A DNA stretch of 64,000 nt from Acidobacteriota bacterium. GTDB lineage: Bacteria > Acidobacteriota > Terriglobia > Acidiferrales > UBA7541. Made by a program: the position numbers and the translations under genes. The DNA lies in contig JAJYLB010000010.1 of the NCBI GenBank assembly GCA_021788095.1, forward strand, positions 38,348 through 102,347. The letters run 5' to 3'. Below are positions 1-64,000 of the stretch, one piece after another. The notes beneath the pieces were generated by a model that had not been told where the DNA came from, ran no database searches, and was given only the letters and a program-made list of their open reading frames with translations. Positions within the stretch are counted from its first letter, which is position 1. Every line of letters begins with the position of its first letter.

Positions 1-16
1 GGCCACGCTCAAAGAG

Positions 17-1708
17 TTGGCCCGGCGCGGCGCGGAGGCGCGCTCGCTCGAATCCGTTTTCGATCTTGCGGACCTCAGCGAAATCGACGAAACGAGTGAA
101 CGGATCGCGCAGTCCTGGCACGCCCTCTGCGAGGTCGAGTTCGACCGGGACGATGGCTGGCCGCTCGAGCGGCTCGGGGAATTCGATTTGCTTAACTTTG
201 GCGTTCCTGCCGCGATCAAATCGGTTGTCCTGATCGATTGCCTTCTCAAGAAGTGGAATCCGGAACGCGTGTACTACGATCCCCGGATCCTGCGTTTGCA
301 CCAAACGGTTCGAGCGCTGCCGGAGCCGCTTCGGTCCCGTTTTGCGTCCTTAGGGGCAGGCCAGCCTGCCGACGGCGGGGATTCGCTGATGAGAGGCTCG
401 CCGAATTTAGGGAAGCGGATCGTGAAGGCCACGCTCGCCGCGGCAGGCCGGCTGGCGGGGTTAGGCCGGGCCGCGCTGGCGAAGCAGGTCTTGCTAGTCA
501 CCGACAGCACGCACGAGGACCTATGGCAGTTCTATCGCCGCTGGCCGAACGTGTTGGCCACCAGCGCGACCCTGCCGCGCTCGCCGCGAACGGCTGTGCG
601 CCTTCTGCTCGAGGGCCGGGTCCTCAACTTGCCTGACGAACGCCGGTGGTGCAAGAAACGGATGGCCTGCAAGTCGGTGGCTCCGGGGAGGGGAAGTTCA
701 TGGGTGCTTCGGGGCATCGACCTCTTCCCGATTCTTCGCGAGGACTTCGAGCGCGTGGCCAGCGAGTGCGCAGGGTACTGGAGCAGCGTGGCGACTGCGG
801 TCGAGTGCGAACTGAGGTGCCGCCGTGTAGGGATTGTGGTGTTGCCCACCGATACCGCGCCTTTGCACCGGCTCTTGGCGCTGGCCGCTCATCGGCTGGG
901 TATTCCCGCCATCGTCTTGCAGCACGGCTCGAAAGAGTACCCGGTCGATGCCCACGACATGGGCACGGCCAAATTCGCCGCGGTGTGGGGAGACTGGGTA
1001 CGGCAGGCGCGATTGGCACGCTATACGCAGCTCGAGCGGATATTCGTCGTAGGCGCGCCGCATCTCGATAAGTACTTCGGCCGGTTCCCGCGGAACGGCC
1101 GGCGACAGCGCGCGCGTGGCGGCGCGGCGACCGCCTTGGTATTACCCCAGTCCTTCTACCGCATGTCCGCTTTCTCCGACAGGATGCACGACGATCGGTT
1201 TCTGGATTTCGTTTTGCCAGGCCTGGCGGCGCGGCCGGAAATCGGCCGCGTCATCGTCAAGCCGCACCCAGCGGTCCGCCGGGGCCACATCGAGTCGGTT
1301 ATCCGGGACCTGGGATGCCAGAACCCAAGAGTGAAAGTCTGTTACGGAAAACTGGAGCATTACCTTGCGGGGGAGCCGGTCGTGGTGGTTTGCGCGAACT
1401 CCACCGGGTGGATGGAGGCGATTGCGGCGGGTCTTCCGGTGATCTGCGCGAATGTCACTCGGCGGACCTTTTCGCCACCACTCGACGGACGATCCGGGAT
1501 CCCCGTCGTCACCACCGAGCGGGAGTTGGCACTCGCTCTCGACCAGGTGCTGGCGCGCCGGCGCGCCCCGCCGTCGTCGGATTTCGAGCCGTACATCGGT
1601 CCCCTGGACGGGCAAAGCATCGCACGCGCCACGCTCGTGGTTCGCCACCTGCTGGAATGGGGTGGAGCGAGCAGCAAAGGTGCCCCGCGGCCGACGATAC
1701 CCGCTTGA
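17..1708 (+). CDS. capsule/surface polysaccharide biosynthesis protein, glycosyltransferase-like (5' end may lie upstream of window)
   Basis: 563-aa ORF; frame is open to the window edge; motifs AIVLQHGSKEYPVDAHDMGTAKFAAVWGDWV and VVVCANSTGWMEAIAAGLPVICANV resemble CDP-glycerol/capsule GT-B type proteins; EPS gene context. Confidence 0.6.
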   Translation: MARRGAEARSLESVFDLADLSEIDETSERIAQSWHALCEVEFDRDDGWPLERLGEFDLLNFGVPAAIKSVVLIDCLLKKWNPERVYYDPRILRLHQTVRALPEPLRSRFASLGAGQPADGGDSLMRGSPNLGKRIVKATLAAAGRLAGLGRAALAKQVLLVTDSTHEDLWQFYRRWPNVLATSATLPRSPRTAVRLLLEGRVLNLPDERRWCKKRMACKSVAPGRGSSWVLRGIDLFPILREDFERVASECAGYWSSVATAVECELRCRRVGIVVLPTDTAPLHRLLALAAHRLGIPAIVLQHGSKEYPVDAHDMGTAKFAAVWGDWVRQARLARYTQLERIFVVGAPHLDKYFGRFPRNGRRQRARGGAATALVLPQSFYRMSAFSDRMHDDRFLDFVLPGLAARPEIGRVIVKPHPAVRRGHIESVIRDLGCQNPRVKVCYGKLEHYLAGEPVVVVCANSTGWMEAIAAGLPVICANVTRRTFSPPLDGRSGIPVVTTERELALALDQVLARRRAPPSSDFEPYIGPLDGQSIARATLVVRHLLEWGGASSKGAPRPTIPA

Positions 1709-1894
1709 CTTCCCTTACGCGGTCGTTTCGGTCGAGCCTGCCGAGTCGGGTTCGGGGTTGCGCCGGCGGGCGGCGCGGAAGCCGTAAGCAAGCGGGTACG
1801 CGTTCGAGACGGAGGCGGCTACGGCGACTGAGGATGCAGCCGGTGCCGCAGGAGAAGAGAGCCGATTCCCACGAGCGCAGTCACGGAGGCGGGC

Positions 1895-3445
1895 GTGCCC
1901 GCTTCGGCGTCGATTCCGGCCGCCAGCGATCGGCGGATCGACATCCTCAGGGACGCCCTGTGGTACGTCGCCGCCGGTTACGTGGCGCAAGCCATAGGCT
2001 TCGCCGGAACGATCCTCAGCCGGCGGTATCTCGGGCCAGCAGACAGCGGCATCCTCGCGCTTGTGACCATCGCTTCGACCTACGCCACCTTGACGCACTT
2101 CGGGTTGATCGATGGAGGACACAAGATCATTCCCTATTGGTTCGGAAAATCACGCACTCGCCATGCGGAACACCTCGCCGAGACGATGACAACCGGCAGC
2201 ACGCTGCTCTCCTGCCTCGCCAGCTTGGTGGCCGCGACGGCCGTTGTCGCGTGGTGGAGCAGGCTGGGGACGCCGCTGGCGATAGGGCTGCTGGTGGCCG
2301 CCGTTCGGCTCCCCATCCAGCAGCGCACGACTGCCTATGGCGTGATGTTGCGAGCCAGAAAGCGCTTCCCGTACCTCAGCGTGACGGGGTTAGCTGTGGC
2401 TGTGGTGAACGTTGTACTGATCGCCCTGCTGGTCCGATGGCGAGGCCTGTATGCCATGTACCTGGTGTTGCTGCTGGTGGCTCTGCTCAACCTGGTCCTG
2501 TGGGGGCGCAAGCGCATCAGAACCGGGTTTGGTCGGGGAACTGCCCGGGATTTCTTGGCGCGAATGCCAATGCCCGCGCTGCGCGAACTGTTCACCGCCG
2601 GAGTCCCGATCCTGGCCTACGGCCAACTGTTCAACGTGATCCAAACGATGGACAGCGTATTGATTGGCCGGCTGGGCACGATGGCTCAAGTCGGCTTGTA
2701 CAACTTCGGCAGCCTCGTTTCCATGGCGGTGTGGAGCGCTCCAAACGGTTTCTCCGCGGTGATGTTTCCGCGGTCGCAGGAACGGTTCGCCCGCTCGGGT
2801 GCGGCAGAGCTGCGCCGGTACACGCTGCTGCCGGTGACGCTGTTTTCCGGCACGGTGGCGCCTGCGCTGGCCGGAGCGGCGTGGATCCTGCTGCCGGCGG
2901 TGGTGACGATGACGCTGCCCGCATTCGGGCCGGCGATTGAACCCGGCCGGACCCTTCTGCTGGGCTGCTTCTTTCTGTGCCTGGTAAACATGCCGCTTCA
3001 GTACCTGGTGACGACCAGTGGCTTTCGCCGGCTGATCGCCATCGAACTGGCGGTGATCGCCACGATGGGCGCCGGGGATTGTTTCGCCCTGCTTTCAGGC
3101 CGCGGAATCGAAGGGGTAGCGGCCTGGACGGCGATCTGTTTTGCGGCATTCTTCGTTCTCTTGGTTCTGGTTGGCTTGCGCGAGCTGGCGGCGCCACGGA
3201 CCCTGTGGGCCACGGTAGGGAAAGCCTTTGGGGCCTTCGGCTACTTCTGGCTGCTGCTGAAGCTGGTGGAGCGCCTCGAAAGCGCGCTAACCGGGAGTGG
3301 GGTCGGCAGCCTGTGGGGCTGCGTGCTGGCGCTGGTGGCCTTTGGTGTGGGTCTGGCGCCGCTCGGTCTCTTTACCCTGCTGCGCGCGCAACTGTGGCGG
3401 CCAAGCTCGCTCGGGATCTTTCGCAAGTGGCGCTGGCGCGCATGA
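1895..3445 (+). CDS. Wzx-like polysaccharide flippase / MATE-type oligosaccharide exporter
   Basis: 516 aa, many hydrophobic segments, N-term ALWYVAAGYVAQAIGFAGTILSRRYLGPADSGILAL typical of polysaccharide biosynthesis exporters. Confidence 0.8.
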   Translation: MPASASIPAASDRRIDILRDALWYVAAGYVAQAIGFAGTILSRRYLGPADSGILALVTIASTYATLTHFGLIDGGHKIIPYWFGKSRTRHAEHLAETMTTGSTLLSCLASLVAATAVVAWWSRLGTPLAIGLLVAAVRLPIQQRTTAYGVMLRARKRFPYLSVTGLAVAVVNVVLIALLVRWRGLYAMYLVLLLVALLNLVLWGRKRIRTGFGRGTARDFLARMPMPALRELFTAGVPILAYGQLFNVIQTMDSVLIGRLGTMAQVGLYNFGSLVSMAVWSAPNGFSAVMFPRSQERFARSGAAELRRYTLLPVTLFSGTVAPALAGAAWILLPAVVTMTLPAFGPAIEPGRTLLLGCFFLCLVNMPLQYLVTTSGFRRLIAIELAVIATMGAGDCFALLSGRGIEGVAAWTAICFAAFFVLLVLVGLRELAAPRTLWATVGKAFGAFGYFWLLLKLVERLESALTGSGVGSLWGCVLALVAFGVGLAPLGLFTLLRAQLWRPSSLGIFRKWRWRA

Positions 3446-3467
3446 CAGAAACGTACAGGAGCGAGGG

Positions 3468-4820
3468 ATGAGTAATGCGAGCGTGACGCCGGCTTACCGC
3501 AACCTCTCGGGCACGGCATGCGTAGGCGGCGGCTTGGCTGGCTACGGGTACCGGCGTCCTGCCAGGCTTGCCTCTCCCTCTCGGCGAGAGCGGCCCGCCG
3601 AGCGGCTGTTTCTATGGGTGCTGCTGCTCCTCTTGGTTGCGTGCCTGTTCGATTTCGGTCGCCAGGCAGGCGGTTCCGGCCAGCTTGGCGATGCCGGGCC
3701 GATGTTCACGGAATTGAAACTGATCTTGGCATTCGCGCTGTTCCGCTCCTGGGCCATCGCCCGCACGTGCCGTCGCACGGGAAGAACGTGGCTCGCTCTC
3801 GCCGCTCTGCTCGCGTTCCTTTTGGGAGCTTCGGCCAGCATCCTCAACTCGGGTGCTTACCCCACCCCCTTGGGCTATTGGGAGCAGATCATCGGCGACT
3901 CCCTTCTGTTCGTCCTGATTCTGGTGACGATCGACGGGATACGCGCGTTCCGATTCATCGCCCGGGGGCTGGTATTTGCGGGATGCGCGGTCAGTCTGGT
4001 GGCGCTCTACCCGGTGGCTGGCGCCGGCACCGCGGCCGGCACTTACTTCACCATGGTCAACCGCCTCACTCTCGGGTCGATGAATCCGAATGAATATGCC
4101 TATCGGCTGCTGGCTCTGGTCGTGCTCAGCAGCTACCTGCTGATGACCGCCGGGAGAATCGCCCGCCCGATCTACTTGTCGCTCACCGGCCTGTTCGTTT
4201 TCAGCATTGCGCTGACGTACTCGCGCGGGGCGATGATCGGCGCTGGCATCGCGCTGGCGCTGACGGCGCTACTGCTTCGGGCCGAGAAGCGAAGCTGGCT
4301 TTCCGTCGCGGTGCTGGTCTCCGTGCTCGCGCTCGTCACGCCGTTTGCGTTGGTGCGCAGCCGGCTGCTGACACTCGAGCACCTGACTTCCGACCACTCG
4401 GCTCTCTATCGCGCGCAAGCCAACGCGCTCGCTTGGCAAACGATCCGCAGCCATCCCCTGCTGGGAGTGGGTGGAAACGAGGTGAATACCCGGCTCTTCC
4501 CCGGTCTCGGCGTGCACAATGGCTACCTTCTCCTGCTCTGCGATGGGGGGTTGCTCGAGTTCGTGCCGATTGCGTTCCTGGTCCTGGCGGCGTTTTACGA
4601 ACTCTGGCGGCGGCTGAGAGCGCCTGCGGAAAAAGGATACGCGTTACTTTGCCGAGCCATGGCCATCCTGCTCGCCGTATGGGCGGTGGTACTGAATGCT
4701 ACCGTCGTTACGTATCCCTTCTGGATTGTGGCGGGCTTGGCCTGGGCTGTGATCCTCATGCCGGCGCGACAGAAAGAACCCCACCCGACCGTGCCGGCCG
4801 CCGTCCTTTCGAACATGTGA
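3468..4820 (+). CDS. O-antigen ligase/polymerase family (Wzy/WaaL-like) membrane protein
   Basis: ATG at 3468 after purine-rich RBS (GGAGCGAGGG); polytopic; motifs LTYSRGAMIGAGIALALTALLL and HPLLGVGGNEVNTRLFPGLGVHNGYLLLLCDGGLLEF typical of the O-antigen ligase domain. Confidence 0.8.
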   Translation: MSNASVTPAYRNLSGTACVGGGLAGYGYRRPARLASPSRRERPAERLFLWVLLLLLVACLFDFGRQAGGSGQLGDAGPMFTELKLILAFALFRSWAIARTCRRTGRTWLALAALLAFLLGASASILNSGAYPTPLGYWEQIIGDSLLFVLILVTIDGIRAFRFIARGLVFAGCAVSLVALYPVAGAGTAAGTYFTMVNRLTLGSMNPNEYAYRLLALVVLSSYLLMTAGRIARPIYLSLTGLFVFSIALTYSRGAMIGAGIALALTALLLRAEKRSWLSVAVLVSVLALVTPFALVRSRLLTLEHLTSDHSALYRAQANALAWQTIRSHPLLGVGGNEVNTRLFPGLGVHNGYLLLLCDGGLLEFVPIAFLVLAAFYELWRRLRAPAEKGYALLCRAMAILLAVWAVVLNATVVTYPFWIVAGLAWAVILMPARQKEPHPTVPAAVLSNM

Positions 4821-4836
4821 GCGGAAGAAAGGAATC

Positions 4837-6171
4837 ATGGACGGCTCTCGAAACGGTTCCAGGCCGCGTGCGCTGGTCGTAAACGTCGGGTTCCTTCCCC
4901 GAGTCGGCGGGTCGTTTCGGGCCCTTTATGAAGCGGCTCGGCGCTTGCCTCCGGGATCGGTGGAAGTGCTCACGTCCCGGCATCGAGCCGAGCGGGCCTT
5001 CGATCGCGGCCAGCCGCTCAAGATCCATCGCAGTTGGATGCTGAGCTTGCTCGACGACGAAGGAATCGTCTGCGGAGGTCGGCCGATTCGGCAGAGGCGA
5101 TGGGTGAAAGCGCTCATTGCGCTACGCGTCTTTACCTTACTCGGGATGCTGCTGCTGGTTTTGCGCGTCCTGGCAGCCCTCCGATTCCGCAGATACGACT
5201 TCGCGATCGCAGGGCAAGCATGGGTAGTCGGCTGGCCGATATGGTGGGCTCGCAAGCTGTGGGGAGTCCGCTACGGCGCGTTGGTGTACGGCGAAGACTT
5301 GGGTCAAATCGTCCATGGCGGACGCCGGGACGTGATTGCCTGGCTATTTCTGAAATCTCTCGACGGAGCCGACTGGGTGGTCTGCAACAGCGGACCCACC
5401 CGCCAACTCGCCGTCGCAGCCGGTGTCGATCCCGCCAAACTGTATGTCCTCCGTCCGGGCGTGGATACGCGGCTCTTCGCGCCGCGCCCGCCCGCACGCC
5501 GTGCCGCGGATCGCGCCGGGCGGGAGCGGATCATCCTCAGCGTGGGCAGGGTCGTTCGCCAAAAGAACTTCGAAGCGGTCGTGTGCGCGCTGCCTCGCGT
5601 GCGACGCGCGGTGCCCGGAATCCGCTACTGGATTCGAGGAGACGGTCCGGAAAAAATCCACCTCGCGGCGCTGGCATGCCGGTTGGGTGTGGGCGATTGC
5701 CTGGCCTTCCTCGAGGAATGCCCCTACGAGGAGCTTCCGAAGCTGTACAACGCCTGCGATCTGTTTGTCATGCCGAACCAGACCGTGGCCGAGTCCGGAG
5801 AGCAGGAGGGGTTTGGCATGGTATTTGCCGAAGCCAGCGCCTGCTCGAAACCGGTCATAGGCGGCCGCAGCGGCGGCGCGATCGAAGCGGTGGTCGAAGG
5901 GGAATCGGGAGTGCTCGTCGATCCAAGCGATGTGAACGCGCTGGCGGATGCGATGGTGCGAGTGCTGCGCGACCGGGAGCTGGCCGCCCAACTGGGCCGG
6001 CGCGGCCGGGAGTATGTCGTGCGGGCACTGAGCTGGGATGCCTATGCGGAACGACTCCGCAGCCTGATAGGATTCCGTGGAGCCGGAAGAGGGGACGGGC
6101 CGAGCGCCCACCCTGTGCGCCGCGCGAGCGCGCCCGCCCACAAACCAGGGAGCGGCCGGTGCCTCGAGTAA
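4837..6171 (+). CDS. glycosyltransferase family 4
   Basis: 444 aa; ILSVGRVVRQKNFEAVVCALPRV, YNACDLFVMPNQTVAESGEQEGFGMVFAEASACSKPVIGGRSGG = GT4 donor-binding signature. Confidence 0.9.
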   Translation: MDGSRNGSRPRALVVNVGFLPRVGGSFRALYEAARRLPPGSVEVLTSRHRAERAFDRGQPLKIHRSWMLSLLDDEGIVCGGRPIRQRRWVKALIALRVFTLLGMLLLVLRVLAALRFRRYDFAIAGQAWVVGWPIWWARKLWGVRYGALVYGEDLGQIVHGGRRDVIAWLFLKSLDGADWVVCNSGPTRQLAVAAGVDPAKLYVLRPGVDTRLFAPRPPARRAADRAGRERIILSVGRVVRQKNFEAVVCALPRVRRAVPGIRYWIRGDGPEKIHLAALACRLGVGDCLAFLEECPYEELPKLYNACDLFVMPNQTVAESGEQEGFGMVFAEASACSKPVIGGRSGGAIEAVVEGESGVLVDPSDVNALADAMVRVLRDRELAAQLGRRGREYVVRALSWDAYAERLRSLIGFRGAGRGDGPSAHPVRRASAPAHKPGSGRCLE

Positions 6172-7103
6172 GCGTGGTGATCCCGGCATTCAACGCGTCG
6201 TGGTGCATTCGGGATGCGCTCGATTCGGTCGGTCGCCAGACCTACAAGGACTACGAAGTGATTGTTGTGAATGACGGGTCGGTAGACTCGACGCACGATG
6301 CCGTCCTCGAGTGGCTGGAAGGCGCTAAGCCGTTCCCCGGCAGACTGATCGACCAGGAAAACCGGCGCTTGGGTGGCGCCCGGAACACCGGAACCCGGCA
6401 TGCCAGCGGCGAATATGTGGCCTTTTTGGATGCCGATGATGTGTGGTATCCAGAGAAGCTGGCGCGTGTGGTGGGCGCCTTCGATGATTCCAAACCAGCC
6501 ACCGCTCTCGTTTGCCACGACGAAGTCGTGACCCGGGACGGCAAAATCGTTCGAATCAACCGCTATGGGCCCTGGGTACCGGATATGTATAGGTTTCTCC
6601 TGTTCGAGGGCAGCCGCCTTTCGCCTTCCTCGACGGTCGTGAAACGGACGCTGCTGGAAACCGCAGGCGGATTCTCGGAAGACCCCGAGGTTCACTCGGT
6701 CGAGGATTACGACCTCTGGTTGCGGCTCTCCCGGTTGACTCGCTTCCACTTCCTCGGCGAGATTCTCGGGGAGTACCGGCTGTATAGGGGGAGTCTGGGA
6801 AGCGATCCCGAATACAATTTGCGACACTGCCTGAACGTTGTCGATCGCCACGCGGCGCAGTATTTCCGCGAGCGGCCGCAACCGACCTGGAGGGACCGCT
6901 ACGGAATCCGGCGGCGAAGGGCTCTGGCGTTTCGATCGGCCTCGATGGCCGCCCAAGCAAGAGGGGAATACGCCCGGGCCGCGCTGTACATCGCCACCAG
7001 TCTGCGTTTGTGCCCGGCAGATTACAAGAACTGGGCGGCACTGGCCTGGTGCGGCGGGCAGGCCCTGACTCATACCTTCCCTGGAATCTACACGTCTTCT
7101 TGA
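6159..7103 (+). CDS. glycosyltransferase family 2 (GTG start overlapping the upstream gene)
   Basis: PRVSVVIPAFNASWCIRDALDSVGRQTYKDYEVIVVNDGS...YVAFLDADDVW; GT-A signature; GTG at 6159 in the frame of ORF 5034..7103. Confidence 0.88.
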   Translation: MPRVSVVIPAFNASWCIRDALDSVGRQTYKDYEVIVVNDGSVDSTHDAVLEWLEGAKPFPGRLIDQENRRLGGARNTGTRHASGEYVAFLDADDVWYPEKLARVVGAFDDSKPATALVCHDEVVTRDGKIVRINRYGPWVPDMYRFLLFEGSRLSPSSTVVKRTLLETAGGFSEDPEVHSVEDYDLWLRLSRLTRFHFLGEILGEYRLYRGSLGSDPEYNLRHCLNVVDRHAAQYFRERPQPTWRDRYGIRRRRALAFRSASMAAQARGEYARAALYIATSLRLCPADYKNWAALAWCGGQALTHTFPGIYTSS

Positions 7104-7137
7104 TCTCGATCAGGGTGCTGCCCGAGGCCCGGATGTC

Positions 7138-8262
7138 ATGTACCTGACCGTATCACCTCCGCTGTCTTGCAAAACGTTGCTGTATAGGCCGGCAGTCGCA
7201 ACGAGTTGGGCCGAGGGTTTGGGGCAGGTGCTGTGTTGCGACAGCGGACGAACGGCCTTGGGCATCGCTCTGCGACTTCTCCATCTCCCTCCAAACTCCA
7301 ACATTGTGCTTCCCGGCCTGAACTGTGAGGCGGTCATCGACACCATCACGGGTGCGAATGTCCAAATCCGCTACTACGACGTGCCGGAAACCCTGGACCC
7401 GGCCATTCCCGCCATTGAAGCGGCTGTGGACAACCGCACCGCTTGCGTCGCGCTCGTCCATTACTTCGGGTTTGCGGCGGACCCCACACCGCTTCGCCGG
7501 TTTTGCGACCGGCGCGGCCTGCCCCTGATCGAGGACTGCGCCCACGCCCTATTCAGCGGCGGCGAGGCGGGGCACTGTGGCACGGCCGGAGACTTCGCCG
7601 TGTTCAGTCTCCGGAAAACGCTCCCTATCCCCAACGGCGGTGCCATCGCCGTCAATCGCGCCGGGTATCGGCCGGCCTTGAGAGAGGTACTCCTCAAGAA
7701 ACCGTCTTCCGTCGAGACGTTGGCGAGAACCGCATTCCTGCTCATGAAGTACCACTTCATGCAACACGGGCGAGCGCTGGCGGCGGCCAAACGGCTGTGC
7801 CCCGTGAGAGCGAACTCCGGCGGACCGGAGAACCAAGCTCCTGCATGGAAAGCACTTTCGTCAGTGAGCGAGCGGATTCTAGCCGCATCGGAAGCCCATG
7901 CCGTGCGAGCCGCGCGGCAGACGCGCTACCGCTACTGGGCCGACGTGCTCCGCGGGCAGCGCGGAGTGCGAATCCTCCGGCCACATCTTGCGCCCGCGAC
8001 CTGCCCTTACTCGTTTCCCGTGCTCGTCGATCGCCGGGAAGAACTCCTGGAGGAACTGGCGCGCTCGGGCGTGCGCCTGGAAGCCACGTTCAGCGGCGCG
8101 CCGTTTCTGAAGCCGGGGTGCGTTCCGACTGGGCAGGGCCTGCCGTCGGCTGCGCGTCTGGCGAGGGAACTGGTTAGCCTGCCCGTACACCAGGCGCTTC
8201 CCATGGCGCGGTTGGCAGAGATTGCCGAAAAGTTCGTCTCCGCGCTCGAACGCCGATGCTAG
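7138..8262 (+). CDS. DegT/DnrJ/EryC1/StrS-family aminotransferase-like protein
   Basis: 374 aa; VALVHYFGFAADPTPLRRFCDRRGLPLIEDCAHALFSG...GDFAVFSLRKTLPIPNGG resembles the DegT PLP-binding region. Confidence 0.75.
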   Translation: MYLTVSPPLSCKTLLYRPAVATSWAEGLGQVLCCDSGRTALGIALRLLHLPPNSNIVLPGLNCEAVIDTITGANVQIRYYDVPETLDPAIPAIEAAVDNRTACVALVHYFGFAADPTPLRRFCDRRGLPLIEDCAHALFSGGEAGHCGTAGDFAVFSLRKTLPIPNGGAIAVNRAGYRPALREVLLKKPSSVETLARTAFLLMKYHFMQHGRALAAAKRLCPVRANSGGPENQAPAWKALSSVSERILAASEAHAVRAARQTRYRYWADVLRGQRGVRILRPHLAPATCPYSFPVLVDRREELLEELARSGVRLEATFSGAPFLKPGCVPTGQGLPSAARLARELVSLPVHQALPMARLAEIAEKFVSALERRC

Positions 8263-9251
8263 AAGCCAGCCATGCAGAGCGAACGGAATGGGCGGGATGG
8301 CTGCTGCGGTGCCCGCGGTCGAGTTTGATGCAGGCGTGGGAGTACGGAGACGTGAAGGCGAAACTCGCGGGCTGGGACGTCGAACGGATCCTCTTCCGCC
8401 GGGACGGGCAGGTGATCGGAGTGGCGCAGGTGCTCTGCCGGCAACTCGGGTGGATTCGCCGGGCGCTGGTTTGGGTGAACCGAGGTCCGCTGTGTCTCGA
8501 GGAAAGTCATGGCCAGGCCGATCTCGGCGGCATGCTCGAATGGCTCCGGCAGCGTTACGTGAACTCGCAGGGAGCCTACCTTCGGGTCGCCGCGCCGGTA
8601 CTACGCGATAGCGACGAAGCGGGATGGGTGGGCCTCGACGGCTTCGTCTGCACGGCGCGTCCCGGGTGGGCGTCATCGCTGCTCGATCTCTCCCAGCCGG
8701 TCGAAATCCTCCGGCGGAATCTGGCCAAAAACTGGCGAAACGGCCTCGTCAAAGCCGAGAAGCTGCAATTGGCAGTCGAGTGCCGAACGGATGAGGAAGC
8801 CCTGAACGATTTTGCCAGCCGGTACGAACGGTTTCTCAAGGCGCGGAAGCTCTCGACTCGGGTTACGCCGGCCCTGGTGCGTTTGCTCGGCAAGGCGCTC
8901 GGGGACGCGCCACCGCTGGTGATCGTTTCCCGGGCGAAAGAGACCCATCTCGGAAGCATCCTCCTCGTGCGCTACGCCGACAAGGCCGAATACCTGGCGG
9001 GAGTGATCGACGAACCGGGCAGGGCGGTCAATATCGGTCAACTGCTTTTGTGGCGGGCGATTGCCGAACTGAAGACGGTCTGCCGCTGGTTCGACGTCGG
9101 CGGAATGCATCCGGAGCTGACACCAGGCGGCATCTTTCATTTCAAGGCCGGTCTGGGTGGAGTGGCCTACCGCTACGCCAACGAGATCGACGCCCACCGG
9201 TCGCTGGTCAGCGGGCTGGTGCGAGGGGCATGCCATTGCGCCGGAATTTGA
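8256..9251 (+). CDS. FemAB/GNAT-like aminoacyl- or acyltransferase domain protein
   Basis: 331 aa; SLMQAWEYGDVKAKLAGWDVERILFRRDGQVIGVAQVL and GGMHPELTPGGIFHFKAGLGGVAYRY resemble FemAB-type proteins of EPS loci. Confidence 0.7.
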   Translation: MLEASHAERTEWAGWLLRCPRSSLMQAWEYGDVKAKLAGWDVERILFRRDGQVIGVAQVLCRQLGWIRRALVWVNRGPLCLEESHGQADLGGMLEWLRQRYVNSQGAYLRVAAPVLRDSDEAGWVGLDGFVCTARPGWASSLLDLSQPVEILRRNLAKNWRNGLVKAEKLQLAVECRTDEEALNDFASRYERFLKARKLSTRVTPALVRLLGKALGDAPPLVIVSRAKETHLGSILLVRYADKAEYLAGVIDEPGRAVNIGQLLLWRAIAELKTVCRWFDVGGMHPELTPGGIFHFKAGLGGVAYRYANEIDAHRSLVSGLVRGACHCAGI

Positions 9252-10222
9252 CAGGCGGCCTCCACCAAGCGCCGGAATCCGGACCGTTCGGAACGAGCGG
9301 ATGGCCGCGGGGAAGAGAGGCAAAGCGGTTGGCGGGAGCGTGGGAGTCGGCAGCCAAACGCCAGATCGCGAAAGCCCTCTACCGCCCTGCGGCACTCGCC
9401 CAGAGGATGCTCGACCGGGACGATGGGCCGGCGTATCGGGCGCTGATCGTGCACGATGTCGCTCCGGAGAACCTTGGGAAGGTCGAGTGGCTTGTGCGGT
9501 TCCTTCGTGCCGGCTGCCGGGTCCTGGCTCCCGCTGACGTTCGTTCCCTGCCGGCGGCGCCTGCCGGCGCCCGGAGTCGACCCCGCTGCTTGTTGACTTT
9601 CGATGACGGCTTCCTCTCCCAAGCTCGCGTCGCCCGAACCCTGCTCGATCCCTACGGGATCAAGGCGGTCTTTTTCATCTGCCCGGTTCTGATCGATCGG
9701 GCCGAACGCGGCGACTACGCTTCGGTCGCCAGAAGCCTCGGCTACGCCCCCCGCGTGTCGGTGCCGCCATTGATGGGTTGGCGAGAGGTTCGAGCGCTGG
9801 CGGCAAGGGGTCACATCATCGGCGCGCATACCCAGACGCATCGCCGGCTGATCGGTCTGCCGCCGGTAGCGTTGGAAGGCGAAATCGTAACTTGCGCGAA
9901 TCGATTAGCGAGTGTCGTCGGTGGGCCGATCGCCTGGTTTGCCTACCCGTTCGGCGGGATCGACAGCATCGACAGGCGCGCGCTCGGGTGCGTAGCCACT
10001 CGCTATCAGTACTGCTGCAGCGGGATTCGGGGGCTCAACACGGCTTCCACGCCGCCCTTGGCAATCCTGCGCGACCATTGGGATCTCGAAGCGCCGCTCC
10101 CTTACCTCGAAGGGGTCCTCGAAGGCGCTCTCGACTGGCGCTACGCGCTCGCGCGGCGTCGTCTGCGCCGGATGGCCAGCCACGCATATTTCGATGCACC
10201 GGCCCGGGGAAGTTTCGACTGA
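9230..10222 (+). CDS. polysaccharide deacetylase (NodB homology)
   Basis: CLLTFDDGFLSQARVARTLLDPYGIKAVFFICPVLI...GHIIGAHTQTHRRL = NodB-like motifs; ATG at 9230 overlaps upstream gene. Confidence 0.85.
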   Translation: MPLRRNLTGGLHQAPESGPFGTSGWPRGREAKRLAGAWESAAKRQIAKALYRPAALAQRMLDRDDGPAYRALIVHDVAPENLGKVEWLVRFLRAGCRVLAPADVRSLPAAPAGARSRPRCLLTFDDGFLSQARVARTLLDPYGIKAVFFICPVLIDRAERGDYASVARSLGYAPRVSVPPLMGWREVRALAARGHIIGAHTQTHRRLIGLPPVALEGEIVTCANRLASVVGGPIAWFAYPFGGIDSIDRRALGCVATRYQYCCSGIRGLNTASTPPLAILRDHWDLEAPLPYLEGVLEGALDWRYALARRRLRRMASHAYFDAPARGSFD

Positions 10223-10273
10223 AATCGGAACGGCCGCTGGGTTCCGTGCCTGGCTCCGCGGGCGCGGAATCGC

Positions 10274-11500
10274 GTGAGGGTGGTCTCGAAGTGCACGGCG
10301 GGCTACCCGTTCCCTCTCGAGGAATCTCCAGCCCGACCCGTGAAATTCATCGTTGAAGCCATCGGTGTGAAAACCGGCGGAGGCGTTGCTGTCACGCGGC
10401 GCCTGGTCGGCAGCCTGGCCCGGTGCGAGCGGCACAAGTTCGTGGCTTTGCTTCCCGCCATTCCCGAGTACGCGCCCGGCGATACCGGCACGGTACCTGT
10501 CCTTCGCTTTCCTCCCGAGGCGAACTTGGCGCGGAGGCACCTGCTGCTGAATCGAACCGTTCCCCGGATTTGCAGGCGAGAGCAGGCCGACGCGCTTCTT
10601 TGCCTGGGCAATTTTCCGCCTGCAAAACCGCCCTGCCCCACGGTCGTGCTTCTGCAGAATGCGTGGTACGTGTACGACGACCGAACCGCCTGGCGCCGGC
10701 TGACTCTCCGCGAAATGTTCACCGTGCGTTACGGAAGGAGGTTGCTGGCCGCTCGTTCCGGAGCGGCGGGATACGTCGTGCAGACGCGGGTGATGAAGCG
10801 GCGCCTCGGGGCGCTTCAGGGTGGCTCGGGAGACGCTATCGCCGTCATTCCCACCGCGCTTCCGCCGCCGCCACCTTGCGCGCGCGCGGCTTTCGCCGGC
10901 CCGCACGACCCGTTTACGTTCCTTTGCCTGTCGCGCTACGCGGCGCACAAGAATTCCGAAATCCTGCTCGAGGCAGTCGAGATCCTGCGGAAACTGACTT
11001 CCGGGCGCTTCCGCTGCCTGCTGACTACGGCGCCCGACGAACATCCCGGAGCGCGGAAACTGCTGCGGAGAATCGACCGGCAGGGCTTGCAAGACCTGAT
11101 CGTCAATCGCGGGCCGGTGCCGCGCGGGAAAGCGGCGGAAATCTACGCGGAGGCAGACGCGCTTCTGCTGCCCACTCTGCTCGAATCCTACGGCCTTGCC
11201 TACGACGAAGCCATGCATTTCGGCAGGCCGATTCTGACGAGCGATCGCGAGTTTGCCCATGAACGCTGCCGGGACGCGGCGATCTATTTCGATCCGCTCG
11301 ATGCCGAAAGCGTGGCTCGAGCGATGGCCAGAACGATGGAGGACAGCGAGCTGCGCGTTCGGCTGGTGGCCAGCGGCAGGCGCATTGCCGCGGCGGCGCC
11401 CGGTTGGGAGGAAATCGCCGCGCAATTCGTGGATGTGCTCGAGCGTGCCGCAACTGGCAGGCCGATCCGGGATGCCGCGGCTGCCTCGCCCGAGGCGTAG
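10274..11500 (+). CDS. glycosyltransferase family 4
   Basis: 408 aa; FTFLCLSRYAAHKNSEILLEAVEIL, YAEADALLLPTLLESYGLAYDEAMHFGRPILTSDREFAHE. Confidence 0.85.
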   Translation: MRVVSKCTAGYPFPLEESPARPVKFIVEAIGVKTGGGVAVTRRLVGSLARCERHKFVALLPAIPEYAPGDTGTVPVLRFPPEANLARRHLLLNRTVPRICRREQADALLCLGNFPPAKPPCPTVVLLQNAWYVYDDRTAWRRLTLREMFTVRYGRRLLAARSGAAGYVVQTRVMKRRLGALQGGSGDAIAVIPTALPPPPPCARAAFAGPHDPFTFLCLSRYAAHKNSEILLEAVEILRKLTSGRFRCLLTTAPDEHPGARKLLRRIDRQGLQDLIVNRGPVPRGKAAEIYAEADALLLPTLLESYGLAYDEAMHFGRPILTSDREFAHERCRDAAIYFDPLDAESVARAMARTMEDSELRVRLVASGRRIAAAAPGWEEIAAQFVDVLERAATGRPIRDAAAASPEA

Positions 11501-11615
11501 TCTGCCGCGCCCGTTTGTGGGGAAGCGGTTTGCACCGCCATGCGGGCGAAGGGCCGACCGAAAATCGGCGGGATCCCCGGTTGACTCGATCAAGAAAAAC
11601 GCAAGGAGGAACAAG

Positions 11616-12569
11616 ATGGCGAAGGTGTTGGTTGTGGGAGGTGCGGGCTACCTCGGCGGCGCCGTCACGGAACTGCTGGCGGCAAAGAACGTTCCGTTCA
11701 CCGTCTATGACAGCCTGATCTATGAAGCGCACTATTTGAAGAAAGTCGATTTCGTTCGCGGAGACGTTCGCGACGAAGCCAAGCTCGGCTCGCTCTTGCC
11801 TGCCTACTCGCACGTGGTTTGGCTGGCGGCCCTGGTTGGCGACGGCGCGTGCGAGGTGAATCCCGCGCTCACCACTCGGGTCAATCAGGAGGCCGTCAAA
11901 TGGCTGGCGGATAACTTCTACGGGCGAATCGTCTTCACGTCGACCTGCTCGGTTTACGGGATCCACGATGGCCAACTCGAGGAAGACGCGCCCGTCCTCC
12001 CCCTCTCGCTTTACGCGAAAACGAAGCTCCAGGCCGAAAGCTACTTGAAGGCCGAAAACAGCCTGATTTTCCGGCTGGGAACCGCCTTCGGCGTTTCCGA
12101 TACCTATTCCCGCCCGCGGATGGATTTGGCCGTGAACTACATGACCGCCAACGCGCTCACCAAGGGCGAATTGGCGGTCTATGGCGGCGCCCAGTGGCGC
12201 CCGCTCATCCACGTCAAGGACATCGCTCAAGCCATTGTGGACAATCTCGAACGACCCGTGCGCGGCGTCTACAACCTGGCTTCGGTGAATCTCCAAATCA
12301 AGGAACTCGCTGCCATCATCAGCGCGATGACGGGCTGCAAGATCCGCTATGTCGACCAAAAATTCCAGGACCAGCGCGACTATCACGTGAGTGTGGCCAA
12401 GGCGCTTCGCGACGGCCTCTTCAATTCCCACACCCAGCGCACCATCGAAGACGGCGTGCGCGACATCATCGAGCTGGTCGGCTGGGGCCGGCTCAAGCAG
12501 ACGGAAAACGACGTCTACTTCAACGTTCGCCACATCGGGAACCTGCAAACCCATGGACAACTCGCCTAA
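11616..12569 (+). CDS. NAD-dependent epimerase/dehydratase (extended SDR)
   Basis: MAKVLVVGGAGYLGGAV Rossmann motif, YAKTKLQAE; ATG at 11616 preceded by AAGGAGGAACAAG. Confidence 0.9.
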   Translation: MAKVLVVGGAGYLGGAVTELLAAKNVPFTVYDSLIYEAHYLKKVDFVRGDVRDEAKLGSLLPAYSHVVWLAALVGDGACEVNPALTTRVNQEAVKWLADNFYGRIVFTSTCSVYGIHDGQLEEDAPVLPLSLYAKTKLQAESYLKAENSLIFRLGTAFGVSDTYSRPRMDLAVNYMTANALTKGELAVYGGAQWRPLIHVKDIAQAIVDNLERPVRGVYNLASVNLQIKELAAIISAMTGCKIRYVDQKFQDQRDYHVSVAKALRDGLFNSHTQRTIEDGVRDIIELVGWGRLKQTENDVYFNVRHIGNLQTHGQLA

Positions 12570-13011
12570 CGAGCCCAGCCTGATGGCGGGCGGTTTGGCC
12601 GTGGACGATCGCGGCCAAGTCACTTTCGTCAACGGTTTCGCGTTCGAGCGCGTTCGGCGCTTCTACCTGGTGGAGAATTTCTCCACGGAAACCGTGCGCG
12701 CCTTTCACGGGCACCGCAAGGAAGAAAAGTACGTCTTCGTGGTTTCCGGCAGCGCGCTGGTAGCGACCGCCGCTCTCGCCGATTCCGGCGAGCCCAAACC
12801 GGATGTCTCTCCGCGCCGCTTCGTTCTTTCCAGTCGCCAGCCGCGTATCCTCCATGTCCCGGCGGGCTACGCGAATGGCTTTCGAGCGCTCGAGCCCGGA
12901 ACCCGGATCCTCTTCCTTTCCACCGCAACGATCGAGGAATCCCAAAACGACGATTACCGCTTTCCTTACGACGCCTGGGGTGCGGACGTCTGGAAGGTGA
13001 AGCATTCCTGA
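12553..13011 (+). CDS. cupin-fold sugar isomerase/epimerase-like protein (RmlC/WxcM/CapF C-terminal-like)
   Basis: 152 aa; FNG-type cupin: VRAFHGHRKEEKYVFVVSGSALVATAAL...ILHVPAGYANGFRALEPGTRILFLS. Confidence 0.7.
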   Translation: MDNSPNEPSLMAGGLAVDDRGQVTFVNGFAFERVRRFYLVENFSTETVRAFHGHRKEEKYVFVVSGSALVATAALADSGEPKPDVSPRRFVLSSRQPRILHVPAGYANGFRALEPGTRILFLSTATIEESQNDDYRFPYDAWGADVWKVKHS

Positions 13012-13028
13012 ATCGCGAGGAGGCTCGC

Positions 13029-13913
13029 ATGAAGACGGTTGTACTCCTCGGCGCGACCGGCATGCTGGGCAGCGCCGTCTACGACGTGTTGAAAGACCGG
13101 TACCGGCTCGTCCTCGCCGTGCGCCATCCGGAGAAAATCGACTTGATCGAGCGCGCCTACGGTGGAACCGGAGAGCACAGCGTGCTGCCGTTCGACGTCG
13201 CGCGCTTGTACGAGGATTACGCGGCGAAGAAGGGACGGACCAACGAGCATTGGGAATCGCTGCTGGACGCGGCTGCGGGCGCCGAGGGCGTCATCAACGC
13301 CATTGGGGTGACCATTCCGTTTGTCCTGCGCGATCCGGCGCTCACCTTCTTCGTCAACGGCGCCTTCCCGCACGTGCTCGCGCGCGCGTTTGGGGAAAAG
13401 CTGATCCATATCACCACCGATTGCGTCTACGACGGTCAGGCGGGCTTCCCCTACGACGAGAACGCGCTCCCATCGCCGGTGGACCTCTATGGCGCTTCCA
13501 AGAGCCTGGGCGAGCCGGCTGAAGGATTGACTTTGCGCACCTCGATCGTGGGCCGCGAACTCGACGGCCGCACCGGCCTGCTCGAGTGGTTTCTGCAACA
13601 GGAAGGCCGCGAAATCACAGGGTTTGCCGAACATTATTGGAACGGGATGACCACCCATCAGTTCGGCCTGATTTGCCGGAAGATTCTCGAATCGCCGGGC
13701 TCGCTTCCCCGCCGGGGCGTTTACCACGTCTTCTCGGCGCCCGTATCCAAGTACGAGATGCTGCTCGCCTTCCAACGAAGATACGGCGTGAACTGCACGA
13801 TCCGCGCCGATCGCGCCCACAAGCTCAATCGAACGCTCGCCACGGTTCGGGACCTGAATTCCCGGCTCGCGATCCCCACATTCCCCGAAATGGTGGCTGC
13901 GCTGCCCAACTGA
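13029..13913 (+). CDS. RmlD-like NAD(P)-dependent sugar reductase (SDR)
   Basis: 294 aa; MKTVVLLGATGMLGSAVYDVLK, LIHITTDCVYDGQAGFPYDENALPSPVDLYGASKSLGE. Confidence 0.82.
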   Translation: MKTVVLLGATGMLGSAVYDVLKDRYRLVLAVRHPEKIDLIERAYGGTGEHSVLPFDVARLYEDYAAKKGRTNEHWESLLDAAAGAEGVINAIGVTIPFVLRDPALTFFVNGAFPHVLARAFGEKLIHITTDCVYDGQAGFPYDENALPSPVDLYGASKSLGEPAEGLTLRTSIVGRELDGRTGLLEWFLQQEGREITGFAEHYWNGMTTHQFGLICRKILESPGSLPRRGVYHVFSAPVSKYEMLLAFQRRYGVNCTIRADRAHKLNRTLATVRDLNSRLAIPTFPEMVAALPN

Positions 13914-13918
13914 CGCGA

Positions 13919-15205
13919 ATGTCGAAACGGCCTTTCACTCTCGTCACCCTGCTGGGCATTCGGCCGGACATCATCCGCCTCCACAAGCTCCTCCACCTGC
14001 TCGACGAAGGGCAGCGGCGACACGGCTACCGGCACTTCTACGTCCATTCGGGTCAGCACTTCGACGACGAATTGAGTGGGGTGTTTCACCGGGAACTGGG
14101 CGTCCGGTCCCCGGACGTGAACCTGCGCGTGGGCCAAACGCTTCGGAGGAGGGGCCGGACCGATTCCGTGCGCCAATCCGCGCTGCTCTTCGAGAGAACC
14201 GCCGCGATGCTCGACCGGCTGCGCCCCGACGCCGTTCTCTACCTCGGCGATACCAACACCGTGCTCTCCTCGCTCGTGGTCGCCAAGCGCAACGTCCCGG
14301 TCATCCACGTGGAGGGAGGGGGACGCAGCTTCGATTGGCGCATGCCGGAGGAGAAGAACCGGATCGCGATCGATCACCTCGCCGATCTCATTTACTGCTA
14401 TCTGGGCCGCTACAGGGAGATTCTGCTCGCGGAAGGGGTTGACGAGCGGCGGGTGGTGGTTGCCGGCAACATCATCGTGGATGCGCTCGAACGCTTCCTG
14501 CCCGCCGCGAAGAATAGTCCGGTCCTGGAACGGCTCGGTCTCGAGAGCGCGCGCTACGCCCTCTGCACGCTGCATCGGGAGGAGAACATCGAAAGCGCGG
14601 AGATCCTCGCCCGAAAATTGGAGGGCATTCGGGATCTCTCCGCCACCCTTCCGGTTGTCTTCCCGCTGATGCCGCGCGTTCGGGCGTGCCTGCGCCGATA
14701 CCGGCTCGAAGGAATCCTGAAAGGCTCCGCGGTCACCGTCACACGGCCGCTGGGGTTCCTCGAGTTCCTCAAGCTCGAACAGTCGGCGCGGCTGATCGTT
14801 ACCGATAGCGGCACCGTTCAGGAAGAGGCTTGCCTGCTTGGCATTCCCTGCCTCGTCACCCGCAGGTCCACCGAGCGGCCGGAAACCATCGCGGCGGGAG
14901 CCACCCTCCTCGCCGAACATGACTTGTGCCGCCATGCGCTTCGCCTGCTGCGCTGGGAACGGAGCTGGGACCGCGCGGTCCTGAATCCGATGGGGGGCAG
15001 CCCCAGCGAGCGAATCTACCGCGACCTCATCGCGAGAATCCGCTCGAATTTCTTCGAGCGATCCCGCGCGTTTGCCTGGGGGGAGGCGAACCGCTTCGTC
15101 CGCGAAGCCCATGGCATTTTCGATCGTCTTCCCGAGTCCGCTTGCCGGCTCGCCGGTTCGGTTCCCCGAGCCGGCGCCGCTACGCCCCTTCCATGCGAAT
15201 CCTGA
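13919..15205 (+). CDS. UDP-N-acetylglucosamine 2-epimerase family (WecB/FnlC-like)
   Basis: FTLVTLLGIRPDIIRLHKLL, VYLGDTNTVLSSLVVAKRNVPVIHVEGGGRSFDWRMPEEKNRIAIDHLAD, TLHREENIES, VTDSGTVQEEACLLGIPCLVTR. Confidence 0.92.
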   Translation: MSKRPFTLVTLLGIRPDIIRLHKLLHLLDEGQRRHGYRHFYVHSGQHFDDELSGVFHRELGVRSPDVNLRVGQTLRRRGRTDSVRQSALLFERTAAMLDRLRPDAVLYLGDTNTVLSSLVVAKRNVPVIHVEGGGRSFDWRMPEEKNRIAIDHLADLIYCYLGRYREILLAEGVDERRVVVAGNIIVDALERFLPAAKNSPVLERLGLESARYALCTLHREENIESAEILARKLEGIRDLSATLPVVFPLMPRVRACLRRYRLEGILKGSAVTVTRPLGFLEFLKLEQSARLIVTDSGTVQEEACLLGIPCLVTRRSTERPETIAAGATLLAEHDLCRHALRLLRWERSWDRAVLNPMGGSPSERIYRDLIARIRSNFFERSRAFAWGEANRFVREAHGIFDRLPESACRLAGSVPRAGAATPLPCES

Positions 15206-16488
15206 TCCTCGTCGACGCCTACCTGCCCAGCACCCGTTCCGGCGCCAAGCAAATCCACGATCTGGGCGTCGAATTCCGGCGCCAAGGCCACCAGGTCACC
15301 ATCCTCGCGCCCAGCCATGCCATCCCCGAGAGGCTGGACGCGCGCTGGGAAGACGGCTTGAACGTCCTTCGGGTCCGGATGGCCAATATCAAGCGCGCGA
15401 ATAGGGCTTTGCGCGCCTTCGAAGAGGCCCGGCTGCCGAAAAGGTTGTGGCGGCGGGCGGGAAGGCTCCTTCGAGAGAGTCCCTGCGATCTCGTGGTTTT
15501 CTACTCGCCCACGATTTTCTTCGGCGAACTCGTCCGCCGGCTGAAAGCGGAATACCGCTGTCCGGCCTACCTGATCCTCCGTGACATCTTTCCGCAATGG
15601 GCGGTGGACGTGGGAATCCTGCGGCAGGGCCCGGTTCTAGGCTACTTTCGGCGAAAGGAGCGCCAGCAGTATGCGGTCGCCGATACGATCGCCGTCCAGA
15701 GCCAAGCGGACCTCGCCTACTTTTCGCGCAACGTTCCCGTCACCGGCTCCCGGATCGAGCTTCTCTACAATTGGGCTTCGACGGAGGAGCGGAACGTACC
15801 CGTTACGAACTACCGGTGGCGGTTTGGGCTGCAAGACAAGGTCGTTTTCTTCTACGGCGGCAATCTCGGCGTGGCTCAGGACGTGGGCAACCTCATGCGG
15901 CTGGCCGCGAATGTGTCCCACGACAGCCGCATCTACTTCGTCATCGTCGGCGAGGGAACGTGCTCCGCCGAGTTGCGGCAAGCGATCGCCGCGCGCGGCT
16001 TGAAGAACCTCCTGCTTCTCCCTCCGGTCGACCAGCGAGAATACTTGGGTATGGCCGCGGAATTCGACGTCGGCCTCGTGACGCTCGACCGCCGCCTGCA
16101 GACGCACAACGTCCCGGGAAAGATTCTCAGTTACCTCTATTGGGGAATGCCCGTCCTCGCCAGCATCAATCCGGGGAACGACCTGTTTGCCATTCTGAGA
16201 GAAAGCCACGCCGGCTTCTGCCTGGCGAACGGAAACGACGCGGAGCTCGCGGCGGCAGCGCTAAAGCTCGCGGAAGATCCGGCGCTGCGAGCGGCCATGG
16301 GAAGGAACGGCCGGCGCTTGCTGGAACAGAAGTTCTCCGCGCGGGCGGCCGCCGACCAAATTCTGCGACCGTTCACTCGCCCCTCCCACACCGTGGAAGT
16401 CGCGCCCGCCGCCGCGGCTGTTGGCTTCCCTCCCATCCCGGCGAACTCGGCCGCAACTTCGAAAGCCTCGTGCTCCACCGACTCCTGA
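15193..16488 (+). CDS. glycosyltransferase family 4, WbuB-like
   Basis: MRILILVDAYLPSTRSGAKQIHDLGVEFRRQGHQVTILAPSH...; VPGKILSYLYWGMPVLASINPGNDL; resembles the WbuB group of putative fucosaminyl transferases. Confidence 0.8.
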   Translation: MRILILVDAYLPSTRSGAKQIHDLGVEFRRQGHQVTILAPSHAIPERLDARWEDGLNVLRVRMANIKRANRALRAFEEARLPKRLWRRAGRLLRESPCDLVVFYSPTIFFGELVRRLKAEYRCPAYLILRDIFPQWAVDVGILRQGPVLGYFRRKERQQYAVADTIAVQSQADLAYFSRNVPVTGSRIELLYNWASTEERNVPVTNYRWRFGLQDKVVFFYGGNLGVAQDVGNLMRLAANVSHDSRIYFVIVGEGTCSAELRQAIAARGLKNLLLLPPVDQREYLGMAAEFDVGLVTLDRRLQTHNVPGKILSYLYWGMPVLASINPGNDLFAILRESHAGFCLANGNDAELAAAALKLAEDPALRAAMGRNGRRLLEQKFSARAAADQILRPFTRPSHTVEVAPAAAAVGFPPIPANSAATSKASCSTDS

Positions 16489-18023
16489 TCGTTTTTCTGG
16501 CGAGCGGCGCCGCATCCGCCTTCCTGACGCGAGCGGTGCGCGACGTGGCTCGAGCCAAGGGCTGGCTCGATTCGCCCGATTCCCGCCGGCATCTCCACGG
16601 CACGCCCGTGCCCCGGCTGGGCGGCGTGGCGCTGTTCCTTACCGTCGTGGGCGTCGCGGGATTGGGAGTTGTCGCCCGCAGAGGGCTGGGGCTCACCTCG
16701 CTCCTCTCCTTACGAACGACTTTCGCGATCCTCGGCCCCGCCACGATCGTTTTTCTCGTTGGCCTCTACGACGATTTCCGCGCGCTGGGTCCCTACGCCA
16801 AGTTTGGCGCCCAGACCTTCGCAGCTTGCCTGCTCTATCTGGATGGCATCGGAATCCATAGATTCACGTTCCTGGCCCGTGGGAACGAACTCACTGCCGC
16901 CCTCGGCCTTCCGCTTACCATCCTCTGGGTCCTGCTGATCACCAATGCCTTCAACCTGATCGATGGTCTGGACGGGCTCGCGGCGGGTGCCGCGCTGTTT
17001 TCCGTGGTCGTTCTGCTCGTCGAATCGATGCTTGGGGGAAATCCCTTTACCGCGTTCCTCGGAGTGGCGCTCGCCGGCGCGATCGTGGGCTTCTTGCGAT
17101 TCAACTTCCATCCCGCGACGATTTTCCTCGGCGATAGCGGCAGCCTGTTCGTGGGGTTCCTGCTGAGCGCCCTGGCCCTCGCCGAATCGCAGAAGGCATC
17201 CACGATGGTGGCTGTTGCCATCCCCGTCGTTTGCTTGGGCTTGCCCATACTCGACGTGGCGATCGCCGTCGTGCGCCGATTCCTCAACGGCCGGCCGCTG
17301 TTCGAAGCCGACGGCGAGCATATTCACCACAAGCTGCTGAAACGGGGATTCCGCCAGCGGGACGCGGTACTGATCCTCTACGCCGTCTCGGCGGCTTTCG
17401 GGTTGCTCAGTCTGGGGTTGTTGCACGGCGGGGCAACCAGCGCGTTGGTTTTGATCGCCCTCGGCATCGGGCTTTCCGCGGGTTTGCCCCAACTGCGGTA
17501 TCTGGAATTCAAGGAGATGATCCGGGTTCTCCGCCGCACCACGGCGCAGAAACGCATTATCGCGACCAACCTGCACGTGCGCCGGGCGGCCGAAGCCCTC
17601 GCCTCGTGCCAGGACCTCTCGGAGATCTGCAGGATTCTTGCTGAGTCGCTCCGGGCAAGCGGGTTCGATGGGTTCGGCCTCAGGCTCCCGGCCTCGCGCA
17701 GATCGGCCTTGCCGCTCCCCGATCGGGCGAGACCGGGGTTCACGCGAGGGCTGAGCAGGTCGTGGACTCCCTGGGAACCGCTCGCTGCCGAGTGGGAACT
17801 GAAATTGGAGTTGGTCGATCGAGACGGCGCGCGATGCGGCTCGTTGTCCGTCTACAAGCGGCGCACGGCGAGACCGCTTCTCGTGGATATCAACCTGCTC
17901 GGCGATGGTTTCCGAACGGCTCTCGCCGGCGCCGTTCGCCGCGTCACCCGCGATCGCCAGGCAGCCTCGGCCCAGGCGGGCCCTGCGATGGTCTCCGAAC
18001 GCCCCAAGGCCGCGTCCGCCTAG
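16470..18023 (+). CDS. WecA/TagO-like undecaprenyl-phosphate glycosyl-1-phosphate transferase with extra C-terminal soluble domain
   Basis: NAFNLIDGLDGLAAGAALF, FNFHPATIFLGDSGSLFVGFLLSAL, PILDVAIAVVRRFLNGRPLFEADGEHIHHKLLKRG = MraY/WecA family; GTG start at 16470. Confidence 0.88.
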   Translation: MLHRLLIVFLASGAASAFLTRAVRDVARAKGWLDSPDSRRHLHGTPVPRLGGVALFLTVVGVAGLGVVARRGLGLTSLLSLRTTFAILGPATIVFLVGLYDDFRALGPYAKFGAQTFAACLLYLDGIGIHRFTFLARGNELTAALGLPLTILWVLLITNAFNLIDGLDGLAAGAALFSVVVLLVESMLGGNPFTAFLGVALAGAIVGFLRFNFHPATIFLGDSGSLFVGFLLSALALAESQKASTMVAVAIPVVCLGLPILDVAIAVVRRFLNGRPLFEADGEHIHHKLLKRGFRQRDAVLILYAVSAAFGLLSLGLLHGGATSALVLIALGIGLSAGLPQLRYLEFKEMIRVLRRTTAQKRIIATNLHVRRAAEALASCQDLSEICRILAESLRASGFDGFGLRLPASRRSALPLPDRARPGFTRGLSRSWTPWEPLAAEWELKLELVDRDGARCGSLSVYKRRTARPLLVDINLLGDGFRTALAGAVRRVTRDRQAASAQAGPAMVSERPKAASA

Positions 18024-18069
18024 CGTCGTCTTTTCGCTCACCCGCCGTCGCTCGAAATCACCCGCCACC

Positions 18070-19368
18070 GTGTCGCACTCCCACCCTTCTGCGACCCTCG
18101 GAATTCCCCTTCGCACTGGCCTCGCCCGCATCACTTTCCTCGCCGGCATTCTTGCACTTGCCCTGCCCGTGGCGTTCCTTTCTGCGAGGGCATGGATCGC
18201 GGAGCATTGGGCCTCGTCGGCCGACCCCGCGCTGTGGGGGAAGGCAGCCCGGCTCGAGCCGGAAAACGCGGACGATTGGCGGCTGCTCGGCCTCTACGAG
18301 CAGTGGCGCTTAGGAGATCAAGGCGTCGAGCAGGCCATCGGCTGCCTCCAAAGAGCCGTGCGGATCGATCCGCGATCGGCGACGCTGTGGATGGACCTCG
18401 CCGGCGCGTACGAGGCCTCGGGAGATGACGCTCGCGCCGGCGAATCGTATCGGGAAGCGCAAGCCGCGTATCCGCTCTCGGCAGAAGTCGCGTGGCGTTA
18501 TGGCAGCTTCCTGCTCTACCAAGGCCGCTTCTCGCAAGGCGACGCGCAAATGCAACGCGCGCTCCTCATCGAGCCCTCGCTCGCTCCGAGCGCGATTGCC
18601 GAGTGTTGGCAGACCAACCCGGATATAGGCGAGCTGCTCGACCGGGCGCTCCCCGCCCAGCCCCCGTATTACCTCGCCGCCGTCAATTTCTTCCTCTCGC
18701 AAAATCAGCTCGATCCCGCGCTCGCCGTATGGCGTCGCGAGCTGGCGCTCGGAATGCCTGTCGGCATGTCGCAAGCCGTGCCGCTCGTCGACGCGCTCAT
18801 CCGGCAAAACCGCCTGATGGAGGCGAGGCAAAGCTGGCAACAGGCGCTACGGGCCTCCGGCTGGCCGCGCGATCGGGGCCACGGGTCATCGCTTGTCTTC
18901 AACGGCGGGTTCGAGCATCAGATCGTCAACGGCGGATTCGGCTGGAGGGAGGTCCCCGCCGCGGGGGTCCGGTACGCGCGGGACTGCGTCGTTACCCATT
19001 CCGGCTCGCACTCGCTGCGCGTGGACTTCGGAGGCAGCGCCAACCTGGATTTTCAGAATGTGTTACAACTCGTGGCCGTACAGCCCCGAACGCGCTACCA
19101 CTTTTCCGCGTGGCTGCGCACGAAAGGGATTTCCACCGACCACGGCATTCGCTTCCAAATCTTCGATCCGCAGCACGAGTCGGAAGTGCAATTCCTCACC
19201 CCGAACATGATCGGCACGAATCCCTGGACGCTCGTCCAGGGCGATTTCACTACCGGAAAGGACACGCGGCTTCTCGAAGCCGCGCTGCGCCGCATCTTCA
19301 GTTGGAAATTCGATAACAAGATTCGCGGCACGGCTTGGGTGGACGACGTCGCTCTGTCCGCCAAATGA
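18070..19368 (+). CDS. signal-anchored TPR protein with C-terminal carbohydrate-binding-like (CBM4/9-type) domain
   Basis: TPR-like repeats (AIGCLQRAVRIDPRSATLWMDLAGAYEASGDDARAGESYREAQAAYP); C-term LVFNGGFEHQIVNGGFGWRE...GSHSLRVDFGG...VQPRTRYHFSAWLRTKG...TAWVDDVALSAK. Confidence 0.65.
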   Translation: MSHSHPSATLGIPLRTGLARITFLAGILALALPVAFLSARAWIAEHWASSADPALWGKAARLEPENADDWRLLGLYEQWRLGDQGVEQAIGCLQRAVRIDPRSATLWMDLAGAYEASGDDARAGESYREAQAAYPLSAEVAWRYGSFLLYQGRFSQGDAQMQRALLIEPSLAPSAIAECWQTNPDIGELLDRALPAQPPYYLAAVNFFLSQNQLDPALAVWRRELALGMPVGMSQAVPLVDALIRQNRLMEARQSWQQALRASGWPRDRGHGSSLVFNGGFEHQIVNGGFGWREVPAAGVRYARDCVVTHSGSHSLRVDFGGSANLDFQNVLQLVAVQPRTRYHFSAWLRTKGISTDHGIRFQIFDPQHESEVQFLTPNMIGTNPWTLVQGDFTTGKDTRLLEAALRRIFSWKFDNKIRGTAWVDDVALSAK

Positions 19369-19439
19369 CATTCGCCGCCGCAAGGGTAGTCGTAGGGGCG
19401 TGGGCGTCTCCCCCGCGGCCTTCGCCCGCAACCAAACCA

Positions 19440-20000
19440 CCGCACCGCCCCGACCCGGTCATTCCCGCGGAAGCGGGAATCCAGCCGTGTCCAAGATCGG
19501 GCGAGGAAACCCCGCCCCTACCGACGACTCTTCGACGCCGTTTGCAGCAGCGACACTTGCCTGCCCGCCGTAGCCTTGGCGAAGGCAGGTGTCCGCCCGC
19601 CTCTGTCGTGGCGCGGGCGTCCCGCCCGCGGCCTTTCCCTCGTTCCTCTCACCGGGACCCGCCCAGCAGGCGCCCAGGACAGCAAGCGGAAGCCTCATCG
19701 TTACAGTATGTAACACATGGGCGGCGGAAGAGAAGAAAAAGGGAAGGGCTCCATTCCTCACAAACTGCGACGAGCATAAAAATCATCTCCCTGAAAACAA
19801 ACTACTTAAACTCGCCAAATCCCGGCGCCCAGCGACGGGTTATCCCAACCCGCTTGGCCCGTTTCCTGTCAAGCGAGGTTGTAGGGGTGACCCTTGCAAT
19901 CGCCCGCCTCCGGGAGCCGAAACCCCGCCCCCCACGGGAGCGACGGGGCGTTGCGATTTTTGCACTCCGGTTCTTTCTCCCGGGGCCCGCCCGCTTTGGG
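19440..20000. repeat. cluster of short intergenic palindromic/dispersed-repeat-like modules
   Basis: CATTCCCGCGGAAGCGGGAATCC palindrome; GGCGAGGAAACCCCGCCCCTAC; CACTTGCCTGCCCGCCGTAGCCTTGGCGAAGGCAGGTG hairpin; GTAGGGGTGACCC module. Confidence 0.55.
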
Positions 20001-20025
20001 TCAACAATCCAGGTAAAAAGGTGAG

Positions 20026-21276
20026 ATGAAGCCGATTCGCATCGGCGTTTGCGCCCTCCTCGCCTTCGCCGTGCTTTCGTTTGGCGCCGTCGAGCCGTGG
20101 GGCTACGCCATTCTCGAAATCGGTGCGGCGATCTTATTTCTGCTGTGGGGGATTCTGTCGATTCGGCAGCGGCACGCGGACATTCACTGGAATTGGCTGT
20201 ATCTGCCCCTGCTGGGCCTCGGCGTTTTCGGGATCGCGCAGTATGCCTTCCGCCTTTCGGTCTATCCCTACCTGACCGAGATCGATCTGCTCAAGGGTGC
20301 TGCATACGTCCTGTTGTGCTTCCTGACGGTAGAGTCGTTCCGCGGCGCTGGCGAGGTAAAGCAGTTCCTTTGGTTTTTGCTGATTCTCGGTTTCGCTGTG
20401 TCGTTTTTCGGAATCATTCAGCACTTCACGTTCAACGGGAAGATTTACTGGACGATTCCACTGACCGGAGGCGGATCGCCCTTCGGGCCGTATGTGAATC
20501 GGGACGATTTCGCTGGTTTCGTCGAGCTCGTCGCCCCGCTGGGGCTCGCGTTTCTTTTCTTCAGGGCGGTGCGCCGCGAGCACTTTACCCTGTTGCTCTT
20601 GTTTACGCTCGTTCCCATCGGCGCGGCGATTCTTTCCGCGTCTCGGGGCGGAATCGTTAACCTGCTCTTCGAGCTGCTTCTGCTTGCCTTTCTCGCCCGC
20701 GCCCGCCGGATCGGGCGCAAGCAACTCGTGGTGATCGCCGCGCTGACTCTGCTAGCCGGAACGTTCATCGTTTGGCTGGGAGTAACGACCGCTATTCAGC
20801 GCTTCGAGCAGCTAACGCCGGAAGAGATTTCCCGGAATCTCCGCGTCTCGCTGTACCGAGATACCTGGCGCATCTTTCTCGACCACCCCGTCGTCGGCAC
20901 GGGCTTGGGAACCCTGATTGCCGTCTATCCCCGCTACGCGAGCTTTTACAACGGCCAAGTCGTGGACCACGCGCACAACGATTATCTCGAGCTGCTGGCC
21001 GATACGGGGGTGGCGGGAGGGCTCTGTGGAGTGAGTTTCCTCGTGCTGCTCTTCTGGCGAGGCCTCGGTAATCTGCGGTTCGCCGAGACGCGAACGAGCC
21101 GCGCGATCTGCGCCGGCTCGCTCGCCGCTTGCTCCGGGCTGGCGGTTCACAGCCTCGTCGACTTCAATCTCCACATCCCCGCAAATGCGCTGATTTTCCT
21201 GCTCTTGGCATTTACGGCGACCTCCCGCGGCGGGAGCCCCAAAGGCGCCGCGCCTTCGCTTGAACCCTCTGCCTGA
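20026..21276 (+). CDS. O-antigen ligase/polymerase family membrane protein (second copy)
   Basis: 416 aa polytopic; LSASRGGIVNLLFELLLLAFLARARRIG; HPVVGTGLGTLIAVYPRYASFYNGQVVDHAHNDYLELLADTGVAGG = Wzy_C signature. Confidence 0.88.
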   Translation: MKPIRIGVCALLAFAVLSFGAVEPWGYAILEIGAAILFLLWGILSIRQRHADIHWNWLYLPLLGLGVFGIAQYAFRLSVYPYLTEIDLLKGAAYVLLCFLTVESFRGAGEVKQFLWFLLILGFAVSFFGIIQHFTFNGKIYWTIPLTGGGSPFGPYVNRDDFAGFVELVAPLGLAFLFFRAVRREHFTLLLLFTLVPIGAAILSASRGGIVNLLFELLLLAFLARARRIGRKQLVVIAALTLLAGTFIVWLGVTTAIQRFEQLTPEEISRNLRVSLYRDTWRIFLDHPVVGTGLGTLIAVYPRYASFYNGQVVDHAHNDYLELLADTGVAGGLCGVSFLVLLFWRGLGNLRFAETRTSRAICAGSLAACSGLAVHSLVDFNLHIPANALIFLLLAFTATSRGGSPKGAAPSLEPSA

Positions 21277-21352
21277 TCTCTCGCGGGCCGCTGGCGGAGA
21301 GGAAGGTGCGCGCAGGAGCGGGCACGCGCAGCCGGCCAAGGCCAAGACCGCG

Positions 21353-21682
21353 CTAGTGAAAGGATGCGGAGAGCGTTCTGTCGAGCGTGCCCACCAGCTC
21401 CAGCAAGAACCACAAGCCAAGTGCAATCACTACCAGCCACGACCACCAGGAAATTCCGAGCTGCTCGAGGCGCGCAGCTTCGCCCCAAGAGTGCCAGGAA
21501 GACTTCTCGGGTTGGGCGGCGGGAGGAAAATGGCCTTCGTCGCAGTTCCCCGAGCCAACAGCGGAGCGAGAGCCCTTCTCGGTACGAGTAAGCGGGCCCG
21601 GCGGGCAGGTCGTGAGAACGCCGCTCGGCGGGGTACTGCTTGATTGCCGCGCCACGGAATAGCAGGAGAGGCGCGCCAACAT
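21353..21682 (-). CDS. possible small single-pass membrane protein (hypothetical)
   Basis: ORF with hydrophobic C-terminal helix SWWSWLVVIALGLWFLLELVGTL; otherwise low-information; may be spurious. Confidence 0.25.
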   Translation of the reverse strand: MLARLSCYSVARQSSSTPPSGVLTTCPPGPLTRTEKGSRSAVGSGNCDEGHFPPAAQPEKSSWHSWGEAARLEQLGISWWSWLVVIALGLWFLLELVGTLDRTLSASFH

Positions 21683-22275
21683 CACTTCGTTCCGACGCTG
21701 AAGATCCGGCTTCCCCATTTGTTCTTCCACGGGGTCGAGGCGCACCCGGCCCCTTCCCTCCCAACAGGAAGAGACCGTTCGCAAGAATACGGGTCGTTTC
21801 CCGGGCCTTCGCCACGCGCCGCGCAGGGTCCGAAGCGCGACTTCAGACCCCGAAAAACAAGGCTCACGCCAGCAGGGCCGCTGTCCCGAAAAACCGGATT
21901 CTTTCTCTTTCTGTAAAGCGGAGCGGAAGCTCCGCACCCGAATGCCGACCGAGCAAAGCAACACCGCAGGACCTAAGCTTCTTTCTGCCCCGCGACACCG
22001 TACTGGTTTCCAAGAGGCGGCACAAGTCGCCGGGGGATTAACAATGAAGCTGGTAATGTCCTGTGAATTTATTCCGAAAGTTGAATTATGCGATCAGGGA
22101 ACACCGGCGTTTCCGAATCAGTAATGGAATCAGCGGAACGCGACTTCCGGCAAGCATGACGCGATCGGCGCTTGTAGTCGCGGGCGAAATGGTATACATC
22201 TCTTGCTGCCTCGGGCTCGCCGCATTCGGGCTCGCCCGGGCAAGCTCACAACGCCACATGGAGTGAAAAACCGCT

Positions 22276-23838
22276 ATGCGCTCGATTCATCCGACACGGT
22301 TTTGGCCTCTGCCGATCTTGGTAGTCCTCTTCGCCGTCGCTGCCGCGGCCCAGTACCGGCGGCAGGCCCCGACCCCCAACGACTTCTTCCGCTACAACTA
22401 CCAGGAAAAGGTGCCGCCCAAGACGCCGCCGCCGGCTCCCGTTCTGCCGCCCGCTCCGGACATGGTGGTGACGCATCATCAAATCACGCTCAATGGCCAG
22501 CCGCTCCGCTACACCGCCTATACCGGCATGATGCCGATCCGGAACGTGACGACAGGCGTGACCGAAGGCGAGATGTTCTACATCTATTACGCGAAGGACG
22601 GCGTGAGCGACCTCTCCCGCCGGCCCGTCTTCTTCATCTTCAACGGTGGTCCGGGCTCGGCGACGATTTGGCTGCACATCGGCGGCTTGGGACCTGTGAA
22701 AGTGGCGCTCGAGCCGAATGGGCAGGCGCCCGCCCCGCCCTATCATTGGGAAACCAATCCCAGCACCCTGCTCGATCGAGGCGATCTGGTCTTCATCGAC
22801 TGCATCGGCACGGGGTTCAGCCGGCCGATAAGGCCGGAATGGGGCCCGAAATTCTGGGGAGTAAGCAACGACAACGCAGCGGTGGCGGAATTCATTCGCT
22901 TGTTCCTGGTGCGGTACGATCGGTGGGCATCGCCGAAATTCGTACTCGGTGAAAGCTACGGAACCACGCGCGCCGCCGACCTTTCCGGCTATCTGACCAG
23001 CCAGGGCATCGCGCTGAATGGCGTCGTTTTGCTCTCGACGATCATCAATACCGACTCCTTCGCGGGCGACAACCGCTACGTCAACTTCTTTCCCACCATG
23101 GCGATGACCGCCTGGTACCACCACCGGCTGGCCGCCGATCTCGAGAAGCTCACCGCGCCGGAAATGGCCCAAAAGGCACAACAGTTCGCCTCGACCGAAT
23201 ACCTCGAGGCGCTCTACCAGGGCGCGCGGCTCCCCGCGGCCCAACGCGAAAAGGTGATTGCCGACATGTCGCGCCTGTGCGGCCTTTCCCCGGCTTTCAT
23301 CGCCGAAAACGATCTGCGCGTTTCGCTCCCGCGGTTCAGCACGGAACTGCTGCGCGGCGAGCGGCAGATGACCGGCCGGCTGGATAGCCGCTTCACCGCT
23401 TACGAAACGGACCCCGGCTCGAACCAGACCGCCTTCGATGCGAGCGACGCGAATATCTCGAACGCATTCCTTCCCGCTTTCGAGGATTACCTGCGCAACC
23501 AGCTCGGCTACAAGACCGACCGGCTGTATTACGTCCTGGGCGGAGGGATCGGGCCGTGGTCGGGGACGTTTGATACGGTGCCTTCGCTCGAGGAAGCCTT
23601 CGCCAAGAACGCGAATATGCACCTGTTCGTGGGCATGGGCTATTACGATTTCGCGACGGTCTACTACGCGGTGGAATGGACGCTGGCGCAGATGAAGGTG
23701 TCGCCCGAGGTCCGCGGCCATAACATCACCACCGATTATTTCGATACCGGCCACATGATTTACATCGACGCGAAAGCTTCGGCCCAGTTGCACCAGGACC
23801 TCGCGAAATTCATCGCGGCTTCGGTGCCCGCCTCGTAG
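22276..23838 (+). CDS. serine carboxypeptidase-like S10 family peptidase (secreted)
   Basis: N-terminal signal peptide; RRPVFFIFNGGPGSATIWLHIGGLGP, FVLGESYGTTRAADLSGYL, TGHMIYID = S10 motifs. Confidence 0.9.
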   Translation: MRSIHPTRFWPLPILVVLFAVAAAAQYRRQAPTPNDFFRYNYQEKVPPKTPPPAPVLPPAPDMVVTHHQITLNGQPLRYTAYTGMMPIRNVTTGVTEGEMFYIYYAKDGVSDLSRRPVFFIFNGGPGSATIWLHIGGLGPVKVALEPNGQAPAPPYHWETNPSTLLDRGDLVFIDCIGTGFSRPIRPEWGPKFWGVSNDNAAVAEFIRLFLVRYDRWASPKFVLGESYGTTRAADLSGYLTSQGIALNGVVLLSTIINTDSFAGDNRYVNFFPTMAMTAWYHHRLAADLEKLTAPEMAQKAQQFASTEYLEALYQGARLPAAQREKVIADMSRLCGLSPAFIAENDLRVSLPRFSTELLRGERQMTGRLDSRFTAYETDPGSNQTAFDASDANISNAFLPAFEDYLRNQLGYKTDRLYYVLGGGIGPWSGTFDTVPSLEEAFAKNANMHLFVGMGYYDFATVYYAVEWTLAQMKVSPEVRGHNITTDYFDTGHMIYIDAKASAQLHQDLAKFIAASVPAS

Positions 23839-23956
23839 GCGAGGCACGGGAGTTCCGGCCGGCGCATCGAGGAGGGCCGGGAGCATAGGGAAGGCCCACA
23901 AACGCCATCGCCGCTGACCGTCCTCCCGGTACAAAGCGCTGGGACGCAAAAGGCGC

Positions 23957-24028
23957 GCGGGCAGCCGAGTTCGCTGAGCCGCGTGCGCAGCGCATTGCGC
24001 CCGGAATGCTTGCCGATCACCAGGCGCC
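23957..24028 (-). pseudogene. 72-bp fragment of leuA
   Basis: GCGGGCAGCCGAGTTCGCTGAGCCGCG[T]GCGCAGCG...CACCAGGCGCC matches 27555-27626 inside leuA at 71 of 72 positions; encodes RLVIGKHSGRNALRTRLSELGCP. Confidence 0.9.
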
Positions 24029-24070
24029 TCGTCTGGGGTCCGAATCTCTGCAGTGCGGGCTTGGGGGTCC

Positions 24071-25201
24071 TCAGCGAAAGAATGGGCCGAGACGGAGCGC
24101 GACCCCGTAGGGCGCGCTGCGGTCCGGATGAGCCGCGAGGGGCGGCGAAACCCACGCGGCCACAGTGGGCAAAACCTCGAACTCGCCTGGAGGCGCGGGG
24201 GGTCGACGTGTCACTTGGAGCTGGCCTGTTGGCCCCGAGGTCCTCCGGAGGACCGTTGGAGGGCGTACGAGTAGGATCTGGAGTACCTGCGGCAGCACGG
24301 GCCCGCGCAGCTGCCGCGTCACGGCAACAACCCACGGGCGCATCCGCGGAGCAAACCGTTCTGCCCCGATGCCGTCGGACGACAGAACCGCACGGACGAG
24401 GACGAGGGTGCTGGCCTGCTGGCGGACGCCACCATCCATCGCAGGGTAAAGCTTGAGGAGGGGAACAAGCTCTCGGAACCATGGGCCGACGGCCGGGTCG
24501 CTCTCGAGGAGGAGCGAGACCCGGCTGACGGAGCCGCTCCGGCCCACCGTGATTTCGGCGAGCAGCAGGTCCAGGATCGGTCCGCTCGCTGCGCTGTGAG
24601 CCTCCAGAAGCTGAAGCCGGGCCGTGTCCGGTGGGCCGGGAATGCCGTCGAGAGGAGCTACCGGGACGCGGAGGGGGGCGTCTCCTCTGTCCATCGAGCA
24701 GTCCGGCGACGGGCAGTCCTGCCTCAGGAGTCGGACCCTCACGGCCACGGGACGGGAGGCGGGGAAGAGCGTGGGAGCGAGCCCAAACATGCGGGTGGTC
24801 TGACCGGGCCCCACGGGCCCTCCAGGCGACCCCGTTCGCCAGGAGTAGAGCACGAGCGTGAAGCAAACCCGGCCCCGAGCGTCCAGGTACTCCGCGTAGA
24901 AGAGCGGGCCTCGCAGGGTTACGCCCGAGACGTTCGTCGCCTCAATCGTCCCGCCGGCCGCCCCAACTCTTTCCTCGAATCGCGCGTCCGCGAGCTTCCA
25001 GTAGCGCTCGATGTTCCCCCGGGGCGTCGCCACGAGGGGGAGTTCGCTAAAGACCCGGACCACACCGAGACCGCCCCGCGGCGCACGGGACTGCGCTGCG
25101 GCCGGGGCTGCGGCGGCGACGAGGAGAATGGCCAATGCACCGAGCGGCCCGGGGAGCCGCCCGCCGGGTCGGTGCGATGCTAGTTTCCGCGGATAACCCA
25201 T
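24071..25201 (-). CDS. hypothetical secreted protein
   Basis: 376 aa; N-term MGYPRKLASHRPGGRLPGPLGALAILLVAAAAPAAAQ looks like a signal peptide; no family recognised. Confidence 0.55.
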   Translation of the reverse strand: MGYPRKLASHRPGGRLPGPLGALAILLVAAAAPAAAQSRAPRGGLGVVRVFSELPLVATPRGNIERYWKLADARFEERVGAAGGTIEATNVSGVTLRGPLFYAEYLDARGRVCFTLVLYSWRTGSPGGPVGPGQTTRMFGLAPTLFPASRPVAVRVRLLRQDCPSPDCSMDRGDAPLRVPVAPLDGIPGPPDTARLQLLEAHSAASGPILDLLLAEITVGRSGSVSRVSLLLESDPAVGPWFRELVPLLKLYPAMDGGVRQQASTLVLVRAVLSSDGIGAERFAPRMRPWVVAVTRQLRGPVLPQVLQILLVRPPTVLRRTSGPTGQLQVTRRPPAPPGEFEVLPTVAAWVSPPLAAHPDRSAPYGVALRLGPFFR

Positions 25202-25210
25202 CGCACGCTC

Positions 25211-26241
25211 CTACTGTTTGGGGCAGTCAACGAGTCCCGAAACGGTGTGGGTCACTTTGGCCTCGTTGCCGCCGTACCACTGGAGAGTCGTGCTGAAGCT
25301 ATACGAGCCGCCGTAGTGGTTGGAATCGGGCGGGCCGGCAGTATAGCTCGCGGTGCACTGTGGCCCCGTCACGCCTCCCAGCTGGTTGTCAAGCTTGTCG
25401 AGGAACGTTTCGGCCGTCCCCTGCGGGTCGCCCTGGATCCCGCCCCCGTAAAGGAGCACGTGGACCCGCTCACGACGATGGGGCAATCGTTGGGGTAGTT
25501 AATGTTGACAGCCCATGTTTGGTTGTTGTCCGTCAGCGCGTCGCAGTAGGTAGCCGAGATGTCACCGCTGCTGGGGACCAAGCTGAAATCGCAAGTGATG
25601 ACGTTGTCGTTGCCCGAGGGCCCCTCGGGGGAGATGGGGCAGTCGCCCACTTTTTGCTGGACCAGCTCATCGATCGGACCTGTGTAGGTGATCGTCGAGC
25701 CCGGGGCGACTCCGGTATGCGTGCCCGAGGCATCCACCGTGGCGATGCTGGGGCCGGTTGTCGACCAAGTGTTGTAGAAATCGCCGGTGATGTCGACCCA
25801 CGAACCGGAACAGGTGTCCCGGGCCAGGACCGATTGATCTTCTTGAAAGGTGACGGGAATGTCGAACGGGTTAAAATCGAGGTTTATGAAGCTCGCCTTA
25901 TAGCCGCAGCAGACCATGCAGCCGTAGGTAGCCTCGCCGTAGGTCTTGTCGTACACCACTTTGCCCTCGTAGAGCGTGCCGATGCCGGTTCCCAACTCGC
26001 GAAGGTCGTACGAGCCCTGGGTCACGCCCGTCGGCAGGAAGTTGCCGTTGATGTAGGGAATGTGCTCGCCGATGAGATCGCCAACGTCGACCCACATCTG
26101 GTCGCTCGGCGCCAACGTCTGCCGCATCTGGTACTGCCCCTGGCCTTGATTGCAGTACAGGGTGAGGAGGGCCTGAACGGGCTTGGTTCCCCCATTGCCC
26201 GCGGTAAGGATCGAATCGTGGTTGGCGTCGTACTGCCACAA
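25211..26241 (-). pseudogene. secreted/surface protein with bacterial Ig-like segment, N-terminally truncated and frameshifted
   Basis: ORF 25369..26241 (DNHD-like start, Big2-like WSTTGPSIATVDASGTHTGVAPGSTITYTG) continues in another frame as ORF 25211..25486 (GDPQGTAETFLDKLDNQLGG...TTLQWYGGNEAKVTHTVSGLVDCPKQ); no convincing start or signal peptide. Confidence 0.6.
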
Positions 26242-26259
26242 GCTGCCGACCCAGGCGGG

Positions 26260-27375
26260 CTAGACGCCCCAGCCGTAGCCTTCGGCGGGCAAGAGCGCGT
26301 GGGCGAGGTGATGGCGTATGGCCTCGGTCATCGCGGCAAGGCCAACGATCTCGGTGCCAGGGGCGGCGATATCGGGAGTGCGCAAGCCGGATTCGAGGAC
26401 GCGGTCGACGGCGATTTCGATGGCGTCGGCTTCCTTGGCTAGCCCAAACGACTCGCGAAGCAGCAGCGCCGCCGAGAGGATCGCGCCGATGGGGCAGGCG
26501 CAGTCCTTTCCGGCGAGTTGCGGCGCGGAGCCGTGGATGGGCTCGTAGAGGCTGGGTCCGGAACCGAAGCTGGCGGAAGGGGCAAGGCCAATCGAGCCGG
26601 CGAGCGCGGCGGCCTCGTCGCTGAGAATATCCCCAAACATATTCGAAGTAAGGATGACGTCGAACTGGGAGGGATCGAGCACGAGCTGGAGCGCGGCGTT
26701 GTCGACGTACAGATGCTCCAACTCGACTTCGGGGAATTCGGGAGCGAGCCGGTTGACCACACCCCGCCAGAGCTGGGAACTCTCGAGCACGTTGGCTTTG
26801 TCGACAGAAGCCAGGCGGCGCCGGCGCGCCCGCGCGCGCGCAAAGCCCACGCGCGCCACACGTTCGATTTCGCGGACGGAGTAGGATTCCGTGTCGAACG
26901 CCCTCTCCTCGGCGCCTTCTCCCCGGCGCCCGCGCTCGCCGAAGTAGATCCCCCCGGAAAGTTCGCGCACGATCTCGAGATCGACTCGGCGCGCGCGCTC
27001 GGGCCGCAGCGGCGAAATGCTCCCGAGCGCCGCGTGCAAGCGCACCGGACGCAGATTCGCGTAGAGACCCAGCCGGCGGCGGAGTTCGAGCAGCCCGCTT
27101 TCGGGCCGGCGGCCCACCGGCAAGGAATCCCAGCGGCGACCGCCGACCGCTCCCAGCAGGAGCGCATCGGCGGCGAGGCAGGCGCTGGCGGTATCTTCAG
27201 GGAAGGGGGAACCGGCAAGGTCGATGGCTGCGCCGCCGATAGGCTGCTCGACGAGGGTGAAGCCGTGGCCGAATTCGCGCGCGCAGTCGCCGAGCACCTG
27301 GGCGGCGGCGCGGGTCACTTCCGGTCCGATCCCGTCACCCGGCAAGAGAACGATGGTTTTCTGGAGCCGGGTCAT
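26260..27375 (-). CDS. leuB: 3-isopropylmalate dehydrogenase
   Basis: KTIVLLPGDGIGPEVTRAAAQVL, VELEHLYVDNAALQLVLDPSQFDVILTSNMFGDILSDEAAALAGSIGLAPSASFG, EPIHGSAPQLAGK. Confidence 0.95.
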   Translation of the reverse strand: MTRLQKTIVLLPGDGIGPEVTRAAAQVLGDCAREFGHGFTLVEQPIGGAAIDLAGSPFPEDTASACLAADALLLGAVGGRRWDSLPVGRRPESGLLELRRRLGLYANLRPVRLHAALGSISPLRPERARRVDLEIVRELSGGIYFGERGRRGEGAEERAFDTESYSVREIERVARVGFARARARRRRLASVDKANVLESSQLWRGVVNRLAPEFPEVELEHLYVDNAALQLVLDPSQFDVILTSNMFGDILSDEAAALAGSIGLAPSASFGSGPSLYEPIHGSAPQLAGKDCACPIGAILSAALLLRESFGLAKEADAIEIAVDRVLESGLRTPDIAAPGTEIVGLAAMTEAIRHHLAHALLPAEGYGWGV

Positions 27376-27384
27376 GAGTGAATT

Positions 27385-28590
27385 CTACCCTCCCAGGGCG
27401 GTCGCAGGCGATGGTTCGGGCGAGGGGCTCGTGCTGGCGGCGCCCCGGCTGGCGCGAATGGCGATGTGCAGCAGGTCGCGGTCGCTGAGGTTCTTCGATT
27501 GGTCGGCGTGCTCCGTCACGGCACGATAAGCGGCTTCGAGCGCGTCGCCGGCGAGCGGGCAGCCGAGTTCGCTGAGCCGCGCGCGCAGCGCATTGCGCCC
27601 GGAATGCTTGCCGATCACCAGGCGCCGGGCCGGAATCCCGAGGGTTTCCGGGGAAACGATTTCGTACGTTAGCGGATTCTTGAGGATGCCGTCCTGATGG
27701 ATGCCCGCTTCGTGGGCGAAGGCGTTGGCTCCCACCACGGCCTTGTTCGGGGGAACGTGGACGCCGGTGATTTCCGAGAGCAGGCGGCTGGTGCGGTAGA
27801 TCTGATCGAGGCGGATGCCGGTGCGGAGCGCGAACCGGTCGCCGCGCACCTTGAGGGCGACGACGAACTCCTCGAGCGAGGCGTTCCCCGCCCGCTCGCC
27901 GATGCCGTTGATGGTGCACTCGACTTGGCGGGCGCCGGCGGCGACGGCAGCCAGCGAGTTGGCGACGGCCATGCCCAAGTCGTTGTGGCAATGGGCGCTC
28001 AGCGAGACGCGTCGGCTCCCCAGGCGCCTGGCGACGCCGCGGAACATCGCCGCGTATTCCTCCGGCGTGGTGTAGCCCACCGTGTCGGGCAGGTTGATGA
28101 TGGTCGCGCCGGCGTCGGCGGCGGCCAGGGCCACTTGGCCGAGATACTCGGGATCGCTGCGGCTGGCGTCCTCGGCCGAAAATTCCACCTCCTGACTTCG
28201 CTCGGCGGCATAGCGAACCATGCGGCCGACGCGTTCGAGCGCTTCCGGGCGCGACAGGCGGAGCTTGTGCTCGAGATGGAGGTCGCTCGTCGCCAGAAAC
28301 ACGTGAACGCGCGGGCGCGCCGCGGGCTCGAGCGCGCGCAGCGCCGCGTCGATATCGGGCTGGGCGGCGCGAGCGAGCGCCGCGACTTGGCTGCGGCGGA
28401 TACGGCCGGCGACGGCGTGGACGGCCTCGAGGTCTCCCGCGGAGGCGATGGGGAAGCCGGCCTCGATGACGTCCACGCCCAACTCCTCGAGCTGGGCGGC
28501 AAGCCGCAGTTTTTCCTCGGTGTTCATGGAGAAGCCGGGCGACTGCTCGCCATCGCGGAGGGTGGTATCGAAAATGCGCACGGTATCCAT
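27385..28590 (-). CDS. leuA: 2-isopropylmalate synthase
   Basis: MDTVRIFDTTLRDGEQSPGFSMNTEEKLRLAAQLEELGVDVIEAGFP, LSAHCHNDLGMAVANSLAAV, HEAGIHQDGILKNPLTYEI. Confidence 0.95.
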   Translation of the reverse strand: MDTVRIFDTTLRDGEQSPGFSMNTEEKLRLAAQLEELGVDVIEAGFPIASAGDLEAVHAVAGRIRRSQVAALARAAQPDIDAALRALEPAARPRVHVFLATSDLHLEHKLRLSRPEALERVGRMVRYAAERSQEVEFSAEDASRSDPEYLGQVALAAADAGATIINLPDTVGYTTPEEYAAMFRGVARRLGSRRVSLSAHCHNDLGMAVANSLAAVAAGARQVECTINGIGERAGNASLEEFVVALKVRGDRFALRTGIRLDQIYRTSRLLSEITGVHVPPNKAVVGANAFAHEAGIHQDGILKNPLTYEIVSPETLGIPARRLVIGKHSGRNALRARLSELGCPLAGDALEAAYRAVTEHADQSKNLSDRDLLHIAIRASRGAASTSPSPEPSPATALGG

Positions 28591-28692
28591 CAGGGGGACT
28601 CCTGGTGCCTCGAATCGAGTACACCGCGCCAGGGGGGAAGAGTCAATTTTATTCTTCTTGCAGGAATCATAACTTAGATTTATAAATCCGAC
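28591..28692. promoter_or_regulatory. divergent leuA / LysR-regulator intergenic region with 12-bp palindrome
   Basis: 102-bp AT-richer gap between divergent genes; perfect palindrome GATTTATAAATC at 28677-28688. Confidence 0.5.
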
Positions 28693-29619
28693 ATGGACCT
28701 CGCCGCCTTGGAAACCTTCCTGGCCGTCGCCCGCGCCGGCAGCTTCTCCCGCGCCGCGGAAACCCTCCACCGCACCCAGCCCGCGGTCAGCATCGCGATT
28801 CGCAAGCTCGAAGAGGACGTGGGACAGGCGCTGGTGGTGCGCGGCAGCCGGGAGCTGAAGCTCACCGAAGCGGGCCGGTTGCTGGTGGATTCGGCCGAGC
28901 GGATGGTCAACCTGCGGGAACAGGCCCGGCGGTCAATCACCGACCTCGCCGAGTTGCGGCAGGGCCAGCTCTCGCTCGGCGCGAACGAGAGCTCCATCCA
29001 CGCGATCCTGCCGGCGCTCGGGCGGTATCGCCGCCTTTACCCTGACATCCCCATCGCCGTCCACCGCACCTTCTCGCGCGATTTGCCGCGGGAGGTGCTC
29101 AACTACCGGCTCGACCTCGGCGTCGCCTCGTTCATCCCCCAGGAAGCGAAACTCGGGGCGATGGAGTTCTCCCAAGACGATTTGGCGCTGGTGGTCTATC
29201 GCCGCCACCGCCTGGCTCGCCGCGGCGGGCGCCGCGTGGAGATCAGCGAACTGGGAGGGGAGACGTTCATCGCGCATATCGTCGAATCGCCCTTTCGCCA
29301 GCAGGTGATTCAGCTTTTCGCCCGGCACCGGACGCCCCTGCGCCGCATGGTCGAGCTGCCGACCATCGACAGCATCAAGCGGTTCGTGCAGATGGAGATG
29401 GGAGTGGCGATCGTGCCGCGAATGTGCGTTCGGCTGGAGTTGGATCGCGGAGCGCTCGTCGCGCTGAACGTCCCGCAAATGCGCCTCGTGCGCCGGCTCT
29501 ACCTGCTCTACCGCCTGCAAGACGACTTGCCCCATGCGGCTCGCGCCCTCATCGAGTTGCTCCGGGAGAAGGATGACGCCAGCCGCGAGCCCGGGCGACG
29601 CCACCACGGCGCCAAGTAG
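28693..29619 (+). CDS. LysR-family transcriptional regulator
   Basis: MDLAALETFLAVARAGSFSRAAETLHRTQPAVSIAIRKLEEDVGQALVVR = LTTR wHTH. Confidence 0.92.
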   Translation: MDLAALETFLAVARAGSFSRAAETLHRTQPAVSIAIRKLEEDVGQALVVRGSRELKLTEAGRLLVDSAERMVNLREQARRSITDLAELRQGQLSLGANESSIHAILPALGRYRRLYPDIPIAVHRTFSRDLPREVLNYRLDLGVASFIPQEAKLGAMEFSQDDLALVVYRRHRLARRGGRRVEISELGGETFIAHIVESPFRQQVIQLFARHRTPLRRMVELPTIDSIKRFVQMEMGVAIVPRMCVRLELDRGALVALNVPQMRLVRRLYLLYRLQDDLPHAARALIELLREKDDASREPGRRHHGAK

Positions 29620-29860
29620 AAATCCGCTTCCCGCAGCCGAAGCCGCCAGGCCGCCTCGATATCCCCTTGCTTCCTCGCGGTCGTGAGCCAATCCGAAAGC
29701 TTGCAGCGCGTTCGTACCATCCCCGCCACTTGAAGTCAGCGAGGGCGGGCGGTACCTTTAGCAACGCCTTCCGCGCCTGCTCCGGCGGTTCGGTGCCCGC
29801 CGCAGGCGGGCGGAAGGACACGAGCATTCGCGGGGCGCCGCCGCCAAGCCTGGAGGAGCG

Positions 29861-30457
29861 ATGTACTGCACGCGATGTGGGGCCTGGATGGAGGAAAGCG
29901 CCGCGTTCTGTTCGGCGTGCGGGCAGCGGGCGGGTTCGGCCGTCCAGGGACGCGCGGCGGAAACAGCCGCGCCGCAAGGCGGGTACGCCGGTTTCTGGCT
30001 GCGGTTCGCGGCGTGGTTCATCGACACGCTGATTCTGAGCGCGACGTTCCTGATCGTCCTCGTGCCCTTGGTGCCGGCCTTTCTCCGCCATCGGCCCTTT
30101 GAACCGCCGATAGTGGGGCCGTTCGAGCAGCCGATACCGGGGGGATCCGATGCCATACTACTTTTTGCCTCCTGGGTGCTGGCGGTGTGGCTGCTGGCGC
30201 TGGCCGCGATCTGGCTCTACTTCGCGCTCTTCGAAAGCTCTTCGTGGCAGGCGACGCCGGGCAAGCGGGCGCTGGGCCTTTACGTCACCGATATGCAGTA
30301 CCGGCCGATTTCCTTTGCGCGAGCCACCGGCCGCAATCTCGGAAAAATCGTTTCGGGAATGATCTTGTACATCGGCTTCCTCATGGCGGGCTTCACCGAG
30401 AAAAAGCAGGCGCTGCACGACATGCTCGCCGATTGCCTGGTATTGCGCCGGCCGTAA
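29861..30457 (+). CDS. RDD-family membrane protein with N-terminal zinc ribbon
   Basis: MYCTRCGAWMEESAAFCSACGQR zinc ribbon; GFWLRFAAWFIDTLILSATFL ... WQATPGKRALGLYVTD RDD motif. Confidence 0.88.
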   Translation: MYCTRCGAWMEESAAFCSACGQRAGSAVQGRAAETAAPQGGYAGFWLRFAAWFIDTLILSATFLIVLVPLVPAFLRHRPFEPPIVGPFEQPIPGGSDAILLFASWVLAVWLLALAAIWLYFALFESSSWQATPGKRALGLYVTDMQYRPISFARATGRNLGKIVSGMILYIGFLMAGFTEKKQALHDMLADCLVLRRP

Positions 30458-30481
30458 GGGTGCCCTGCCTCCGGCGGAAGA

Positions 30482-31603
30482 TCAGCGGCGGGCAAACTCC
30501 TCCGCAGCCGCAGCCAGCCGGCTGAGTCCCTCGCGCAACTCGGCGGTTTCACCGCCGATTCCCAAACGGAAACATTCGGGCATCTCGAAGAACCGGCCGG
30601 GGACGACGGCAGTCTCGTACCGCTCCCGGAGAAAATCGCAGAAGTCGTCGGCCTCGCCCACGGGCGCGTCCGTCCCGGAATTACGGGAGGGCGCGCGGAG
30701 CGCGATCACGTTGCCAAATTCAGGCCGCAGGAGCGGCAGGTGGGGATGGGCGTCGAGGAAACGGCTGGCCAGCGGCCGATTCACCGCCAGCAGTCCTTCC
30801 GCGCGGGCGGCCAAGCGGTCGATATGGTCGAGCGCGACGACGGCCAGGCGTTCGGCCGCATGCGCGGAATTGACGTCGTGCAGATCGCGCACGCGCCAGA
30901 TCCGCCGCGCCAGCGAGGGTTCGGCGAGCACCCAGCCGCAGCGGAGATCGGCGAGGCCGAAGGCCTTGGTCAGGCTGCTGGTCACGAGGAACTGCGAGCC
31001 CAAGTGGAAAGCGGTGCGCGGGCGGCGGGCGTAAAGGCCTTCGAGATAAACCTCGTCGACGAGGACCCGCGCGCCGGCCCTGGCGGCGATCGCGCCAAGG
31101 GCGCGGAGATCGTCCTCCCGCGCCAGCGCGCTGGTGGGATTGTGCAGGTTGGCAAGAACGATCAGGCGCGTGCGCGGAGTGATGGCGTGCTCGATCTCTT
31201 CGGGATCCGCCCGAAAACCGTTCTGGCGCCGCCGCTCGAACCGGCGGACCTCAGCGCCGAGGAAACGCGCGGCGGCCAGTATCGGCTCGTAGGCCGGGCG
31301 TTCCAAAAGGACTTCGTCGCCCGGCTCGAGCACGGCGGCCATCGCCAGGTAATTGGCCATCGAGGCCCCGGGCGCCGCGACAACGCATTCCGCGTCGACG
31401 CCCGCATACCGCGCTAGGCGCTCCTGGAGAGGGGGATAGCCATAGGCGCCGGGATCATGAGCGACGACGTCTTCGATTCGCAGCGGAAGTTCGGCGAGCG
31501 GGAAGGGCGCTACGGCGCTGGTGGCGAGATTGACTGGAGCCGCCGAACGGAGCTTGGCCCAATGCAGGTACACCGACTCGATTTGACCGCGAGGAACGCT
31601 CAT
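30482..31603 (-). CDS. PLP-dependent aminotransferase class I/II
   Basis: LANLHNPTSALAREDDLRAL, RVLVDEVYLEGLYARRP, TSSLTKAFGLADLRCGWVLAEP; start ATG at 31603. Confidence 0.88.
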   Translation of the reverse strand: MSVPRGQIESVYLHWAKLRSAAPVNLATSAVAPFPLAELPLRIEDVVAHDPGAYGYPPLQERLARYAGVDAECVVAAPGASMANYLAMAAVLEPGDEVLLERPAYEPILAAARFLGAEVRRFERRRQNGFRADPEEIEHAITPRTRLIVLANLHNPTSALAREDDLRALGAIAARAGARVLVDEVYLEGLYARRPRTAFHLGSQFLVTSSLTKAFGLADLRCGWVLAEPSLARRIWRVRDLHDVNSAHAAERLAVVALDHIDRLAARAEGLLAVNRPLASRFLDAHPHLPLLRPEFGNVIALRAPSRNSGTDAPVGEADDFCDFLRERYETAVVPGRFFEMPECFRLGIGGETAELREGLSRLAAAAEEFARR

Positions 31604-32985
31604 CCTCCCTCCCTGGGAATCCGGCGGCGCCGCCATAGCCAGTAGACGGGCGCGCCCGCGCCGAGAATAGCAAAACCGATACCCGCGTGGAATGGATCGT
31701 GAACGACCGTGCCGAGGACGACGAGCCAGGAAGCGAGGATGTAGCCCAGCGTGGTCCACGGATGGCCGGGCACGCGGAAGCGCGCCGACTCGCGGCCCGC
31801 GCGGAACCGCGCGCGAAACAGGCACGTGGCCGTCAGGCCCATGAACAGCAGATCGACAGAGATCATGTAGTTCAGGATCTGCTCGTAGCGGCCGGAAACG
31901 GCGATCACCGCTGCCCAGAAGCCTTGCAGAATGATGGCGACGGTGGGAACCCGCGATCGCGGATCCAGCCAGCCGACTCCGCGAAAAAAAACGCCGTCGC
32001 GAGCCATGGCGTAGTAGACGCGCGGCGCGGTGAGCATCGACTGGCTGAGGAAGCCCAGCGCGGAAATGGCGATCCCCGCGGCGATGATTTCTCCGCCGCG
32101 GCTGCCCAGCGCCAGGCGCATCACCGCCGAAGCCGGCGCGGTCGCCCGGGAAAGTCCCGCGGCGCCGAGCGCGCGCAAAGCCACGGCATTGACCGCCAGG
32201 TAGAGCGCGCCGACGCCCGCGACGCCCAAAACCAAACCCCGCGGCAAGGTCACCTCCGGACGCTTCACTTCGCCCGCAACGAAATTCGCGGTTTGATAGC
32301 CGCCGTAGGAAAAGAGCACCGGGGCCATCGCCGCGGCGAAAGCCGCTAGCGCTCCTGCCGCGGGAACCGGCGGTGGGAGCGCGGCGGGGGGCGCAGGGCG
32401 AATCAGGAGCCAGCCGCACACTACCAGGAACGCGATCGCGAGAATCTTGAGCACCATCAAACTGCTCTGCACCGTGCCGCCCGCGCGCACACCCACGCAG
32501 TTGATGAGCGTCAGCACGCCCAGCGCGAGGGCGGCCAGAGCGGCGTCGGAAAGCCCCAAAGGCGCGAGTTCGCGCGCGTAACGCGCAAAGGTCACGGCGA
32601 CGGCGGCCATGCCGCCCGTCTCCACGACGAGCAGGAGCGCCCAGCCGTAAAGGAACGCCACGGCAGGTTGGTACGCTTCCCGAAGATAGGCGTACTGGCC
32701 GCCAACTTCCGGCATTCGCGCGGCCAATTCGGCGTAGACAAAGGCGCCGGCCATCGCCACGAGCCCGCCGAGCGCCCACGCGGACAGGATTTCAGCCGGG
32801 GAATGGATTTCCCGGGCGACAACGTAAGGATTGATGAAGATGCCCGCGCCGACGATACCGCCCATCACCAACATCGTGGTATGGAACAGGCCGAGGTCTC
32901 GCGAGAGGCTGCTCTCCGGCGGCGCGGCTTCCCCGCCAGGGGCGACCGGGGGCGGCGGGTTTCGCGTTGGGGCGTTTTCAGGCAC
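31600..32985 (-). CDS. APC-family amino acid permease
   Basis: 461 aa, about 12 hydrophobic segments; LFHTTMLVMGGIVGAGIFINPYVVAREIHSP; overlaps downstream gene start. Confidence 0.88.
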   Translation of the reverse strand: MPENAPTRNPPPPVAPGGEAAPPESSLSRDLGLFHTTMLVMGGIVGAGIFINPYVVAREIHSPAEILSAWALGGLVAMAGAFVYAELAARMPEVGGQYAYLREAYQPAVAFLYGWALLLVVETGGMAAVAVTFARYARELAPLGLSDAALAALALGVLTLINCVGVRAGGTVQSSLMVLKILAIAFLVVCGWLLIRPAPPAALPPPVPAAGALAAFAAAMAPVLFSYGGYQTANFVAGEVKRPEVTLPRGLVLGVAGVGALYLAVNAVALRALGAAGLSRATAPASAVMRLALGSRGGEIIAAGIAISALGFLSQSMLTAPRVYYAMARDGVFFRGVGWLDPRSRVPTVAIILQGFWAAVIAVSGRYEQILNYMISVDLLFMGLTATCLFRARFRAGRESARFRVPGHPWTTLGYILASWLVVLGTVVHDPFHAGIGFAILGAGAPVYWLWRRRRIPREGG

Positions 32986-33228
32986 GATCCGCGAGACACT
33001 CTATCATTCCCGGCCGCCACTGTGCTGTAACAACGTTCCGTCGCACCGGTTTCGCGGCATCGGAGGCAAGGGAAGCAGAGGAGGCAGAGGAACTGCCCGC
33101 ATGTTCGCGAACCTCACTAACGGCGAGACTGCGTGGCCGATCAAACTGGCCCGCTACCCGGCCTTCCGGCCCGTGAGCCTCCTGCTACCAGCGGCGATAT
33201 GATGGGTATCAAAAGTGGAGGTGGCGTC

Positions 33229-34698
33229 ATGGCACAAGCGGCGAAGCGCGATGAACGAGATCAAGCAAAAACGGGGCCGAAAGCCCATGGATTCCTACTC
33301 GACGGCCGATGGGCAACGGAAGGCGAGCGCGTGGAAGTGCGTTCCCCGGCCGATGGCAGCGTCGTCGGCGTCACCTTCCGCGCGAGGCCCGAGCACGTCG
33401 AGGCGGCGATCCGTGCGGCGGTTCGGGCGTTCCCCGCGACCCGGAGCATGCCCACCTTCGAACGCGAGCGCATCCTGCATCACGTGGCGGCGAGGCTGGA
33501 AGCGCAACGCGAAGATTTCGCCCGGCTCATGGCTCTCGAAGCGGGCAAGCCGATTCGAACGGCGCGGGCAGAGGTGGATCGGGCGATCTTCACCTGGCTC
33601 GTGGCCGCGGAGGAGGCCGCGCGCATCCCCGGCGAGTGGCTGGCGCTCGATCGCCAGCCGGGAGCGGCCGGGCGGTGGGGACTGGTGCGGCGCTTCCCAC
33701 TCGGACCGATCGCGGCCATCACTCCCTTCAATTTCCCGCTGAATCTCGTCTCGCACAAGCTGGCGCCGGCGATCGCGGCGGGCTGCACGGTGATTCACAA
33801 ACCCGCGCCGCAGACGCCGCTTTCGGCGTTGCGCCTGGCGGCCCTGGTGGCGGAAACCGAATGGCCGGCCGGCGCGCTGAACGTCATGGCGCTCTCGAAC
33901 GCCGACGCCGAGCCGCTGGTCACCGACGAGCGGCTGCGCCTGTTCACCTTCACCGGCTCGAGCGCGGCAGGCTGGGAGCTGAAACGGAAAGCGGGTAAGA
34001 AGCGCGTGGCGCTCGAACTTGGGGGTAACGCGGCGGTCATCATTCATAGCGACGCCGCCCTCGCCTACGCCGCCGAGCGATGCGTGCTGGGCGGCTTCTC
34101 GTATGCGGGCCAGAGCTGCATTTCGGTCCAGCGCATCTACGTTCACCGTCCCGCCGAGGAGAAATTCCTGGCCGAACTGCTGCCCCGCGTTCGCGCGCTC
34201 AAAATGGGCGATCCGCTGGAGGAAGCGACCGACGTCGGCCCGATGATCGGCGAAGAAGCGGCACGCCGCGCCGAGGAATGGATTGGCGAAGCGGTAGCCG
34301 CCGGCGCCGCGTTGCTGGCCGGAGGAACGCGCCGCCGCGCATTCCTTGCGCCGACGGTGCTCTCGGGGGTGCGTCGGGAGATGCGGGTGAGCGCGGAGGA
34401 GGTTTTCGCGCCGGTGGTCGTTGTCGAGCCTTACGACGATTTCGGCGACGCGATCGCCCGCGTCAACGATTCCCGCTACGGCCTCCAAGCCGGCGTTTTT
34501 ACCCGCGACGTCGCTCGGCTGTTTGCCGCCCACGACCGGCTGGAAGTCGGCGGGGTCATCGCCGGTGATATCCCTTCATGGCGGATCGACCACATGCCCT
34601 ACGGCGGCACGAAAGATTCCGGGGTCGGGCGCGAAGGGTTGCGGGCGGCTATCGAGGAGATGACCGAGCCGAAATTGCTGGTGATGAACCTGGGGTGA
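33229..34698 (+). CDS. aldehyde dehydrogenase family protein
   Basis: ITPFNFPLNLVSHKLAPAIAAGCTVIHKPAPQTPLSAL, FTGSSAAGWELKRKAGKKRVALELGGNAAVIIH, GFSYAGQSCISVQRIYVH. Confidence 0.93.
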   Translation: MAQAAKRDERDQAKTGPKAHGFLLDGRWATEGERVEVRSPADGSVVGVTFRARPEHVEAAIRAAVRAFPATRSMPTFERERILHHVAARLEAQREDFARLMALEAGKPIRTARAEVDRAIFTWLVAAEEAARIPGEWLALDRQPGAAGRWGLVRRFPLGPIAAITPFNFPLNLVSHKLAPAIAAGCTVIHKPAPQTPLSALRLAALVAETEWPAGALNVMALSNADAEPLVTDERLRLFTFTGSSAAGWELKRKAGKKRVALELGGNAAVIIHSDAALAYAAERCVLGGFSYAGQSCISVQRIYVHRPAEEKFLAELLPRVRALKMGDPLEEATDVGPMIGEEAARRAEEWIGEAVAAGAALLAGGTRRRAFLAPTVLSGVRREMRVSAEEVFAPVVVVEPYDDFGDAIARVNDSRYGLQAGVFTRDVARLFAAHDRLEVGGVIAGDIPSWRIDHMPYGGTKDSGVGREGLRAAIEEMTEPKLLVMNLG

Positions 34699-34770
34699 GC
34701 GGTCGTGCCCGCGCAAGGATTCCCACCCGCAACACTGGCGGGTGGGGCACCCGCCTCTTGAGCCAGGGGA

Positions 34771-34923
34771 CACAGGCTGAAGAATCTGTGTGGCAACGCG
34801 AAAAGGTGCGAATTCCACAGCCCTGGCGCAAATTTCGTGCGTTGTCCGCAAACGACTTGCGCGAATCTATGAAAAATACAAACTGTGGAAATGCCAGTTG
34901 CCACACAGACTCTGAAGCCTGTG
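34771..34923. repeat. 153-bp intergenic inverted-repeat element (REP/MITE-like)
   Basis: CACAGGCTGAAGAATCTGTGTGGCAAC (34771-34797) is inverted at 34897-34923 (24/27 match); inner TTCCACAG / CTGTGGAA pair. Confidence 0.65.
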
Positions 34924-34955
34924 CTACTTGGTTGCGGCCCGGAGGCCGCTCTGCG

Positions 34956-35810
34956 CTACTGGTCGCGCTCGCGCAGGTAGGCGGCGAGGGCGTGTTCCCA
35001 AGGAGGCAGGTCGGTCAAGCCGGCTTGGCGCAGCGCGTAGTTATCGAGCACGGAGTAAGGGGGGCGGTGGGCCTTGGCGCGGAACTCGGCGCTCGAGACG
35101 GGCCGCACGTCGGCGGGGACGCGAGCGAGGCGGAAGATTTCCTTGGCGAACTCGTACCAGGAGCACGAGCCGGTATTGGTCATGTGGTAAAGGCCGAAGC
35201 GGCCGCTGCGGAGCAGCGGAACCAGGTCCTGGACCAAATCGCTCGCGCTGGTCGGCGTGGCCACCTGGTCGTTCACGACGCGGATGGGTCTGCCGTCGCG
35301 CGCCAGACGCAGCATCGTCTCGACGAAATTCCCTCCCTTGCTCCGGGAACCCGCCGGGGCGTATAGGCCGCCGGTGCGAATCAGGAAGTAGCGTTGCGCG
35401 TAGCGGCGCACGATCTGCTCGCCGGCGAACTTCGACATGCCGTAGATGGAAAGCGGATTCGGGGGATCGGTTTCGCGGTAAGGGCGGCGGAGCGCGCCGT
35501 CGAAGACGTAATCGGTGCTGAAGTGGACCAGAACGGCGCCGAGCCCGTTCGCCGTCCGCACCAAGTTCCGCACCGCCACGGCGTTCACGCCGAAACTGCG
35601 GCCGACTTCATCTTCGCACTCATCCACGCGGTGGTAGGCGGCGCAATTGACGACGAGTTCGGGCCGGAACATCCGCGCGTGCCGCTCGACCGCGTCGGCA
35701 TCCGCAATGTCGGCCTGGGCGTGGGCGAGCGCCAGCACTTGGTCGCCTTCGAGCGACCGCGCGAGTTCGGTGGCAATCTGGCCTCCCGCGCCGAAGATCA
35801 GTACCCGCAC
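34956..35810 (-). CDS. rfbD: dTDP-4-dehydrorhamnose reductase
   Basis: VRVLIFGAGGQIATELARSLEGDQ, LVHFSTDYVFDGALRRPYRETDPPNPLSIYGMSKFAGEQ; rml operon context; GTG start. Confidence 0.88.
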   Translation of the reverse strand: MRVLIFGAGGQIATELARSLEGDQVLALAHAQADIADADAVERHARMFRPELVVNCAAYHRVDECEDEVGRSFGVNAVAVRNLVRTANGLGAVLVHFSTDYVFDGALRRPYRETDPPNPLSIYGMSKFAGEQIVRRYAQRYFLIRTGGLYAPAGSRSKGGNFVETMLRLARDGRPIRVVNDQVATPTSASDLVQDLVPLLRSGRFGLYHMTNTGSCSWYEFAKEIFRLARVPADVRPVSSAEFRAKAHRPPYSVLDNYALRQAGLTDLPPWEHALAAYLRERDQ

Positions 35811-35907
35811 AACGGCCTCCTCGCCGCGGGCGAGCGCGGCACGCGGGCTTTCGCGTGGAAAACCTTCCGCCGGCCCGCAGGAGCGTCCGGGATGCCAAAG
35901 GCGCGCG

Positions 35908-36945
35908 TCACGATGCCCGCCAGCGCGCCAGGGTCTTTCGCCGGTCGGTGTAATGGCGCTTGTAATACGTTCGATAGGCGCCGCTGCGGCATCGCTCGAT
36001 CCAGTCCGCGTTCGCTCGATTCCACTGGGCGGTGGCCGCGAGGCCTTCCTCGAAGGTCCGGCGCGGCTCCCAACCCAACTCCTTGCGGAATTTTCGGCTA
36101 TCCAGGGCGTAGCGGCGGTCGTGTCCGGGCCGGTCCTCGACAAACGCGATGAGCGATTCGGGCTTCCCCAGCAGGGCCAGCAGCCCGCGAATCACTTCCA
36201 GATTCGTGCGCGGGCGCCCGGCCGAGACGTTGTAGACTTCGCCGGCGCGGCCGCGGCGGAGCGCCGCGAGAATCGCGCGGCAATAGTCTTCGACGTGGAT
36301 CCAATCCCGCGCCTGCAGCCCATCTCCGTAGACGGGCAAGGGGCGATCCTCGAGCGCGTTGGCGATCATGAGCGGAATCAGCTTTTCGGGGAACTGGTAG
36401 GGGCCGTAGTTATTGGTGCAACGGAGGATGATGGCGGGCGCGCCGAAACTGTGCACGTGGCTCATCACCAGCAGATCGGCCGCGGCTTTGCTGGCGGCGT
36501 AGGGGCTGGATGGGCGCAGCGGCGCGGCCTCGTCGAAGCTCGCATCCGGCGGTGCGCTCCCATAGACTTCGTCCGTGCTGATGTGCAGGAACCGGGCGGC
36601 GCCATGGCGCCGCGCCGCGTCGAGCAGGACTTCGGTGCCGAGGACGTTGGTGCGGAGGAATGGCGCGGCATCTTCGAGGCTGCGATCGACGTGGGTTTCC
36701 GCGGCGAGATGGATCACGGCGTCGAAACCGCGCGCGAACGCGCGGTCGACGGCGCGGGCGTCGGCGACGTCTCCGCGAAGGAACCGGTAGCGGCGCGAAC
36801 GGGGTAGATCGGCGAGATTCTCGAGATTCCCGGCGTAGGTCAGCTTGTCGAAATTCGTGATTTCCAGCTCGGGCGCCTCGGCCAGCAGGAGCCGAACGAG
36901 GTTCGACCCGATGAATCCCGCTCCGCCCGTGACCAGAACCTTCAT
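35908..36945 (-). CDS. rfbB: dTDP-glucose 4,6-dehydratase
   Basis: MKVLVTGGAGFIGSNLVRLLL, HLAAETHVDRSLEDAAPFLRTNVLGTEVLL, HISTDEVYGS, YAASKAAADLLV. Confidence 0.95.
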   Translation of the reverse strand: MKVLVTGGAGFIGSNLVRLLLAEAPELEITNFDKLTYAGNLENLADLPRSRRYRFLRGDVADARAVDRAFARGFDAVIHLAAETHVDRSLEDAAPFLRTNVLGTEVLLDAARRHGAARFLHISTDEVYGSAPPDASFDEAAPLRPSSPYAASKAAADLLVMSHVHSFGAPAIILRCTNNYGPYQFPEKLIPLMIANALEDRPLPVYGDGLQARDWIHVEDYCRAILAALRRGRAGEVYNVSAGRPRTNLEVIRGLLALLGKPESLIAFVEDRPGHDRRYALDSRKFRKELGWEPRRTFEEGLAATAQWNRANADWIERCRSGAYRTYYKRHYTDRRKTLARWRAS

Positions 36946-36955
36946 GCCACGCTCC

Positions 36956-37411
36956 CTACCTCATTTTCAGGGCCCAGTCGTAAGGGACTTCCTTGCTGAA
37001 GGGATCGACGCGAAATTCGTCCGGCTCCTTGTGGTTGTAGACCTCGGTCGGGCAGTTGATGACGATCGCCTCTTCCGTGCCCACGCCCTTGAAGCCGTGC
37101 AGAACGAGCGCGGGGATGCGAACCAGAAGCGGATTGTGAACGCCCAGGAAAAACTCGTTCACTTCGCCGTGGGTGGGCGAATCCTCCCGCCGGTCGTAAA
37201 GCACCAGCTTGATCGTGCCGCGCACCACCGCGAAGTTGTCGTTCTGCTTCTTGTGGTAGTGCCAGCCCTTCACCACGCCGGGATACGCCGTGGTCACGTA
37301 CACCTGGCCGAACCGCTCGAAGATTTCTTCATCGGAGCGGAGGATTTCCATCAGCCGGCCCCGTTCGTCGGGAATGGGGCGAAGGCATTTGGTGCGAACG
37401 CCGTGGATCAT
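36956..37411 (-). CDS. rfbC: dTDP-4-dehydrorhamnose 3,5-epimerase-like cupin protein
   Basis: GVVKGWHYHKKQNDNFAVVRGTIKLVLYDRREDSPTHG...VRIPALVLHGFKGVGTEEAIVINCPTEVYNHKEPDEFRVDP; located in rml operon. Confidence 0.8.
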   Translation of the reverse strand: MIHGVRTKCLRPIPDERGRLMEILRSDEEIFERFGQVYVTTAYPGVVKGWHYHKKQNDNFAVVRGTIKLVLYDRREDSPTHGEVNEFFLGVHNPLLVRIPALVLHGFKGVGTEEAIVINCPTEVYNHKEPDEFRVDPFSKEVPYDWALKMR

Positions 37412-38223
37412 CGGTTGGCCTTTCCCGGCTTGGCGGTGGAGGCGGGGGCCGCGGCAGTCCGGGGCTCGCTCTCCGGCTGGGCGCCGGCTTCCGAAGGCAG
37501 GCGGTTGGCTCCGGTTTCGGCGACGAGGTTGGTGGCGCGGCGCAGGGATTCGAACGTGCCGGCGTCGGTCCACCAGCCTTCGAGGAAGCTGAACGTCAAG
37601 CTGCCGTCTTCGAGGAACATGTTGTTGATATCGGTGATTTCCAGTTCGCCGCGCGCGCTCGGCTTGAGTTTGCGGATGCGGTCGAAGACGCTGGCATCGT
37701 AGAAGTAGATGCCCGTGACCGCGTAGGCGGATTTCGCCCGCTTCGGTTTCTCGACGATGCGGGCGATGCGCCCCTCGGCGATCTCCGCGCAGCCGAACCG
37801 CTCGGGATCGGGCACTTCCTTGAGCAAGATATGCGCGCCGCGCTCCTGCCGGTCGAACCGCCGCCTGGCTTCCAGGACGTTGCCCTGAATGATGTTGTCG
37901 CCGAGAATCACGCAGATCCGTTCCCGTCCCGCGAAATGCTCGGCCAGGCCGAGCGCCGCGGCGATTCCGCCTTCGCCCTCTTGATAAGCGTAGTGGATGT
38001 CGCGCAGACCGAAATCCTTGCCATTGGCGAGCAGGCGCAGGAAATCCCCGGCGTTCTGGCCTCCGGTGACGACGAGGATATCGCGAATCGCGGCGTTCAC
38101 CAGCGTGGCGATGGGGTAAAAAATCATCGGCCGGTCGTAAACCGGGAGCAAGTGCTTGTTGGTGACGCGGGTCAGCGGGCTCAGCCGCGTTCCCAATCCT
38201 CCCGCCAGAACGACGCCTTTCAT
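37408..38223 (-). CDS. rfbA: glucose-1-phosphate thymidylyltransferase (short RmlA type)
   Basis: MKGVVLAGGLGTRLSPLTRVTNKHLLPVYDRPMIFYPIATLVNAAI. Confidence 0.93.
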   Translation of the reverse strand: MKGVVLAGGLGTRLSPLTRVTNKHLLPVYDRPMIFYPIATLVNAAIRDILVVTGGQNAGDFLRLLANGKDFGLRDIHYAYQEGEGGIAAALGLAEHFAGRERICVILGDNIIQGNVLEARRRFDRQERGAHILLKEVPDPERFGCAEIAEGRIARIVEKPKRAKSAYAVTGIYFYDASVFDRIRKLKPSARGELEITDINNMFLEDGSLTFSFLEGWWTDAGTFESLRRATNLVAETGANRLPSEAGAQPESEPRTAAAPASTAKPGKANR

Positions 38224-38226
38224 GGT

Positions 38227-39102
38227 TTACTCCACCCTCCGGTATCGCGCGTGAAACGACTCGAACTGCTTCTGCTTCACGAGCCCGGAATGATGCGCGA
38301 CGTAGCGCGCCAGCAGCAGCAGAATGCTCAGCCCGTAGATCGTGCTCGCGAGGAAACTCGCAGAAGAGGCCTCGGGGAAATATTTCGTCGGCACGGGCAC
38401 TTCCTTCACCCGCATGCGCCGCTCCGCCGCCTGCACCAGAATCTCCTGATCGAAAACGAACTTATCGGAATTCAGCAGGAAAGGTAGCTCCTCGAGCGCG
38501 CGGCGGCTGTAGGCGCGATAGCCGGTGTGGTATTCGGAAAGACGCCAGCCCAGCACCAGGTTCTCGAGTTTCGTGAGGAAGCGATTGCTCACGAATTTCC
38601 ACCACGGCATGCCCTGGCCCATCACGTTGCCGCCGAGGAAGCGCGAGCCCAGCACGATGTCCGCCTCGCCCGCTTCGATGGGGGCGACGATCTGCGGCAG
38701 GAGCGTGGGATCGTATTGATAATCGGGATGCAGCATGACGACGATGTCCGCGCCTTCCTTGAGCGCTTCCGTATAGCACGTCTTTTGGTTGGCACCGTAA
38801 CCGAAATTCCGCGCGTGGACGAAGGCCGTCAGATTCAACTCGCGCGCGATCTGGAGCGTTTCGTCAGTGGACCCGTCGTCCACGAGGATGATGCCGTCGA
38901 TATGCTGATGGGGAATATCCTGGTAGGTAATCCGCAGCGTCTTCGCCGCGTTGTAGGCCGGCATCACGACCACGACCTTGTGCTTGCCGGTGGCGCGGGT
39001 CTGCGCGCTTTCGATCCCGGCGCCTTCGGTCGGAGCCGCGGCGGGAGTGCCCGCCACGGCGGGCGACTGCGCGCGCGTATCCGCTTTTTCCATCGGCGTC
39101 AC
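38227..39102 (-). CDS. glycosyltransferase family 2 (dolichol-P-mannose synthase-like)
   Basis: HKVVVVMPAYNAAKTLRITYQDIPHQHIDGIILVDDGSTDETLQIA..., VVMLHPDYQYDPTLLPQIV. Confidence 0.9.
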   Translation of the reverse strand: MTPMEKADTRAQSPAVAGTPAAAPTEGAGIESAQTRATGKHKVVVVMPAYNAAKTLRITYQDIPHQHIDGIILVDDGSTDETLQIARELNLTAFVHARNFGYGANQKTCYTEALKEGADIVVMLHPDYQYDPTLLPQIVAPIEAGEADIVLGSRFLGGNVMGQGMPWWKFVSNRFLTKLENLVLGWRLSEYHTGYRAYSRRALEELPFLLNSDKFVFDQEILVQAAERRMRVKEVPVPTKYFPEASSASFLASTIYGLSILLLLARYVAHHSGLVKQKQFESFHARYRRVE

Positions 39103-39703
39103 TGGCGATGCCTCGGAGACATGACTTCCATCGTGCTTTTCGGTGCCGGTAAGATGCCGGCGCTACAACATTTGACGGGGGGCCGGCACGGCAACAGCCG
39201 ACCTTGCCCCCCACCGTTTATAAGGCCCGCAGGCACATGCGTCAACGTCCTCTATGCGCCAGGTGCAACCCCGAACATGGTTGCGAGGAGGTAGGAGAGC
39301 AGGGAGGCAGTGAGGCAGTGGAGGCAGAGGAGGAAGCGAAGGAGCCGGCTGGAAGCTACAACAGGTGGCTCCGGTGCGACCCGAACGAAGTGTCACACGG
39401 CGTCGAGTTTCGATGGCCGTAACTCGCGTATTTTCAGCGAGCTAATTTTGAAACCCGTCGCAAATTCGAGGGCGAGTGACGGGCGTGCGGGATTGGGAAT
39501 CCGGAATCGGACGACCCGAAGGGCGAAGAGGAAAACACGCTTGCCGCGCTACATTTTAGCGATGCAGTGAAACTCCGGCAAGAGGAAGGTCTATGTGGAC
39601 TCGGTGCCAGGCCCGCGGGCGCCGGGCGGAGGTTGTCGTTTTCGCCCCGCTAGGTCAGAACGAGGTGGCGCACGGGGGTATGGGCGGCGAACATGGCTCC
39701 GCC

Positions 39704-41500
39704 ATGCTCCTGATCGAGTTCTGCTTGTCAGTTCTCGTCCTCGCTCTGGCATTTGCGTGGCCAAGGCTGGGCTCTGGCTGGTTCGAGGCCGCGGAACGCA
39801 AGCTCGGCGCCTTGGCCCGGCGGCGCAAAACCGCGGTTCTTGTGGTCGGGCTGCTGGCGCTCGGCGCGCGGCTGGCCGTTCTGCCGGTCCTGCCGATTCC
39901 GCATCCCCGCGTGGACGACGAGTTCAGCTACCTGCTCGCCGCCGATACCTTCGCCCGCGGCAGGCTGACCAATCCGATGCCACCCATGTGGCGGCACTTC
40001 CAGACCCTCCACGAGGTCGTGCGGCCCACCTATCAGTCAAAGTTTTTCCCCGCCCAGGGCCTGGCGCTGGCCTTGGGAAGGTCCTATTCGGCCAGCCGTT
40101 CTGGGGCGTTTGGCTGAGCGCGGGAGCCATGTGCGCCGCACTCTGCTGGGCGTTACAGGCATGGATGGAGCCGGAATGGGCGCTGCTGGGGGGGGCTCAT
40201 CGCGGTGATGCGATGGGGGGTGTTCAGCTACTGGGCGAATAGCTATTGGGGGGGAACGGTGGCAGCCATTGGGGGAGCGCTGGTTCTGGGGGCGTTGCCC
40301 AGGATTTTCGAATCGAAGCGGCCGCGTGACGCGCTGCTCATGGGTTTCGGCCTCGGTGTGCTGGCGAACAGTCGCCCATACGAAGGGCTGGTATTCAGCC
40401 TGCCGGTGGCCGTGGCGCTTCTAACGTGGCTAGGGAAGCGGAGGGGAGCGGAGCTTCGTCTGACCTTACGGCGGGTGGTACTGCCGCTGGCGGCAATACT
40501 CCTGGCGACGGGCGCAGGCATCGCGTATTACTCCTGGCGGGTGACGGGCAACCCGCTTCGGTCTCCGTACCAGGTTTACGACAGCGCTTACGATCCCGTG
40601 CCGGCCCTTCTCGGCTTGCCGCTTGGCAAAGTCCTGCCCGTCTCCAATCCAGCCGTGCGTGCCGTTATCCAAGGCGACGTGTTTCTCCACCGGCTGAGTC
40701 ACTCGCCCGTTGGCGTGATGGAGATCTGGGCACTCGACGTCGCGAGGATGTGGGTATTTTTTCTGGGCCCGCTCCTGTCTCTCCCCTTTCTCCTGCTGCT
40801 TTTCATCTTGCCGCGCGGGAACTCCCCGCGGACGTGGGGCCCGCCGGCGCGATTCCTGTCAGGAGCCAGCATCGTCTCTGTCTGCGGCCTCGCGACCGAG
40901 ATGCGCGGAGAGCCCCATTATGCAGGCCCGATGGCGTGTCTTCTGCTCTGTGTGTTTCTCCTAGCTATGAAGGCCGTGCGGAACTGGGGGTGGCGTGGCG
41001 GCCCTGCGGGGCTTTTCGTCGCGCGCGGGATTCCGGCGGCTTGCGTAGCGTTGCTGGCGATCCGCGCGGCTGCCGGCCCGCTAGGTCTCTCGGTGAAGCC
41101 GTCCTGGTTCTTGGCCTGGTATACCTCAAATCCCCGTGCTCCCGCGATCGCCCGCGCTCGGGAAGAGGCGGAGGAGCTTCCCGGCCGGCAACTCGTTTTC
41201 GTCCGCTACGACTCTTACTTTGGCAAGATATCCCCGCTCGAAGAACCCTACGAGTGGGGATGGAATTCGCCCGACATCGCGAGCCAGAAGGTGATTTGGG
41301 CCGATGACTTGGGAAGCGCCGAGAATCGGAAGCTGATCCTTTATTTCAAGGGCAGGAACGATTGGCTGCTCGATCTGGGAAGTTGGCCGCCGAAACTCGA
41401 GCCGTATTCACATGCTGGCGGTGCGACGCTCAACTCTGGCCGCGGATTTGCGCGGATCTTCGCGGATGGCACGTCGAGAGCCTGTTGTGGGGGTCAGTGA
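39704..41500 (+). pseudogene. GT39-like membrane glycosyltransferase interrupted by two compensating frameshifts
   Basis: ORF 39593..40117, then frame +1 segment ([40 protein letters not shown]), then ORF 40205..41500; intact paralogue at 60066-61736 aligns across all three pieces. Confidence 0.8.
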
Positions 41501-43215
41501 CTCACGGCTGCTCGGTTGGTGGGTCCCAGGGCACAGGAGCCTGCTGGGAGCGCCGAGATGAGGCAGCGCGTGTCGTAGAGCGTCACAAACCCGTCTGCGC
41601 TGCGGTAGACAACTGGCGCAGTGGCGAGCAGGCTCCCCTGGCCGGCCGGTGGGATGGCGCGATTCGCCCGAATTTCCACCATGGAGTCCGCGCCGGTCGC
41701 GAGCCAATACGAGGCGCGAATGTGGCGCACCACGTCCGAGAGGCCCGCCGCTGAAGGTGTGAGTGGGCGCACCGCCTGCCGGCCGGTGTAGAGGTACGCG
41801 GCTCCCTCCTCGTCGGCGACCATTCGCGCGTCCGGATCGGCGTGCTGCCGAATCCAGCCGTACGCGCCCAACTCGTCCGCGTAGACCCTCTCGCGAGTCG
41901 CCCCCAGATTTCCCATGGCACGCGGCAAGGCCCACACATAATTGAAGGCCACGGTTCCGGCGAGGGCCAGTGCGCCCATTCCCAGAACCCACGCCGCCAT
42001 GCGTTCGTCCTTGCCGCAACCATGCTTCGAATGTGCGACGACGATGCGCCAGATATGCCCCCCCTCGAGCCACAACCCCGCGAAGAACAATGGGGCGAAA
42101 GGCAATAAGTACCTGTTCACCTCGAACGTGCCCTGGAACGGCGCCATCGTTAGGATGTAGAGGGGGAGAGCGGCATGTAGGGGGCGGACGCCTCCCGAGC
42201 GCCAGCTTCTCCAGACGCCCGCCCAAGCCGCTGCGATGACCAGCACGGCCAGCAGGAAGCCAAGGAAACCTCTTCCCAAAGGCAGAGGGCTCAATAGGAG
42301 TGTGGCTGGTGCTTGCGTAATGTAGCGGAGGTTCTGCGCGACTATGGACCGTAGCGCACCGAGGTTGGGCACGGTCGTCTTCCACTCGCACGCGTAGCTG
42401 CTGTAAACGCAGACAGTTCGCGCCCAGCCTGATCGCATCGGGTCTTGGAGGGCAACTGCCGGATGTAGCCCAAGGACGGCGCTGACAGCCGGCCAGGACC
42501 ACCACAGGGTCAGCGGAAGGCCCGTCAGGCAAAACCAGAAGAGTTTCTTGAATTGGCGACGGAAAAGCAGCAGCAGGCCGATACCTGCCGCGACCGGAAT
42601 TCCCAGACTGCGCAATCCGACCGACAATCCCACGAGCAGCCCCGCTCCGGCGGCGGACAGCGCGCACCAACGAGGCGTTAGAGTGGCATCGATGGACAGC
42701 TCAGCCAGCCACGCGGCACCGAGCAATAGGGCCATAAAGGGAACATCGCTGAGGACCATCGAGCTGAGGTAAAGATACTCGCCGGAAAGGCCGACGAGCA
42801 GGACCACGCCAAGCGCCGACCAGTCTCCGAGCCCCGGCCACCGCCGGAGCATCAGGAACGACACCAGTAGCGCGAAGCAGCCGAAGCTCAGCGTGATTCC
42901 CACCGCTATCGAAACGTTCCCGGGGAAGTGGGGATGGATCTTCCAGGCGCCGGCCAAGAGGAGGGGATACAGCTCGGGATATTTCATGGAGGGCAAATGC
43001 CCGGGGAAGCTCGGCAGGATGTAACCTTGACCCGCGGCCAGCGCCTTGGCCAAAGAGAAGTAGACTCCATCATCCACGTAAGACCCAAAGGCTGCCTCCG
43101 GCTTCAACCGCAAGGCGCTGAGGGTGTAGAGGGTGAGGGTCCCCGCGAGCGCCGCCCAAACGAGCAGGTGACCCCGGTGACCCATTCCCGAGGGGCGTTC
43201 CGTGAGGACGCTCAT
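41494..43215 (-). CDS. GT39-like membrane glycosyltransferase
   Basis: 573 aa polytopic; N-terminal SYVDDGVYFSLAKALAAGQGYILPSFPGHLPSMKYPELYPLLLAGAWKI typical of ArnT/PMT-like GT-C proteins. Confidence 0.7.
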   Translation of the reverse strand: MSVLTERPSGMGHRGHLLVWAALAGTLTLYTLSALRLKPEAAFGSYVDDGVYFSLAKALAAGQGYILPSFPGHLPSMKYPELYPLLLAGAWKIHPHFPGNVSIAVGITLSFGCFALLVSFLMLRRWPGLGDWSALGVVLLVGLSGEYLYLSSMVLSDVPFMALLLGAAWLAELSIDATLTPRWCALSAAGAGLLVGLSVGLRSLGIPVAAGIGLLLLFRRQFKKLFWFCLTGLPLTLWWSWPAVSAVLGLHPAVALQDPMRSGWARTVCVYSSYACEWKTTVPNLGALRSIVAQNLRYITQAPATLLLSPLPLGRGFLGFLLAVLVIAAAWAGVWRSWRSGGVRPLHAALPLYILTMAPFQGTFEVNRYLLPFAPLFFAGLWLEGGHIWRIVVAHSKHGCGKDERMAAWVLGMGALALAGTVAFNYVWALPRAMGNLGATRERVYADELGAYGWIRQHADPDARMVADEEGAAYLYTGRQAVRPLTPSAAGLSDVVRHIRASYWLATGADSMVEIRANRAIPPAGQGSLLATAPVVYRSADGFVTLYDTRCLISALPAGSCALGPTNRAAVSH

Positions 43216-44753
43216 GCCGGCTTCCGTTCCTCGTGACCCTCCCGGGCTTTTGTGTCGTGAGACGGACCAGGGCTGAGCTGGTCAGCTTCGGCGGCACGAT
43301 CAGGCCGCCCCGACGGCCGCGGCTTTGCCGAAGGATTGGTTTCCCGGCGCTCCTCGTGGTATTCGGCCTCGGTATTGATGGCCCAGAGGTCATGCTTGGC
43401 GCCGAGGACATTCTCGGCCGCGCGCATGGCCGTCATCATCGAGTGATCCTGGTTGTTGTACTTGTGCATGCCGTTTCTGCCGACGAGCTGCAGGTTCGGG
43501 AGGGAGCGCTCGACGTAGGCGCGGACCGTCTCGACTCGCTCCGTCCAGCGGTCGTGGTACATGGGGTAAGCCTTGGGCATGCGCACGACGGTGCCATCCT
43601 CGATCTCTTCCGGGTTCGCGAGCCCCAACTGAGCGATCTCGCGCTTGGCGAGTTCGACGAGATTACCGTCGGGCCAGGACCATAAGGCGTCGTTTTCGAA
43701 GACGAAATATTCCATGCCGAGACAGGTCTTGTTCGCGTCGGGCACCATCGCGGGCGACCAGTTCTTGAAATTCTGGATGCGACCCACTTTGACTTTAGGC
43801 TCGTGCACGTAGACCCAGTTGTCGGGCATGACTTCCTTGCGGTTCAGCACCAAGCTGACGATGAGGAAGTCGCGATAGCGGAGGCCACTGGCTGCCTCGC
43901 GAACCTGCTCCGGCGCGGGAGGATCGAGCGCGGCGACGAGTTCCCGTATCGGCATGGAACTGATGAAGTCGCTGCCCTCGAACCGCTCTTCCCCGTCCTT
44001 TCCCCCCGTCACCAATTCCTTAACGCCTCCGGCGCCGTGCCGGATCCGAGCCACCTTTCTTCCAAGCAGGACCGGGCAGCCAAGCCCGCGCAGCCTTTCG
44101 GTCATCATCTCCCACATCTGACCGGGACCGCGCTCGGGGTAATGGAAGCGGTCGATGAGCGTCTTCACGTTGCTGTTCTTCGGCTTGACAAGGGCGTTGC
44201 GGATTGCCGTACCCAGGGACAGGCCCTTGATGCGCTGCGCCGCCCATTCGGCGCTGATCTCCGTGCACGGGACGCCCCAGACCTTCTCCGTATAGGTCTT
44301 GAAGAACACCTCGTAGAGGCGCCGGCCGAACCGGTGAGTGACCCATTGCTCGAGGTTCGTTTCCGGCTGTTTCGAGCCGATCCGGGCCCACAGGTAGCTT
44401 GAGAGCATACGCAGGGTCTCGGCAGGTCCGAGGCCCAAGAGGGCGTCTTTCGGGCGTAGCGGGTAGAAGAAGAACCGGTTGCGGTAGTAGATGCGGGAAA
44501 GGCGCGGCCTTTCGAGGAACCTGTCGCCTAGAATTTCGTGCCAGAGGCTTTCGACCTCATCCCACTTGGTGAAGAACCTATGCCCGCCGATGTCGAAGAG
44601 GTAGCCCCTATAGTTGACCGTGCGGGCAATCCCCCCAACCGTCTGGTCGGCTTCGAGAACGATGGCGGGCGCGCCCTGCTTTGAGAGTATGTAAGCAGCG
44701 GTGAGGCCGGCGGGTCCCGCTCCGATGATTACAACGCGCTTTTCGTCTTTCAC
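43212..44753 (-). CDS. FAD-dependent NAD(P)-binding oxidoreductase, UDP-galactopyranose-mutase-like / amine oxidase family
   Basis: RVVIIGAGPAGLTAAYILSKQGAPAIVLEADQTVGGIARTVNYRGYLFDIGGHRFFTK; YTEKVWGVPCTEISAEWAAQRIKGL. Confidence 0.85.
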   Translation of the reverse strand: MKDEKRVVIIGAGPAGLTAAYILSKQGAPAIVLEADQTVGGIARTVNYRGYLFDIGGHRFFTKWDEVESLWHEILGDRFLERPRLSRIYYRNRFFFYPLRPKDALLGLGPAETLRMLSSYLWARIGSKQPETNLEQWVTHRFGRRLYEVFFKTYTEKVWGVPCTEISAEWAAQRIKGLSLGTAIRNALVKPKNSNVKTLIDRFHYPERGPGQMWEMMTERLRGLGCPVLLGRKVARIRHGAGGVKELVTGGKDGEERFEGSDFISSMPIRELVAALDPPAPEQVREAASGLRYRDFLIVSLVLNRKEVMPDNWVYVHEPKVKVGRIQNFKNWSPAMVPDANKTCLGMEYFVFENDALWSWPDGNLVELAKREIAQLGLANPEEIEDGTVVRMPKAYPMYHDRWTERVETVRAYVERSLPNLQLVGRNGMHKYNNQDHSMMTAMRAAENVLGAKHDLWAINTEAEYHEERRETNPSAKPRPSGRPDRAAEADQLSPGPSHDTKAREGHEERKPA

Positions 44754-44957
44754 GCTGTCCCCGTAGGCCCGGTGCGGGGCGGTGGTCGCAGCCCGGCAGG
44801 GTCACGCTTCGAAGCCACTGGGAGATGCCCTTGAATCGAAATTAGGCTAGCACACAGGGAATGGTGACCGGTTCGCTGTTTGCAATGGCCGTGCGCCCCA
44901 TTCAACGTGGGGACGATGACTCTCACGGCAAGTAGAGCAGTGGCTAGTGGCTGGTGA

Positions 44958-45081
44958 CTAGAAGCTATTTCACAACCTTCCGTCGGGTCCCTTCAGGGGC
45001 TGGAGCCCCGATTTTTGGCGACTTTTTTGTCGGAGCTGAAGCTCCGACCCCCCCAATCGCGGGTTTTGAAATGGCTTCTAG
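44958..45081. repeat. intergenic composite palindromic element with flanking 20-bp imperfect inverted repeat
   Basis: CTAGAAGCTATTTCACAACC (44958-44977) vs inverted GGTTTTGAAATGGCTTCTAG (45062-45081), 18/20; encloses CTTCAGGGGCTGGAGCCCC and GTCGGAGCTGAAGCTCCGAC. Confidence 0.7.
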
Positions 45082-45280
45082 CAGGCTAGTCCCCATCGGC
45101 CCTCTGCGCCTCTGGGGTGTGCTCGTTGCGGACGTTCCTGAACACGGGAGTCTCAACCCATGACGCTCGTCTTGGCCCAAGCCGTGCCACGGGCCACGAG
45201 TCACGGGCCACTGCTCTTCTCTGTGGGTTGGCACTTGAAAAACCACCGATTCCTGAAGGCGTTCACACGCCTGCCCGCGA

Positions 45281-46630
45281 ATGCTACAGTTCTTCGCGCT
45301 CGGAGATCGAGACTTGTCCTTCAAACTGCCCTCGCGCCCCCCCAAGTTCCCTGGCAGGGATTTCGCCTCCGGCCGAACTCCGCCTGGCCCGTCGGCCACT
45401 GCGGTGTCTCCCTGGAGGTCGGTAGGTTCCAAATTGGCGCTGGTTGCCTTGCTTGCGGCGGCGTCCGTCGGCCTTATCTTCGCTCTAAGCCAGACTGCTA
45501 GGATCCTCCCGGCTGACTTCACGAACTACTATGCGGCTGGAAAGATCGTTAGAGACGGCCAGGGCCGACGCCTCTACGACTCCGGTCTGCAACGGAGAGT
45601 CGAGGGCGAAGTCTCAGGCCACAAGAGCACCCTTTTTCAACCCTTTCTTCATCCCCCCTTCGAAGCCTTACTGTTCGCGGCACTGGCCGGGCTCTCCTAT
45701 CCGCACGCATTCGTGCTCTGGGGTTGTTTGAATCTGCTCCTGGCGGGTTCCGTCGTGCGCCTGCTGCAGCTTGAGCGGCCTTGCCTGGATGGGGTGGGCC
45801 ACGGCGTGTGGCTGGCCGTCTGCTTGCTCTTCACGCTTGTCACCCTGGCGCTCGGCCAAGACGCAATGGGGCTCGCCGTCGCGTTTCTGCTGGCGTTCCT
45901 GGCCCTGAAGCGGCGCCTGGATTTCGTCGCGGGGATGGCCCTTGGCCTGGGTCTATACCGCTTCCAGATTTTGCTTCCCTTTGCCTTTGTTTTCCTTCTT
46001 CGACGGAGGTGGAGGCTGCTCGGCGGGTTCGCGGTGGTGGGTGCGGCGGAGATTCTGGTCTCGGCCGCCACGGTCGGCTGGTCGGGTCTCCTTACTTACG
46101 CTAACGTGCTGGTGAGAGTGGGCGCCGCAGACTCGGGCCCTTGGGCGGACTCGCGATTGGCACTGAACGGGATGCCGACTTTGCACGGCGCGCTCGGCGC
46201 GCTGCTGGCACACACCCTTCCAAGCCGCTACGTTCTCATCCTGGTGTTGGCCGCAACGCTTGTATTACTGCTGTGGGCAGCGTGGGCGCTGCGGAGTTTG
46301 GACCGGCCGGAGGATCCGGCCTTCAACCTGGGATACTGCCTGGCAGTGATCGCGGCGCTGCTCGCAGGCTACCACGCCTTTGCCAGCGAGATGACACCTC
46401 TGATCGTCGTTGCGTTCCTAGGGCTCCGGCACGAGGAGGCGCGGAAGCCCAGGGCGGCCCTATGGCGCCGACCTTGCGCCCTCCTGTTTCTGCTCTTCGT
46501 AGGAGTTTTTGTCGCTCGCGCCGTGTTTCAGTCCCCTCCTTTCAGCGTGGAAATCTTCCCCTTGCTGGCCGTGGTGGCGTGGTTGTCGTGGGAGCTTTCT
46601 TCCCTGCGCAAGCCGGCGCCTGCCGAGTGA
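45281..46630 (+). CDS. GT87/DUF2029-like membrane glycosyltransferase
   Basis: 449 aa polytopic; ILPADFTNYYAAGKIVRDGQGRRLYDSGLQRRVEGEVSG...FLHPPFEALLFAALAGLSYPHAFVLW; start uncertain. Confidence 0.72.
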   Translation: MLQFFALGDRDLSFKLPSRPPKFPGRDFASGRTPPGPSATAVSPWRSVGSKLALVALLAAASVGLIFALSQTARILPADFTNYYAAGKIVRDGQGRRLYDSGLQRRVEGEVSGHKSTLFQPFLHPPFEALLFAALAGLSYPHAFVLWGCLNLLLAGSVVRLLQLERPCLDGVGHGVWLAVCLLFTLVTLALGQDAMGLAVAFLLAFLALKRRLDFVAGMALGLGLYRFQILLPFAFVFLLRRRWRLLGGFAVVGAAEILVSAATVGWSGLLTYANVLVRVGAADSGPWADSRLALNGMPTLHGALGALLAHTLPSRYVLILVLAATLVLLLWAAWALRSLDRPEDPAFNLGYCLAVIAALLAGYHAFASEMTPLIVVAFLGLRHEEARKPRAALWRRPCALLFLLFVGVFVARAVFQSPPFSVEIFPLLAVVAWLSWELSSLRKPAPAE

Positions 46631-46760
46631 CGAGCCGATACCTCGGCCGAACGTTGCGTTCACCGCCCGTAACTCGAAGGAAAATGAGCACGCGACGCGG
46701 AGCCGGCTTGGGCGGAGAGGGTGCTAAAGTCGTTCGGCTTGAATTCTGAGGCCGAGCCGA

Positions 46761-48365
46761 ATGACCGTTTCGCGAGAGCCCGGTTGGATTCGTGGACTCG
46801 CCCTCCTGTCGGGCTTTTTGTACCTGTTGCTGGCGATGTTCCTGCCGCCCAAGCGATTCGACGAGGGCATTGTCGTCGTTGGGGCAGAGAGGATCCTGCA
46901 TGGCGCGATTCCCTATCGCGACTTCGCCGCCTACTACGCTCCCGGCCAGTTTTATACGCTGGCCGCGGTCTTTCACTTTTTCGGCTCATTCCTTCTCGCG
47001 GAAAGGATTTGGGAGACGGTCGTCCGATTCTCCCTATGCGTTGTGGTGTTCCTCGTCGCACGGGCGCTGGTCTCGGGCAGGTGGGCGTATCTCCCGTATT
47101 GCGTTGTCGTGCTCTTCTTCGGCTGGTGCTGGTTTTTCGGTTACCCGGTAGTTCCAGCGATGCTTTGCGCTCTCGTCGGCGTCCTGCTGCTCGTTCGCGG
47201 CTGGCCCGAAAACCGGCCGAGGAATTTGCTCCTTGCAGGAATCGCCATGGGGCTTTCCGCCTTCTATCGACAGGATGTGGGCGCTTACGCGATCGCAAGC
47301 GGCGTGGTCGCCCTAGCAATGATGGGATCCGGAAGAGCGGATGAAGCGGCCCGCTGGCGCGCCAGCTTGGTTGCCGGCTTGCGGCCCCTCGCGTGGTTTG
47401 CGCTCGGAGCCTGCCTCGCTCTCGCGCCGGCGGCCGCGTACTTCGTTCGGAAACTATCGATAGCTGCACTTTACGCGGATTTCATGGTCCTGCCGCGCCT
47501 CCAACTGAGGTATCGCCATTTGCCCCTCCCGTCGGTGATTCCGACGTGGAGGGAATTGGTCGCGGGCATGGGTCTGGCGGACAACTGGTTCCTGTTCTAC
47601 GTGCCTATCGGGGTGTTCCTTGCCACCGCGGCCAAGCTCGTGGGTCGGAGTTTCCGGCCAACGGGAGAGGGGCGGGCTGGGCGGGGGCGGTTTGCCGCGC
47701 TGCTTCTGACGCTGTTTGGCCTACTGCTCGTAATCACCGCGATCACGCGCGTGGACATCCTTCACTGCCTGGCGCCCACAATCCCCGCTGCGATTCTCTT
47801 CGCCGCTCTATTAGCGGAATGGCCTCGCCGGCGCGCTTGGAGCGTGCAGGCCCTGGCCATCTGCCTAGTGGTGCTCTCGGTGCCCTACGTCCTGAGCCCG
47901 GTTTACCGCTGGGGGCTGGGGCTGAAACTCTACCCGCCCTGGAGCGGCACCTCTTCGCTGCCGCGCGCTCGCTTCTCCCATGTCCCCGCCGATCAGGAGG
48001 CTGCGGCCGAGTACGTCCGTTCGCACGCGCCGACGGGGAGCCCCATCTTCGTGGCCAATAGCCAGAACCAGCGCGTAGCGGGCGACGATGCGATGTTTTA
48101 CTTCCTTGCGGATCGGCCGGTTGGAACCCGTTATGAGGAGTTCGAGCCGGGCGTGGTTACGAAGCCCTCCGTGCAGAGGGAGATCGTGGGGGAACTCGAA
48201 CGGAACCACGTCGACTGGGTGGTCTTGTATTCCGGATTCGAGGCCTCGGCTCGAGGACTGCCAGGGCCACGGGAGGGCTCGACTGTTCTCGACGACTTCC
48301 TCGCGGGCCACTACGAGGGCGTCGCCCGGTTCGGGCGCTACTCGATACTGCGGAAACGTCCATAG
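46761..48365 (+). CDS. GT39-like membrane glycosyltransferase
   Basis: 534 aa polytopic; FDEGIVVVGAERILHGAIPYRDFAAYYAPGQFYTLA, matching the N-terminal GT-C catalytic loop style. Confidence 0.72.
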   Translation: MTVSREPGWIRGLALLSGFLYLLLAMFLPPKRFDEGIVVVGAERILHGAIPYRDFAAYYAPGQFYTLAAVFHFFGSFLLAERIWETVVRFSLCVVVFLVARALVSGRWAYLPYCVVVLFFGWCWFFGYPVVPAMLCALVGVLLLVRGWPENRPRNLLLAGIAMGLSAFYRQDVGAYAIASGVVALAMMGSGRADEAARWRASLVAGLRPLAWFALGACLALAPAAAYFVRKLSIAALYADFMVLPRLQLRYRHLPLPSVIPTWRELVAGMGLADNWFLFYVPIGVFLATAAKLVGRSFRPTGEGRAGRGRFAALLLTLFGLLLVITAITRVDILHCLAPTIPAAILFAALLAEWPRRRAWSVQALAICLVVLSVPYVLSPVYRWGLGLKLYPPWSGTSSLPRARFSHVPADQEAAAEYVRSHAPTGSPIFVANSQNQRVAGDDAMFYFLADRPVGTRYEEFEPGVVTKPSVQREIVGELERNHVDWVVLYSGFEASARGLPGPREGSTVLDDFLAGHYEGVARFGRYSILRKRP

Positions 48366-48397
48366 GGATCCGAGGCAGAGGAGGTACGAGACAAGGT

Positions 48398-48424
48398 GAC
48401 AGGTCACAGGTTACAGGGGACAGG
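48398..48424. repeat. GACAGGTCACAGGTTACAGGGGACAGG dispersed repeat unit in a larger repetitive intergenic tract
   Basis: reverse complement occurs at 56871-56897 inside a CDS with 25/27 identity. Confidence 0.75.
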
Positions 48425-48835
48425 GAGACCGAGGGGAGGGGGACGGGTGACAGGGGGGCGCTGGCGGGCATTTCCGGCGAGAAAGGGATGGGGGGTGTTG
48501 ATGCGCTGAGTCGGTGCAGGTTGGAGACCGAGGTGCAAAAGCAGAATCTTCCCGACAAAAAGCGTTGGGACTCCTCCCGGAAGCCAGTTGGGACTCGCTC
48601 CGCTCGCTGCGCACGACGGTCGTCACCAAGCGCGTGGCGCGCCCGTCCGCCGCCCTTCGGCCCTGCTCAGGGCCGTGATATCGGAGTCGCGGGACGAACG
48701 GCGGGGGACGCGGGAAGAGAAAGAGGCGCGCCACAAGAAACCGGGGCGGCCGTGACTGGGAGGAAAAGGTACAGCGGCGAACTGGGCCGAGGTGGGCTGG
48801 AGCCGTGCTACGCTCTGCGACTTGGGTGATAAAGG

Positions 48836-50068
48836 ATGAGCCGGGAATTTACGAATCTTGCGATCGTTGGCGGCTGCGGGCACGTCGGCCTGCCGCTCGG
48901 GCTGGCCTTCGCTTCTCGCGGGGTCCGCGTGACACTGCTCGATATCGACTCCGCGAAGGTAGAAATGGTCAATGCGGGCCGAATGCCTTTCCGCGAGCGC
49001 GATAGCGCGGAACTGCTCGGCCGGGTGGTGGGGAAAACGCTTGTTGCCACGCTCGAGCCCGAATGCCTCGGAGACGCGCAGGCCGTTGTGATGGTGGTGG
49101 GCACGCCCGTCGATCGCCACCTCAATCCCACGCTGAACGAGTTGTACCGGGGCATCGACGGCGTGCTGGCGCACGTCGCGGACGGCACCCTATTGGTCCT
49201 GCGCAGCACCGTCTACCCCGGCGTCACGCGCTTGGCGCATAACCGAATCGCCTCTCTAGGCCGAAGGATCCCGCTCGCGTTTTGCCCGGAGCGAATTGCG
49301 GAGGGGAAAGCGCTCGAAGAGTTGGAAAATCTCCCGCAGATCATCTCCGCTTTCGATCCCGGGGCCATGGCGCTGGCTCGGGAGTTGTTTTTGAAGATCG
49401 CACCCGCCGTGATCGAACTCGATCCGATGGAGGCGGAGCTAGCCAAGCTATTCACGAACAGTTGGAGGTATCTGAACTTCGCCATTTCCAACCAGTTCTT
49501 CACGATCGCCAGGAATTACGGGCTGGATTTCTACCGAATTTACGACGCGGTGACCCGCGACTACCCTCGAATGAAGGGATTCAATCGGCCGGGCTTCGCC
49601 GCCGGTCCTTGCCTTCTGAAAGACACGTTGCAGCTCGCCGCGTTCTGCGACAACAGTTTTTTCATGGGCCACGCGGCCATGCTAGTGAACGAAGGTCTCC
49701 CCAACACCATCGTTGCCGAATTGCGAAAGGGTCCTCTCGAGCGCCAAAGCGTGGCCATTCTGGGGATGGCGTTCAAAGGGGATTCCGACGACAGCCGCGA
49801 GAGCCTCTCCTTCCGCTTGCGCAACCTGCTCTCCCTCTACGCCAAAGAGGTGTTGTGCACCGACCCCTACATTTGCGATAAGACCCTCGTCCCTCTCGAG
49901 ACGGCGCTCGAACGGGCTGACGCGATCGTCTTGGGAGCGCCGCACTCGGTTTACCGCAACCTCAGCCTGCCACCCGGAAAGCAAGTTGTGGACATCTGGA
50001 ACTTCTGGGAGCGCGCGGATCGGCCCGAAGTCCACCCGGCGCGCCGGCCGGATGGGCCGGCGAGGTGA
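48836..50068 (+). CDS. UDP-N-acetyl-mannosaminuronate (UDP-HexNAc) dehydrogenase-like nucleotide sugar dehydrogenase (WecC-like)
   Basis: LAIVGGCGHVGLPLGLAFASRGVRVTLLDID, VVGTPVDRHLNP, AFCPERIAEGKALEELENLPQI, AELAKLFTNSWRYLNFAISNQF. Confidence 0.88.
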   Translation: MSREFTNLAIVGGCGHVGLPLGLAFASRGVRVTLLDIDSAKVEMVNAGRMPFRERDSAELLGRVVGKTLVATLEPECLGDAQAVVMVVGTPVDRHLNPTLNELYRGIDGVLAHVADGTLLVLRSTVYPGVTRLAHNRIASLGRRIPLAFCPERIAEGKALEELENLPQIISAFDPGAMALARELFLKIAPAVIELDPMEAELAKLFTNSWRYLNFAISNQFFTIARNYGLDFYRIYDAVTRDYPRMKGFNRPGFAAGPCLLKDTLQLAAFCDNSFFMGHAAMLVNEGLPNTIVAELRKGPLERQSVAILGMAFKGDSDDSRESLSFRLRNLLSLYAKEVLCTDPYICDKTLVPLETALERADAIVLGAPHSVYRNLSLPPGKQVVDIWNFWERADRPEVHPARRPDGPAR

Positions 50069-50078
50069 GCGTGCACCC

Positions 50079-51101
50079 ATGAGAACCCTGGTAACAGGCG
50101 CGATGGGCTTCATATCCGGCTATCTGGTGGAAGAGCTGCTCGGTGCCGGACACGAGGTCATCGGGCTCGACAATTTCAGCAAGTACGGCCCCGTTCAGAA
50201 ATCGTACGACTCGCATTCGAGCTACCGGTTCGTGCGCGGCGACGCGAAGGACGCAGGCACCCTGAAAGATCTTCTGGCAGGCGCGGACCACTTCGTGGCG
50301 GGCGCGGCGATGATCGGCGGAATCAGTTACTTCCACGCTTATGCTTACGACCTGCTGGCGGAAAACGAGCGAATAACGGCAGCCGCTTTCGACGCCGCCC
50401 TCCATGCCCACCGGCACGGGAAGCTCCAGAAAATCACGGTGGTCTCGTCGAGCATGGTGTTCGAGAACACGAGCGAATACCCGACGCCGGAAGGCGCGGA
50501 GCGGCGCTCGCCGCCGCCGAGTTCCACCTACGGCTTTCAGAAGCTGGCCACGGAATACTTCGCTCGCGGCGCCTGGGAACAATACCAATTGCCCTACACC
50601 ATCGCTCGGCCATTCAACTGCGTGGGTATCGGGGAAAGCCGCGCGCTTGGCGATCAGACGATCGCGAGCGGCAACGTGAAGCTGGCCATGTCGCACGTCC
50701 TGCCCGACATCGTGCAGAAGGTTCTGAAAGGCCAGGACCCGCTGCACATCCTGGGCTCGGGCAAGCAGATTCGCCATTACACCTACGGCGGCGACGTGGC
50801 TCGCGGCATCCGGCTGGCGATCGAGAGTCCGGCCGCCCGAAACGAAGACATCAACATCTCCACTTCCGTAAAGACGACCGTGCTGGAGCTGGCCGAGCTT
50901 GTGTGGCGGAAGATCCATGGGGAATCGAAACACTTCCACTACGTCTCGGACCCTCCCTTTCCCTACGACGTGCAGGTACGCTCGCCCGACGTCTCGAAGG
51001 CGGAGCGGCTGATCGGCTTCCGCGCCGACACCGGCCTGGACACGGTGCTCGACGAAGTGATTCCGTGGATTCGCGGGCAGATCGCACAGGGCGGGATCTA
51101 G
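50079..51101 (+). CDS. NAD-dependent epimerase/dehydratase (UDP-glucuronate/glucose epimerase-like SDR)
   Basis: MRTLVTGAMGFISGYLVEELLGAGHEVIGLDNFSKYGPVQKSY; STYGFQKLATEYFARG. Confidence 0.88.
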   Translation: MRTLVTGAMGFISGYLVEELLGAGHEVIGLDNFSKYGPVQKSYDSHSSYRFVRGDAKDAGTLKDLLAGADHFVAGAAMIGGISYFHAYAYDLLAENERITAAAFDAALHAHRHGKLQKITVVSSSMVFENTSEYPTPEGAERRSPPPSSTYGFQKLATEYFARGAWEQYQLPYTIARPFNCVGIGESRALGDQTIASGNVKLAMSHVLPDIVQKVLKGQDPLHILGSGKQIRHYTYGGDVARGIRLAIESPAARNEDINISTSVKTTVLELAELVWRKIHGESKHFHYVSDPPFPYDVQVRSPDVSKAERLIGFRADTGLDTVLDEVIPWIRGQIAQGGI

Positions 51102-51107
51102 GAGCCG

Positions 51108-51833
51108 GTGACACCGCCGCTTAACATCGTCGTGCCCGTCTACAACGAAGCGGAGAATTTTCCCCACTTCTGGCGAGAGCTAACCACGGCGGTCAAGTCG
51201 GAATGCCGGGTGCTGGTCGTCTACGATTTCGACGAGGACAGTACCGTGCCGGTGGTCAAGTCGCTCATCGCTGGCGGCGCGAGGAATCTGCGACTGATCA
51301 AGAATACGGTTCGGCGAGGCGTGGTGGGAGCTATCTGCACGGGGTTCGATGCGGTGTCGGAGGGTCCCGTCCTCGTTTCGATGGCGGATCTCTCCGATGA
51401 CCTCTCGGCCGTCGAGCGGATGCTCGAGTTCTATCGCCGCGGCTATCGCCTGGTGGTGGCGAGCCGGTACATGCGCGGGGGGCGGCAGATCGGGGGGCCG
51501 GTGTTGAAGAGGACCTTCTCGCGGCTTGCGGGACTCAGCCTGCATTGGCTTCGGGGAATCCCCACGCATGATCCCACCAACGCCTTCAAACTCTACGACG
51601 CGGGGCTCCTGAAGACGCTACGCATCGAAAGCAGGGCCGGCTTCGAGATCAGTTTGGAAATTACGGTGAAGGCCTTTCTGGCCGGCTGGCCCATGGCCGA
51701 GATTCCGGCCACGTGGCGCGATCGCACGCGCGGCGAGTCGCGCTTCCGGCTGTGGTCCTGGCTGCCGCGATACTTGAGGTGGTATTTCCACGCGTTTCGT
51801 CCGCGCCGCCTGTCCGAGGCAAAGGAGCCATAG
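51108..51833 (+). CDS. glycosyltransferase family 2
   Basis: PLNIVVPVYNEAENFPHFWRELTTAV...VSMADLSDDLSAVERMLEFYRRGYRLVVASRYMRGG; GTG start. Confidence 0.88.
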   Translation: MTPPLNIVVPVYNEAENFPHFWRELTTAVKSECRVLVVYDFDEDSTVPVVKSLIAGGARNLRLIKNTVRRGVVGAICTGFDAVSEGPVLVSMADLSDDLSAVERMLEFYRRGYRLVVASRYMRGGRQIGGPVLKRTFSRLAGLSLHWLRGIPTHDPTNAFKLYDAGLLKTLRIESRAGFEISLEITVKAFLAGWPMAEIPATWRDRTRGESRFRLWSWLPRYLRWYFHAFRPRRLSEAKEP

Positions 51834-51994
51834 GAAGCCGGGGGCAGAGGAGAGGCCCGCACCTTGCCAGCGCGGAACATGCCCCGTTTACGGTATGGGT
51901 GAACAGTGGCAAAAGGGCTGCAGCGGGGCGGCCTCGGTGCTGCTATCCTCCCGCCCAGGAGATGCCTGCATGCTGAAATCGCAGGGAGCATCCG

Positions 51995-52966
51995 ATGCCA
52001 GCTAGCAGTGGGATTCGCCCGTCGGTCTCGGCCGTCATCCCCGTCTACGGCAGCGGCATGATCTTGCCCTCACTCATCGGGCGGTTGGGGCCCGCGCTGG
52101 CTTCCGTGGCCGACCGGTACGAGGTGGTGCTTGTCAACGACGGCAGCCCGGACGATAGCTGGAAAGCGATCGAGGGTCTCTCGCGTTCCTTTCCCTGGGT
52201 CCGGGGAATCGATCTGATGCGGAACTACGGCCAGCATAACGCGCTGCTCTGCGGCATACGGGCGGCCCGGTACGACACCATCGTGACCCTGGACGACGAT
52301 CTGCAGCACCCCCCCGAGGAGATCCCGAAGCTGCTGGCGAAGCTCGACGAGGGGTTCGAGGTGGTCTATGGCTTTCCCGAAAGGGAGCAGCATGGCTTGC
52401 TGAGGGACATCGCCTCGGGCATGGTAAAGCTGGCCCTGCAGAAGTCCATGGGAGCCGAGACGGCGCGTCACGTCTCGGCCCTTCGCGCTTTCCGGACCCG
52501 GACTCGCGAGGCTTTCGCCGGCTATCACAGCCCGTTCGTCTCGATTGACGTGGTGCTGACCTGGGCCACCACCCGATTCGCGGCCATCCCGGTCCGGCAC
52601 GATCCCCGCCGAGCCGGCGCTTCGAGATATACCTTCCGCATGCTGTTTCGGCACGCCATGAATTTGATGACGGGGTTTTCCATCCTCCCGCTGCAAATCG
52701 CCAACGTGCTGGGGTTCTTGTGCACGGGTTTCGGCGCTTGCATCCTCGTCTACGTGGTGGGCCGGTATCTGCTCCGGGGCACGAGCGTGCCGGGATTTCC
52801 CTTCCTTGCCTCCATCATCGCCATCTTTTCCGGCACCCAACTGCTGGCGCTCGGCATCATGGGAGAGTATCTGGCCCGGATGCATTTCCGGCTGATGGAG
52901 CGTCCGACTTACACCATCCGCGAAGAAGCCGATCCAAAAGCCAGGTGTGGGGATGAGCCTGCCTGA
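51995..52966 (+). CDS. glycosyltransferase family 2 with C-terminal TM pair (ArnC/GtrB-like)
   Basis: SVSAVIPVYGSGMILPSLIGRLGPAL...EVVLVNDGSPDDSWKAI...RNYGQHNALLCGIRAARYDTIVTLDDDLQHPPEEIP. Confidence 0.92.
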   Translation: MPASSGIRPSVSAVIPVYGSGMILPSLIGRLGPALASVADRYEVVLVNDGSPDDSWKAIEGLSRSFPWVRGIDLMRNYGQHNALLCGIRAARYDTIVTLDDDLQHPPEEIPKLLAKLDEGFEVVYGFPEREQHGLLRDIASGMVKLALQKSMGAETARHVSALRAFRTRTREAFAGYHSPFVSIDVVLTWATTRFAAIPVRHDPRRAGASRYTFRMLFRHAMNLMTGFSILPLQIANVLGFLCTGFGACILVYVVGRYLLRGTSVPGFPFLASIIAIFSGTQLLALGIMGEYLARMHFRLMERPTYTIREEADPKARCGDEPA

Positions 52967-53726
52967 ATCCGCCCCTTGCGAGTTCCTGCCCTGGGACACC
53001 GAATTCTTTGGCTGCCGGATCGCCCGTGTCCGCGGGGAGGTTATGACGCCGGAGCAGGGAGCGGAGGCGGACGACTGGTGCCGGAGCAACGGTGTCCGAT
53101 GCCTCTACTTTCTTTCCCGGGCGGATGATCCGGAAACGGTCCAGACCGCCGAGCAACACGGTTTCGGGCTGGTGGACGTCCGCGTCACCTTCGAGCGCGC
53201 GCTCGGCCGCGCGGCCGGCCCGGCGGGTAGGGAGCAGGTCTCCGCCATTTCGGTTCGCCACGCCCAGCCCGGGGACCTGGCGGGGCTCGAGGCGATCGCC
53301 AGGACCGCCCACACGGCGACGCGCTTCTTCAACGATCGGCATTTTCCGCGCCCGGTGGTGGAGAACTTCTACGCGACCTGGGTGGCATCGGAGGTCCAGG
53401 GTCGCGCCCAGGCCGTTTTGGTGGCCGCCACGCCGGCGGGCCAAGCCGTGGGATACCTCTCGTGTCACTTGGACCCCGTCCTCCGCCGCGGGTCGATCGG
53501 CCTGGTGGGTGTGGGCGAGGGGGTTCGGGGTCAGGGGGTGGGGCGAAGTTTGGTGCTGCGCGCGGTGGACTGGTTCGGAACGCAACAGGCGCGGGAGGTG
53601 ACGGTGGTCACTCAGGGAAACAACCGCGCGGCGCAGCGGCTTTACCAGCGGTGCGGCTTCCTCAGCCGCGACCTGCAGCTTTGGTATCACAAGTGGTTTC
53701 CCCCGCCTCATGAGGGGGCAAGCTAA
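52953..53726 (+). CDS. GNAT acetyltransferase, WecD-like (dTDP-fucosamine acetyltransferase-like)
   Basis: FLPWDTEFFGCRIARVRG N-terminal motif plus GNAT domain VGVGEGVRGQGVGRSLVLRAVDWFG; adjacent to WecE-like gene. Confidence 0.78.
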   Translation: MSLPESAPCEFLPWDTEFFGCRIARVRGEVMTPEQGAEADDWCRSNGVRCLYFLSRADDPETVQTAEQHGFGLVDVRVTFERALGRAAGPAGREQVSAISVRHAQPGDLAGLEAIARTAHTATRFFNDRHFPRPVVENFYATWVASEVQGRAQAVLVAATPAGQAVGYLSCHLDPVLRRGSIGLVGVGEGVRGQGVGRSLVLRAVDWFGTQQAREVTVVTQGNNRAAQRLYQRCGFLSRDLQLWYHKWFPPPHEGAS

Positions 53727-53744
53727 GGGAATGGAGCGGCGTCG

Positions 53745-54887
53745 ATGGAACCAACTTACGCGATCACCTTCAACCGGTCGTCGCTTTCGGGGCGGGAACT
53801 CGAGTACATCTTTCGGACGATGACCATCGGGCAGATCGCGGGCGATCAGACGTACTCGAAGAAGTGCCACGCCCTTCTGGAGCAGACGCTGGGCGTCCCC
53901 AAAGCCATGCTGACATCCTCCTGCACGCACGCGCTCGAGATGTGCGCCCTGCTGCTCGACCTGGGGCCGGGCGACGAGGCCATCGTGCCCTCTTTCACCT
54001 TCGTCTCCACGGCCAATGCGTTCGCGTTGCGGGGCGCGCGGATCGTCTTCGCCGACGTCCGGCGCGACACGCTGAATCTGGACGAGCGGCAGTTAGAGGG
54101 CCTCATCTCTCCGCGAACCAAGGTCGTGGTTCCCGTGCACTACGCAGGCGTGGGCTGCGAGATGGACGTCATCGGGGAGATCGCCTCCCGGCATGGGGTG
54201 TCGGTGGTGGAGGACAACGCCCACGGGTTGTTTGGCAAATTCCGGGGCCGCTGGCTGGGCTCCTTCGGTTGTCTGGCAACCCAGAGCTTCCACGAAACGA
54301 AAAACATCACCTGCGGCGAGGGCGGCGCGCTATTGGTCAACGACGTGCGCTTGACCTCGCGGGCCGAAATCATTCGAGAAAAAGGGACCGACCGAAGCCG
54401 GTTTTTCCGGGGAGAGGTGGATAAGTACACCTGGGTTGATCTTGGCTCGAGCTACGTCATGAGCGACGTCCTGGCCGCTTTCCTCTACGCGCAATTGGAG
54501 GTGTGGCAGGAGATTCAGGCGCGGCGGCAAAGCCTCTGGGAACACTACGACCGGGAGTTGCGTGAATGGGCCGAAGGGCGTGGAATTCGCTGCCCTGCGG
54601 TCCCCGCCCATTGCCAGCAGTCCTACCACATGTATTACCTGGTCCTGCCGTCCGCGGAGCAGCGCGAAGCCCTCCTTGCCCACCTTAGGACGCGGGGAAT
54701 CCTCAGCGTATTTCATTACGTGCCCCTGCATCTTTCGCCGATGGGCCAGCGCATGGGGGGGCGAAAGGGGACCTGCCCTGTGAGCGAGCAGGTGAGCGAG
54801 CGGTTGGTTCGCCTTCCTTTCTACAACAGCCTGAGCCGGGGGGACCAGGATCGCGTCGTTGCGGCGGTCCGAGAGTTTCGGCAGTAG
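53745..54887 (+). CDS. dTDP-4-amino-4,6-dideoxygalactose transaminase-like (WecE/RffA)
   Basis: ITFNRSSLSGRELEYIFRTMTIGQIAGDQTYSKKCHALLEQTLGVPKAMLTSSCTHALEMCALLLDLGPGDEAIVPSFTFVSTANAFALRGA...SFHETKNITCGEGGALLVND. Confidence 0.92.
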   Translation: MEPTYAITFNRSSLSGRELEYIFRTMTIGQIAGDQTYSKKCHALLEQTLGVPKAMLTSSCTHALEMCALLLDLGPGDEAIVPSFTFVSTANAFALRGARIVFADVRRDTLNLDERQLEGLISPRTKVVVPVHYAGVGCEMDVIGEIASRHGVSVVEDNAHGLFGKFRGRWLGSFGCLATQSFHETKNITCGEGGALLVNDVRLTSRAEIIREKGTDRSRFFRGEVDKYTWVDLGSSYVMSDVLAAFLYAQLEVWQEIQARRQSLWEHYDRELREWAEGRGIRCPAVPAHCQQSYHMYYLVLPSAEQREALLAHLRTRGILSVFHYVPLHLSPMGQRMGGRKGTCPVSEQVSERLVRLPFYNSLSRGDQDRVVAAVREFRQ

Positions 54888-54964
54888 CCCCCCGAATCAG
54901 GGGGGATTGGCGCGCTTCGAAGGCGGGCGGGGCTATCCCGATCGTACCTGGGGCGCGGGTAGAA

Positions 54965-55588
54965 TCACCGGCAATCGCAGCTCCCCTCCCTGCCGGCGCC
55001 CTTGAAGTAGACGAATTCCAGGCAGTCGATCCCGAAGAGCTTCTCGACGAAGTGCTCGAAGACGACGGTTCGGAAGAATTCGGAGAAGATGCTCCGCCAC
55101 TCCTCGATAGGCCGGCAGAACCGACCCCGGTCCGCGCGAGCCATGAGGCGTGGTGGTCCCCAACGCTCGGGCATCACGACCTCGATGCAGTGGATACAGC
55201 CCTCCTCGCTAAGAAGGGGCGCCAAGCGCGAAAGCACGCGGCGCGTCTGGAGCAGGTCAAGATGGTGCAGCAAGCTGTTGACGAGAATGAAGTCGAAGCG
55301 CGCGCCCTGCGGGACCGTGAAAGCCGTGGCATCCGCCGCAATGAAATCGCGGCGGTACCGTCGCCGTGCCTCGGCAATATACCGGGGATTGATGTCCACG
55401 CCCAGGTAGTCGGCGTGGGCGAAATAGGCGGTGTTCGTTCCTGGTCCGCACCCCACATCGAGGACGCGGCGGACAGTCCTGGGGTCGGTCTGGGCGAAGA
55501 TCCGGGGGAGCTTCTGGTCCCCGAAGGGGGCCTGGGAGAGCCGGTAGAGTACGGGATGTTCTAGAACTCGCTCGAGCAGACGATTCAT
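54965..55588 (-). CDS. class I SAM-dependent methyltransferase
   Basis: VRRVLDVGCGPGTNTAYFAHADYLGVDINPRYIAEAR; ATGA overlap with upstream gene. Confidence 0.9.
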   Translation of the reverse strand: MNRLLERVLEHPVLYRLSQAPFGDQKLPRIFAQTDPRTVRRVLDVGCGPGTNTAYFAHADYLGVDINPRYIAEARRRYRRDFIAADATAFTVPQGARFDFILVNSLLHHLDLLQTRRVLSRLAPLLSEEGCIHCIEVVMPERWGPPRLMARADRGRFCRPIEEWRSIFSEFFRTVVFEHFVEKLFGIDCLEFVYFKGAGREGSCDCR

Positions 55589-57579
55589 CTCCAGCGCACC
55601 TCGAAGCGGCCGACGGTCCGGGAGGCGGGGAACCGCGTCCTAAGGGCAGCCCGCAGGGCTGGCAGCACGGGTTCCGAGTCGACGGGGTCGTCGTTGAGAA
55701 CGACGACCGTTACCCCGTGATCGGCGAGGGTTTGCAGGACTCGCAGGGTTCGCGGCCAGGGATAATCGAAATCTGCGCTGGTGAAGTCCCAGAAGGATCG
55801 CATTGGATCGCGCCCGCCCGAGAGGAAGTACAGCTCGGGGCAATCCGGAGTGCAGTAGGTGTACCGTCCGCGGGCATGCTCCCGGACCAGTGGCACGAGC
55901 CGGTCATACTCGCGCGCGTCGGATGCAGGCACGAGAAGGCCCCCGGAACGGCTGAGCCCTAGCGGGCGGAGAACGGGGCGCTGGCCGGGAGCGGAGTGCA
56001 TGAGCTCGAGGTAGGCCGGCGTGCCCAACCACAACGCACAGATCAAATAGAAACCCAGGAGAGAGCCAACGGCCACGCGATCGAGCCGCGGGTATGCGGA
56101 CAGCAGCGCGACGATTGCGAGGAGCACGAGGGGCTCGCAATAGCAGAAATACAGGGGAAGCGAAAAGGGAAATTGGATCAAGGCGCAGCAAACCCCAGCG
56201 GCGACGACCAGGAAGATCCTCTGCCGCGCGACGATCGCAGCAGGACCGAGCCGCCGAAGCCCAAACGCCAGAGCGATTCCGACCACGGGAACGAGGAGGG
56301 GAAGCGATTCGCCTAGTAAATAGGAGGCCGGAATTTTCTTCCAGGAGATCACGAGCAGGCCCCCCAGCAGGAGAGGCGTCCCGTACCGAGCGAAGCGCTT
56401 TGCTGTGGGTGCCGCCTCTCCGGCCACGCGGAGGACGAGGGCGCCCGGGACTAAGCCAAGGAAGAGGCCGGTTGGCACTGGATTTGTCGCGGCCCAGAGG
56501 AACCGGCCCGGGGGGCTCAAAAACATTCCCCCCGCCCACGCGTGTAGGGCGTTCTGTTTGAAGTACCATGCGAGAAAGGGGATGATGGGTATCGAGAATC
56601 CGGCAAGGAACGGCAGACCCATCCCGAATAGTCGACGAAAGCGGCCGCCAGAGACGGGCGAGGGCCCGCGCCACAGGGTCCAGAGCAAGATCGCCACCAA
56701 GCAGGCGCTCGGTAAAGCGGAGTAGACGTAGTTGTCGAGCGAGGGTCGCTGCGAGACGAGGTCGGCCAGCGCGGCAAGGAAGAGCAGCAGGCCCGAGGAT
56801 GTGAACAGGCGGTAGGCGGGTCCTCCGCGCGGCCTCTGCGCCTCCCCGGTGCCTCGCTCGTTCGCCGTCGCCTGTCCCCTGTGGCCTGTGACCTGTCTCT
56901 CCGCCCTCCGTGCCTCCGTGGTGAATCCTTCCATCGCAAGCGACTGCTCGCGGAAAATCAGAAACAGAAGGGCGGCCGCGGCGAAATACAAGCCGGTAAT
57001 CTTGACCAGGAACGACAGGCCGCCGCATATTCCGGCGATCCAAAGCCAGCGGCTTTCGTCCCCCTCGATGTACCGCAGCAACGCCAGCACACCCCACGTC
57101 GCGAAGAAGAGGTTGTACCAGGAAGGCATCGCTTCGGGATAGTTCGGTACGCTCCAGGCTACCGCCAGCAAGACGATTGCGCCCGCCGCAAGCGGGCGAA
57201 CGAACCGGCGAGCTACGAGGTATGCGGAAGGAACCCAACCGAGGAAGAACAGGAACAGGGGAATCCGCATGCTGAAGAGATTTTCACCGAAAAGCCTGAA
57301 GGCGAGGGCGTTGAGATAATCCAGACCCCCCGTATACCCCTCGAAGAAGTCCCGAGCCGGCACCTGGCCTCTCAGCACACGGGCTGCCATGTCACCGAGT
57401 GTGCCCGCGTCCGAGGGCCACCAGCCTTGCCTTAGGTGCAGTCCGACATAGACCGCGCAGATCGCCCAAACGGCGGCTAACAGCGCCCAACCCGACCGCG
57501 TCTCATGGAATGGCGCCGTGGGCATCCCGGATGGAGTTACGGGAGCACCCTCGGTGCTGAGGCTCGGAAGCGTTGCCAT
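55585..57579 (-). CDS. GT39-like membrane glycosyltransferase (paralogue P1) with in-frame repeat-derived insert
   Basis: polytopic; GYTGGLDYLNALAFRLFGENLFSMRIPLFLFFLGWVPSAYLVARRFVRPLAAGAIVLLAVAWSVPNYPEAMPSWYNLFFATWGVLALLRYIE; C-term VGRFEVRWR. Confidence 0.82.
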   Translation of the reverse strand: MATLPSLSTEGAPVTPSGMPTAPFHETRSGWALLAAVWAICAVYVGLHLRQGWWPSDAGTLGDMAARVLRGQVPARDFFEGYTGGLDYLNALAFRLFGENLFSMRIPLFLFFLGWVPSAYLVARRFVRPLAAGAIVLLAVAWSVPNYPEAMPSWYNLFFATWGVLALLRYIEGDESRWLWIAGICGGLSFLVKITGLYFAAAALLFLIFREQSLAMEGFTTEARRAERQVTGHRGQATANERGTGEAQRPRGGPAYRLFTSSGLLLFLAALADLVSQRPSLDNYVYSALPSACLVAILLWTLWRGPSPVSGGRFRRLFGMGLPFLAGFSIPIIPFLAWYFKQNALHAWAGGMFLSPPGRFLWAATNPVPTGLFLGLVPGALVLRVAGEAAPTAKRFARYGTPLLLGGLLVISWKKIPASYLLGESLPLLVPVVGIALAFGLRRLGPAAIVARQRIFLVVAAGVCCALIQFPFSLPLYFCYCEPLVLLAIVALLSAYPRLDRVAVGSLLGFYLICALWLGTPAYLELMHSAPGQRPVLRPLGLSRSGGLLVPASDAREYDRLVPLVREHARGRYTYCTPDCPELYFLSGGRDPMRSFWDFTSADFDYPWPRTLRVLQTLADHGVTVVVLNDDPVDSEPVLPALRAALRTRFPASRTVGRFEVRWR
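56869..56928 (-). repeat. repeat-derived in-frame insert in P1
   Basis: encodes GFTTEARRAERQVTGHRGQA; contains CTCCGTGCCTCCGTGGTGAATCC and CCTGTCCCCTGTGGCCTGTGACCTGTC (25/27 to 48398-48424 inverted). Confidence 0.8.
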
Positions 57580-57602
57580 CACGGTCTCCACCTCACTTCG
57601 AA
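57536..57602. repeat. 67-bp direct repeat, copy 1 (P2/P1 gene junction)
   Basis: GTTACGGGAGCACCCTCGGTGCTGAGGCTCGGAAGCGTTGCCATCACGGTCTCCACCTCACTTCGAA identical to 59539-59605. Confidence 0.95.
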
Positions 57603-59582
57603 GCGCCCCACGACCTCGGAGTGGGGAAAGCGCTCGTCCAACGCGCGCCGCAAGCCCGCCGGGATGGGCCCGGACTCGATGAGGCGCCGCCAGTGGTTCA
57701 GCACGACGACGCTTACGGCGTGTGCATCCAGCTCCTCGAGAATTCTCTCCGCCCGCGAAACGGGAGACATGAAGTCCGGATCAAGGAAGTCCCATATCGT
57801 CTTAGTCGGATTCGATTTTCCGGTAAGGAAGTAAACCTCCGGGCCGTCAGGAGCGACGTAAATGTAGGGTCCGCGAGCGTGCTCGAGCACGACTGGCACA
57901 AGCTTCTCGTACTGGTCGGCATACGAGGCCTTGACGAGCAGGCCTCCGCCTCGCGGCAATCGCAGCGTGCGCATCTCGACCGGCGAGCCGACAACGAGGT
58001 GCATGGTATCGTAATAGCCAGGTGTCCGCAGCCACACGGCGAAGACGAGATAGAAGGCGGCCAGCCATCCCAGCGCCACCCGATTGAGACCTCGCTCCAT
58101 CCTGAAGAGCGCCAGAAGGGCTAAAAACACCAGCGGCGCGATGTAGCAAAAGTACAGCGCCATCCCTATCGGGAATTGGGTGAGCGAACACACGCCCGCC
58201 GCGGCTGCTACGAGAAGGACGGCCGACCGCGCAGTTTCCGAAGCCGTATCCCGCCGCCAGAAGCGAAAAAGGGCGTAGAGGAGCGCGAGAGGAGCGACGA
58301 GAGGCATGGCGTTGCCGACGAGCTGCCGGACCACGAGGTTCCACCGGCATGCGGCCAGCAGGACGGCAAGGAGGACCGGAACGCCGTAGCGGCCAGCGCG
58401 ACCCGCGCCTCCGGCGGGCCGACGGGCTGCAGCAACCGCGAGCACAACACCCGCTGGTACCAGCCCGACTGCAGCCCACAGGGTCGCAGGCTCGACGGAA
58501 TCCCAATAGATGTGCCGCGAAGCTATGCCGAAGGTGGCGCGGAACCAGGCGCCCAGCGCACCCTCCTCGAACAGCCAGGCCGCGAAGATGGCGGGGGGCA
58601 GCAGCACGCCGCCAACGAATGGCGAGGCCATCGAGAATAACCGCTTGAACCGCGGCCAGCTTTGGCCACTTGGCGTAACCCATACTTCGCGCAGAACGAT
58701 GCCGAAAAGACAAAGGGGCGGCAGGAGGAAGTCCACGGCGTTGGTGGGCGTAGGCCAGCTCAAAATCAGGCCAAAGACGCCAGCCAGGAACAAAATCAGG
58801 CCTGCGGACGCGAATAGCTGGTAGGCCAAGCCCCCGCCCTGCCTCCGCGCCTCCGGGGTGAGTTTTTTTAGGTCCGGGGTCCCAGCCCCTTGCTCGGTGC
58901 TCTCCGTGGATCTCCGCGCCTCCGTGGTGAGTCCTTCGCCCGCCGAAAGTTCTCGATAGACGAAAAAGAGCAAGACTGCAACAACGAAGTAGAGTGCGGT
59001 GCTCTTAGCCAGAAAAGACAGCCCGCCGCAGATCCCGGCAATCCAAAGCCAGCGCTGTTTCTCCGACTCCACGTACCGCACCAGGGCCAGCACACCCCAC
59101 GTCGCAAAAAACAGGTTGTACCAGGATGGCATCGCCTCCGGATAGTTCGGCACGCTCCATGCCACCGCCAGCAAAGTGACCGCGCCCGATGCCAGCGGCC
59201 TCGCAAACCGCCGCGCGATGAGATAGACGGAAGGAACCCAGCCGAGGAAAAAGAGGTAGAGCGGAATGCGCAAGCTGAAGAGGTTCTCACCAAACAGCCG
59301 GAACGCCAGGGCGTTCAGGTAGGTCAGCCCGCCGGTGTACGCGTCTGTAAAATCCTTGAAGGGAACCTGACCGTGGAAGGTGCGATCGGCCAGCGCGGCG
59401 AGCGTGCCCGAATCGCTTGGAGTCCATACCTGCCGTAGGTGCGCCCCCAGGTAAACCGCGCCGAGGGCCCAAACCGCACCGAGCACAAGCCAGCCGGTCC
59501 GTGTCTCATGGAATTGGGTCCTTTGCGCCCAGGATGGTGTTACGGGAGCACCCTCGGTGCTGAGGCTCGGAAGCGTTGCCAT
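57579..59582 (-). CDS. GT39-like membrane glycosyltransferase (paralogue P2) with in-frame repeat-derived insert
   Basis: same architecture as P1 (DAYTGGLTYLNALAFRLFGENLFSLRIPLYLFFLGWVPSVYLIARRFARPLASGAVTLLAVAWSVPNYPEAMPSWYNLFFATWGVLALVRYVE); stop/start TGATG overlap with P1. Confidence 0.82.
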   Translation of the reverse strand: MATLPSLSTEGAPVTPSWAQRTQFHETRTGWLVLGAVWALGAVYLGAHLRQVWTPSDSGTLAALADRTFHGQVPFKDFTDAYTGGLTYLNALAFRLFGENLFSLRIPLYLFFLGWVPSVYLIARRFARPLASGAVTLLAVAWSVPNYPEAMPSWYNLFFATWGVLALVRYVESEKQRWLWIAGICGGLSFLAKSTALYFVVAVLLFFVYRELSAGEGLTTEARRSTESTEQGAGTPDLKKLTPEARRQGGGLAYQLFASAGLILFLAGVFGLILSWPTPTNAVDFLLPPLCLFGIVLREVWVTPSGQSWPRFKRLFSMASPFVGGVLLPPAIFAAWLFEEGALGAWFRATFGIASRHIYWDSVEPATLWAAVGLVPAGVVLAVAAARRPAGGAGRAGRYGVPVLLAVLLAACRWNLVVRQLVGNAMPLVAPLALLYALFRFWRRDTASETARSAVLLVAAAAGVCSLTQFPIGMALYFCYIAPLVFLALLALFRMERGLNRVALGWLAAFYLVFAVWLRTPGYYDTMHLVVGSPVEMRTLRLPRGGGLLVKASYADQYEKLVPVVLEHARGPYIYVAPDGPEVYFLTGKSNPTKTIWDFLDPDFMSPVSRAERILEELDAHAVSVVVLNHWRRLIESGPIPAGLRRALDERFPHSEVVGRFEVRWRP
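58838..58934 (-). repeat. repeat-derived in-frame insert in P2
   Basis: encodes GLTTEARRSTESTEQGAGTPDLKKLTPEARRQGG; CTCCGCGCCTCCGTGGTGAGTCC at 58912-58934 identical to 63649-63671. Confidence 0.8.
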
Positions 59583-59605
59583 CACGGTCTCCACCTCACT
59601 TCGAA
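59539..59605. repeat. 67-bp direct repeat, copy 2
   Basis: identical to 57536-57602. Confidence 0.95.
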
Positions 59606-59700
59606 CTTGCCGATAGTCGCCGAATCCGGATAGCGGGCGTCCAGAAGGGCGCGTAGATGGCCCAAACCACCGCGAGCACGAACCAGCCGGCGGCATTCAT
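59582..59700 (-). pseudogene. deletion remnant of a fourth P-family paralogue
   Basis: reverse strand encodes MNAAGWFVLAVVWAIY (N-terminal helix of family) directly followed, in another frame, by LLDARYPDSATIGKFEVRWRP* (C-terminus of family, cf. LLDARYPDSAGVGNFEVRWRP of P3). Confidence 0.75.
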
Positions 59701-60065
59701 AACGGCGAGCGAGCCAACGGGCCGCTCGGAATCCTCCGAAAAGCGTAACTACGCTAGCATACGGCGGATGGCGGCCGATTCCCTTCTTGGGGCTGGCGTG
59801 CGCGCCATTCAAGAGAGGCGGAAAGGCAGATCCCTCGCGCCAATCGTGGCGGGCCGGGGACTGCTCGTGGGGCGGCCACGCCGCGGGGGCCCGGTGGCGC
59901 CAGCACTCACGGCAACCGTTTGGCCCACGACCATCCGAGGTAGGTACGCAGGAAGAAGTACTCGTTTATTGGCCGATTGTCGGAAAGGGCAGGGACGGAG
60001 AGGTAAGGGCGATCAGGTCCTGGACGGAGATTTCCCTGGAGAGGAAGCGTGAATCGCTCGCGCTC

Positions 60066-61736
60066 TCAGCGACCGGGCGCGGCCTCGTACCGGGAGAGCT
60101 TCTCGGTGGCGCCCTCGGGGATCACCAGCCAAACGTCCCGATTTCTGAAGCGGCGGATCAACTCACGGTTCTTTTCCGGCCCCATGTCCCACGCCCAGAC
60201 GGTCCGCTCGCGGTCGATATCGCCGCTCTCGTTGTACACCCACAAACCGACGTCCGGCCCACCCTGGGCGTAGTGCAGCAAAACCAGGTGCTTGCCCGAG
60301 TGGGCATCGAGTTCCTGGTTGATGCGCGTGTAGTCCGCGACTCTGTCGACGGCGTTGAGCGCTGTGGGGGGCCACGTTCTCGCGAAGCGGATGCCGAGCG
60401 ACGCCGCACCCGTGCGCGCAACAAGCATGAGAAGACAAACCACGGGCGTTGCCCGCGCGACCATCCTTCCCACCCGCCGCCGGTGCGGGGCCCACGCCCG
60501 CACGCGCCGCAGGGCCGCGATAACCAGCGCGAGGATCAAGCCCGTCATGGGAGCAGCGTAGTGGTCGAAGTAGAAAACCTCGACCGCGAGCCCGGCCAGC
60601 GAAACGGCCGTCGCGACGATCAGAAAGTGGAGTTTCGGGTCGCACCGCGACCAATCGGAGCCGTGCGGCAGGAGGGCGACCGCAAGAAGGAGCGGCGGGG
60701 TCAGCGCCCATCCAAGGTAAAACATCCAAAGATAGACGAGCCGCAGGGTTTCCATTGCCAGCGCTCCCAGAACCGTCCGGCTCGCCAAGTAAACTCCCAT
60801 CTCGTTGTGCAAGTGAAAATCCCTAAGGGCCGGCTGGTCGTACGCGGGCGTCGGCCGTGGCGATTGCCACAGGAAATAGGGGGCAACGGCGGAATGGTCT
60901 CGGTGGATCTTCTGCGGCATTTGGACGGGACTGCCCGTCACTCGCCAGAAGTAGAATCCCGTGCACGTCGCCCCCAACAGCACCACCAGCGTCAACGGTG
61001 CGATCACGCGCCCCATGGCCCGGCTCAGCTCCTCCCCCCGTTTCCGGAACAGCCAGGCAAAGAGGGCGAAGGCGACGGGCACGCTCAAGACCAAGCCCTC
61101 ATACGGACGGCTGTTGGCCAGGACCACCAAGCCCAATCCCATCCACATGGCGTCGCGAGGCCGCTCGGCTCGGATAATCCTCGGCAGCGCGCCCAAAATC
61201 AGCGCGCCTCCCGTGGCAGCTACCGCCCCGCCCCAGTAGCTATTGGCCCAATAGCTGAAGACTCCGAGCCGCATTGCTGCGATCATCCCGCCCAGAAACG
61301 CCCACCCCGGAGAAAACCATCCTTGCAGCATCCATACGATCGCCGCGCACATGAGGCCTACGCCGGCGAGCACCCCGGCGAAGGCAAGCCCTGTGGTCAC
61401 CTTCCCCGCCGCCAGGAGAAGTCCCTGCGCAGGCGGATACATGGACATGAAGGTCGGCGTCATCAGCACGTGAAGGGTTTGGAAGTGCCGCCACATCGGA
61501 GGGGTAGGGTTGGTCAAGCGGCCACGCGCGAACGTGTCGGCGGCTAGGAGGTAGCTGAATTCATCGGCGATAAAGGGATGAGGGATGGGCAGAATGGGCA
61601 AGACGGCCAGCCGCGCCGCGACTGCTGCCAGGCCAGCCACCAGAACGGCCAAACCCTTTCGGCGAGCCAAGCACGTCAGCCTCCGTTCCAGAAGGGCAAA
61701 CCACCTCGCGCCAAGGCGGGGAAACCACCAGGCCAA
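60066..61736 (-). CDS. GT39-like membrane glycosyltransferase, paralogue of 39704-41500 (start uncertain)
   Basis: 556 aa; [66 protein letters not shown]...[33 protein letters not shown]. Confidence 0.8.
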   Translation of the reverse strand: MAWWFPRLGARWFALLERRLTCLARRKGLAVLVAGLAAVAARLAVLPILPIPHPFIADEFSYLLAADTFARGRLTNPTPPMWRHFQTLHVLMTPTFMSMYPPAQGLLLAAGKVTTGLAFAGVLAGVGLMCAAIVWMLQGWFSPGWAFLGGMIAAMRLGVFSYWANSYWGGAVAATGGALILGALPRIIRAERPRDAMWMGLGLVVLANSRPYEGLVLSVPVAFALFAWLFRKRGEELSRAMGRVIAPLTLVVLLGATCTGFYFWRVTGSPVQMPQKIHRDHSAVAPYFLWQSPRPTPAYDQPALRDFHLHNEMGVYLASRTVLGALAMETLRLVYLWMFYLGWALTPPLLLAVALLPHGSDWSRCDPKLHFLIVATAVSLAGLAVEVFYFDHYAAPMTGLILALVIAALRRVRAWAPHRRRVGRMVARATPVVCLLMLVARTGAASLGIRFARTWPPTALNAVDRVADYTRINQELDAHSGKHLVLLHYAQGGPDVGLWVYNESGDIDRERTVWAWDMGPEKNRELIRRFRNRDVWLVIPEGATEKLSRYEAAPGR

Positions 61737-61946
61737 AGCCAGGGAAACCAGGACCAGCCCGAGTTCAGTCCGCGCTAGGATGGTTCAGACGACTCCCCGG
61801 TCTCGCGCAGGGAACGGCTGGATGAGCCCTGCCGGGTTCCCCATTTTTTTTGATCCTTGGCCAACCGGCAGCATACGCCCGGTCCCCTCTGCACGCAACA
61901 GATACTCGGTCGCCTCGATCAATCTTGGCGCGGGGAAGCATAGCCT

Positions 61947-64000
61947 TCACGGTCTCCACCTCACTTCGAAGTTGCCGACGCCTGCCGAATCCGGATAGCG
62001 GGCGTCGAGGAGGGCCCGGAGTCCGGGCTGGAGCTTTCCCGAAAGCGTAGAATCACCCGGGCCGAGGACAACGGCGTTGACGCCGTGGTTCTCGAGTGCC
62101 TGCAGGATGCGGCGGTCGCGAGCTGCGGGAACCAAAAAATCGGAGTCGAGAAGATCGGAAATCGTTCGCGTAGGATTTTTCAGGTGCGCGAGGAAATAGG
62201 CGGCGGGGACGTCGGGCGTCGCGTAGAGGTAGGAGCCACGGGCATGGGCGCGAGCGAGGGCAACTACGCGACGGTACTCTTCGACCACCGGCACCGAGCC
62301 GCGGATGCCGCCGGTGCGCGCCAGATCGATCGCTTCGACCCGAATCGGCTGGCGCGCTGGGGTCTGGGTACTGAGGTAGAAACCGGGAGTGTGTAGCCAC
62401 ACAGCGAACAGAAGATAAAAGGTCAGGAGCGAGCCGAGGGCCACCGGATCGAGACGGCTGCCGCGCCTCAGGGGGTGAAGCCCCTCGTTTTGGGCCGGCC
62501 CTACGGCACGGCTTAAGCCGTGCCCTACAACGACCGGGACGCCGCCAGCGGTCAGGAGAGCGACGACGGCCAAAATCACCAGCGGAGCTACGTACTCGAA
62601 GTAGAGCCCCGAGGAAAATGGGAATTGGATCAAACCGCAGGCCACCGCGGCGCAGACGAGCAGAAACGTCATCTGGCGACGGGAGCGATCGGCCGTACCA
62701 ATCCGGGCAGGCACAAGGCCTGCCCCTACGGGCGCCGGCGGGGAGAGCCGGGATGAAAAAGGCGCACACAGGCCTGCCCCTACAGGAGCCATCAGGAGGG
62801 GGCGGCGGAGGGCGAAGGGTGCCGCAAGCGCCAGAACCGGAACTAGTAACGGCAGCGAGAAGGCGAAGAAGGAATACACCGACAGGCTCTTCCAGGACTC
62901 GAAAAGCGAGGGCGCGAGGAGCAAGGGAGCGCCATAGCGCACGATCCGTCGAACGCTTGCGCTCCGATCCAGAGCCAGCAGCAGTATTACAGCCGCCGGC
63001 ACGAGTCCGGCGAGGCCCATCACCGAGATGGGGTCATAGGCCGACCAACGGACGCGTGTGGCCGGCCGGATGAAGACTCCGTCGATGCACGCGCCTAGGG
63101 CCCCGTGCGCGGCAAACCACGCTGCGAACAAGACAATCGGAACGGCCGCGCCGGCGAGGAACGGCACGAGCATGGCGAAGAGTTTCCGAAAGCGTGCGCC
63201 AGCGCGGGTCGGCGAAGGCTGCCCCCAGATTCGCCACAGGAGAAACGCTGCCAGGATTCCGAGGGGAAGAACGAACTGAAAGTACTCGCCGAGCGTCGGC
63301 CGCTGGGAGACCAGGTCGGTTAGCGCAGCGAGAAAGAGGACGAGACCCAGGGTGACGAACAGGCGGTAGGACAGCCCGACGTGTCGAGAAGGAGGCTGGG
63401 CAGGCACAAGGCCTGCCCCTACAGCCTCTTTGGGGGCACGGGGCGGTGGTTGTAAGGGCGCAGCGCCTGCGCCCTCCGTCGTCCCCTGTAAGGGCGACCT
63501 TTGTGGTTGTTCGTCCGGGCTCCGCGCTCTCTGCGCCTCTACCGTGTTTGCTTCAGGGGCCGAGGCCCCCATTCCTTGCCCGCTCATGTCGGAGCTTAAG
63601 CTCCGACCCCCGAAAGCCTCGGCTCGCCCGCCTGGCGTGCTCTGCGGCCTCCGCGCCTCCGTGGTGAGTCCGGCAATGGATTGTTCGCGGAAGATCAGAA
63701 AAAGCAGGCCCGCCACAACGAAGTACAACCCGGAGATCTTCATGAGGAACGAGAGCCCGCCGCACAGGCCCGCGACCCACAGCCAGCGGCTTCTCTCCGT
63801 CTCGACGTAGCGGATGAGCGCCAAGACGCCCCACGTAGCGAAGAAGAGGTTGTACCAGGAGGGCATCGCTTCCGGATAGTTCGGCACGCTCCATGCCACC
63901 GCCAGCAGCGTCACCGCGCCCGCGGCCAGCGGGCGAACGAACCGACGTGCGACGAAAAAGACGGAAGGAACCCAACCGAGGAAGAAAAGATAGAGCGGAA
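61947..64000 (-). CDS. GT39-like membrane glycosyltransferase (paralogue P3), truncated by window end, with three in-frame repeat-derived inserts
   Basis: ORF 61947..63914 continues upstream to window edge (LYLFFLGWVPSVFFVARRFVRPLAAGAVTLLAVAWSVPNYPEAMPSWYNLFFATWGVLAL); C-term VGNFEVRWRP. Confidence 0.82.
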   Translation of the reverse strand, partial: PLYLFFLGWVPSVFFVARRFVRPLAAGAVTLLAVAWSVPNYPEAMPSWYNLFFATWGVLALIRYVETERSRWLWVAGLCGGLSFLMKISGLYFVVAGLLFLIFREQSIAGLTTEARRPQSTPGGRAEAFGGRSLSSDMSGQGMGASAPEANTVEAQRARSPDEQPQRSPLQGTTEGAGAAPLQPPPRAPKEAVGAGLVPAQPPSRHVGLSYRLFVTLGLVLFLAALTDLVSQRPTLGEYFQFVLPLGILAAFLLWRIWGQPSPTRAGARFRKLFAMLVPFLAGAAVPIVLFAAWFAAHGALGACIDGVFIRPATRVRWSAYDPISVMGLAGLVPAAVILLLALDRSASVRRIVRYGAPLLLAPSLFESWKSLSVYSFFAFSLPLLVPVLALAAPFALRRPLLMAPVGAGLCAPFSSRLSPPAPVGAGLVPARIGTADRSRRQMTFLLVCAAVACGLIQFPFSSGLYFEYVAPLVILAVVALLTAGGVPVVVGHGLSRAVGPAQNEGLHPLRRGSRLDPVALGSLLTFYLLFAVWLHTPGFYLSTQTPARQPIRVEAIDLARTGGIRGSVPVVEEYRRVVALARAHARGSYLYATPDVPAAYFLAHLKNPTRTISDLLDSDFLVPAARDRRILQALENHGVNAVVLGPGDSTLSGKLQPGLRALLDARYPDSAGVGNFEVRWRP
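62465..62530 (-). repeat. palindromic insert within P3 (loop 3)
   Basis: CAGGGGGTGAAGCCCCT and perfect 20-bp palindrome GGCACGGCTTAAGCCGTGCC (62505-62524); absent from P1 and P2. Confidence 0.8.
62705..62790 (-). repeat. GTAGGGGCAGGCCTTGTGCCTGCCC insert within P3 (loop 2), tandem full and partial copy
   Basis: GGGCAGGCACAAGGCCTGCCCCTAC 62705-62729 (identical at 63398-63422); partial copy CACAGGCCTGCCCCTAC about 62767-62783; encodes VGAGLVPA/VGAGLCA. Confidence 0.85.
63398..63671 (-). repeat. large composite repeat-derived in-frame insert within P3 (loop 1)
   Basis: contains GGGCAGGCACAAGGCCTGCCCCTAC, GGGCGCAGCGCCTGCGCCC, CAGGGGCCGAGGCCCC, GTCGGAGCTTAAGCTCCGAC (perfect palindrome 63588-63607) and CTCCGCGCCTCCGTGGTGAGTCC. 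Confidence 0.85.

Follow-up and report, generated by a model that had tools for sequence, protein, structure and literature searches.

How do short dispersed DNA repeats come to lie in frame within the same loop of several paralogous membrane proteins, and do the segments that they encode serve those proteins? The question is raised by a 64,000-nucleotide stretch of DNA (the window) that forms the end of contig C50 in a 4.24-Mb MAG of an uncultured Acidobacteriota bacterium, a single MAG assembly in which the contig break falls inside one of the genes concerned (P3). A preliminary description of the window reported three GT39-like paralogues, P1 to P3, in which dispersed repeats make up in-frame inserts at a single loop, and compared them with the palindromic elements of Rickettsia.

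Glycosyltransferase genes and their loop lengths

P1, P2, and P3 are open frames on one strand, each with a match to PMT_2 (PF13231; Table 1), and the nearest named relatives carrying this protein family are Acidobacteria MAGs. The end of C50 overlaps contig C91 exactly over 127 bp, and across this junction the gene order is P4 - P3 - 556-aa membrane protein - P2 - P1, where P4, on C91, is a fourth affected paralogue. The number of affected genes rises from three to four. The 556-aa protein has no confident Pfam family, and our search for the repeat patterns gave no match in its gene. An AF2 model of P2 was built from 13 sequences (a single-sequence model, pLDDT 42, was set aside). A fold search with this model gave five matches with E<=0.001, including ArnT (twice), the C-mannosyltransferase DPY19, and an oligosaccharyltransferase chain; GT-C enzymes match best, ArnT leading, with TM-scores of only 0.33 to 0.42. 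The PMT_2 domain and these low-scoring fold matches mark P1 to P3 as GT-C (PMT_2/ArnT-like) membrane glycosyltransferases, with which P4 forms a tandem set of paralogues, and the genes beside P1 to P3 read as a surface-polysaccharide cluster.

Table 1. Genes and inserts of the glycosyltransferase array, with positions in the window.
Feature	Position	Strand	Details
P1, GT-C (PMT_2, ArnT-like) membrane glycosyltransferase, TM6/7 loop insert	55585..57579	-	PF13231 E 3.2e-11; 54% identity to P2
P1 TM6/7 insert	56828..56928	-	E1-left 56897-56928; heptamer-like ACAGGnn array 56856-56896; E1-right 56828-56851
P2, GT-C paralogue, TM6/7 loop insert	57579..59582	-	PF13231 E 2.8e-11; AF2 pLDDT 80, insert ~50
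P2 TM6/7 insert	58837..58934	-	E1-left 58903-58934; E1-right 58837-58860
556-aa membrane protein gene between P2 and P3	60066..61736	-	
P3, GT-C paralogue truncated by contig end, inserts in three loops	61947..64000	-	N-terminus on contig C91
P3 TM14/15 insert	62460..62530	-	H core 62465-62530, cmsearch 79.6 bits
P3 TM12/13 insert	62700..62800	-	full E2 62705-62729 and one partial E2 copy
P3 TM6/7 insert	63391..63671	-	E1-left 63649-63671; H core 63550-63613; E1-right ~63520-63546; GTAG-REP E2 63398-63422

We compared loop lengths in an alignment with 13 insert-free homologues (four copies from G002, two from G004, two from Gemmatimonadota, and five further family members). The lengths are nearly fixed in all 13, including the multi-copy arrays of G002 and G004, and these relatives carry the empty sites. 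The TM6/7 segment is 36 to 40 aa long in 12 of them and 50 aa in the other, compared with 67 aa in P1, 65 in P2, 128 in P3, and 80 in P4. The TM4/5 segment has 14 aa in every insert-free homologue and 35 in P4; TM12/13 has 41 to 51 aa, with 78 in P3 and 60 in P4; and TM14/15 has 35 aa in every insert-free homologue, with 63 in P3 and 38 in P4. The excess at TM6/7 (about 27 aa in P1, 25 in P2, and 88 in P3) is smaller than the 35 to 40 aa and roughly 100 aa given in the preliminary description. Its single shared loop is also only part of the picture: TM6/7 is hit in P1 to P3 as described, but there are four insertion loops in all, with P3 carrying inserts in TM6/7, TM12/13, and TM14/15, and P4 also in TM4/5 and TM12/13.

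The frames remain open through at least eight insert segments in P1 to P4, with no stops inside the inserts, and codon bias is kept on both flanks of most of them, as judged by a codon-usage score that is rough because it was trained on nine window genes. The host genes are under purifying selection, with dN/dS of about 0.3. In the P2 model the insert sits between two long helices, in agreement with the earlier placement between hydrophobic helices, and is modeled as disordered. Charge alternation along the consensus assigns each of the four insertion sites to the K/R-rich side, opposite K/R-poor loops (K+R sums of the four insertion-point loops are 3.0, 3.8, 3.6, and 1.3), and, together with the helix count, predicts that all four lie in cytoplasmic loops. 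The active site of GT-C enzymes is on the outer side of the membrane, and the insertion loops would accordingly be predicted to lie opposite it.

Repeat families within the inserts

The inserts draw on three or more families of dispersed repeats, which we call E1, E2, and H, and each affected gene has a different mixture of them. Status as genic or intergenic was scored on copies sampled around matches. E1 (GGAYTCACCACGGAGGCRCGGAG) opens the TM6/7 insert of P1, P2, and P3, where it encodes the G(F/L)TTEARR start; over the 23-nt stretch GGACTCACCACGGAGGCGCGGAG P2 and P3 are identical, as had been noted, and P1 differs at two positions. Six matches to E1 with three or fewer mismatches are present in the window, where 0.63 are expected, and five of the six are in P1 to P3. 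Genome-wide there are 13 copies with no more than one mismatch, compared with none for a reversed control and zero or one in the relatives searched. The exact 18-mer has a patchy distribution, occurring in 21 of 297 Acidobacteriota genomes with a maximum of 33 copies in one, and in several of these genomes E1 arms form inverted pairs that make long hairpins, although E1 is not palindromic by itself. The only clearly genic copies among the 13 are those in P1 to P3, and in P3 the coding signal is weak to one side of the repeat. That E1 recurs at the DNA level, mostly outside genes, and that homologues in relatives lack the insert are both contrary to the possibility that TTEARR is simply conserved protein sequence. 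No conserved target sequence is visible to the left of E1 in P1 to P3, and the literature searched on heptamer repeats and on dispersed repeats in Acidobacteria yielded nothing specific to E1.

The inserts had been thought to diverge completely after their common start. We found, however, a second, degenerate E1 in the same orientation and frame in every TM6/7 insert of P1 to P3 (encoding GTGEAQR, LTPEARR, and NTVEAQR), at the insert end in P1 and P2 and within the insert in P3. A composite similar to the P1 insert (76% identity) is present at C41:50181-50275, outside any open frame of at least 60 aa. P4 has no E1.

E2 (GTAGGGGCAGGCCTTGTGCCTGCCC) has the structure GTAG-GGGCAGGC-CTTGT-GCCTGCCC, with GTAG at one end followed by a short perfect stem, as in the definition of GTAG-tagged REPs (Di Nocera et al. 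2013, PMC3733652). The genome has 35 copies with three or fewer mismatches (none for the reversed control), and 12 relatives have between zero and two. It is dispersed and mostly intergenic, with most sampled copies lacking a two-sided coding signal; genic copies are those in P3 and P4, where E2 lies in both the TM6/7 and TM12/13 loops, in four protein-kinase-family genes at one site, and in one linker between two protein regions.

H is the two-hairpin core of an element of about 124 bp that has inverted ends (CTAGAAGCTRTTGCAAAACC) in intact copies (e.g., L150 and L153). Its terminal inverted repeats and short noncoding body are those of a MITE, the stem of the first hairpin occurs in two covarying versions, and one copy of 124 nt folds along its entire length (z, -7.6); matches to the ends number 139, versus 4 in a control. 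There are at least 150 copies in this genome and 9 to 64 in eight relatives. Only 4 of 74 sampled copies have a two-sided coding signal or lie in P3: two in P3, one in a frame adjoining P4 (L042:2980-5052), and one that is ambiguous (L099). The two cores in P3, one in TM6/7 (with a coding signal weak on one side) and one in TM14/15, are both without MITE ends. No autonomous mover was identified for either E1 or H, and no parent transposon was found for H.

Some candidates were set aside. The best other matches to the P4 TM4/5 insert carry two or three mismatches, and it was not counted as a repeat of an abundant family. ORFs that span repeats at L112, L113, L098, L105, and L111 were rejected as genic insertions, having either no two-sided coding signal or a repeat upstream of the likely start.

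Origin of the inserts

The mutual identity of P1, P2, and P3/P4 is 49 to 54%, the same distance as to insert-free homologues of other species. dS among P1 to P3 is 1.4 to 1.5, whereas E1 has only zero to two differences over 23 nt (91 to 100% identity), and E1 must therefore be either younger than the P1-P3 split or homogenized; simple inheritance by duplication is weakened accordingly. Conversion of large tracts is not seen either, the DNA flanking the TM6/7 loop being only 53 to 72% identical among P1 to P3, so that any conversion tract at E1 would be very short, and for this element the data single out neither conversion nor independent insertion. Elsewhere the array is locally homogenized. 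The insert shared by P3 and P4 includes 56 identical nt against a gene-wide pS of 0.47, and the starts of P1 and P2 share 67 identical nt (57566-57640 versus 59569-59643) spanning the stop of the preceding frame; these long tracts show that recombination occurs within the array.

We consider it likely that mobile repeats entered the GT-C array, that in-frame insertions in predicted cytoplasmic loops were tolerated, and that these were partly spread by recombination. E1 hairpin arms, E2, and H cores would hop or be copied into the array, and insertions would be lost wherever they shift the frame, add stops, or fall in transmembrane helices or on the catalytic, periplasmic side. Those falling in frame in short, predicted cytoplasmic loops would be tolerated and translated as disordered linkers, and recombination probably carried the P3/P4 insert, at the least, from one paralogue to another, and perhaps E1 as well, which would account for the same loop being hit repeatedly. 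Known processes, tolerance of in-frame repeats in permissive cytoplasmic loops plus partial conversion, suffice to explain the data, and the inserts are probably tolerated clutter rather than new function.

An alternative is that one E1 composite inserted in the ancestor of P1 to P4, after separation from the related species, and was inherited by duplication. Monophyly of P1 to P4 is not rejected (AU p, 0.17 to 0.18), and the [E1 ... E1] architecture, orientation, and frame are common to the inserts; nonetheless, we regard such an origin as unlikely, given the contrast between host dS and E1 identity, the lack of E1 in P4, and a best tree that, albeit with weak support, intermixes P1 to P4 with the insert-free G002 and G004 copies. 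The shared position, orientation, and frame of E1 in P1 to P3 could also reflect a site-specific or target-preferring element that hits this codon position repeatedly, without selection and conversion being involved; if about 12 E1 places were spread uniformly, about 0.001 would be expected in three 40-codon loops, and there are three. Such a hotspot appears quite unlikely, in that the inserts occupy four different loops and come from several unrelated repeat families, no conserved target precedes E1, and conversion tracts are present in the array. As to whether the array is simply decaying, or the repeats have been stitched in by misassembly, misassembly is known to arise at repeats and the MAG has a contig break inside P3, but the open frames, low dN/dS, two-sided codon bias, and gene-specific mixtures of elements make both extremely unlikely.

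The remaining question is whether the inserts do anything. Repeats could have been recruited to the cytoplasmic loop such that changes in length and charge alter partner binding or regulation, yielding different glycans, and it is true that the insert at the shared loop differs among the four diverged paralogues and that E1 is read in one frame (the charged TTEARR) in all copies. This adaptive diversification, foreshadowed by the hypervariable linker of the preliminary description, is very unlikely: loop length is near-constant in the 13 other homologues, even in the G002 and G004 arrays, the P2 insert is modeled as disordered and predicted to be cytoplasmic, opposite the active side, no recognized domain is contributed by the inserts among the Pfam matches of P1 to P3, there is no sign of diversifying selection on them, and the same REP, E2, is also found inside kinases. 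A stronger form, in which the cytoplasmic loops repeatedly receive repeats, by landing and by conversion, and turn them into new functional linkers (e.g., for docking or regulation) that differentiate the paralogues, has a very slim chance of being correct. With repeats mobilized by transposition and tolerated in the array, as we prefer, the locus is a compact natural experiment on selfish repeats becoming protein, with eight or more insert segments, drawn from several families and spread over four paralogues, and with clear empty sites in relatives. It makes directly testable which loops of a protein will accept mobile repeats and whether conversion spreads them. It also cautions against taking peptides like TTEARR or VGAGLVPA in MAG proteins for domains, since they can be repeats that have been translated.

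Relation to known repeats and other occurrences

The seven-base period of the P1 ACAGGnn array and its setting among small repeats are like those of the very small mobile and tandem heptamer repeats of cyanobacteria, but phylum and sequence differ and we claim no membership. The likeness to Rickettsia palindromic elements (RPE) seen earlier holds in that these, too, insert in frame into proteins, being palindromic and having functional hosts; unlike RPE-4 and RPE-6, which carry a CGTC tag, E1, E2, and H have none, and E1 is not a palindrome. H resembles MITEs and REPINs in its terminal inverted ends, length, high copy number, and lack of coding capacity, except that the P3 copies are cores only.

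Precedents exist for REPs inside genes, for several insertions into a single gene, and for insertions at a shared site: GTAG- and CGTC-tagged REPs within genes code for 20 to 30 aa, clusters of them for 43 to 82 aa, double insertions in one gene occur, and REPs lie at about the same recB site in two Xanthomonas species (Di Nocera et al. 2013, PMC3733652). E2, with its GTAG tag and palindromic stem, is of this kind. What differs here is that several unrelated families, including the non-REP E1 and MITE cores, share one loop of several old paralogues, and that further loops are hit, predicted to be on one membrane side. The density of inserts, this mixing of families, and the predicted one-sided placement are new.

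The four Ser/Thr protein-kinase-family genes with E2 (L101:4211-7072; L108:3656-6442, minus strand; L100:3574-6396; and L100:6186-6947, a fragment) all have it in frame at one shared position, which lies upstream of the HRDLKP motif (...GVGATLVVAPAQETRAGARPAPT...). In L079:652-2556, a single open frame covers two protein regions that appear to differ, with E2 in the low-complexity linker that joins them. Two PF01797 genes are present in the genome, one at a contig end and the other flanked by a GTAG palindrome different from E2; at L095:6378-7016 a Y1/RAYT-like transposase gene has such a different palindrome (GTAGCACAGGC...) on its downstream side. The H-bearing frame that adjoins P4 encodes a 691-aa multi-helix membrane protein with no Pfam match, and its H core is read in frame within a loop that hydrophobic segments flank. 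At 44990-45119 of the window, at a distance from the GT-C genes, an H core adjoins an E1-like copy in a small repeat island. A weak PMT_2 gene (46743-48362) is followed directly downstream by a ACAGGTCACAGG / ACAGGGGACAGG array (48399-48424).
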